38,107 bases of DNA from Pirellulaceae bacterium (lineage in GTDB: Bacteria; Planctomycetota; Planctomycetia; Pirellulales; Pirellulaceae). This document shows, in pieces, positions 1 to 38,107 of the stretch. The stretch spans positions 1 to 38,107 of the forward strand of contig JAUXWY010000026.1 of assembly GCA_030681235.1 (NCBI GenBank). The letters are read 5' to 3'. A model generated the notes under the pieces. The model worked only from the letters and a program-made list of their open reading frames with translations. It was not told the DNA's origin and ran no database searches. Numbering within the stretch: position 1 is the first letter of the stretch; each line of letters begins with the position of its first letter. The position numbers and the translations under genes are program-made.

Positions 1-1
1 T

Positions 2-1927
<1,926 letters not shown>

Positions 1928-1988
1928 TTGCGGGTTTGCCGGAAAATCTAGCAACGGCCTGGCAGGCAGCCTGTTGGGACGATTTGTA

Positions 1989-2016
1989 GAGCCAGTTCTT
2001 TGAACTGGCTCTTTTT
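1989..2016 (+). terminator. Intrinsic terminator of katG
   Basis: A perfect 10-bp stem (GAGCCAGTTC pairing with GAACTGGCTC) with a TTT loop is followed directly by five T. It lies about 60 bases after the katG stop. Confidence 0.92.
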
Positions 2017-2110
2017 ATTGCAATTCAAACTTTTGCGCGAACGAAGTAATCGACACCGCGTCTAATCGGTTGACCTACAGCGGATTGCTGAGGTAGGCCA
2101 TCAAAACAAA

Positions 2111-2127
2111 CGAGTCACGGAGACTCG
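2111..2127. repeat. Small hairpin with an ACGGA loop
   Basis: CGAGTC and GACTCG form a perfect 6-bp stem around the loop ACGGA. The loop resembles that of the two intercistronic hairpins at 5886-5911 and 6802-6826 (ACGGAG), which suggests one dispersed family of small palindromes. It lies 24 bases upstream of the possible small gene at 2151. Confidence 0.5.
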
Positions 2128-2150
2128 CTTACTTTACCGGAACGTGGACC

Positions 2151-2279
2151 ATGTCACTGCATCATCTCAACTTCAATTTATGGACGCAACGAATCCAGCC
2201 GGTGAACGGTCAGCGGAATCCGATCCATCGTGGATTGAAACCGGCCGCGAATTGGAAGGTAACACAGGGTTGGCCATAA
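2151..2279 (+). CDS. Possible 42-aa small protein, unrecognised
   Basis: An ATG-to-TAA frame of 42 residues starts MSLHHLNFNLWTQ and ends KVTQGWP. It is rich in Asn, Gln and Trp and basic, with no membrane segment. The best support is context: the stop is 30 bases before a very strong intrinsic terminator (2310-2351), so something is transcribed here, and this frame fits exactly between that terminator and the katG terminator. No convincing ribosome binding site is visible; GGAACG about 10 bases upstream is the best candidate. I recognise no family. The alternative is that 2130-2351 is a noncoding RNA. A longer 88-aa frame over the same bases reads through the terminator and is less likely. 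Confidence 0.35.
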   Translation: MSLHHLNFNLWTQRIQPVNGQRNPIHRGLKPAANWKVTQGWP

Positions 2280-2309
2280 CGGCCAATCAGACAACGATTC
2301 ACGTTGGCT

Positions 2310-2351
2310 GGCCCGGTGTTCCCTCCCCCCAGGAACACCGGGCCTTTTTTT
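2310..2351 (+). terminator. Strong intrinsic terminator upstream of the tRNA array
   Basis: A perfect 13-bp GC-rich stem (GGCCCGGTGTTCC with GGAACACCGGGCC) and a 9-nt loop are followed by seven T. It ends a transcript that begins after the katG terminator and insulates the tRNA array, which starts 50 bases later. Confidence 0.92.
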
Positions 2352-2400
2352 GTTGCTGCGGGGACAGCGGAAGCGGCGTGTTTGATCCGGTTAGATGCTT

Positions 2401-2472
2401 GGACTGGTAGCTGAGATGGTTTAGCAGCGGTCTGAAGAGCCGTAGACGAGGATTCGAGCACCTCCCAGTCCA
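2401..2472 (+). tRNA. tRNA-Phe (anticodon GAA), first of the array
   Basis: Acceptor GGACTGG pairs perfectly with CCAGTCC and the discriminator is A. The D loop AGATGGTT keeps GG. The anticodon loop CTGAAGA gives GAA (Phe), on a stem with two G-U pairs. The T arm has four good pairs, but the normally invariant G53-C61 pair is A-A. CCA is not encoded. It is a recognisable tRNA-Phe with a weakened T arm. Confidence 0.8.
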
Positions 2473-2483
2473 CTCGAGTAATT

Positions 2484-2551
2484 GGGCTTGCCGATGGGTC
2501 GGCGCTTTGACTTGCAATCAAGGCTTCTGGGTTCGATTCCCAGCTTGTCCA
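2484..2551 (+). tRNA. tRNA-Ala (anticodon TGC) with a shortened D arm
   Basis: The anticodon loop CTTGCAA gives TGC on a 5-bp stem that can extend to 7. The T arm CTGGG/CCCAG is perfect. The alanine identity pair G3-U70 is present and the discriminator is A. The acceptor has two T-T mismatches (5-68 and 6-67). Only 15 bases lie between the acceptor and the anticodon stem. They fold as CCGA-TGGG-TCGG, a D arm with a 4-nt loop, so the gene is just 68 nt long. CCA is not encoded. Whether it works in translation is uncertain. Confidence 0.65.
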
Positions 2552-2595
2552 CTGAGCGAAGAATATCGTTGACCGTTTACAGATGAGAATTGATT

Positions 2596-2668
2596 CGGGC
2601 AAAGGTGCAGATGGTAGCACGCCTGCTTTGGGAGCAGGAGGCTCTCGGTTCGACTCCGAGGTGCCCGA
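2596..2668 (+). tRNA. tRNA-Pro (anticodon TGG)
   Basis: The anticodon stem CCTGC/GCAGG carries loop TTTGGGA, anticodon TGG. The acceptor has C1-G72 and discriminator A, as expected of bacterial tRNA-Pro, with one mismatch at 7-66. The D arm GTGC/GCAC and T arm CTCGG/CCGAG are perfect. Length is 73 nt; CCA is not encoded. Confidence 0.88.
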
Positions 2669-2702
2669 CTGGAGCGATCATGTCGACGACGATCATCACC
2701 AC

Positions 2703-2774
2703 GGTAGTCGCGGGCTGGTTGCCCATACCCGGCTGATAACCGAGTCGCGCTGAGTTCGATTCTCAGGGCTACCA
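2703..2774 (+). tRNA. tRNA-Ile (anticodon GAT) with a 5-nt D loop
   Basis: The acceptor GGTAGTC/GGCTACC pairs fully and the discriminator is A. The anticodon loop CTGATAA gives GAT, the usual Ile loop, and the T arm CTGAG/CTCAG is perfect. The D arm is GGGC/GCCC around only TGGTT, and the anticodon stem has a C-A mismatch. CCA is not encoded. Confidence 0.78.
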
Positions 2775-2850
2775 TTTCCACCAACCACGCAAGAAAGAGA
2801 AAACATGGAAACGCTTTCGCGAATAAAACGTTGCCTCACGACTTCAATTC

Positions 2851-2922
2851 GAGGTTGTGGTGTAGCGGTTGCACAGCGGACTTTTAATCCGCAGAGCGTG
2901 GGTTCGAATCCCACCGGCCTCA
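2851..2922 (+). tRNA. tRNA-Lys (anticodon TTT)
   Basis: The acceptor GAGGTTG/CGGCCTC pairs through with two G-U pairs; the discriminator is A. The anticodon stem GCGGA/TCCGC holds loop CTTTTAA, anticodon TTT. The T arm GTGGG/CCCAC with TTCGAAT is canonical. Length is 72 nt; CCA is not encoded. Confidence 0.9.
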
Positions 2923-2930
2923 CTTTGCAC

Positions 2931-3001
2931 GCACGGATGGTCTAGTGGCATGACACCGCTTTCGTAAAGCGGCGGCGTGAGTTCGATTCTCACTCGGTGC
3001 T
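2931..3001 (+). tRNA. tRNA-Thr (anticodon CGT)
   Basis: The anticodon stem CCGCT/AGCGG holds loop TTCGTAA, anticodon CGT. The T arm GTGAG/CTCAC is perfect. The acceptor has one G-G mismatch (5-68), the D stem is 3 bp and the variable loop 4 nt. The discriminator is T, unusual for bacterial tRNA-Thr. CCA is not encoded. Confidence 0.8.
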
Positions 3002-3018
3002 CTTGAACAAAAGTTTAT

Positions 3019-3091
3019 TCCGGTGTAGCCAAATTGGTAAGGCTCGTCCCTGTTAAGGACGCGATTGTAGGTTCGAATCCTACTGCCGGAG
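3019..3091 (+). tRNA. tRNA-Asn (anticodon GTT)
   Basis: The acceptor TCCGGTG/TGCCGGA pairs fully, and discriminator G matches bacterial tRNA-Asn. The anticodon loop CTGTTAA gives GTT on a 5-bp stem. The D loop AAATTGGTAA and T arm GTAGG/CCTAC are canonical. Length is 73 nt; CCA is not encoded. Confidence 0.92.
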
Positions 3092-3100
3092 CTAAGAGCG

Positions 3101-3149
3101 AGGTTTCAGGTTCCAGATTCCAGATTGGAGATTGGAGATTGGAGATTGG
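3101..3149. repeat. Heptanucleotide tandem repeat, seven units
   Basis: Seven 7-nt units run AGGTTTC, AGGTTCC, AGATTCC, then four AGATTGG, giving a stepwise gradient of single changes. It sits between the tRNA-Asn and tRNA-Gln genes. A second array of seven 7-nt units follows the last tRNA (3487-3535). Confidence 0.9.
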
Positions 3150-3155
3150 AGACGC

Positions 3156-3227
3156 ACGGGTGTAGGCCAGTGGAAAGCCGACTGCCTTTGAAGCAGTAGA
3201 GCGAAGGTTCGAATCCTTCCGCCCGTA
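3156..3227 (+). tRNA. tRNA-Gln (anticodon TTG)
   Basis: The acceptor ACGGGTG/CGCCCGT pairs fully with a weak A1-U72 pair. The discriminator is A, whereas G is usual for Gln. The anticodon stem ACTGC/GCAGT holds loop CTTTGAA, anticodon TTG. The T arm GAAGG/CCTTC is perfect. Length is 72 nt; CCA is not encoded. Confidence 0.87.
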
Positions 3228-3244
3228 TGTTGCAGAATTCGTAT

Positions 3245-3319
3245 TCCGGAGTAGCAGTTATTGGCTGTTGCGTATGGCTTTGATCCAGAAGTTCGCAGGG
3301 TCGATTCCTGCCTTCGGTG
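3245..3319 (+). tRNA. tRNA-Gln-like gene (anticodon TTG), degenerate
   Basis: This is a second gene with anticodon TTG (loop CTTTGAT). The acceptor TCCGGAG/CTTCGGT has T1-T72 unpaired, and discriminator G fits Gln. The D arm AGCAG/CTGTT and T stem GCAGG/CCTGC pair, but the T loop starts with G instead of the conserved T54, and the anticodon stem has an A-G mismatch. It is 75 nt long with no CCA. It may be a decaying copy or a specialised tRNA. Confidence 0.6.
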
Positions 3320-3332
3320 CTTGATCAAAGAT

Positions 3333-3406
3333 GGTGGCCGTCCTGTATTGGTCCAGGAACTTGGATGTGACCCAAGTCCATATCGGTTCGATTCCGATCG
3401 GTTACC
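3333..3406 (+). tRNA. tRNA-His (anticodon GTG)
   Basis: The anticodon stem CTTGG/CCAAG holds loop ATGTGAC, anticodon GTG. An eighth acceptor pair, G-1 with C73, is encoded, which is the hallmark of bacterial tRNA-His. The remaining acceptor pairs include two G-U. The T arm ATCGG/CCGAT is perfect. CCA is not encoded. Confidence 0.9.
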
Positions 3407-3411
3407 CTTGC

Positions 3412-3483
3412 GGTGCGGTACGCCAACGGTGAGCGACTTGTTTTAGAAACAAGTGATTGTGGGTTCGAATCCCACCTGCACCA
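3412..3483 (+). tRNA. Class I tRNA with leucine anticodon TAG
   Basis: All arms pair: acceptor GGTGCGG/CTGCACC, D stem CGC/GCG, anticodon stem CTTGT/ACAAG and T arm GTGGG/CCCAC; the discriminator is A. The loop TTTAGAA gives anticodon TAG, which reads the Leu codon CUA. Bacterial tRNA-Leu normally has a long class II variable arm, but this one has only TGATT (5 nt). The fold is good and the identity is odd: it may be charged with another amino acid or not used in translation. Confidence 0.75.
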
Positions 3484-3486
3484 TTG

Positions 3487-3535
3487 TTGGTTCTTGGTTC
3501 TTGGTTCTTCGTTCTTGGTTCTTGGTTCTTGGTTG
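3487..3535. repeat. Heptanucleotide tandem repeat after the tRNA array
   Basis: Seven 7-nt units of TTGGTTC, with one TTCGTTC unit in the middle and a final TTGGTTG, total 49 nt. Unit size and copy number match the unrelated-sequence array at 3101-3149. Confidence 0.9.
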
Positions 3536-3651
3536 TGCTTGTCGGTTTTGCCGACTGGACTTAGGATGTTCTGCTTGTGGGTCTGCTCCGGAATGAAAAC
3601 ACGGTGGGCGGAGGACCACCACACGACGGACTCCTGCAAGGTTTTTACCGC

Positions 3652-4410
3652 TTGTTCGACATTACAGACTTTTCAATTCTAGCGGTTGTTTTGACGGTTG
3701 GCATCTTGATCCAGGCCTCGTCTGGTTTTGCGGCTGGATTGCTGGCGGTCCCGGTCTTGTTGCTCAGCGGCTCGTTTGCAATCCCCGAAGCGCAAGCTGC
3801 GATATTAGTTTCGACCGTGCCGCAAAACATCTACGGCGTCTGGTCGTTCCGCCATGAAGTGCGGGGGCGAGACCTGATCTTTCCAGCCGGGCTCCGATTG
3901 TTGGGTCTACCGATTGGAGCCTTGATACTGTACCAGATCGAGTCGTTTCCTCGCGACGCCATTCATCAAGGTGTTGGTGCCTGTGTCGTAGCCATCGCGA
4001 TAGCCATGATCATTCTGCGTCCCAAGCCCCAGGCCACGATCTCGCAAGTTTACTCGATCCCAACTTTTTTCTTGTCGGGCTTTCTGCAGGGACTCATCGG
4101 CATGGGTGGTCCGCCCATGGTTTTTTGGGTCCAAGCCCATGACTGGAGCACACAACGAAGTCGCGGCTTTCTTTTCAGCATGTACTTGATCAGTCTGCTC
4201 CCCGCGTTTCTAACGCTGTATCTCGTGTTTGGCACGCGCATTGGGCCACCGATTCTCATGTCGCTGTTTTTGGTTCCGTGGTTGCTGGTCGTGACCTGGT
4301 TTGGTCTAAAGATCGGCACCCGATTAGGCCGCGAACGACTCCGATATTTCACGTTGGGGTTATTGGTTTTGCTGGGACTAGTGGCCGTCTTGAGCCCGTT
4401 TTTCAAGTAA
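3652..4410 (+). CDS. TauE/SafE family permease (sulfite/organosulfur exporter type)
   Basis: This is a 252-residue inner-membrane permease almost entirely made of hydrophobic segments, about eight, the usual size for TauE/SafE proteins. The family moves sulfite, sulfoacetate or other organic anions, but the substrate here cannot be read from sequence. The N-terminal half holds the glycine-rich IQASSGFAAGLLAVPVLLLSG stretch and the second half the matching FLSGFLQGLIGMGGPPMVFW, the two inverted family repeats. I chose the TTG at 3652 because AAGG lies 10 bases upstream and the family-like sequence starts there. A GTG at 3577 would add 25 residues of low-complexity sequence unlike the family. 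It converges on the operon that ends at 4652. Confidence 0.85.
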   Translation: MFDITDFSILAVVLTVGILIQASSGFAAGLLAVPVLLLSGSFAIPEAQAAILVSTVPQNIYGVWSFRHEVRGRDLIFPAGLRLLGLPIGALILYQIESFPRDAIHQGVGACVVAIAIAMIILRPKPQATISQVYSIPTFFLSGFLQGLIGMGGPPMVFWVQAHDWSTQRSRGFLFSMYLISLLPAFLTLYLVFGTRIGPPILMSLFLVPWLLVVTWFGLKIGTRLGRERLRYFTLGLLVLLGLVAVLSPFFK

Positions 4411-4651
4411 CTCGACCGACGTTCAGTTGAAGTCGCTGAATCACGACGCGAAAACAACTCGGGGATTAGCTTCCAGCATTGCACACCGATGGGCAACAAC
4501 ACGAGCGGGAAGAACAGCGTCAGCGCCAAGAGACCAACCACAGGTCGCGATGTTGTCTCCGTGAAATTGAACGGCTGTTCACCACCCGTAACCAGGCTGT
4601 CGATCGACAGCACTGGAGTACTTTTGACTCGGACATTGTTTTGACGGAATG

Positions 4652-5827
4652 TTAGGACGGCACCAAGTGATGTGGCAGATCCGTGACGGTCGCGCAACCA
4701 ATCTGCTCCATCACCTGCCGCAGTTGCCGTTTGAGCATAAAAATTGTGTGATCGCCGCCGCGGTCGCCCAACGCGCCGACTCCGTACATAAAACTGCGGC
4801 CCATGAACACGAACTTTGCCCCCGAAGCCAACACACACGCGACATCCGGACCGCTCCGAACACCACTGTCCAGCATCATCGTCGTGCGACCGCCGAATTC
4901 TTTCGCCAACGCGGTCAACGGCCGGATCGTGGACTCGCCTGCATCCAACTGCCGACCGCCATGGTTGGACACGATCATGCCGTCCACTCCCAACCGCAAC
5001 GCCAATTCGGCGTCTTCCGGTGTGACGATGCCTTTGACGACCAGCTTCCCCGGCCAGCGATCGCGAATGGCCTTGATCTTGTCGGCCGTCAGGCGTCCCG
5101 AAAATGTCTTGTTCATGAACAATCCCAAGTGCTTCATGTTGAGTCCCTTGGGGATGTAGGGCTTCATGGTCTTGAACTCAGGTTTTCCGGCCGTGAGTTG
5201 CCCAAGGCACCACGTCGGTCGCACCAACATCTGCGAGATGTTTCTCAGCGACATCCGCGGCGGAATCGACAAGCCGTTGCGAATCTCTTTCGGACGATAA
5301 GCAAATGTCGGCGTATCCGCCAGGATCACCAATACCGGAAATCCAGCCGCTTTCACGCGATCGATCAACTTGTCGCGCAGGTCCAGTTCCGCGGGATGAT
5401 AGAGTTGGAACCACGCCTTGCCACCGGTGATCTCCGCTACTGTCTCGATGCTGGCCGTTCCCACCGTGCTGAGAATGAACGGGATGCCGTTGTCGGACGC
5501 AGCCTTGGCTAAGATCTCGGTCGAACGCGGCCACATCAGTCCTTGCAAACCGATCGGAGCCACACCAAACGGAGCCTCGTAGACTTGGCCAAAAATCTCC
5601 GTTCGTAAACTCGCGCCGGGGTAATCGCTCAAATACCACGGTCGCAACCGCACTTCGCGGATCTCGTCCGTGTTCCGCCGCAAATTCACTTCGGAGAAAC
5701 ACCCGCCCTCCAAGTATTCGAACGCAAACCGAGGCATTCGCTGCCGGGCTCGTTCTCGCAAGTGATCGATCGATGGGTACTCGGAATTGAACGAGGCTTC
5801 TGCAGGATCGGGTGTTTTGTCGGACAT
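4652..5827 (-). CDS. lldD: FMN-dependent alpha-hydroxy-acid dehydrogenase (L-lactate dehydrogenase-like)
   Basis: A 391-residue member of the FMN-dependent alpha-hydroxy-acid oxidase/dehydrogenase family, TIM-barrel enzymes that oxidise L-2-hydroxy acids such as lactate or glycolate to 2-oxo acids. The catalytic His (about 289) and substrate Arg (292) lie in SNHGGRQLD. The FMN Lys (265) is in KLVVKGI, and the QLY strand is near 141. The C-terminal DSGVRSGPDV and GRSFMYG segments bind FMN phosphate. It is a soluble version with no membrane segment. It is third in a minus-strand operon, 90 bases after the PF09370 gene and separated from it by a hairpin repeat. The exact substrate is unknown; its neighbours suggest a small hydroxy-acid pathway rather than simple lactate use. 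Confidence 0.85.
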   Translation of the reverse strand: MSDKTPDPAEASFNSEYPSIDHLRERARQRMPRFAFEYLEGGCFSEVNLRRNTDEIREVRLRPWYLSDYPGASLRTEIFGQVYEAPFGVAPIGLQGLMWPRSTEILAKAASDNGIPFILSTVGTASIETVAEITGGKAWFQLYHPAELDLRDKLIDRVKAAGFPVLVILADTPTFAYRPKEIRNGLSIPPRMSLRNISQMLVRPTWCLGQLTAGKPEFKTMKPYIPKGLNMKHLGLFMNKTFSGRLTADKIKAIRDRWPGKLVVKGIVTPEDAELALRLGVDGMIVSNHGGRQLDAGESTIRPLTALAKEFGGRTTMMLDSGVRSGPDVACVLASGAKFVFMGRSFMYGVGALGDRGGDHTIFMLKRQLRQVMEQIGCATVTDLPHHLVPS

Positions 5828-5885
5828 GAGTGATTCAAAGAGAGTGCGTGGGGGGTGGGTAAACGGGTTGCTGATATGTTTCGTC

Positions 5886-5911
5886 TGGCCAACGGAGCGG
5901 TCAGCGACATT
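5886..5911 (-). repeat. Intercistronic hairpin repeat, copy 1
   Basis: A hairpin six bases after the stop of the PF09370 gene. The 20 bases 5892-5911 are identical to 6807-6826, next to the stop of the preceding gene. The stem is CTGACCG with TTGGCCAG around a CTCCG-type loop and carries one mismatch. No T-run follows, so it is not a classical terminator. Confidence 0.7.
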
Positions 5912-5917
5912 TAGAGC

Positions 5918-6745
5918 CTATCCCAACTGCAATTTCATAAAATCAGCAACTTGTGACTTGATCGCGACTTCGGTCGGCAAGCGTTCCATGGAACTCGCTC
6001 CATAAAACCCATGAATATCGCAGCGATTCAGAATGTACTGAGCATCTTCCGGCATCGCAATTGGTCCGCCATGACACAAGACGATCACATCCGAACGCAC
6101 GGATCGACCGGCATCCGCAATCGCGGTGACTCGTGCGACACAGTCTTCAAGCTTCAGTGCCGATTCGGCCCCGATCGCACCGCCCGTCGTCAAGCCCATG
6201 TGAGCGACCAAAATATCGGCTCCCGCCTGAGTCATCTCGATTGCTTGCTGCGGATCGAACACGTAGGGAGTGGTCAGCAGCCCTAGTTGATGCGCGGCGG
6301 CAATACACTCCACTTCCAAACCATATCCCATCCCCGTCTCTTCCAAGTTCGCGCGGAACATCCCGTCGATTAGGCCAACCGTCGGAAAATTCTGGATTCC
6401 TGAGAATCCCAACGAAATCAATTCGTTGAGGAAATGGTCTCGCAGCATGAAAGGATCAACTCCGCAGACACCAGCAATCACCGGTGTGTGGGAAACCGTC
6501 GTCAGCACTTCGCGAGCCATCTCTTTGACGATGTCGTTGGCATTGCCAAAAGGCAGCAATCCGGACAAAGACCCGCGGCCAGCCATCCGATAGCGACCCG
6601 AGTTGTAAATCACGATCAGGTCGATCCCGCCGGCCTCTTCACATTTCGCACTGATCCCGGTCCCCGCTCCGCCACCAACAATAGGTTCTTTCCGAGCGAC
6701 TTTGGCCCGCAGACGGTACAAGATAGATTCACGAGTTTGACGCAT
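5918..6745 (-). CDS. PF09370 TIM-barrel protein ('phosphoenolpyruvate hydrolase-like'), Tm-1 C-domain homologue
   Basis: A 275-residue predicted cytoplasmic TIM-barrel protein of PF09370. The family carries a phosphoenolpyruvate-hydrolase-like name, but its reaction is not firmly established. Family-like segments are [19 protein letters not shown] near residues 22-40, [12 protein letters not shown] around 43-54, [12 protein letters not shown] around 117-128, [10 protein letters not shown] around 180-189, VLCHGGP and [12 protein letters not shown] near the C-terminus. It follows a UPF0261 protein in the same operon with 81 bases between them. In plants the two domains form one protein, the tomato Tm-1 virus-resistance protein, and in many bacteria they are adjacent genes. 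Recognition is by remembered family sequence, so the domain call is good and the biochemical role is unknown. Confidence 0.82.
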
Positions 6746-6801
6746 TGATTGCTTCCAATGTAGTGGACCGTTCCCACGGCCCTGCTTAACCTTACAAACC
6801 T

Positions 6802-6826
6802 GACCGACGGAGCGGTCAGCGACATT
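6802..6826 (-). repeat. Intercistronic hairpin repeat, copy 2
   Basis: A perfect palindromic stem CTGACCG/CGGTCAG around CTCCGT, directly abutting the TAG stop of the UPF0261 gene. It shares 20 identical bases with the copy after the next gene (5892-5911). There is no T-run, so an mRNA stability or processing role, or a mobile REP-like repeat, is more likely than termination. Confidence 0.75.
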
Positions 6827-8092
6827 CTAACAACGCTCGGTCGAGGTCGCGAGCATCTGCAAAAAATTCTCGGCCAGCGCTTGCGAGAACTCTGGAGCAT
6901 TGATGTCGTACGGCAAACGAATCAACATTCGCTGCGACGAAGTTTTCAAACATCGTTCTAACTCGTCGAATAATACGGCATCCGCTTCAGGATCGTAAAA
7001 CGGTTTGCCCGGTACGTCGATCAAGGAAACGCCGCCTTCGGGCACCAACACTCGCCACGGTGCTGTGGAGCGATTCAACTTCTCAGAGATGAAACCGGCG
7101 ATCCGACGATTCTCTTCGACGGTCGTCCGCATCAGCGTGACTTGCGCGTTGTGGACGTGCAGTTTGCGTCCTGAGAACTGGGCAGGCACCGTTTCCAATC
7201 CGGCAAAGTTCACCATGTCCAACGCGCCCAAGCTGACCACTAACGGGATTCCAGCGTCCAACAACTTGTCGAACCTTTGCGGGCCAGCGCTAAACACTCC
7301 GCCGGCAATTTCATCAGCCACTTCCGTGGTCGTTATATCCAACACGCCGGAAATCAACCCTGAGGCGACCAACTGTTCCATCGCACGTCCGCCGGAGCCG
7401 GTCGCGTGGAAGACCAAGCAATCAAACCCTTGGGCTTCCAAGATTTCGCGGACTCGAGTGACACACGGCGTCGTGACCCCAAACATCGTCATGCCAATGG
7501 TCGGGCGAGAAAGAGACTGAGGTTGTTTGTGCAGGGCCATGCCCGCCATCGCGTGGGCGGCGTTGGATAAGACAACGGTCGAGACGGCATTCAGCCCGGC
7601 CACATCCACGACAGAATACATCATCGCGATATCGCTGCTATCAACGTAGGCCGACACATTCCCGCTGGCGACCGTTGACACCATGAGTTTCGGAAGACCG
7701 ATCGGCAAAGCCCGCATGGCAGTCGTGATAAGAGACGTACCACCGCTGCCACCCAATCCCAACACGCCCGCCACGTTTCCCGCCGCTACTTCGGCCAACA
7801 GGTAACTTCGAAGCGCCTCCGCCATCATCGCGATAGCTTGACCTCGGTCCGTGGACACTGTTGTTGGCTCGGTAGTCGATCCATTGGCTGAAATCATTTT
7901 CAGGGCGTCTGCCGGTGCTAACGAGGCCATGACGGTTTCTCGCGAGACATCCGGGGGCACGGTTGGCGGTCCCAATGTGCCTACATCGATCATTCGGACT
8001 TGGGCTCCAGCTTCACGCAATCGGTCGCGAACGAACTCCAATTCGGAGCCCTTCGTGTCCATCGTGGCGACAACGTAAACAGATGGCGACAT
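6827..8092 (-). CDS. UPF0261 family protein (Tm-1 N-terminal domain-like, ATP-binding)
   Basis: A 421-residue soluble protein of UPF0261 (PF06792), the family of the N-terminal domain of tomato Tm-1. It starts with the typical VYVVATMDTKGSELEFVRD. Other conserved stretches are GVLGLGGSGGTSLITTAMR, LMVSTVASGNVSAYV and DIAMMYSVVDVAGLN, then GMTMFGVTTPCV and FHATGSGGRAMEQL, followed by the C-terminal VPEGGVSLID. The start is set by AAGGAAG seven bases before ATG 8092; an upstream in-frame start at 8185 would add 31 residues unlike the family. It is first in an operon with a PF09370 protein and an alpha-hydroxy-acid dehydrogenase. In this family the UPF0261 fold binds nucleotide; the physiological role in bacteria is unknown. 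Confidence 0.85.
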   Translation of the reverse strand: MSPSVYVVATMDTKGSELEFVRDRLREAGAQVRMIDVGTLGPPTVPPDVSRETVMASLAPADALKMISANGSTTEPTTVSTDRGQAIAMMAEALRSYLLAEVAAGNVAGVLGLGGSGGTSLITTAMRALPIGLPKLMVSTVASGNVSAYVDSSDIAMMYSVVDVAGLNAVSTVVLSNAAHAMAGMALHKQPQSLSRPTIGMTMFGVTTPCVTRVREILEAQGFDCLVFHATGSGGRAMEQLVASGLISGVLDITTTEVADEIAGGVFSAGPQRFDKLLDAGIPLVVSLGALDMVNFAGLETVPAQFSGRKLHVHNAQVTLMRTTVEENRRIAGFISEKLNRSTAPWRVLVPEGGVSLIDVPGKPFYDPEADAVLFDELERCLKTSSQRMLIRLPYDINAPEFSQALAENFLQMLATSTERC

Positions 8093-8281
8093 ACCACTTC
8101 CTTTATCAACACCAAACTCGCAACCGTCGCCAGAGCTTCCCTCCAGGGTTTTTGTGGCGACGCTTCCAAGCCTGCTGGAAAACACCAGATTCCAAGCACA
8201 TTCCGTCGAACGTACTTCCGCAGTGGCCCCACGTTCTCTAGCAGAGCACTGTCTAGTCTAACATATGGAAGGATCGGACGG

Positions 8282-8440
8282 CCCACGGATGGCAATGCCG
8301 AACGGCGGATGAATGCGTTCCGATGCATGCGGTTTCGAAGAGAACACCGTCAGCGTACGATCCGGTCATTAAGCAAAAGCCGTTGAACAAGGACGGGTCA
8401 GCCGTCTTTTCATCCGCAGTTCGGCTATGCCATCCGTGGG
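8282..8440. repeat. Inverted-repeat element with 31-bp imperfect arms
   Basis: The left arm 8282-8312 and right arm 8410-8440 are inverted copies of each other with three mismatches, enclosing about 97 bases. The left arm also matches 30785-30811 with one mismatch in 27, so the arm belongs to a dispersed family. No transposase is encoded inside. It occupies the divergent spacer between the UPF0261 operon and the gene at 8595. The rest of 8093-8594 shows no gene. Confidence 0.8.
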
Positions 8441-8594
8441 AATCACCGAACACTGGCATTTTGTCGAACTGCGACTCAGACCATCCAGCCCCCTGTCGAT
8501 CTTGACGCCGCATTTGGAGTTCGCTAGGGTCCGCCTTTAGATTGCGGAGCGATCGATATCATACCCTGATTGGAGCTGATTCGGAGTTTGGACC

Positions 8595-9692
8595 ATGAGA
8601 AATTCGTCAACAAAACTCCGCCCAGCCACCTTGGTTACGGGAATCGTCGCCAGCACTCTCTGCCTTCCTTGGTATGCTGTTGCTCAAGAAAATTCGACGG
8701 GGGCGAAACCCAACCCACCTCAGTTTCAGATCTCGGACGATCCGATATTGCCACGACCTGTCCAAGCGATCCCACCGAAGCCGTCGCCAATCATCGACAT
8801 TGCCCCGAGCGAGCCGCTGGTCCCCGCACCGTTAGAAGAGCCCAAATCAAATCCAGAATCAATCCGCGAGGTCATTGAACAAGCCATTGAGGAAGCGGTC
8901 GAGGTCGAGTCACGACTCGACATTTTCTTCGAGCAGAGCAAGGCCTACACGGCCTATCGATCGTATCAAACTGGCTTTCAATGGATCGCCGGTTCGAATG
9001 ACGATTTCGGTTGGTTCAGTTGGCAGTCGGATCCCTATCTGCGACGAGAGTCAGATTCCGGCTTATCGCTGACATTCAACCTGCACGGGCTATCAGGTCC
9101 AATCGCGCCAAATGTCTCACCCCGACTGTACGATGCGGTGGCGAGTTACCAAGTCCGAAAATCGTTTTCGAGCAATTTTAGCTACGATGTGGCCGCCAGC
9201 GTCGGCGTGTTTAGCGACTTTGAAGGCAGCGCTCGGAAAGGTGTGCGCTTCCCGGCACATGCTGTCGGGATGATTCATCTCAATTATCGGGCTGACTTGG
9301 TTTTTGGAGCCGACTACTTGGATCGCCAGGATATCAAAATTCTGCCGGTTGCGGGAGTTTCGATCCGTGAGTTCTTGGCCCCCAACGTACGGTTGGATTT
9401 GATATTTCCGCGCCCAAGGATCGACTTTGCACTGGACAATCAACACCGAGTCTACGTCGCGGGGCTCTTGGGCGGCGGAACTTGGGACTACGAAGCCACG
9501 GCCGATACCCGCGAATTGCTCACGTATCGGGACTACCGAGTCGTCCTGGGTTTCGAGTTCGCTGACAACGACAACCATCTCTCGTCGATCGAGTTCGGCT
9601 ACGCCTTCGGCAGGCAATTGGAATTCGCCAACGCCGGAATCACTCTCAACAGTCCCGACGCGTTTGTGCTACAATGGGTCAGTCGGTACTAA
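8595..9692 (+). CDS. Predicted outer-membrane beta-barrel protein (DUF6268-like)
   Basis: A 365-residue exported protein. A cleavable signal peptide covers about residues 1-30 (basic MRNSSTKLR, hydrophobic LVTGIVASTLCLPW, then AVAQ). A Pro-rich segment with repeated PPKPSP-like stretches follows (about 37-90), then a short acidic helix (about 91-115). The last 240 residues alternate polar and aromatic residues in beta-strand pattern and end in WVSRY, a terminal aromatic as in outer-membrane barrels. The layout resembles the DUF6268 proteins common in planctomycetes; I base that on overall appearance, not a signature motif. The function is unknown. The ATG is preceded only by GGAGCTG about 20 bases away, so the ribosome site is weak. 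Confidence 0.7.
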   Translation: MRNSSTKLRPATLVTGIVASTLCLPWYAVAQENSTGAKPNPPQFQISDDPILPRPVQAIPPKPSPIIDIAPSEPLVPAPLEEPKSNPESIREVIEQAIEEAVEVESRLDIFFEQSKAYTAYRSYQTGFQWIAGSNDDFGWFSWQSDPYLRRESDSGLSLTFNLHGLSGPIAPNVSPRLYDAVASYQVRKSFSSNFSYDVAASVGVFSDFEGSARKGVRFPAHAVGMIHLNYRADLVFGADYLDRQDIKILPVAGVSIREFLAPNVRLDLIFPRPRIDFALDNQHRVYVAGLLGGGTWDYEATADTRELLTYRDYRVVLGFEFADNDNHLSSIEFGYAFGRQLEFANAGITLNSPDAFVLQWVSRY

Positions 9693-9823
9693 GTTCTGGC
9701 CCCACAACGATGATCTGGACTGCAACTTCTTACGCCAGAACGTGAAGGTCTCGCTTCGTAGGCAAGACACCGTGTTCTGGCCCGCGTAGCTACACGAACG
9801 TTCACGCTCTTGAGTTTCTCGCG

Positions 9824-10300
9824 ATGCCGAAGCCCGCTTCCAAAACGGATCTACTGGCAGGTAATGAGGACGCTTTTCGGAGCCTCAGCGACTTACTGGC
9901 GCCGCTCTCCAAGACCCAACTCGATCGCAACGTCCGCGACGTATTGGCTCACTTGTACGAGTGGCAACAGATGATGTTCCAGTGGTATCAGGTTGGGATG
10001 GCGGGTGGAACCCTAGTGATGCCAGCGCCGGGCTTCACTTGGCAAACAACTCCGAAACTGAACCAACAAATCTGGCAGAGCTATCAATCGTTCACGTTGG
10101 CTGACGTTCGCAAGAAACTGAATCGGTCGCACAACAAACTGCAAAAACTGATCGAAAAACATTCGAACGAAGAGCTTTTTACCAAACGCCACTATCCTTG
10201 GACAGGCTCGACTTCTCTTGGCGCTTTCCTCACCAGCGCTGGCTGGAGCCATTACAACTGGGCCTTGAAAATATTGCGCAAATTCGCGAAACAGTGTTAA
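9824..10300 (+). CDS. ClbS/DfsB family four-helix bundle protein
   Basis: A 158-residue soluble all-helical protein of the ClbS/DfsB (DUF1706, DinB-like) family. The N-terminus MPKPASKTDLL, the DVLAHLYEWQQMMFQWY helix (about 38-54) with a conserved His, and GWSHYNWALK near the C-terminus fit the family. ClbS of colibactin producers protects against that genotoxin as a cyclopropane hydrolase; most relatives are of unknown function. No colibactin-type or other biosynthetic genes lie nearby, so self-protection is not supported here. It probably forms a one-gene unit. Confidence 0.75.
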   Translation: MPKPASKTDLLAGNEDAFRSLSDLLAPLSKTQLDRNVRDVLAHLYEWQQMMFQWYQVGMAGGTLVMPAPGFTWQTTPKLNQQIWQSYQSFTLADVRKKLNRSHNKLQKLIEKHSNEELFTKRHYPWTGSTSLGAFLTSAGWSHYNWALKILRKFAKQC

Positions 10301-10584
10301 GTCACTTAACATCGTGACGACGAAAAGTAGTAGTGAACGGTGTTTAACAGTCAGCCGAAAGGCGTACTCGTGCCACTTCATGTGCACCGGCTAAATTCGG
10401 GCGGGATTCTAATAGTAGAGCGAGCCCGATCGCCGGCGAATAGCAACTCTACTCCAGGTCCCTCAAGCGTTCTAAAATGGTCTTCCATTGGGCCACCTCT
10501 GAGCGCCACACATCACCCACCGAGGATGACAACTTCTACTAAATTCGAACTTGGCTTGAAAACCCAGTCGCAGAATTCGCCGCG

Positions 10585-11958
10585 TTAAAGGTCGCTGATT
10601 TGCTCGGCCGCGCGAAGTCCCGAGAGGTAGGCGCCATGGGCGGTTCCAAAGTACTCGTGATCCGTGGCTTCACCGGCGAAGTAGAGCTTGTCCGCGACCG
10701 GCTTCGCCAATTGACGACGAAACTTTGGATCCGCGCCAACCGGATTGTACGAGTAGGCTCCGAAAGAAAAGGGATCGGAGGCCCATCGTGTCAATTGATA
10801 ATCAATCGGCTCGGGGATGTCGGCTCCAAACAAATGGCGGAGCGTTGTCATGGCACTGGCTACGATCTGTTCATCTGTCCAATCCTCGATTTCGCGGCCT
10901 CGGTCGGCTGCGTTAAAGCCTAGCAACACAGGGACGTTGGCTGCGCGAACGAAACTGACCCACTCGACCCACTCGCCATGTTTCGTCGTGATGCACTCGA
11001 GCCAATCCACATCGGTCGGCCAAAAGACTTTGGGGAACCGGAGATAACACTTGTTCAAGACCCCCATTTCCAACTTGGCAATGGCTGTGACGATCGGCTT
11101 TGGCAATGAAGGCGAAAACTTGACCCCGCCGGCTTTCAATACGCCCAAGGGCAAGGTCACGACGACTTGATCCGCTGTAAATTCTTCAGTCGCGGTCGAT
11201 ATTCGAATTGGAGCTTGATCCCAAACAACTCGGCGGACGATTTGGCCGGTCTTGATCGTGAGGTTCTTCGCCAGGTACTTGACGATCTGTTCGTAGCCGT
11301 CGGCAAATAGACCATCTTCTCCGTCAAATTCTTCAGCACTATCGAACCATTGGGCAGACAATTTTGTGGCGCTACCGGCATACTCTTGCTCCAACATGCT
11401 GCTGACTAAGAAGCTGAGCATTTGCCGGACTTGTTCATTCGCTCCCAGTTTTTTTTGCAATCGCTCGGCGACCTCGCGCAGACTTGTGTCTTCGTCGGCC
11501 TCTTGAGCCGCCTCGATGGCCGACTGAAACTGGTCCCGCAATCGGTCCAGTTGCGTCTCTTTCGCTTCGGAGAGTTCCTTACCGGTAACGTCATAAATGC
11601 GATTGGATTCGTAGCTGGTTTCAATCAACTTGGCGTGGGCTTGTTTTGCCAAGTCGGTTAGCGGATTCCCTTCCAAGCCATGAATCCAACTGGCGCCCAT
11701 GTCCAACGGGATATCCGGCCACTTGTTGCTAGTCCAGAGTCGTCCGCCAATTCGTTCACGTCCCTCCAGCACCACCACCTCAATGCCTTGGTTCTGCAAT
11801 TCGCGAGCGGCCGCCAATCCGGCCAACCCGGCTCCAATCACGATCACTCGACGTGACACCGGTTTCCTTTCTTCCATACCAATCGCGTGGCGTTGGCCGA
11901 TTCCACAAATCCCGAGCCCCATCGCGGTCAACAAACGAACTAAAGAACGACGATCCAC
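10585..11958 (-). CDS. Tat-exported flavin monoamine/polyamine oxidase family protein
   Basis: A 457-residue FAD-dependent amine oxidase. A twin-arginine signal opens it (DRRSLVRLL then a hydrophobic GLGICGIG), so it should be exported folded with its FAD. The dinucleotide-binding motif is VIVIGAGLAGLAAARELQ (about residues 38-55), followed by ERIGGRLWT and DMGASWIHG. The C-terminal LYFAGEATDHEYFGTAHGAY is the second FAD-binding segment of amine and polyamine oxidases. These oxidise amines to aldehydes with release of ammonia and peroxide; the substrate is not deducible. I chose GTG 11958 because AAGG lies eight bases upstream; GTG 11967 is the alternative. It stands alone on the minus strand. 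Confidence 0.85.
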   Translation of the reverse strand: MDRRSLVRLLTAMGLGICGIGQRHAIGMEERKPVSRRVIVIGAGLAGLAAARELQNQGIEVVVLEGRERIGGRLWTSNKWPDIPLDMGASWIHGLEGNPLTDLAKQAHAKLIETSYESNRIYDVTGKELSEAKETQLDRLRDQFQSAIEAAQEADEDTSLREVAERLQKKLGANEQVRQMLSFLVSSMLEQEYAGSATKLSAQWFDSAEEFDGEDGLFADGYEQIVKYLAKNLTIKTGQIVRRVVWDQAPIRISTATEEFTADQVVVTLPLGVLKAGGVKFSPSLPKPIVTAIAKLEMGVLNKCYLRFPKVFWPTDVDWLECITTKHGEWVEWVSFVRAANVPVLLGFNAADRGREIEDWTDEQIVASAMTTLRHLFGADIPEPIDYQLTRWASDPFSFGAYSYNPVGADPKFRRQLAKPVADKLYFAGEATDHEYFGTAHGAYLSGLRAAEQISDL

Positions 11959-12286
11959 AAACTCCACCTTTTTCTACTGCCAACCCCGCCACAATCATAG
12001 CGAATTTCGCTGGGCTAAGAAAGGAAGTCCGTGTCCACCTAACACGTCCAACACTAGTGAAACAAACGATTGTGCTGAAATAATGAAGTGAGCGTTGGCC
12101 ACAAAGTTTGGCTCGGGCCTTCAGTATAACGACGAACGAGCTTGTTCCGTCCGGACAAGGAAAAATAAAAAGCACAAAATCGCGTCTCAAACAGTGCGCG
12201 GGTGGTGTTCCGAATGAAATTCTTGTGTTCGAACGTCGCAAAAAAAGAAATGGAATCCGTGGGTATTACCGGAACAGAGACGGGGA
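11959..12286. other. Gene-less spacer between the amine oxidase and the diguanylate cyclase
   Basis: About 330 bases. I see no convincing coding frame, RNA gene, repeat or terminator. Its right part borders the end of the GGDEF gene and its left part holds the leader of the amine oxidase. Confidence 0.5.
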
Positions 12287-13312
12287 TTAGATCAGAACGC
12301 AGGTTTTTGATTTATTGCGTTTTTGGGCGTACATGGCTTGGTCCGCTTCACCCCAGGCAATTTCCAACGACTTCGATGGGGCTCTCTTTGCCAATCCAAT
12401 CGAAGCGGAAATGTTGACTGCTGTTAATTGTTCGCTTAAGCGAGTGACCATGTCATGCGGTATCGCCTCATCTGCATCGATCGTTAGAATCGCGAATTCG
12501 TCGCCGCCAACGCGAGCCACGACATCGCATTCGCGAATTGCCAGTCGCAAAGCGTCAGCAGCCTTTGCCAATAATGCGTCACCCGAGCAGTGACCTTGTC
12601 GGTCATTGACGACTTTCAATCCGTCGAGGTCGATCATGATCACCGACGCACTGCTTCCGTACCGACGGCAACGAGATTCTTCAATTGCAAGGATGCGATC
12701 CCACCCGCGGCGATTGAATAGTCCCGTCAGTGAATCTGTTTCGGCGACTTGTTCGGCCCTTTCGGCTCGGCGTGACTCGTGTTCTGCGCGGATCTCAAAC
12801 GCCAGAATGGTACCAAGCATTTGTGCGATCAACTGAAGATGCGGAAGTTCTTCGACCAAACTTTCCGATTGGCACTTTGGATCGATGGCGCAAAGCGTTC
12901 CGAACAGGGACCCATCCATGTTGGTTAGCGGCAATCCGATGTAGGCACCGATTTCAACCTGCCGACCGATGGGTGCATTCAAATACGCCGGAACTTGATT
13001 CGACTCAGGGGCGATGCAAGGCCCTCGCCCCTGGACCATTTGGGAACAGAATGAATCCGTCCAACGAAAAATGTCGCCTCCCTTTACGTTGTAGCCGTGA
13101 TCTTCCGCGTGCAGGACAATCCAGTTTTCACCAGAAGTTCTGGTGATCATCCACAAAGAAAACCCGTAACGTTCGTGCAGATAAGTCAGAACGCTCGACG
13201 AAGTCGCATTGAAATCCGTAAAGGCTTGGAATGAAGACAACATCATTGACTCGATTTTCGGTTGTTGACTGCAGTTCCATGCGAAGTCGATGCCAAAAAC
13301 TTGACATGACAT
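12287..13312 (-). CDS. GAF-GGDEF diguanylate cyclase
   Basis: A 341-residue soluble signalling enzyme predicted to make cyclic di-GMP from two GTP. The N-terminal half (about 25-175) is a GAF-type sensor domain, with VPAYLNAPIG and IGAYIGLPLTNMDGSLFGTLC typical of GAF. A short helix (AEHESRRAERAEQVAETD) leads into the GGDEF domain, which begins at SLTGLFNRRG. The active site is intact (RVGGDEFAIL), and the inhibitory site RECD lies five residues before it, so product feedback is likely. There is no membrane segment, so the signal is probably cytoplasmic. The start is uncertain: an ATG-ATG pair at 13246 would remove 22 residues that do not belong to the GAF domain. Confidence 0.9.
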   Translation of the reverse strand: MSCQVFGIDFAWNCSQQPKIESMMLSSFQAFTDFNATSSSVLTYLHERYGFSLWMITRTSGENWIVLHAEDHGYNVKGGDIFRWTDSFCSQMVQGRGPCIAPESNQVPAYLNAPIGRQVEIGAYIGLPLTNMDGSLFGTLCAIDPKCQSESLVEELPHLQLIAQMLGTILAFEIRAEHESRRAERAEQVAETDSLTGLFNRRGWDRILAIEESRCRRYGSSASVIMIDLDGLKVVNDRQGHCSGDALLAKAADALRLAIRECDVVARVGGDEFAILTIDADEAIPHDMVTRLSEQLTAVNISASIGLAKRAPSKSLEIAWGEADQAMYAQKRNKSKTCVLI

Positions 13313-13832
13313 GCACAGACTGCATGAATAAGGACATGCGTGCCCCTATCTCGAAGAGGAAACGTAGCTTAACAATTCCGAGCGAACGTCCGGTCACATA
13401 TGAATCTGCGTGGGAAAGCGATTTTCACCAAAACTTGAGATTCGAATGTATCGATTGAAGCGATCGAATGTAAATTGTTCAGAATGCCAAGTGGCTCTGG
13501 CAGCTTTACTGGGCGAAGCGATCGAACGTGTAGGCAAACTTCCCGATTGAAAGTTCGGCCAAACGTCCCTAAATCAGTCGAGAGAAAGGGTTGTGCTTGG
13601 CCACCGCGACCATGAGCCATTCGTGAATCGAGCCCGACCGACCGTTAGAACGTCCGAACATTACTGAACCCGCTATGGAAATCGGATGGATGTCTGTAGA
13701 ACATAATGTGATTCGGCTGATCGGTCTGTGATTGGATTTATCCCCGAATCCGTGACCGGTTTCACGGTCCCGCGTCAGCAGCGGACCAGCCAGAAAAAAG
13801 CACCCGTAACTCCCCGTTGGAAAGGCTCGTCA
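13313..13832. other. Gene-less divergent spacer upstream of rarA
   Basis: About 520 bases between two divergent genes, so promoters for both are expected. I could not identify clear promoter hexamers, a structured RNA or a convincing small frame. In-frame extension of rarA into it (from 13728) is possible but lacks family resemblance. Confidence 0.5.
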
Positions 13833-15161
13833 ATGCGATCTTTGTTTGAAGCCGAAGAGCAATCCAATGCGCGGCGAGCGATGCCGTTGGCCGCGCGGAT
13901 GCGTCCCCAACATTTGGATCAATTTGTGGGCCAATCTCATTTGTTAGGTCCAGGCAAGCTGCTCCGTCGTCTGATCGATGCCGATCGTTTGGGAAGTGTC
14001 ATCTTTTTCGGGCCGCCAGGTTGTGGCAAGACGACCCTGGCTAGTTTATTGGCGGGGATTGGCAAGAAGTTTTACGCGCGTTTAAGTGCGATTACGGACG
14101 GCGTCGCTCAACTGCGACAAGTGTTGTCCGAAGCCAAAGAACGAGTGGAAACGGGGCGCGGCAAGACCGTGTTGTTCATCGATGAAATTCATCGCTTCAA
14201 CAAGACTCAGCAAGATGCACTATTGGGTGATGTGGAAAGCGGCGTCATCGACTTGGTCGGAGCAACAACCTCGAATCCCTATTTCGCAATCAATTCAGCG
14301 TTGATCAGTCGCAGTCAGATTTTCCAGTTTCAGCCGCTGACCGAGGTAGAAATTGCCCAATTGTTGCACACCGGCCTGACCGACGTCGAACGGGGATTGG
14401 GGGAGACTCAAGTGACGCTGACACCAGCGGCAATCTCCCAACTTTGCACTTGGTGCGATGGCGACGCACGACAGGCACTGAACGTGTTGGAGATTGCGGT
14501 GTTGTCCAGTTCGCAGCGACCGTTGGTGGTCACCGACGAATTGATTCGCGAGTGCATGCAACGAAGTGCGTTGCGATTTGACGCGACAGGCGAAGAACAT
14601 TACGACTTGGCCAGTGCTCTGATCAAGAGTATTCGTGGTTCGGATGTGGATGCGTCGATTTATTGGTTGGCTCGGCTGTTGGAATCGGGCGAAGATGTTC
14701 GATTCTTGACGCGGCGGTTGGTGATTTTGGCCAGCGAAGACATTGGCAACGCGGACCCACAGGCCCTGCTGATGGCGGTGGCTTGCATGCAGGCCTGCGA
14801 GTTCATCGGGTTGCCGGAGGGGCAATTGACGTTGTCACAGACCGTGGCTTACTTGGCGTGTGCGCCCAAATCGAATGCCTGTACGGTCGCGATTGGGGCT
14901 GCACGGCAGGATGTGCAGACCAAAAAAGTGTTGCCTGTCCCCAACCATTTACGGGACGGGCACTACGCGGGTGCCAAAAATTTGGGCGTGGGACAAGGGT
15001 ACGTTTATGCCCATGACCATCCGGACGGGATCGCGCCACAGGATTATTTGGGAGTCGAAAAGACCTATTATCAACCCACGAATCGCGGATTTGAACGCGA
15101 ATTAGCCGAGCGCTTGGAAAAAATCCGCGCCGCATTGCGCCGATCCGACCGATCCGTCTGA
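13833..15161 (+). CDS. rarA: Replication-associated recombination protein A (RarA/MgsA), AAA+ ATPase
   Basis: A 442-residue clamp-loader-like AAA+ ATPase that acts at stalled replication forks. The N-terminus MRSLFEAEEQ with PLAARMRP and FVGQSHLLG is typical. Walker A is GPPGCGKTT (60-68), Walker B VLFIDEIHRF (113-122), sensor 1 GATTSNP (143-149), with SR at 159-160 as the likely arginine finger region. The C-terminal tetramerisation region is complete (LACAPKSNA, HLRDGHYAGAKNLG). GGAAAGG seven bases before ATG 13833 fixes the start; the frame is open back to 13728. The last residues (RRSDRSV) and the TGA stop lie inside a 9-bp tandem repeat, so the C-terminal tail depends on repeat sequence. 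Confidence 0.93.
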   Translation: MRSLFEAEEQSNARRAMPLAARMRPQHLDQFVGQSHLLGPGKLLRRLIDADRLGSVIFFGPPGCGKTTLASLLAGIGKKFYARLSAITDGVAQLRQVLSEAKERVETGRGKTVLFIDEIHRFNKTQQDALLGDVESGVIDLVGATTSNPYFAINSALISRSQIFQFQPLTEVEIAQLLHTGLTDVERGLGETQVTLTPAAISQLCTWCDGDARQALNVLEIAVLSSSQRPLVVTDELIRECMQRSALRFDATGEEHYDLASALIKSIRGSDVDASIYWLARLLESGEDVRFLTRRLVILASEDIGNADPQALLMAVACMQACEFIGLPEGQLTLSQTVAYLACAPKSNACTVAIGAARQDVQTKKVLPVPNHLRDGHYAGAKNLGVGQGYVYAHDHPDGIAPQDYLGVEKTYYQPTNRGFERELAERLEKIRAALRRSDRSV

Positions 15162-15263
15162 TCCGTCTGATCCGTCTGATCCGTCTGATCCGACCGATCC
15201 GTCTGATCTGTCTGATCCGACCGATCTGTCTGATCTGTCTGATCCGACCGATCTGACCGATCC
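15142..15263. repeat. 9-bp tandem repeat overlapping the end of rarA
   Basis: Thirteen full 9-bp units plus a 5-base remnant, alternating between GATCCGTCT and GATCCGACC with a few GATCTG variants. The first two units encode the end of RarA; its TGA stop is formed where the GTCT unit meets the next GA. Unit length is a multiple of three. There are no spacers, so this is not CRISPR. Confidence 0.93.
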
Positions 15264-15819
15264 CAATTCCGCTAGCGAAAACTTGAGTGATAGCACGATT
15301 GCCCCTACATCTTGTGCCAATTGTCTAGCTTAATCAGAAAATCGGCGATTTGTTTGACCAAGTAACGTCAAAGCCACACAATTCGGTCGTCGTGTTGACC
15401 GTGGTTCTGGGCACAGAGCCGCATCAACTTTTCATCTCATTGTACTTAGGAATACGTGGGTCGGGTTCAAGGAAGAGGGAGCTTTCTGGCATTCGCATCG
15501 AATTGTTGCCACAGTTCGGAAGGAATTGAAAGAGTCAATTTCGGAAATACGAGATCGGACCTTAAATTCGGGAGTTCTGCTGTGGATCGGGCGGCGGTTT
15601 GGCGAAGCACATCAGTTTGCATGGTTCTACTTCTCTTGGACGTCTCTTGACGCTGGATGGTCGCAGACATCGTTTGTCGTGGCGCTAGTTGGATTGCTCC
15701 ACAGGTTCAGGGTTGGACCTCGGGGCGAAGGTTGAGATTCTTTCCCGAACTAAACTCTATTCCTCCTTTATCACCGGCTCAAGATGAGCCTCTATCGCAC
15801 GAAATAAGGGAGTTTTTGA
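15264..15819. other. Gene-less stretch downstream of the 9-bp repeat
   Basis: About 555 bases. Frames of 60-70 residues exist on both strands but look unlike proteins and lack ribosome sites. It presumably holds the promoter of the following amidotransferase-like gene; I cannot point to one. Confidence 0.5.
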
Positions 15820-16587
15820 ATGGTCGCAAAACCACTTGTCGGGATTAACACGGACTTTCGCCAGGGTCAAGGGAAACACCCCAGTCACTCGGTCGTCACG
15901 GCTGGATATTTTGATCGAATTTCGCGAGCCGGTGGCATTCCTGTACTACTTCCTCCGTTGGAGTCGGAAGTTGATTTGGAGCAAGTACTCAACTCGCTTG
16001 ATGCGTTTGTAATGATCGGTGGGAACGACTACGATCCCCGCCGCGACGGCTATGTGGTTCACCCTTCGATGAAGTTGATGGACCCGCGCCGCGAGACTTT
16101 TGATCGTAGCTTGGTAGAAGCCATCAGTCGCCGCCGCATGCCGCTGCTGGCTATCGGTGCAGGGCTGCAATTGCTAAATGTCATCCACAAGGGCAACCTG
16201 TTTTACAACATTCCGGACGACCTGCCGGAAGCTCTGCCACACCGCGATTCCCATGATAATGCTCACCGCCATGGGCTGGTTGTGGAAGCGGGTTCGCTGA
16301 TGGATAAGGTTTACGGCGACGGCGAGATCCGCGTTAATTCTCGACATCATATCGCGATCGATGAAGTCGCGTCGCCGTTCAAGGTCACCGCTCGGTGCAG
16401 CGATGGCGTGGTAGAAGCGATTGAAAGCTTGGAAGAAGATTGGTTTGTGATTGGGACCCAGTTCCATCCGGAAAGCGACGCGGCTTCGGCTTTGGATCTG
16501 CGGATTTTTGAGCTGTTTATCGAGGGAATCTTGGAACAACGGTCCGGAGGAGTGAGCCTGCCGACACGGTTGCGAGTCGTGGCATAG
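15820..16587 (+). CDS. Class I amidotransferase-like (peptidase C26/PuuD-like) protein lacking the catalytic Cys
   Basis: A 255-residue class I glutamine-amidotransferase fold close to gamma-glutamyl-GABA hydrolase (PuuD, C26). Family landmarks are PLVGINTDFR at the start, AGGIPVLLPP (37-46), VMIGGNDYDP (64-73), the NSRHHIAID loop (173-181) and the GTQFHPES box with His216 and Glu218. The nucleophile elbow reads LLAIGAGLQLLN where active members have a GICRG-type sequence. The nucleophilic Cys is Gly113 (codon GGT at 16156) and the next Arg is Ala. As written it cannot perform thiol amidotransfer or gamma-glutamyl hydrolysis, so a binding or structural role is likely. ATG 15820 has no strong ribosome site. 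A terminator follows. Confidence 0.85.
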   Translation: MVAKPLVGINTDFRQGQGKHPSHSVVTAGYFDRISRAGGIPVLLPPLESEVDLEQVLNSLDAFVMIGGNDYDPRRDGYVVHPSMKLMDPRRETFDRSLVEAISRRRMPLLAIGAGLQLLNVIHKGNLFYNIPDDLPEALPHRDSHDNAHRHGLVVEAGSLMDKVYGDGEIRVNSRHHIAIDEVASPFKVTARCSDGVVEAIESLEEDWFVIGTQFHPESDAASALDLRIFELFIEGILEQRSGGVSLPTRLRVVA

Positions 16588-16645
16588 CCAGGATTCTCGG
16601 GCTGAAAACCAAGGTGGTGGCGATTTGCGTTTCGCTCCAACAGTC

Positions 16646-16681
16646 AAAAAACACCACGGCCTAGTCCGTGGTGTTTTTTTT
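16646..16681. terminator. Intrinsic terminator, potentially bidirectional
   Basis: An 8-bp stem CACCACGG/CCGTGGTG with loop CCTAGT is flanked by six A on the left and eight T on the right. It ends the amidotransferase-like transcript about 60 bases after its stop and could also stop transcription from the other side. Confidence 0.92.
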
Positions 16682-16765
16682 AATTTTTCATGCTTCAATA
16701 ATCATTAATCATTCAACCGAGAGCCCGCGTGGGCAACGCCCCGGTCTGGCGTTAGAATTTGGGGC

Positions 16766-17641
16766 ATGAGTCACCCACCCACCGAACTAACGCTCGATTC
16801 GATATTGTGCGGGGATTCTGGCGTCATTTTGCAGAGGTTGCCGGCGGAAAGCGTTCACACGATTGTGACCAGCCCGCCGTATTTCGGTCAGCGGGACTAT
16901 CAACACGACTCGCAGATCGGTCGCGAGGAATCTCCTGAAGCCTACATCCAAAATCTGGTCGCCGTGTTTTCGGAAGCTCGGCGCGTGCTCCGCCCGGATG
17001 GGACTTTGTGGTTGAACTTGGGGGACAAATACGATCGCTCGCGGTTGTTGGGGTTGCCCTGGCGAGTGGCCCTGGCTTTAGCAGATGACGGTTGGTTGCT
17101 GCGTTCGGACATTGTGTGGCACAAGCCCAACGCCATGCCCAGTGCCGTCAAGAACCGTCCGACAACGGACCACGAATACATGTTTTTATTCAGCCGCGAG
17201 CCCGAATATTACTACGACGCGGATGCCATACGCGAGCCTCATACGACGTTTAGCGAGTCGAGCAAAATGAAGGGCGGACGTCGCCATTTCGGCCAACGCG
17301 GCGGGACTCCCGAGCAGGGCAAGAACGGTGGCCAGGCCAACCTGCATGACGGCCGCTGGGACCAGGCTTTTCATCCATTGGGTCGGAACAAACGCACGGT
17401 TTGGAGCGTGCCGCTGGGGAAATTTCGCGACGCCCATTTTGCCGTGTTTCCACCCGACTTGATCCGCCCCTGTATCAACGCGGGGACGCCGGAGGGCGGA
17501 GTGGTATTGGATCCATTTTTTGGAGCTGGGACGGTTGGTGTGGTCGCGCTCGAGTTGAGGCGCAGGTACGTCGGGATCGAATTGAATCCTGACTACGTGG
17601 CGTTGGCCCAGCGTCGGTTGGGGGATTTTGTCAGCCGGTAG
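16766..17641 (+). CDS. Orphan site-specific DNA methyltransferase (SPPY type)
   Basis: A 291-residue S-adenosylmethionine-dependent DNA methyltransferase. The catalytic motif TSPPYFGQRDY (35-45) is the SPPY form usual for N4-cytosine methylation, though some adenine enzymes share it. The AdoMet motif VLDPFFGAGTVG (247-258) lies C-terminal to it, giving the beta-class order. GTLWLNLGD (79-87), HKPNAMPSAVKNRP (119-132) and YVGIELNPDYVALAQRRL at the end are typical. The variable middle (160-210) is the likely target-recognition region. No restriction endonuclease lies on either side, so it looks like an orphan with a possible regulatory or protective role. The target site cannot be read from sequence. 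Confidence 0.9.
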   Translation: MSHPPTELTLDSILCGDSGVILQRLPAESVHTIVTSPPYFGQRDYQHDSQIGREESPEAYIQNLVAVFSEARRVLRPDGTLWLNLGDKYDRSRLLGLPWRVALALADDGWLLRSDIVWHKPNAMPSAVKNRPTTDHEYMFLFSREPEYYYDADAIREPHTTFSESSKMKGGRRHFGQRGGTPEQGKNGGQANLHDGRWDQAFHPLGRNKRTVWSVPLGKFRDAHFAVFPPDLIRPCINAGTPEGGVVLDPFFGAGTVGVVALELRRRYVGIELNPDYVALAQRRLGDFVSR

Positions 17642-17767
17642 ATTTTGCCTGCGCGACGGCTTATACTGCTGCCGTGCCTGCTAGCCCCTCGTGGTCCAAT
17701 GACCTAACGGGAGGCAGTCCCAAGACCATCGCTTCCCCACCCCCCTGCCCTGCCCGAAGAGACGAAC

Positions 17768-19108
<1,341 letters not shown>

Positions 19109-19225
19109 TCCGGCATATTGCGATGCGAGTCATCGTTGCGATTTTCGGACAAGTCCGTTGAATCTACAAGGTATCTAAGTCGCCGAGTTTTGTTTTCTCG
19201 TTCCGCTTTGCCACAGGAATGTTTT

Positions 19226-20716
19226 GTGAGTAATCCGTCCAAGTCAAGCTCAGGGCTCATTGTCCCGTTGTTGTCCATCATGATGTTTCTCCAGTTTTTT
19301 ACCTGGGGGACGTGGTTTTCGACACTAAATGCAGCATTGAGTAACTATTCGCTCTCAGCGTTCACCGGTGCCGCTTATGAGGCGGCTCCCATCGCGGCGA
19401 TCTTTGCGCCGCTGTTTCTCGGCTTGATTGCCGACCGATTTTTTGCGTCCGAAAAAGTGATGGGCGTGTTGATGCTGATCGGCGGCGTCTTGATGCTGTT
19501 TCTTCCGGGGGTTGCGGAATCGGCCGCGACCTTAGCAAACGAATTGGCCCAAGAACTTAAAGCAAAGAACTATAGTGCAGAAGAGTTTGCCAAAGAATTC
19601 GAAGCCAAACAATTGGCCGAAAACTACTCCGCCAATTTGATGGTTTGGCTGATCATGGGGCACCTATTATGTTACATGCCAACACTTGGATTGGGCAACA
19701 CGATTGCGTTTACTCATATTAAGAACCAAGAGCAGTTCCCGAAAGTTCGCGTGTGGGGAACGATTGGTTGGATCGCGGCGGGACTGTTTGTTGGGATTCA
19801 AGGTTGGTCTTTAGAATTCAAGATCTTCACGTTGTGCGCGTACAGTTCGTTGGCGTTGGGTGTGTTCTGTTTTTTCTTGCCCAACACACCTCCACCGCTT
19901 AAGGGGCAACCGATGGACATTCGGTCGCTGTTCATGGTCGACGCCTTCAAGTTGATGGCGAACTGGAATTTCTTCGTGTTTGCTTTGTGTTCCACGTTGG
20001 TTTGTGTGCCTTTGGCCTTTTACTATGGTAAGACTGGGAATTACTTGGCTCATACCGGTTTCGTACAGTCCGCTTCGACCATGACCATTGGCCAGATGTC
20101 GGAAATTTTCTTTATGCTGTTGATCCCGTTCTTCTTTAGGAAGTTGGGTGTCAAGAACATGATTTTGGTAGGTATTGCCGCTTGGGTAGTTCGTTACGTG
20201 CTGTTTGCGTATGGCGCACCGGCTCAGGTCACTTGGATGTTATTGGCCGGTGTGGTGCTGCACGGCGTTTGCTACGACTTCTTTTTTGTGACCGGTTTCA
20301 TCTATACGGACAAGAAAGCTCCGACGGCGATTCGCGGCCAAGCCCAAGCCTTGTTGGTGTTCTTAACCCAAGGTGTCGGGATGTTCTTTGGGTACCGGAT
20401 TATGGCGGGTGGCAACTTCTTCGGTTTGCCGTTGAACTTGACGTTTGGCCAATACGGCGAACAAGTGACTCGGAACGATGCGTATTCAGAAGCGTTGAAG
20501 ACTGCCCGAGGAGCCGTCGATACGCCAAGTTTTCTTGAATCCTTGTCGATGATGTTTTCCAAGAGCTTGCCAGACACGCTGGACCCTGAATTACTGAGTT
20601 CGACTATGAATCAATGGAAGAATTTTTGGATTTCTCCTGCGATCATGGCGGCGATCGTTTTGGTCGTATTTGCCGTAGCTTTCTGGGATCGAACCAAGGC
20701 GACTCCCGAAGAGTAG
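19226..20716 (+). CDS. MFS permease of the nucleoside:H+ symporter (NupG-like) type
   Basis: A 496-residue major-facilitator permease with about twelve membrane segments. LLSIMMFLQFFTWGTWFSTL near the N-terminus is characteristic of the nucleoside:H+ symporter family. A soluble stretch rich in Lys, Glu and Ala (about residues 100-130) interrupts the first half, and VRVWGTIGWIAAGL matches the family. Expected role: proton-coupled uptake of nucleosides or related compounds; the substrate is inferred only from family. The start is GTG 19226, eight bases after AGGA. The open frame extends back to 19118, but that part has no family character. It may be co-transcribed with the upstream Gfo/Idh/MocA gene. 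Confidence 0.85.
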   Translation: MSNPSKSSSGLIVPLLSIMMFLQFFTWGTWFSTLNAALSNYSLSAFTGAAYEAAPIAAIFAPLFLGLIADRFFASEKVMGVLMLIGGVLMLFLPGVAESAATLANELAQELKAKNYSAEEFAKEFEAKQLAENYSANLMVWLIMGHLLCYMPTLGLGNTIAFTHIKNQEQFPKVRVWGTIGWIAAGLFVGIQGWSLEFKIFTLCAYSSLALGVFCFFLPNTPPPLKGQPMDIRSLFMVDAFKLMANWNFFVFALCSTLVCVPLAFYYGKTGNYLAHTGFVQSASTMTIGQMSEIFFMLLIPFFFRKLGVKNMILVGIAAWVVRYVLFAYGAPAQVTWMLLAGVVLHGVCYDFFFVTGFIYTDKKAPTAIRGQAQALLVFLTQGVGMFFGYRIMAGGNFFGLPLNLTFGQYGEQVTRNDAYSEALKTARGAVDTPSFLESLSMMFSKSLPDTLDPELLSSTMNQWKNFWISPAIMAAIVLVVFAVAFWDRTKATPEE

Positions 20717-20782
20717 TCTCACGGTTGTTGGGTTGGGCCGTAAATTGGGACCGCGAACGAAGTGCGTACGGAAGGCGATGCG

Positions 20783-22063
20783 ATGACGGTCGATTCGCCA
20801 AATGTGTTGGAGCATTTCATTCCGATCCGGGCGGCCCATATGGTTCGGCAGTTGTTGCGGCAGCGGGGCTTGTCCGCCCAACGAATCGAGCAATTCCAAC
20901 GTTTGGCCGATCGAATCGCCGACCAGTTTCATCGCGCGACGATCACTCGGTTGGAAGATTTCCTCGAAGACTACGCGCCGTTTGATCCCGACCAAGACCT
21001 GGTGTACCACCATCGCGAAGGGGGCGGGGTCTTGGCGCTGCGTGGCGAGCGGTTTGTCCAGTCGCTCACGGAACTCTTGAAGACGGCCAATTACCGGCAA
21101 CTCACCCAAAAGATGATCGAAGAATCGCTGCAGACTGCCGAGGGCTGGGGCGTGCGGTATTCTGTAGACTTTGCGAATTTTGATGTGTTGCACGTCTATG
21201 TACGTGGGATCCAACGGCGACGGATCTATCGCCGCGCCCGTTGGCGCCCGTGGCGAAAGGAGTCGCGGCTAGTCGAAATCTATCAACGAGTGGTCCTGCT
21301 GTTCAGTATGAAAGCCGGACACCGTTTGGGCTCTCGATTCGACCCCGATTGCATCTACCTCAAGATCTTCAAGGACATGCCCGAGACGGAAGTCGACATG
21401 ATGATGCCCGGCTCGCGAGTCCGGTTCTCATGGACGGATCGCGGCAAGATCCTATTTCCCGCCATCGGCGGGATTTTCGCCGGAATGCGCTTGGCCAAAG
21501 CTTTGGTGATTTGGGGACCGAGGATCTCTTTATTTATCCGCTTTGTGGCCCTGACCTCGATTCTAAAGTGGATTGGCGGCAGCACCTGGTTCGCCGACTG
21601 GGCCTTGAATGCCGAGGGCGACGGGCTCAACTTTACTGGCTGGACGGTGGCGGCGGTCTTGGCGCTCACGTTCTATTTTGTGAAATACTGGCTGTCGCAC
21701 AACCGCACGACCCGTGAACATCAAGGCTTACTGACCAACAACCTGTACCTGAGAAACCTGGGGAATAACGGGTCGGTCCTGTTCCAAATCATGGAAGATG
21801 CCAAGGAACAGGAGCTGCGAGAGCTGTACTTGGGCTACTTCCTGTTGTGGCAACACGCCGGCCCCAACGGTTGGACGACGGAGGAACTGGATTGCCAAGC
21901 CCAGGCCTGCCTGCGAAAATTAGTCAAACGCGAAGTCGACTTCGAGGTGTCCGATGCCCTCCGCAAGTTGCGGGACTTCAAGTTGGTCGAACAATCGCCA
22001 ACGGGACATTGGATCGCCATCGATATCGAAACGGCCATCGAACGAGTGGCTGGAATGAAATAG
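20783..22063 (+). CDS. DUF3754 (TMEM143-like) protein
   Basis: A 426-residue protein of the DUF3754 family, which includes animal TMEM143; its function is unknown. Visible family traits are the MTVDSPNVLEHFIPI start, FDVLHVYVRGIQRRR in the middle and LKIFKDMPETEVDMMMPGS. Two or three membrane segments follow (about 235-315, including GIFAGMRLAKALVIWG and TVAAVLALTFYFVKYW). The soluble C-terminus (LYLRNLGNNGSVLFQIMEDA) contains a helical domain with VDFEVSDALRKL. ATG 20783 is chosen because GGAAGG lies seven bases upstream. The gene begins 66 bases after the permease and may share its transcript. Confidence 0.75.
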   Translation: MTVDSPNVLEHFIPIRAAHMVRQLLRQRGLSAQRIEQFQRLADRIADQFHRATITRLEDFLEDYAPFDPDQDLVYHHREGGGVLALRGERFVQSLTELLKTANYRQLTQKMIEESLQTAEGWGVRYSVDFANFDVLHVYVRGIQRRRIYRRARWRPWRKESRLVEIYQRVVLLFSMKAGHRLGSRFDPDCIYLKIFKDMPETEVDMMMPGSRVRFSWTDRGKILFPAIGGIFAGMRLAKALVIWGPRISLFIRFVALTSILKWIGGSTWFADWALNAEGDGLNFTGWTVAAVLALTFYFVKYWLSHNRTTREHQGLLTNNLYLRNLGNNGSVLFQIMEDAKEQELRELYLGYFLLWQHAGPNGWTTEELDCQAQACLRKLVKREVDFEVSDALRKLRDFKLVEQSPTGHWIAIDIETAIERVAGMK

Positions 22064-22142
22064 CGTCACCCAGTTCGCCTCCATCGCCGGCCGATGAATG
22101 TCGAGGCAGCTGCGGACGATTGCGTCGAAAAGGAACTTGCAG

Positions 22143-23447
22143 ATGACCGAAGAAATGCCATTCAACGCGGACTCCGGCGTTGCGGCCTCTCATGCCGAAA
22201 TTTGCCAGGGACAGACGAAAGTGTCTGGGGCAAAGTGGTCATTGGCCACCATGCTGCTGTGGATGATTGTTCCTATCGCTTGTATGGTCGAGGCCCATCT
22301 GTGGAGTGGCACTCTTTATCGGCAATCTCCAACGGCGGTTCAGTTGTTTTCGCATGGACTGCTGCTGACAGTGGCTTCGTATGTGTTGTTGTATTGGCCA
22401 TTGTATTGGCTGTTCATAACCACTCCTGATCGTTGGTACGCTCGGATCGGAATTCTGTTTGTAGTTTCACTCGTCGTCATGGTGATCTTTATGGCGCCGA
22501 CGTACTTCGCGAGCGTTTGGGTAGCTGTTGTCTCTATCGCCGTGATCGGACGAAAAACACGTCGGTGGATGCCGATTGATTCCAGGCAGTTTGCCGCTGC
22601 GATGTCGTCGGCATGTTTACTGCTATCGGTGGTCATTTATCAAATATCGGTTGAGATTTGGCCTTCCAATGAGTTGCTTCGACTCTACGAATTGCGAGAA
22701 GAATATCCCGTGATCAACATTGCCGACCGAGTCGAAAAGGTTCGACGCACGAAAATTACCGAACCACAAATATTGCTAGATCCGATCGAATCGCAGGCGG
22801 TATTCAACAGTCGAGCGGATCGCCAATTGCCTTGGTTGCGCAACAATCTCCAGTTGATTCACGATCAACAGTTTGAAAAGTTTGTGAAGAGTCCCGGATT
22901 TGGACAGGTACGTATGAATCCACGATGGCTCTCAATTCCATTTAAGGAGTCTTGGAATAAGTCGAGCGTTTCGCCGCTCTTGGGCCATTTATCAACGTAT
23001 GTCGATTTCGTTCACCCCGCGACCCTGGGCGAAGGGACTGGCCAGTCTCTGCAGTTTATTGGTTTTCGCCCACACAGGGTTACTGAACCACCAAGAACGA
23101 TCAAGGATCCAACGGACCCTGCAATCGAGTATTCGCTAGAGAAACTCGAGTTGATCGGGCTACTTTTGCATGAAACACCGGTGGTGTACGAATCCGAAGA
23201 CTTACCCAACATGGAAGCGGTATTGGCCGAACAAATGCCTATTCGTCCGCTCGACGCGTTTGAGACCGAAAGCTTGGAGAAACTACGCGCCGGCGAAACA
23301 TTTGTGCTTTCGAACGATCATCAACAGCTTCGCATGGTTGGCGCCGTCCGCTCGATCGCCCAATGCACGGATTGCCACGGGTCCAATCCAGGTGAATTAC
23401 TGGGCGCTTTCAGTTACATATTCAATCGCGATATATCAGTCGATTAG
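22143..23447 (+). CDS. Membrane-anchored monoheme c-type protein of unknown family
   Basis: A 434-residue protein. Four or five hydrophobic segments fill about residues 30-190, including LATMLLWMIVPIACMV, VASYVLLYWPLYWLFI and GILFVVSLVVMVIFM. A hydrophilic domain of about 240 residues, probably periplasmic, follows. A single CTDCH motif (Cys408, Cys411, His412) near the C-terminus would attach one heme c; it is followed by GSNPGELLGAFSY. I do not recognise the family. The architecture resembles a membrane sensor or electron carrier rather than an oxidase. The start is secure: AAAAGGAA lies seven bases before ATG 22143. It follows the DUF3754 gene by 79 bases. Confidence 0.75.
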   Translation: MTEEMPFNADSGVAASHAEICQGQTKVSGAKWSLATMLLWMIVPIACMVEAHLWSGTLYRQSPTAVQLFSHGLLLTVASYVLLYWPLYWLFITTPDRWYARIGILFVVSLVVMVIFMAPTYFASVWVAVVSIAVIGRKTRRWMPIDSRQFAAAMSSACLLLSVVIYQISVEIWPSNELLRLYELREEYPVINIADRVEKVRRTKITEPQILLDPIESQAVFNSRADRQLPWLRNNLQLIHDQQFEKFVKSPGFGQVRMNPRWLSIPFKESWNKSSVSPLLGHLSTYVDFVHPATLGEGTGQSLQFIGFRPHRVTEPPRTIKDPTDPAIEYSLEKLELIGLLLHETPVVYESEDLPNMEAVLAEQMPIRPLDAFETESLEKLRAGETFVLSNDHQQLRMVGAVRSIAQCTDCHGSNPGELLGAFSYIFNRDISVD

Positions 23448-23701
23448 ACCGAGACCAGGATCAACCGTAACCCCAATCCGCAATTTAGAATATTCACTGT
23501 TCTCTCCGTCGTTCCCAACTCTCGCAGTGTACCTAAGTCCACAAAGCCCAAATTACACCGTAACGAGCGTGGTCCCGGCTTGCATCAAAACAACTCATTT
23601 TAACATTTCATAGAACTTCGGTCTTGCCAAATTACCCCGTTTCTTGGTATGAGGCTGAAATAATGCCGGGGAGGTCGGTGATCTAGGTTAAGGAGTTCGA
23701 C

Positions 23702-24520
23702 ATGCACGATCTGTGGTTTCACGTCCATGTGCCGAAGGCGGGTGGGTCGACTTTACGACAGTTGATGAACCGGAACTTCGGCAAAGGCTACTACAATTCG
23801 GTGTCGTTGCTCGAGTCCAAACAATACACCTGCCACGACGTTTACGAAATTGCCAAATCCCAGCCTTGGCTGCGTTGCATGTCGGACCACAAGCTATCAC
23901 TGGATTTACCGTACGATTTCTCCGAGGCGGCAGTGCATGCCTATGCCTTTGTCCGGGAACCCGTGGACCGGTACATCTCGCGATATTTCTACCACCGCAG
24001 TGCCGACATCGAATGCGCCGCCAAAACAGCCGCCGACCTGCGGCAATTTATCGATTATGAATTGGTCCAAGGTCACGTCGAACCGCATGTTCGCAGTCAA
24101 TTGTGCTTCCTCAATCAAGGTCGTTCGTTTGCCGACATGAGCGTGGTTCAGCAGGCATTGGCCACCAACCGAGCGTTCTTGTTCCCCGTCGAACGGTTCG
24201 ATGAAGCCGCCGTGTGTTTGGAGACGATGTTCCCGGAATCGTTCCGTGACCTGTCCTATGTCCGAGTGAACCAAGCCGAGCGGACTCAAGACCTAGATCA
24301 AGAAACGACGGAGTTGCTCCGCGAACAATTGGCGGACGATTTACCCGTCTACGAATTGGCCTGCCAGGAGTTAGAACGGTGCATCGATCAATGTTTCCGT
24401 TATCGAGAAGATTTTGAAATCGCCTTGCGAGACTTTCAAGCTCGTGGCGCCGTCCGCCGTGACAACTTCAATCCCCTGTTCCTAGACCGCGGCCCCAAGA
24501 TCCAGAAAGCCGCCGCGTAA
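23702..24520 (+). CDS. Sulfotransferase family 2 protein
   Basis: A 272-residue PAPS-dependent sulfotransferase-type protein. The 5'-phosphosulfate loop is VPKAGGSTLRQLM (10-22), and the 3'-phosphate segment is FVREPVDRYISRYFYH (83-98), with the conserved Arg and the RYxSxY-like pattern. There is no signal peptide or membrane segment, so it is probably cytoplasmic. Members sulfate carbohydrates or other hydroxyl groups; the acceptor here is unknown. AAGGAG six bases before ATG 23702 fixes the start. Planctomycetes carry many sulfur-sugar genes, but none lies next to this one. Confidence 0.85.
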   Translation: MHDLWFHVHVPKAGGSTLRQLMNRNFGKGYYNSVSLLESKQYTCHDVYEIAKSQPWLRCMSDHKLSLDLPYDFSEAAVHAYAFVREPVDRYISRYFYHRSADIECAAKTAADLRQFIDYELVQGHVEPHVRSQLCFLNQGRSFADMSVVQQALATNRAFLFPVERFDEAAVCLETMFPESFRDLSYVRVNQAERTQDLDQETTELLREQLADDLPVYELACQELERCIDQCFRYREDFEIALRDFQARGAVRRDNFNPLFLDRGPKIQKAAA

Positions 24521-24534
24521 AAGGGCGGCATAAT

Positions 24535-24604
24535 AATTTGGGACAAGTGAATTTGGGACAAGTGAATTTGGGACAAGTGAATTTGGGACAGGGGAATTTG
24601 GGCA
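24535..24604. repeat. 15-bp tandem repeat, left arm of an inverted element
   Basis: Three exact 15-bp units AATTTGGGACAAGTG, a fourth ending AGGGG, and a partial fifth. A related sequence appears inverted at 24721-24746, giving an element of about 210 bases between the convergent ends of the sulfotransferase and ceramidase-like genes. The unit resembles the arms of the element at 28401-28538. Confidence 0.85.
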
Positions 24605-24720
24605 GACTGGCCCGTGCTAACGACGACAAACATCAGCGCTTCATGATTACCTGTGTCCTGATTCCGAATTCTCGCTGATGGAATTTCCGAGGCTGTATTC
24701 GCGAGTCCGGAAGTCTTATT

Positions 24721-24746
24721 CCATTGTCCTAAATTCCCTTGTCCTC
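24721..24746. repeat. Inverted partial copy of the 15-bp repeat
   Basis: Read on the minus strand this is GAGGACAAGGGAATTTAGG and following bases, matching about two units of the 24535-24604 array with a few differences. It can form the right arm of a long hairpin. Confidence 0.65.
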
Positions 24747-24773
24747 AATCTTCGCGGCACGAATTGACGTTCA

Positions 24774-27215
24774 CTATTGGCCGATGACTCGACCGATCAC
24801 TTCATATGCTTCTTGGCGATTGTTGTTCGGGAACGAGTGACCGGTTTCGGGGTAGCGAATGATCAGTTCTTCACGGGCTTCGAATAACGAATACACCTCG
24901 CGAGCGGCGGTTTCTACTTGGCGAACTCCGGCCACTTCGAAGTTCTCGTCGTTGACCGGTGAACACGAATAAAATGTGCGTGGGGCGAGGGCCGCGACGA
25001 CTTCGTAGAAGTCGAACGGGACCTGATCCGGATCGCTCTGGAATACATCTCGCATCCACGGCATGTAACGTTCTTGAGCCCAATTTTCTAGCTTTAGTCC
25101 GCCATAATAGTGATGAAACGGCGTCCAGCCGCAACTGGTGACGACCACTTTCAAGCGTGGATCAAACGCCGCGACAAACAAGGCGTTGTGGCCACCTAGC
25201 GAATGTCCGATCACGCCCAAGCGATCTGCATCAACATCGTCGCGCTCGCACAACAAGTCCACGGCTCGCAGGTGATTGAACACGCCGGTCATCGTCCCAC
25301 TCACGTATCGATCCGCTGCGAAGTCGTAATCGCGAAGCTCGCCGAAGGAAGGATAGTCCGGAGCCAACACCACGTAGCCCAACATGGCCAATTCATGGGC
25401 GTAAGTCCGATCCGGCTTGCCATCGATGCCTACATCTGTTTTTCCCAAGTCCGATGTCTGATGCAGGGCCAAGATGGCCGGGGCTCGAGGCTGTAGTCGA
25501 GGAACATCCGGCAGATACAGATGAGCGGGCACTCGGCTGCCGGGCTCGGCGGCGTAAGTCAAGTGAACCCGTGTGTAGGACTCGAATCGTTCGCGCTTGA
25601 TTTCCTGTACATCCAGCGGACAAAGTACACTGCGGTCCGGAAGTGGTCCCATCATCTGTTGCATGCCATCCAGGATCGCGGTTCGTCGATGCTCCCAATC
25701 TGCTGAGGACGTGATCGGTAGCTCGTGGCCGTCGGCATCTTGATAGTAGAGCAAACGTTGGTGATCGTATCCGGATGGCACCAGGAGTTGCTGAGACAAT
25801 TCGTTGCGTTGTTGTTTCACCGCCAACGATTGCAACTTCACCGCTGCGCAGATTTTGTCTTCCAAACCCGTCCGCCAGGGACTGGGCAAGCCATAATAGA
25901 CCATCGCGGTACCACCTTCGTAGCCACCTTCCTGCAAGACTCGTTCGGACGGAATGTAGCCCATCACGTCGTTCGAGTACGCAGCGACCCACGTTGTCGA
26001 TGGACCCAGTTCCTGTTTGATGCGCAGCGCGTAGTCGACTACCACTTCGCCGGATAGAAACACCCACGTGGGTCCATCGCCAATCTGCCAGGTTTGAATG
26101 CCGTAAGGATATTCAGTTGCGATCTCGCCGTGCTTTTCGGCTTGTTCGAGCAACAGGACCGCCCGAGCGATTTCGTAACGACTGGGTTTGGTGGCTGGTG
26201 CTTGTTCCTGAGCCGACGTTGGCTCTCGTTCGGCGGCATTGATGATTTCTTGCAAGGCAGCCACGGTGGGTACTTCGGCGAACTCCAGTGGGATCTCTTC
26301 GCCAGCGACCCCTAACGGGCCTTGGGTTGGATACACCGGTTGATTGATCGCCGCCTGAACAGAGTCGGCCATGGCTCGACCATAGTCTTGAGCCAGTTGC
26401 AGCACTCGCCGAGGCAAAGGGTTCTGATCTCCGCCACAGCCCGCAAAAAACATCGCTTGGCACTCCGGGAAACGAGATTCCAATTCGATCTGAGCGAACC
26501 CTGGCCAATCGCCACACCACTGTTGGTCACTAAGAGTGGTCGCATGGCAGGCGTACCCAAACACGACGCCACGGATTTGTTGCAGCGAGTCTCGGAGCAC
26601 GAGAATCGGAACGTCATGATCGACGGGGCCGAGCAACTGCCCGGCGGTTCGTCGTTCGGGGACTTCCGGTTCGGGGTTGTTACGTCGGTTGACGGCGATC
26701 GAGCAGCGACCGGAGGTCCAGCCGACTTGCATCGGCTCCAATTTTTCGGTCGCTCGTTGGGCCAACCGTACAAGCTTGTCTTCTAATTCTTTCGTGTAGG
26801 CATGGACCCATTGTTGTTGCTGGCCATCCAGCGGATACATGCCTAACAAGAGTGTGCCCACAACGGGACCGCTGTGCGTGTGGGAGCAACACAGAGCGAC
26901 TCGGGAAGGTTCCCAACCGGCTTCCGTCTGCAATCGCTGTTTGATCCGCGAGGTCAGGTCGCGGTCGATGCCCAACAGGTCAAGCGTGATCAGCAGGACT
27001 CGACCGCCGGCTTCGTCTTCCAAGACCAGGGCCTTGGCCCACAAGTCATGGATCTTGCCATCGGCTGGTCCGGTTCTTGCGGCATAACCGGCCATCCATA
27101 GCGGGTCGGTGGGAGTGAGGATTTCGCGGTCCAGTCCCACTTTCCATTGAGCGAAACTGGGATTGGTCAGCAACAGGACGACCAAGATGGCAGCAGCGCG
27201 AAGGATCAAGTGCAT
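24774..27215 (-). CDS. Secreted two-domain hydrolase: neutral ceramidase-like plus alpha/beta hydrolase
   Basis: An 813-residue protein with a signal peptide (about 1-22, ending SFAQ). Residues about 24-460 are like neutral/alkaline ceramidases. HTHSGP (112-117) supplies zinc histidines, GYACHATTL (220-228) another, and CGGDQNP (260-266) is also typical. These hydrolyse N-acyl bonds of sphingolipids, though planctomycete relatives may act on other amides. Residues about 490-813 form an alpha/beta hydrolase of dienelactone-hydrolase or acetyl-xylan-esterase type: GHSLGG with Ser672, a likely acid in VNDEN (Asp756) and His793 in ETGHSFP. Both active sites look intact. A linker with repeated Gln and Ala joins them. 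The fusion suggests two-step breakdown of one substrate outside the cytoplasm. Confidence 0.85.
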   Translation of the reverse strand: MHLILRAAAILVVLLLTNPSFAQWKVGLDREILTPTDPLWMAGYAARTGPADGKIHDLWAKALVLEDEAGGRVLLITLDLLGIDRDLTSRIKQRLQTEAGWEPSRVALCCSHTHSGPVVGTLLLGMYPLDGQQQQWVHAYTKELEDKLVRLAQRATEKLEPMQVGWTSGRCSIAVNRRNNPEPEVPERRTAGQLLGPVDHDVPILVLRDSLQQIRGVVFGYACHATTLSDQQWCGDWPGFAQIELESRFPECQAMFFAGCGGDQNPLPRRVLQLAQDYGRAMADSVQAAINQPVYPTQGPLGVAGEEIPLEFAEVPTVAALQEIINAAEREPTSAQEQAPATKPSRYEIARAVLLLEQAEKHGEIATEYPYGIQTWQIGDGPTWVFLSGEVVVDYALRIKQELGPSTTWVAAYSNDVMGYIPSERVLQEGGYEGGTAMVYYGLPSPWRTGLEDKICAAVKLQSLAVKQQRNELSQQLLVPSGYDHQRLLYYQDADGHELPITSSADWEHRRTAILDGMQQMMGPLPDRSVLCPLDVQEIKRERFESYTRVHLTYAAEPGSRVPAHLYLPDVPRLQPRAPAILALHQTSDLGKTDVGIDGKPDRTYAHELAMLGYVVLAPDYPSFGELRDYDFAADRYVSGTMTGVFNHLRAVDLLCERDDVDADRLGVIGHSLGGHNALFVAAFDPRLKVVVTSCGWTPFHHYYGGLKLENWAQERYMPWMRDVFQSDPDQVPFDFYEVVAALAPRTFYSCSPVNDENFEVAGVRQVETAAREVYSLFEAREELIIRYPETGHSFPNNNRQEAYEVIGRVIGQ

Positions 27216-27370
27216 GGCGGTTTCTCAACGTTCGAACGCGTCAGTTCATAATCGAGGGAGTTGGGTGTGACATCGTGTCAGGTTGGCGGGCCCGATTTCC
27301 GAATCTTTATCTTAGCAGAATTCATGTTGGTGGGCTGAACCGTCCTTTCCAAGCCTTGCGTGTTCGACGA

Positions 27371-27400
27371 TTGACGAAACAGCCCGGACGATTCTAAAAT
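27371..27400 (+). promoter_or_regulatory. Sigma-70-type promoter of fmdB
   Basis: TTGACG and TAAAAT are separated by 18 bases. Transcription would begin near 27407, about 70 bases before the ATG at 27475, leaving a short leader that contains the hairpin at 27412-27439. Confidence 0.6.
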
Positions 27401-27411
27401 GAGACGGTCGT

Positions 27412-27439
27412 GCCCGCTCGGTGGGATGTGTGAGCGGGC
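27412..27439 (+). promoter_or_regulatory. Leader hairpin upstream of fmdB
   Basis: A perfect 8-bp stem GCCCGCTC/GAGCGGGC with a 12-nt loop in the predicted 5' leader, ending 35 bases before the start codon. No T-run follows directly, so attenuation is not obvious; mRNA stability is possible. Confidence 0.5.
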
Positions 27440-27474
27440 CTGTTCTTCCCGGATGATTTTTTCGGAATTCGAAT

Positions 27475-27699
27475 ATGCCGATTTATGAGTATCGTTGCCA
27501 AAGTTGCCATGCCGAATTTGAGGTTTTGGTGCGTGGTAGCGAGAAGCCCGAGTGCCCCAAATGCGAATCGAAGAAACTGGAGCGGCGGCTGAGTGTGGTC
27601 GCCTCGCCTGGTTCTAGCGGTGGTGATCCCCAGCCCATGTCGGGAGGCATGTGCGGTCGTCCGCAGTGTGGAATGAACGGTTGCCAAGGGTTGAATTAA
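27475..27699 (+). CDS. FmdB family zinc-ribbon protein
   Basis: A 74-residue putative regulatory zinc-ribbon protein. It begins MPIYEYRCQSCHAEFE, the family signature, with Cys8/Cys11 and Cys27/Cys30 (CPKC) as the zinc pairs. A Gly-Ser-Pro tail follows, with three further Cys near the C-terminus (MCGRPQCGMNGC). FmdB was first noted near formamidase and amidase genes, but most members have no known role. It has its own predicted promoter. The next gene, an AhpD-like protein, starts 175 bases downstream after an inverted repeat. Confidence 0.9.
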   Translation: MPIYEYRCQSCHAEFEVLVRGSEKPECPKCESKKLERRLSVVASPGSSGGDPQPMSGGMCGRPQCGMNGCQGLN

Positions 27700-27749
27700 T
27701 CGCGAATTAGCCCGAGTGAATCAAGCAGATCGTTAACCGCGTGGCCAGA

Positions 27750-27805
27750 GCAAATTTGGCGTTTTTCAGCTTGATGGCAAAAATAATCGCGAACGCCAAA
27801 TTTGC
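27750..27805. repeat. Perfect 14-bp inverted repeat upstream of ahpD
   Basis: GCAAATTTGGCGTT (27750-27763) and its exact reverse complement (27792-27805) are separated by 28 bases. It lies 70 bases before the ahpD start. It could be an operator, an RNA hairpin or a weak terminator of fmdB; no long T-run follows on the plus strand. Confidence 0.75.
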
Positions 27806-27874
27806 GGCGGCCCGTGTTTGGGCTGAGAGTTCTTACCAACACGTCAGGTCTTCAACAAAGAAACGAATTGGACG

Positions 27875-28399
27875 ATGGAAAACTTAGAAAAACTGCGAAG
27901 TGTCTTGTCCGAAGCGACCAAGGACATGCGGTTGAACTTGACCAGTGTCCTGAGTGGCGATGGCTTGACCGAGCAGCAGCGATGGACCGTCGGACTATGC
28001 GCGGCGTTTTTTCTGCGGAACCGGACTTTGAGTGATGCGATGATCGCGGACGCTGGCGAGCGTTTGGACTCGGCTCATGTTGAAGACGCGAAAGCCGCAG
28101 CGGCGATCATGGCGATGAACACGGTTTATTATCGCTCGAAGCATCAGATCAATTTGCCCGCGTATGAAAACATGCGCGCCAGTCTGCGGATGAATCGCAT
28201 GGTCAAACCAGCGACGGATAAGGCGGTGTTCGAATTGTGCTCGATGGCTTGTGCGGCGTTGGCAGGTTGTGAAGCCTGTCTCAAGTCGCATGAAGCCAGT
28301 TTGCGAAAAGAAGGCTTTTCGGAAGCGCAAGTGCATGAAGCGATCCGAATCGCGGCGGCAATCAACGGCTTTGTGGTGGGATATGAAGCTGAGAGTTAA
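27875..28399 (+). CDS. ahpD: AhpD-like alkylhydroperoxidase (carboxymuconolactone decarboxylase fold)
   Basis: A 174-residue all-helical cytoplasmic protein, the same length as classical AhpD. The redox CEAC pair (Cys132, Cys135), His139 and Glu120 match the catalytic Glu-Cys-Cys-His set of Mycobacterium AhpD with a shift of two. AhpD acts as a peroxidase or as reductant for the peroxiredoxin AhpC. AhpC is not in the window, so its partner lies elsewhere. The sequence LGEGFSEA-like segment before the C-terminal helix is also typical (EASLRKEGFSEAQVHEAI). A 14-bp inverted repeat upstream may regulate it. Confidence 0.88.
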   Translation: MENLEKLRSVLSEATKDMRLNLTSVLSGDGLTEQQRWTVGLCAAFFLRNRTLSDAMIADAGERLDSAHVEDAKAAAAIMAMNTVYYRSKHQINLPAYENMRASLRMNRMVKPATDKAVFELCSMACAALAGCEACLKSHEASLRKEGFSEAQVHEAIRIAAAINGFVVGYEAES

Positions 28400-28400
28400 T

Positions 28401-28538
28401 TGGCAGAGGAATGGATGGCAAAGGAATGTGGTGCGAATCTTCGTGCTTCTATCTGTGAGACGCCATCGTTGGTTTGTCGAGTGATGACGGTGTGGATTTC
28501 ATGTTGATTTCATTCCCTTGCCATCCATTCCTCTGCCA
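28401..28538. repeat. Inverted-repeat element with 28-bp arms
   Basis: The left arm 28401-28428 and right arm 28511-28538 are inverted copies with one mismatch, enclosing 82 bases. Each arm is two related 15-nt units (TGGCAGAGGAATGGA and TGGCAAAGGAATGTG). It begins directly after the ahpD stop and ends about 90 bases before the GxxExxY gene. No transposase is present, so it is MITE-like or a structured 3' element. Confidence 0.88.
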
Positions 28539-28631
28539 GCACTTCTGATCACCAGGTGCGGCGACCGAATTTTTCAGTATGATATTGATTTGAAGTTTTT
28601 TCTGGCCAATTTTCAAATCATTGGAGTTTTT

Positions 28632-29420
28632 ATGCCCATTCATTCACCGATATCGCTGTGCGACTTAACGCAACATGAGTTTGATATGCTTGACAAAGTC
28701 GTAATGAGACATGCCTATGCTGCTCAAAACAAACTTGGTCGTTTATTTGATGAACGGATATACGAAAATGAAATGGCACGAACGTTGAGAGAGGCGGGGC
28801 ATCATGTTTACAGCCAAGTACCGGTGACGATTCGAAATGGCGAGTTTCAAATGATCTACTATCTTGATTTGGTTGTCGATCACATGCTGTATGAAATCAA
28901 GACCGTAAGTGCATTTGCACCGGAGCATGAAGCTCAGGCCTTGCACTACGCAATGCTCATGAATATCCGCCGTGCAAAGCTGCTCAATTTTCGCCTGGAG
29001 CGAGTCCATGGAAAGCTCTGCTTTAACCGGTTAGCTGAAGCAGATCGTCACCGTCCAGCGTTTGACACTACCCGGTGGACTCCTGATACCGAAGATTGTG
29101 ATCGTCTGCGACAACGGCTTCAGGAGGTAGTTTCGGATTGGGGGACCCATCTTAGCACGGGACTGTATACCGAGGCACTCGTTCATTTCTGTGGTGGGGA
29201 AGAATATTGTCAGCGGCGGATTCCGGTTGAAGGACTGGGTACTCATTCGATTCGCTCTCACGCACCCGGGATGACATTTCTGTTAACCTCTCTGACGCGA
29301 GGTATCGAAGACTACCATAGTCATTTATGCCGCCTTGTCAGCCACATGGACCTACTTGGAGTTCAATGGTTCAACTTCAATCACTCGGTTGTAGAATGCA
29401 CGACCGTCGTCAAGCGGTAG
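28632..29420 (+). CDS. GxxExxY family protein (PD-(D/E)XK nuclease-like fold)
   Basis: A 262-residue protein whose N-terminal 125 residues match the GxxExxY family: LGRLFDERIYENEMARTLREAG (about 35-56), then SQVPVTIRNGEF. YYLDLVVDHMLYEIKTV follows, with Asp79, Glu88 and Lys90 as the D...ExK core, then PEHEAQALHYAML (97-109). The motif glycine is Leu38, though Glu41 and Tyr44 are kept. About 135 extra residues at the C-terminus, unrecognised, double the usual size. The family has a nuclease-like fold but no settled function. ATG 28632 follows GGAG by five bases; the frame is open back to 28518 through the inverted repeat. It has more A/T-ending codons than its neighbours, which may indicate transfer. 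Confidence 0.75.
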   Translation: MPIHSPISLCDLTQHEFDMLDKVVMRHAYAAQNKLGRLFDERIYENEMARTLREAGHHVYSQVPVTIRNGEFQMIYYLDLVVDHMLYEIKTVSAFAPEHEAQALHYAMLMNIRRAKLLNFRLERVHGKLCFNRLAEADRHRPAFDTTRWTPDTEDCDRLRQRLQEVVSDWGTHLSTGLYTEALVHFCGGEEYCQRRIPVEGLGTHSIRSHAPGMTFLLTSLTRGIEDYHSHLCRLVSHMDLLGVQWFNFNHSVVECTTVVKR

Positions 29421-29598
29421 GTCTCTGTCGCGTAAAAATTGGTTTGGTCGACCGTTCGTTCATCGAGGAACCGTACTCAAGAACGCCGCGGGAACTTCCA
29501 CTAGTGCAATTCAACGCGATTACAACTAAAATTGAACTTGTGGTCGGGTTTGGTGAACGAATAATGCGATGTGGGCTACTTTGTAACTGGGATTTAAA

Positions 29599-30780
29599 AT
29601 GAAGCGATATTGGGTTGGGTTGACGTGGTTTGTTCGTTTGGGAGTGGTTGTCGGGTGTGTTTGTTCGGCCTTAGATATGGTCAGTTTTGCTCAAGAAACA
29701 CAAGTTGAAGGCGTGGCAGTGACACAGGAGGCAGCGGCCGAACCGCCGGTTGTAACACTCGGTGAGTACCAGTTCACGATCAAACATGCGTTGGCGTGTA
29801 CTCCGGTGACGGCCCAGGGCAGTACGGGGACTTGTTGGAGCTTTTCGACCAATTCGTTCTTGGAGTCGGAACTGATCCGCCAAGGTTATCCGGCGACTCG
29901 GCTTTCCGAGATGTATGTGGTTCGTCATATCTACCAAGACAAGGCCTTGAACTACGTGCTGCGGCAAGGCAAAGCGAATTTTAGCGAAGGCGCTTTGGCT
30001 CACGATTACATCAACGCAGCCGCTCGGTACGGGGTCATGCCGTACGATGTCTATTCCGGGAAGCAAAGTCCGGGTGAGCCACACAATCACGGCGAGATGG
30101 TCGCGCTGTTGACGGGGATGGTGGAAAGTGTAGTGAAGCTAAAACGCCCTAGTCCCAAATGGCAATTGGCGTTCGCAGGGATTTTGGACACGTACCTGGG
30201 CAAAGTTTCGACCGAATTTGAATACAACGGACAAGTTCACACTTCCCAGAGTTTGGCGGCACAATTCAACTTTGACAAAGACGATTACATCAGCCTGTCG
30301 TCGTTCCAACATCATCCATTTTATGAGCCGTTCGTGTTGGAAATTCCGGATAACTATTCCAACGGCCAATTCTTGAACGTGCCGATCGACGAATTGGTCG
30401 CGACGATCGACAAGGCTTTGACGATGGGTTACACGGTCACTTGGGACGGCGATGTGAGTGAACGGACGTTCTCGGCCAGCAATGGGCTGGCGATTCTGCC
30501 GGAGGCCGGTCGTGAGCAAGCCCTGCAGACTCCGGGTCCAGAGATGTCGGTGACACAAGAAATGCGACAGGACACGTTCTTAAGTTATGAAACGACCGAC
30601 GATCACTTGATGCACTTGGTGGGGATGGCGTTTGACCAAAACGGGACCAAGTACTACATGATCAAGAACTCGTGGGGCGAAATCGGACCGATGGGCGGGC
30701 AATTGATGATGTCCGAAGCCTACGTGCGGTTGAAGACCGTGTCGATTCTACTGCATAAAGACGTGTTGCAGGCGGACTAG
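29599..30780 (+). CDS. Exported C1-family (bleomycin hydrolase/PepC-like) cysteine peptidase
   Basis: A 393-residue papain-fold peptidase with an N-terminal signal region (about 1-31, hydrophobic then SFAQ). The oxyanion Gln73 and nucleophile Cys79 lie in AQGSTGTCWSFS, the His339 in DHLMHLVGMAF and the Asn357 in IKNSWGE, so the catalytic set is complete. The order and spacing resemble bleomycin hydrolase or aminopeptidase C (C1B) rather than short papains, with a large insert between Cys and His. Cytoplasmic PepC enzymes have no signal peptide, so secretion is a difference. It probably degrades peptides outside the cytoplasm. Confidence 0.85.
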   Translation: MKRYWVGLTWFVRLGVVVGCVCSALDMVSFAQETQVEGVAVTQEAAAEPPVVTLGEYQFTIKHALACTPVTAQGSTGTCWSFSTNSFLESELIRQGYPATRLSEMYVVRHIYQDKALNYVLRQGKANFSEGALAHDYINAAARYGVMPYDVYSGKQSPGEPHNHGEMVALLTGMVESVVKLKRPSPKWQLAFAGILDTYLGKVSTEFEYNGQVHTSQSLAAQFNFDKDDYISLSSFQHHPFYEPFVLEIPDNYSNGQFLNVPIDELVATIDKALTMGYTVTWDGDVSERTFSASNGLAILPEAGREQALQTPGPEMSVTQEMRQDTFLSYETTDDHLMHLVGMAFDQNGTKYYMIKNSWGEIGPMGGQLMMSEAYVRLKTVSILLHKDVLQAD

Positions 30781-30784
30781 CCTG

Positions 30785-30811
30785 CGGATGGCAATGGCGA
30801 ACGGCGGATGA
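30785..30811. repeat. Dispersed repeat copy matching the 8282-8312 arm
   Basis: 27 bases identical to 8286-8312 except for one mismatch. It lies just after the stop of the peptidase gene and is followed by a small palindrome (GGATGA/TCATCC, 30806-30825). The second arm found at 8410-8440 is not clearly present here. Confidence 0.8.
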
Positions 30812-30853
30812 CGACGGGGTCATCCATAGGCACTTCGTCATCCATTCAAATAA

Positions 30854-31576
30854 TCATTCGGTTCGCAGGGACTTGAGGTACTCGACGAGATCCTGCAATT
30901 GTTGTGGGGTCAGGCTTTCGCGGTAGGTCGAGGGCATTGCGGACAGGCCCGGCTGTGTTTCATCGACATCATCCTGGAGGATGACGGTCTCTTTGCCTTC
31001 GGCATCGACGAGGACGATTTTCTCGTCGGAATTTTCTCGCAGGACGCCTGCGACAATTTGACCGTCAAGTGTCGAGACAATCAAGGTCGAGTAGCCCTCG
31101 GTGATTTTTCGGTTGGGTTCCAGGATCGACTCGATGATTTCCTCTGTGGTTTTGTCGCCGATTTTGGAAAGGTCGGGTCCGATCAGGCCGCCCTCCCCTT
31201 GGACACGATGACACTTGCTGCAGCTGGCTTGTTCATTCTTGAAGAACACCAATCGCCCCGCACTTGCGTCGCCGGGCGCGGTGGTTCCCCCAGTCGGTTC
31301 GCCGGGGACTGTTGCGGGTGCGACATTATTCTCTCTGCCGTCAGTTCCCTCTTTTGCGCCGGATGCCGCCCCGGAAATTTGCGATTCTGGCAGCGTGCCC
31401 TGCGAATTGACGTCCGGTATTTCTCCACTTCCGCCGATGGCCAACCAGGCCATTTGGACGTGTCGGCTGGAACGATCTACCGACTGATAATAGACGGCTG
31501 TCGGTACCATCACTATCAGCAGTCCGATCACGATAAGCGATCCATTTAGCCGGGTTGATTCTGTCTTCACATGCAC
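30854..31576 (-). CDS. Membrane-anchored c-type cytochrome with planctomycete heme-binding domain
   Basis: A 240-residue protein with one N-terminal membrane segment (about 13-30), a low-complexity Gly/Ala/Pro/Thr linker (50-105) and a C-terminal heme domain. CSKCH (Cys119, Cys122, His123) attaches heme c, and Met214 in SAMPSTY is the likely sixth ligand. The sequence between them (GLIGPDLSKIGDKTTEEIIESILEP, DGQIVAGVL) matches the heme-binding domain common in planctomycetes (TIGR02603-type). It should face the periplasm and carry electrons. It is divergent from the ACIII operon, with overlapping predicted promoters. GTG 31576 is used; GTG 31570 is equally possible. Confidence 0.85.
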   Translation of the reverse strand: MHVKTESTRLNGSLIVIGLLIVMVPTAVYYQSVDRSSRHVQMAWLAIGGSGEIPDVNSQGTLPESQISGAASGAKEGTDGRENNVAPATVPGEPTGGTTAPGDASAGRLVFFKNEQASCSKCHRVQGEGGLIGPDLSKIGDKTTEEIIESILEPNRKITEGYSTLIVSTLDGQIVAGVLRENSDEKIVLVDAEGKETVILQDDVDETQPGLSAMPSTYRESLTPQQLQDLVEYLKSLRTE

Positions 31577-31602
31577 CTCGCAAGAAAAACTGGGGAGCCG
31601 AC

Positions 31603-31631
31603 TTGTCTATTCACGAAATAAAGAGTACTAT
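31603..31631 (+). promoter_or_regulatory. Predicted sigma-70 promoter of the ACIII operon
   Basis: TTGTCT and TACTAT are separated by exactly 17 bases, with transcription expected near 31638, about 135 bases before the GTG at 31772. It overlaps a predicted promoter on the other strand. Confidence 0.5.
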
Positions 31632-31649
31632 ATCGGCAATTGGAGTCAA
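31622..31649 (-). promoter_or_regulatory. Predicted divergent promoter of the heme-domain cytochrome
   Basis: On the minus strand TTGACT and TACTCT are separated by 16 bases. The two -10 regions of the divergent promoters overlap, so expression of the two respiratory units could be mutually exclusive or jointly regulated. Confidence 0.4.
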
Positions 31650-31771
31650 GGGCGTTGTGAAGGCTCACCACTCGCCGGTGGCTGTGGTGGGAGCGGGAAC
31701 AACGCGGACAGGTGGTCCGAGCCAAGTCGTAAGATCTGGACGGGCCCAAACACGGGACACAGGAGTACATC

Positions 31772-32950
31772 GTGTCGTCGCAATCAATCAGTACGTCAGG
31801 CCAGGTGCGAAGCGAACAGGCGTCGCGACGCCTACCGCCGATACCCCCTTTAGGAGCTGTCCTGCTCATCGGGTGGTTGTTCGGATTTTTGATCCTGATG
31901 CAAGCGGCTTGGATTGTGGCGACTGCGAGTGGGACTAGGGTTGCGAACGCCGCTGCAGGTCGAGCGATGGAGATGGCCGATCATTCGACGTCCATCGGGG
32001 TTGGCAATAGCGCATGGATTTGGTTGTCATGCGTTTTTGTCTTGTTGCTGTTTGTTTTGTTGCAGTTGCATTGGGGTTCGGCCCGGTTGCAACGTCTTGA
32101 CCTAACGGCGGGTTTAACGCACTTTGGCATGCTGTTGTGCGGAGGCTTGTTGGCGTTCGGGGTTCAGTTGGTTCTGTTGGCCAGCCTGATGACCGAACAG
32201 CCCATCGTCTTGGACTATTCGCAACGAGTTGTCACCGCAAATAAGTCTGCTGCCAATGGGGCAATCGCATCCGCGAGTTCTTTGGTCGGCGATCCGGCCA
32301 ATGGTCGCAAGGTGTTTGTCATGTCGTGCGTCACTTGCCATGGAGCAACGGGAGATGGATTGAGCAATCTCGCGCCCTCGTTGCGAACCAGCGAGTTTGT
32401 CAAGTCGAGTGATCTGTCGGCGATCGAGCGGGTCATTGCTTTGGGCCGAGCCTTGACCGATCCGGCCAACAAGAGCGGTAAGGTCATGCCCGCTAAAGGC
32501 GGTAATCCATTTCTCAAAGATCAAGAGATTGCCGACTTGGCGGCGTTTGTCGCCAGTATACCAAATGTGGCGGATAGCCCAGGGCCGGCGACCAGCAACT
32601 CACCCGTGTTGGCGAAATGGGTTGTGCCTGCGGCGACCGCTCCGCCAGTTGGATTGGCCGAAACAGCGATTACTGGTCCCGCACCGGTGTCTCTGGCCGA
32701 TGCCTTGGCAACTCAGAGTGAAACGGCAGGACCAGCCATTGGACCGGAACGGAGGAGCTTGAGGTTCATGGCGGTTGCGGTTCATGCCACACTCTTGGCA
32801 GCCCTGTTCTTAATCATGGCTCGTAGTTTGTTTGGCTGGCTGTTGGGGATGCAGTCGCTTAGCCTGCGATCTTGGTTCTACTTGGCATCTTGGGGTTGGT
32901 GGCTGGCAACTGCGACCTGGTTGCTTTTGGTCAGCGTGTGTTGGTGGTGA
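31772..32950 (+). CDS. Membrane-bound c-type cytochrome preceding actA
   Basis: A 392-residue protein with three N-terminal membrane segments (about 28-50, 80-98, 115-140), a periplasmic cytochrome c domain and two C-terminal segments (about 330-350, 362-390). CVTCHG (Cys186, Cys189, His190) binds heme c, with a likely Met ligand near 237 in KVMPAKGG. A Pro/Ala/Thr-rich linker leads to the last segments. The start is GTG 31772, seven bases after AGGAG. It opens the ACIII operon, 35 bases before actA, so it is probably an accessory electron carrier or anchor of that complex. It does not match the usual ActD or ActE well, and I give no symbol. Confidence 0.8.
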   Translation: MSSQSISTSGQVRSEQASRRLPPIPPLGAVLLIGWLFGFLILMQAAWIVATASGTRVANAAAGRAMEMADHSTSIGVGNSAWIWLSCVFVLLLFVLLQLHWGSARLQRLDLTAGLTHFGMLLCGGLLAFGVQLVLLASLMTEQPIVLDYSQRVVTANKSAANGAIASASSLVGDPANGRKVFVMSCVTCHGATGDGLSNLAPSLRTSEFVKSSDLSAIERVIALGRALTDPANKSGKVMPAKGGNPFLKDQEIADLAAFVASIPNVADSPGPATSNSPVLAKWVVPAATAPPVGLAETAITGPAPVSLADALATQSETAGPAIGPERRSLRFMAVAVHATLLAALFLIMARSLFGWLLGMQSLSLRSWFYLASWGWWLATATWLLLVSVCWW

Positions 32951-32985
32951 GCCTGCTTTGAAGGTGTCGTTGAAAAAGGTGGATC

Positions 32986-33702
32986 ATGGAGTCCAACAAG
33001 TCGATCCGAGTCATTACCACAGTTTCGGCGGATGAAACTCGGTTTCAATTTCCCAGGTGGGCGAACTATTTGGTTCCCACGGCGATTCTCCTGGCGATCG
33101 GTATCTTGACCTATTTGCCACTGCTTTGGAGCGTGGGCTTCTCGGCTCAAACAACCAGCGTCGGTTACGAACCGGTGCAGCCATTGCCGTTTTCGCACAA
33201 GGTTCACGCAGGAGATTTGCAGATCGATTGTCGGTATTGCCATACCACGGTGGAGCGAGCGGCGTATGCAGCCATTCCGGCAACGGAGGTTTGCATGAAC
33301 TGTCATGCTGCGATCAAGTCGGACAGCGACTTGTTAAAAAACGTACGCGATAGTTACGGTTCGGGCACTCCCATTCATTGGATCAAGGTTCATGATTTGC
33401 CCGACTTTGTTTTCTTTGACCATTCGGCGCATGTGAACCGAGGTGTGGGGTGTGTCAGTTGCCACGGTCGCGTGGATCAGATGGAGGTGGTCCACCAAAG
33501 TGCGCCACTATCCATGGGATGGTGCTTGGAATGCCACCGCCAACCCGAAGCACGTCTGCGGCCGCGTGAGGCAGTGACCGACATGGAATGGAGTGCGGCG
33601 GATGAAGATCTGTCCGCGAAGGGTTTGGGGCAGCAACTGATGCAAGATTATCACATTCGATCTCCCGAGTTCATGACGAGTTGCAGCGTATGTCACCGAT
33701 AA
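32986..33702 (+). CDS. actA: ACIII subunit ActA, pentaheme cytochrome c
   Basis: A 238-residue membrane-anchored multiheme cytochrome. One membrane segment lies at about 27-50. Five CxxCH motifs follow: CRYCH (82), CMNCH (103), CVSCH (156), CLECH (180) and CSVCH at the very end. Extra His residues such as FSHKVH and FDHSAH would serve as second ligands. The pentaheme pattern and the following actB and actC identify the ActA subunit of alternative complex III, a quinol:electron-acceptor oxidoreductase that replaces cytochrome bc1. AGGTGG lies five bases before ATG 32986. Its last 13 bases overlap actB. Confidence 0.93.
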   Translation: MESNKSIRVITTVSADETRFQFPRWANYLVPTAILLAIGILTYLPLLWSVGFSAQTTSVGYEPVQPLPFSHKVHAGDLQIDCRYCHTTVERAAYAAIPATEVCMNCHAAIKSDSDLLKNVRDSYGSGTPIHWIKVHDLPDFVFFDHSAHVNRGVGCVSCHGRVDQMEVVHQSAPLSMGWCLECHRQPEARLRPREAVTDMEWSAADEDLSAKGLGQQLMQDYHIRSPEFMTSCSVCHR

Positions 33703-36700
33703 ATGAAAACTACTGGCAAAATTTTGCGACTGCGGAACCTACGCCGCGGGAGGATCGGTCGGACGTGTTGACTTCCACCGAAGGCGTTCCATCCACCACG
33801 GCAAGCGGAAGTCGAGACATTCCAGATCGCCGACAGTTCATGCGATTAATGTCCGTGTCCATGGCATTGGCCGGAGCGGCAGGCAGTGGATGTCGACGGT
33901 GGCCGGTCGAAGAGATTTTGCCGCACAGCGCGCGCCCGGAAGGTTTCTTGCCCGGGGTACCCCAATGGTACGCGAGCACCGTCGAGTTGGACGGCGTGGC
34001 GACTGGCGTTTTGGTCAAGTCCTTTGACGGCCGTCCGATCAAGATTGATGGGAACCCTGATCATCCGCTTTCACTGGGCGCGTCGACGACTTGGATGCAG
34101 GCCAGTGTCCTCGATCTGTATGATCCTGAACGCAGTCGGTTTGTGTACGAACGCATCGTCAAGCCACAGCGAAGTGATTCAGTAGAGACGATTCCGGCAG
34201 CAGCTCGATCGCAGTCTCGAACTTGGGCTCAGTTTGAGAGTGTCGCAAAACCTCTGATCGCACGTATCAAAGCCAAGGATGGCGACGGATTGGCATTCTT
34301 GACCCAGCCAACCTCGAGTCCCACAGTCCAGCGGCTGCGTCGCGAGTTACAAGAATCGTTGCCCCGATCTCGTTGGTTCAGCTACCAGCCACTCCATCAT
34401 GACCATGAGTATGCCGGTAGCCAATCGGCATTTGGTCAAGTTCTACGGCCGCAGTATCGCTTCCGGCAGGCTCGCAGAATCGTGGCCTTGGATGCAGACC
34501 CTTTGGGATTACATCCCGCGTCGTTGCTTTGGGGGCGTGATTGGTCTTCGGGCCGCGCATCGCTGAAATCCGACAGTATGAATCGCTTGTATGTGGCCGA
34601 GCCAAGTTTCTCGATCACGGGCGCCGTGGCGGATCAACGCTTGATTGTCCCGAGCAGCCGAGTCGGGTTGTGTGCAGGCTATTTGGCACACGCCTTAGGG
34701 AAATTAAACGAAGCGCCCAGTGGTTTGTCCGATGAAGAAACTCTTTGGCTCGATGACATGCTTAACGATTTGCGACAGCACATTGGAGAGTGCTTGGTTG
34801 TAACCGGCCCAGGACAGCCGTCCGACGTTCAGCATCTGGTATGGTCAATCAACGAAGCATTGCAGAGTTTTGGTCGCACGATCGAGCTTTCCGCAGAACC
34901 TCTGGCGAATCCCAAGAGTCAGGTCGAATCGATTCGCGAATTATCGAATCTGCTCCAAGGCAATTCACTGGATACATTAGTGATTCTCGGTGGAAACCCG
35001 GCCTTTGATGGTCCGAACGATGCTCGCTTGGACCTGACTTCGAACGAAAGCCGGCGCTTGACGACCATTCATCTGAGTTTGTACAACAACGAAACGTCGC
35101 GGCAGTGCACGTGGAGCCTACCGGCAGCGCATTTCTTGGAAGCGTGGGGTGACGGTCGTGCCTGGGATGGGGCCTATAGCGTCCAACAACCATTGATTTT
35201 GCCCTTGCATGGTGGACGAAGCGAGATCGAGTTACTGCAGTTGTTCCAAGGGGTTGCTCTGGAAGGCCGAGCGGCCGTGCAGCAGACATTTCAAACCCAA
35301 GTGGTCGATGGCGACTGGGAAACGACCTTGCGCGATGGCGTGAATCGCCAATCGAAATATCCTCTCTTGACCGCCCCGCAAGTCAAACCGGCCACCTGGA
35401 CTTCTCAAAAGAATCCCTCGCTGTGGGAAGTGCAATGGGTGGCCGACCGCAAGATTTGGGACGGTCGTTTCGCCAACAATGCATGGCTGCAAGAACTCCC
35501 CGACCCATTAACGAAATTGACGTGGGACAACGCCGCCCTAATAAGCAAAATGGATGCGGACTCGATGGGCGTGCGAAATGGGGACATGATCGAAATTCAG
35601 TTTGTCGGCTCGAATGCAGCGCAGGGCCAACCTGGTGTTAAATCGGGGCAAGCCGGGCTCTTGCAAATTGCCGTGATGGTGATGCCTGGGCAGGCGAGAG
35701 GCTGCTTGACGATTCCTCTGGGATACGGTCGCACGTTTGGTGGTCAGATTGGGGCAAATGTAGGCTTCAACGCCTACGAGTTCCGAAGCACCGAGACGAG
35801 CTATTCTGCTGCGGTGACATCGGTCCGTCCCATTGGAAAGCGGTACGACTTGGCCACGTCGATGGAAACGGAATTGGAACCCAGTGTGGCAGACTTTGCC
35901 CTGGAAAATCGCTTGGGAAAAAAGGGACGGCCTGGTTTATTGATTCGCGAGACGCTCCTGACCGAATACGAACGCGATCATCACGCGGTGCATGGGTCCG
36001 TTCATGCCGTTCACTCGGCACCTTTGTACGACCTGCCCCATCGATTCGACACGCCACACAAATGGGGCATGACGATTGATTTGAACGCCTGTCTGGGTTG
36101 TGGCAGTTGCACGATGGCGTGTCAAGCAGAGAACAATATTCCAGTCGTTGGAAAAGCCAACGTACGGAATAACCGCGAGATGAATTGGTTGCGAATCGAC
36201 CGATATTTTAAGGGATCGGTGCATGATCCCGATGTGGTTCATGTCCCGGTCACGTGCATGCATTGTGAAACCGCTCCTTGCGAACAGGTCTGTCCGGTGG
36301 CGGCGACGGTTCACGATACGGAGGGGCTCAATGTGATGGTTTACAATCGCTGCATTGGGACAAGGTACTGTGCCAACAACTGCCCGTTCAAGGTACGGCG
36401 ATTCAACTATTTTGACTATCACGCGACGAACCCGCGCCAGCCAGCAAAGCCCTGGTTGGCGATTCCCGATCAGCAGACGACCAGCGAAGTTCCTGCACTC
36501 AAGCAACTGATGTTCAACCCAGATGTCTCGGTCCGGATGCGAGGTGTCATGGAGAAATGCACTTATTGTGTGCAGCGAATTGTCGACACGCGCATTCAAG
36601 CCAAGAACGAGTATTTGGCGGGTCAACGCGAACGGGAAGTCGTGTTGGATGGCGAAATGCAAACCGCCTGCCAACAGGCCTGTCCGACAAAGGCCATTCG

Positions 36701-36830
36701 TTTTGGTGACTTGAATGATGCGGACTCGTTGGTCTCGCAGGCTCGCGCCGATGATCGTCACTACGAGATGTTGGCCGAATTGAACTTGAAGTCCCGCACG
36801 ACGTATTTGGCCAAAATCCGCAACCGATAG
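33690..36830 (+). CDS. actB: ACIII subunit ActB, iron-sulfur/molybdopterin-like protein
   Basis: A 1046-residue fusion of a molybdopterin-oxidoreductase-like domain and a ferredoxin-like domain. A Tat signal (DRRQFMRLMSVSMALAG, about 48-64) sends it out folded. The large domain (about 75-690) keeps the DMSO-reductase fold but shows no obvious cofactor-ligand residue. The C-terminal region, from about residue 790, holds four cysteine groups: NACLGCGSCTMACQ, CMHCETAPCEQVCPV, CIGTRYCANNCPF and CTYCVQ with CQQACPTKAI. These suit three 4Fe-4S clusters and one 3Fe-4S cluster. ATG 33690 overlaps the end of actA by 13 bases, indicating translational coupling; a TTG at 33681 is in frame but less likely. 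Confidence 0.92.
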   Translation: MSPINENYWQNFATAEPTPREDRSDVLTSTEGVPSTTASGSRDIPDRRQFMRLMSVSMALAGAAGSGCRRWPVEEILPHSARPEGFLPGVPQWYASTVELDGVATGVLVKSFDGRPIKIDGNPDHPLSLGASTTWMQASVLDLYDPERSRFVYERIVKPQRSDSVETIPAAARSQSRTWAQFESVAKPLIARIKAKDGDGLAFLTQPTSSPTVQRLRRELQESLPRSRWFSYQPLHHDHEYAGSQSAFGQVLRPQYRFRQARRIVALDADPLGLHPASLLWGRDWSSGRASLKSDSMNRLYVAEPSFSITGAVADQRLIVPSSRVGLCAGYLAHALGKLNEAPSGLSDEETLWLDDMLNDLRQHIGECLVVTGPGQPSDVQHLVWSINEALQSFGRTIELSAEPLANPKSQVESIRELSNLLQGNSLDTLVILGGNPAFDGPNDARLDLTSNESRRLTTIHLSLYNNETSRQCTWSLPAAHFLEAWGDGRAWDGAYSVQQPLILPLHGGRSEIELLQLFQGVALEGRAAVQQTFQTQVVDGDWETTLRDGVNRQSKYPLLTAPQVKPATWTSQKNPSLWEVQWVADRKIWDGRFANNAWLQELPDPLTKLTWDNAALISKMDADSMGVRNGDMIEIQFVGSNAAQGQPGVKSGQAGLLQIAVMVMPGQARGCLTIPLGYGRTFGGQIGANVGFNAYEFRSTETSYSAAVTSVRPIGKRYDLATSMETELEPSVADFALENRLGKKGRPGLLIRETLLTEYERDHHAVHGSVHAVHSAPLYDLPHRFDTPHKWGMTIDLNACLGCGSCTMACQAENNIPVVGKANVRNNREMNWLRIDRYFKGSVHDPDVVHVPVTCMHCETAPCEQVCPVAATVHDTEGLNVMVYNRCIGTRYCANNCPFKVRRFNYFDYHATNPRQPAKPWLAIPDQQTTSEVPALKQLMFNPDVSVRMRGVMEKCTYCVQRIVDTRIQAKNEYLAGQREREVVLDGEMQTACQQACPTKAIRFGDLNDADSLVSQARADDRHYEMLAELNLKSRTTYLAKIRNR

Positions 36831-36854
36831 CCCCGAAGATGAGTGAGATCGACC

Positions 36855-38107
36855 ATGGCAACGGTGATCACGACCACCACAACCGCAACATCGCGTGGCG
36901 ACGTGCAAGCATACGACCCGCGGGAACGAGCACCCTTGGTGCTAGACGACCATGATTTTCGTTCAGTGACGGAGTTGGTGACGGATATCAATCTGCGTAA
37001 GACACCGCCAATGTGGTATGTGGCTTTTGCGTTTTCTTTATCGTTGTTGTCGTTGTTCGTAGTTACGATAACCTATCTGTTATTGACGGGCGTAGGTGTT
37101 TGGGGCAACAACAACACGGTTAGTTGGGGTTTTCCAATCGTCAACTTCGTGTTTTGGGTCGGTATTGGACATGCCGGCACCTTGATCTCGGCGATTCTGT
37201 TCTTGTTGCGTCAAAATTGGCGAACGGGGATCAATCGATTTGCCGAAGCGATGACCATTTTTGCGGTGTGTTGTGCGGGCGTATTTCCAGGCATCCACGT
37301 GGGGCGCATGTGGTTGGCATTGTGGTTGGCTCCTTACCCGTCGGAATTGGCGATGTGGCCCAACGCGCGAAGTCCGCTGTTTTGGGACGTCTTCGCCGTC
37401 GGAACCTACGCGACGGTATCGTTGTTGTTTTGGTACATGGGCATGGTGCCGGACTTGGCGACCCTGCGGGACCGCGCGAAGGGGCGTTGGGCCCAAGCAC
37501 TTTATGGTTTCTTTTCATTGGGTTGGAATGGCTCGAGTCGGCACTGGTTGCGATTCGAAAAAGCCTACTTGTTGCTGGCGGCTTTGGCGACTCCGTTGGT
37601 GTTGAGTGTTCACAGTGTGGTGTCGTTCGACTTTGCGACATCGCAGCTCCCAGGTTGGCACACGACCATCTTTCCACCGTACTTCGTCGCGGGAGCGGTG
37701 TTCGGTGGATTTGCAATGGTTTTGGTGCTGGCGATTCCGTCTCGCGAATGGTTCGGGTTGGAAGCCGTGATCACGCAGCGGCATATCGAAAACATGGCCA
37801 AGGTGATGCTTGGCACAGGGTGGATTGTGGCGTACGCCTACGCGGTCGAGTTCTTTACGGCGGACTATAGCAAACATCACTACGAACAATTTGTATTTTT
37901 GAATCGACCCTTCGGTCCGTATTGGTGGGCATTTTGGATCATGGTGTCATGCAATGTCATTGTACCACAGTTCTTGTGGTTCTCCGCGGTGCGGCGGCGA
38001 GTTTGGTGGGTCTTCGCGATTGCGATCTTGGTCAATGTTGGGATGTGGTTCGAACGTTTTGTGATCGTGGTGACGTCGCTGCAACGAGACTTTTTGCCCT
38101 CGAGTTG
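36855..38107 (+). CDS. actC: ACIII subunit ActC, NrfD-like membrane protein, cut by the window end
   Basis: 417 residues are visible and the frame is still open at base 38107. It is an NrfD/PsrC-type polytopic membrane protein with eight or more segments visible. Family sequence includes [39 protein letters not shown], the membrane His residues in GHAG and IHVGR, and [19 protein letters not shown]. In ACIII, ActC binds menaquinol on the periplasmic side and passes electrons to ActB and ActA. ATG 36855 lies 24 bases after the actB stop. The rest of the operon (actD, actE, actF and probably a terminal oxidase) is expected beyond the window. Confidence 0.92.

Follow-up and report, generated by a model that had tools for sequence, protein, structure and literature searches.

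Eleven tRNA genes lie close together on a 38,107-nt contig of a Pirellulaceae bacterium (the whole stretch is hereafter called the window). We propose, with moderate confidence, that they form a reduced, vertically inherited planctomycete operon of spare tRNAs, of the long-array kind, which would be induced by stress and controlled by an attenuator. The array is real, maintained and supernumerary: its genes are extra, they are under purifying selection, and the control region before them is conserved. We infer which way the switch works and that the operon serves under stress.

The array and its relatives in the same genome

tRNA genes in the window were detected with ARAGORN, with the Rfam tRNA model at its gathering threshold, and by reading the sequence by eye. 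Between positions 2401 and 3483, ARAGORN found nine genes, all on the + strand. The Rfam model found eight, without Ala and Ile at that threshold and including a Gln-like gene (3245-3319) missed by ARAGORN; the Ala gene reached 23.4 bits for a cut-off of 29. The His gene was recognised by eye and as a sub-threshold match to the tRNA-Sec model (24.3 bits, cut-off 47). Since seven genes scored 53.6-68.8 bits, with E values of at most 6.2e-9 over the window, the set is not due to chance. The three approaches together confirmed the original prediction of eleven tRNA-like genes with ten identities, in 1.1 kb and on one strand:

2401..2472, + strand: tRNA-Phe(GAA), non-standard 53-61 (A-A) (ARAGORN, Rfam, 53-61 comparison)
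2484..2551, + strand: tRNA-Ala(TGC), 4-nt D loop, G3-U70 kept (ARAGORN, sub-threshold model match, sequence)
2596..2668, + strand: tRNA-Pro(TGG) (ARAGORN, Rfam)
2703..2774, + strand: tRNA-Ile(GAT), 5-nt D loop (ARAGORN)
2851..2922, + strand: tRNA-Lys(TTT) (ARAGORN, Rfam)
2931..3001, + strand: tRNA-Thr(CGT) (ARAGORN, Rfam)
3019..3091, + strand: tRNA-Asn(GTT) (ARAGORN, Rfam)
3156..3227, + strand: tRNA-Gln(TTG) (ARAGORN, Rfam)
3245..3319, + strand: second Gln-like tRNA (TTG), without T54 (G there) (Rfam, 33.9 bits; C184 counterpart is Gln(CTG))
3333..3406, + strand: tRNA-His(GTG), with G-1 (sequence, sub-threshold match; C184 counterpart found by ARAGORN)
3412..3483, + strand: tRNA-Leu(TAG), short (class I) variable loop (ARAGORN, Rfam, housekeeping comparison)

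The structural defects named in that prediction are present in the sequence, namely the short D loops of Ala and Ile, acceptor mismatches in Ala (5-68 and 6-67) and Thr (5-68), the altered 53-61 of Phe and the missing T54 of the Gln-like gene. The housekeeping Leu(TAG) of the same genome is 84 nt long and of class II. That no CCA tail is encoded is also true of the array genes, but this is no peculiarity of the array, since the housekeeping tRNAs that were printed show none either.

Upstream of the array lies a gene for a peroxidase-domain protein (56-1927), and downstream of it one for a TauE/SafE transporter (3577-4410). No integrase was seen, as judged by eye, among the ORFs listed for positions 1-12000. 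Heptamer tandem repeats (AGATTGG and TTGGTTC) occur in array spacers (window 3122-3152 and 3487-3534). The spacer before tRNA-Lys(TTT) (2775-2850) is longer than most, keeps an AAAC(G) motif across genera and may hold a small ORF.

The window is one contig (C473) of a 6.4 Mb assembly in 521 contigs, with 92% completeness and 3% contamination. Ordinary copies of all ten array anticodons were found elsewhere in this 92% complete genome, and the array is therefore supernumerary. Array tRNAs share 59-77% identity with the housekeeping copies of the same anticodon, in agreement with the earlier view of an array separate from the housekeeping set, of a kind known in other bacteria. That the genome might hold no other copies of these anticodons was checked and proved not to be the case; the ordinary copies rule out the array as the sole normal tRNA set.

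A second array was found on contig C184, with 27 genes in 2.5 kb, of which 24 were detected by ARAGORN and three (Phe, Pro and Asp) by eye. All eleven genes of the window recur on it in the same order, and the window array is its reduced, colinear relative. Long tRNA arrays have about 20 or more genes at high density; the eleven genes of the window fall under this threshold, and C184 has 27. The C184 array adjoins a DUF2924 gene and a truncated resolvase-like ORF (the latter below the Pfam cut-off, E 0.00086), so that the predicted absence of a nearby mobile gene stood for the window and did not extend to its relative. GmrSD-like and weak HipA-like proteins are encoded near the C184 array (L031:508-2412 and 5340-6305), in surroundings that resemble a defence island. 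Further array-type genes lie at the start of contig C1, and on contig C300 there is an isolated array-type tRNA-Thr(TGT), which shares 94.6% identity with an array copy.

Conservation and spread of the array family

Orthologous arrays were found in two genomes of the window's genus, G051 and G134, beside the same downstream TauE/SafE gene (78% amino-acid identity). None of the fetched relatives showed the upstream peroxidase gene, so that synteny is demonstrated for the downstream flank only. Nine and seven tRNA genes, respectively, are shared with the window, at 88-100% identity; both Gln genes are absent from the two genomes, and Thr and Asn also from G134. Spacers of at least 30 nt matched those of the orthologues at 12-45% (best local match), for 61-66% in the neighbouring gene. 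The terminator upstream of the array (see below) is 95-98% identical in both.

In array Phe, Leu(TAA) and Ile(TAT) genes, stem positions were paired in 95.1%, 91.9% and 96.8% of cells, versus 91.6%, 85.2% and 93.7% in the best of 200 partner shuffles, and covariation exceeded that of each of the 200 shuffles. The array genes are thus under purifying selection. Neutral decay into a cluster of tRNA pseudogenes is rejected on the strength of this covariation and of the conservation of genes over spacers. Phe 53-61 is A-G, G-A or A-A in all 37 distinct sequences, and Ala and Ile genes with short D loops are found again in C184 and in other genomes. The description of the array as structurally degenerate, in the sense of decay, is not borne out, since the Phe oddity is family-wide, the short-D-loop genes recur and genes are far more conserved than spacers. 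Judged from these sequences, the oddities are mostly inherited family traits. Some decay confined to the window is nevertheless real: the C184 counterparts of the Gln-like and Ala genes have better acceptor pairing, and the former is also better at T54.

When 60 genomes of the GTDB family were searched with a piece of C184, 30 gave a match, and identity was 81-95% in some other genera. The window locus is inherited within its genus beside TauE/SafE. A tRNA-Phe signature was found in 81 of 242 family genomes. Its reversed control gave 15 sites, so that some matches may be due to chance. At least one tRNA lay downstream of 87 of the 93 distinct signature sites; the six sites without an ARAGORN tRNA were left out, giving the 87 arrays analysed below. 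With a stricter signature, 89 stretches were found in a collection of species-level genomes; 79 of the 80 listed bear planctomycete names. Of 392 genomes in a phylum-wide draw, 6 matched.

Some relatives of the array hold few recognisable tRNAs. Ile-TAT was present in 55 of the 87 arrays and Arg-GCG in 37, and Arg-ACG in none. The short form of tRNA-Leu, without the long variable arm of the housekeeping type, was found for Leu(TAG) in 44 of 45 genes (72-75 nt) and for Leu(TAA) in all 36 (74-76 nt); Leu(CAG) was long in 18 of 24, and Leu(CAA) measured 79-81 nt in 12 of 40. A search for plasmid relatives at the DNA level gave no match. A phage origin of the whole array was rejected, because matches to phage DNA covered no more than 4% of the query. 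Six contigs of the IMG/VR viral collection (L270-L275) carry the array Phe signature; one of them (L272) holds 32 tRNAs in another order, with Arg-ACG present.

Protein genes are embedded in many relatives. HNH endonuclease relatives were found within 31 fetched loci (overlaps counted), and none in the window array; Band-7/slipin genes are embedded in other relatives, for instance between tRNA-Arg genes in two arrays (L088:8655-9512 and L090:7480-8346). Of three plasmid relatives of the HNH protein, two accompany tRNA arrays and one, from Acaryochloris, has no tRNA. A protein of about 270 aa (276 aa), without Pfam match, is encoded in 16 of 75 arrays (L090, L165, L178, L179 and 12 more), mostly after tRNA-Arg(TCT). 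In 17 array gaps, genes for 23S-rRNA-intervening-sequence proteins (PF05635) lie on the opposite strand in the spacers, as if inserted.

A control region upstream of the array

Four elements were recognised between the peroxidase gene and tRNA-Phe:

2039..2064, + strand: ECF-type promoter candidate, GAAC-N17-GTCTA (motif statistics; also in orthologues L077 and L128)
2151..2279, + strand: leader ORF, 42 codons and a TAA stop (2277-2279) (ORF reading; position statistics)
2256..2273, + strand: antiterminator candidate, complementary to the terminator 5' arm, -18.6 kcal/mol (complement search)
2310..2351, + strand: intrinsic terminator separating leader and tRNA-Phe, with a GC-rich stem of 13 pairs and a T run (-27.9 kcal/mol)

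The exact promoter motif was present upstream of 62 of the 87 arrays, versus 2 of 435 shuffles, about 240-420 nt before Phe and with a spacer of 17 (59 arrays) or 18 (3 arrays). It was absent from the other 25, C184 included. A terminator lay at most 150 nt before Phe in 84 of 87 arrays, versus 37 of 435 shuffles. A consensus scan for promoters of the sigma-70 type found none on the + strand in 1900-4000.

The strict motif GCGAACC-N15-CGTCTA had 18 matches in 16 genomes. Eleven were situated within about 0.4 kb before arrays and two at 1.6-2.2 kb upstream; at one of these two, leader and terminator were intact and a reverse-transcriptase ORF lay between. One match immediately preceded the stray tRNA-Thr in the genome of the window, and four were upstream of one ECF sigma gene (Sigma70 regions 2 and 4). 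Because the reversed control gave 13 sites, versus 18 true matches, the weight of the strict motif rests on location and spacing and not on number. With a spacer one base longer there were 3 matches, and 12 in the corresponding reversed control. At the stray tRNA-Thr(TGT), the motif is directly 5' of the gene with no attenuator between (G000:C300:3149-3267).

The exact motif was found 0.7-1.0 kb upstream of this ECF sigma gene in 20 of 35 loci (16 of 31 when the four motif-found loci are set aside), at none of eight other spacings, and in 5 of 700 shuffles. Within the genus of the window, the closest homologue of the sigma factor is only 47-49% identical, and the motif was upstream of it in none of four genomes. 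The sigma factor was present in 184 of 242 family genomes, versus 81 for the Phe signature, and thus also where no array matched.

The 84 terminator-bearing arrays were thinned to 48 by 8-mer overlap, and the leader ORF was tested on the 29 with the promoter motif. An ATG ORF of 24-60 codons ending just before the terminator was found in 28 of these 29, versus 105 of 580 shuffles, and in 25 of the 28 the stop was 28-36 nt upstream of the terminator arm. Among 35 leaders of one clade, compared pairwise, 879 of 1161 gaps inside the ORF were multiples of three (282 others), against 131 of 3331 outside it (3200 others). The reading frame is thus protected, in support of a translated leader ORF. 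Its dN/dS was 0.67, but 0.76 in one other frame. Leader-peptide families are recognisable within groups of genera; the window's own peptide is only weakly like those of other genera, and no run of one codon was found in the leader peptides.

In 38 of 48 leaders, the stretch most complementary to the terminator 5' arm was found at the leader stop (10.0 expected, with a position window set after the first leaders had been seen). A leader's own arms paired at -17.4 kcal/mol versus -14.4 for swapped arms (0 of 5000 permutations, in a test that ignores kinship), and in many leaders TGA-CAC is partnered by GTGTCAC and TAA-CAC by GTGTTAC. Relative to shuffled segments, z went beyond -2 in only 22 of 48. 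The pairing belonged to the minimum-energy leader fold in 18 of 48, versus 41 of 240 controls, and was absent from that of the window leader; with short pieces, folding does not tell leaders from controls (39-47 of 48 versus 154-176 of 240). No description of this control region was found in the literature, the main 2021 survey of long arrays, which may say more, having been outside the search. Within the reach of this search, the control region formed by promoter, leader ORF and terminator is new; the clusters are already in print.

A proposed regulated reserve of tRNAs and its alternatives

In ribosome-mediated attenuation, as in the trp and his leaders, a promoter is followed by a short ORF, an antiterminator in the path of the ribosome, and a terminator before the structural genes. 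The window leader offers a candidate promoter, a short ORF and a terminator, and a candidate antiterminator that would overlap the ribosome path; unlike trp and his, it precedes tRNA genes instead of genes for biosynthetic enzymes and has no single-codon run. In the operon that we propose, an ECF sigma factor would drive transcription under stress, and RNA polymerase would first make the leader with its short ORF. A ribosome at the leader stop would cover the antiterminator, the terminator would form and the array would stay off. With ribosomes stalled or scarce, the antiterminator could pair with the terminator 5' arm and polymerase would read into the array. The transcript would then be cut into tRNAs, which would receive CCA and supplement damaged or depleted housekeeping tRNAs.

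More tentatively, the whole could be a self-contained translation-rescue regulon, in which an autoregulated ECF sigma factor and a translation-sensing leader peptide release a parallel tRNA set. This set would follow its own shape rules (class I Leu, odd Phe T arm), avoid modification-dependent anticodons in decoding (of 87 arrays, 55 have Ile-UAU, 37 Arg-GCG and none Arg-ACG), and work when housekeeping tRNAs are cut, depleted or unmodified.

Clusters of tRNA genes in many planctomycetes, with a single-copy tRNA-Ile-UAU, have been described as 'partially degraded' and dispensable (PMC4807772, accessible text), and they are almost certainly the same family as the window array; the accessible text does not describe the control region, unlike the reading given here. 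A decaying, horizontally acquired cluster without function, as that text reads them, would fit the piecemeal loss of genes (C184 has 27 and the window 11, of which the orthologues share 9 and 7), the window-only defects of the Gln-like and Ala genes and the few recognisable tRNAs of some relatives. We regard it as improbable, since genes are much more conserved than spacers, stems covary, and promoter, leader frame and terminator are conserved. The array might also supply extra tRNAs constitutively and so fit the tRNA pool to codon use, such as that of acquired genes. This is less probable still: such a role was suggested for planctomycete tRNA-Ile-UAU (PMC4807772, same portion), and Ile-TAT is present in 55 of 87 arrays, yet the window array has no rare anticodon, all ten being already in the genome, and a terminator precedes 84 of 87 arrays.

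Mycobacterial arrays have been proposed to be spread by mobile elements and to provide tRNAs that serve as replacements or decoys against nucleases that cleave tRNA (PMC12803027, accessible portion). Such an anti-defence role, which we consider unlikely here, would account for array DNA 81-95% identical between genera, for tRNAs only 59-77% identical to housekeeping copies, for the embedded HNH endonuclease and Band-7 genes of relatives, and for the Phe signature on six IMG/VR contigs. Against it stand the inheritance of the window locus within the genus beside the same gene, the lack of a phage or integrase gene in the window, and an ECF promoter with attenuator that suggests a response to the host's own translation state. 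It and the stress-operon reading are not mutually exclusive. The leader and terminator might instead be a separate gene for a small RNA or peptide, with the array read from its own promoter after the terminator. The terminator would end such a transcript, and the antiterminator folds are weak; however, leader and array travel together over dozens of arrays, and the scan of 1900-4000, limited to the sigma-70 type, gave no + strand promoter, which makes a separate gene a poor candidate.

The stress-induced operon that we favour has a parallel in Anabaena PCC 7120, in which plasmid delta bears a long tRNA array (the trn operon) repressed by TrcR, whose regulon includes an HNH endonuclease and a slipin (PMC10272220, accessible text). 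Like the window's, that array is an extra tRNA operon beside a housekeeping set. Genes of kinds homologous to the HNH and slipin genes of the TrcR regulon are embedded in the planctomycete arrays. The switch differs: the Anabaena -10 box is overlapped by the site of an RHH repressor (PMC10272220), whereas the planctomycetes have an ECF-type promoter, leader ORF and terminator. Further differences from Anabaena as described there are the chromosomal-type contig, the eleven genes and the lack of HNH in the window. The HNH and Band-7/slipin genes common to the TrcR regulon and the relatives, together with the Nostoc array described below, lead us to place the window array among the long arrays, as a reduced form whose switch is different. 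Mycobacterial units share redundant anticodons, divergent sequences, an embedded HNH and horizontal spread; they differ in having 26-27 genes and in lying on linear plasmids in M. avium, and the accessible portions of PMC5966550 and PMC12803027 mention no leader attenuator. Directly upstream of a Nostoc plasmid array lies an HNH relative, and the array, like many of the planctomycete family, includes Ile-TAT and a class I Leu; it differs in gene order and in having Arg-ACG.

To our knowledge, the role and trigger of long tRNA arrays are open outside one cyanobacterium. The arrays described here number dozens and share one testable candidate switch, made of promoter, leader ORF and attenuator. 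The class I tRNA-Leu genes raise the question of how a bacterial LeuRS would charge them. If the proposed reading is true, tRNA genes would be a new kind of target for ribosome-mediated attenuation, and clusters written off as degraded would constitute a regulated reserve of translation.
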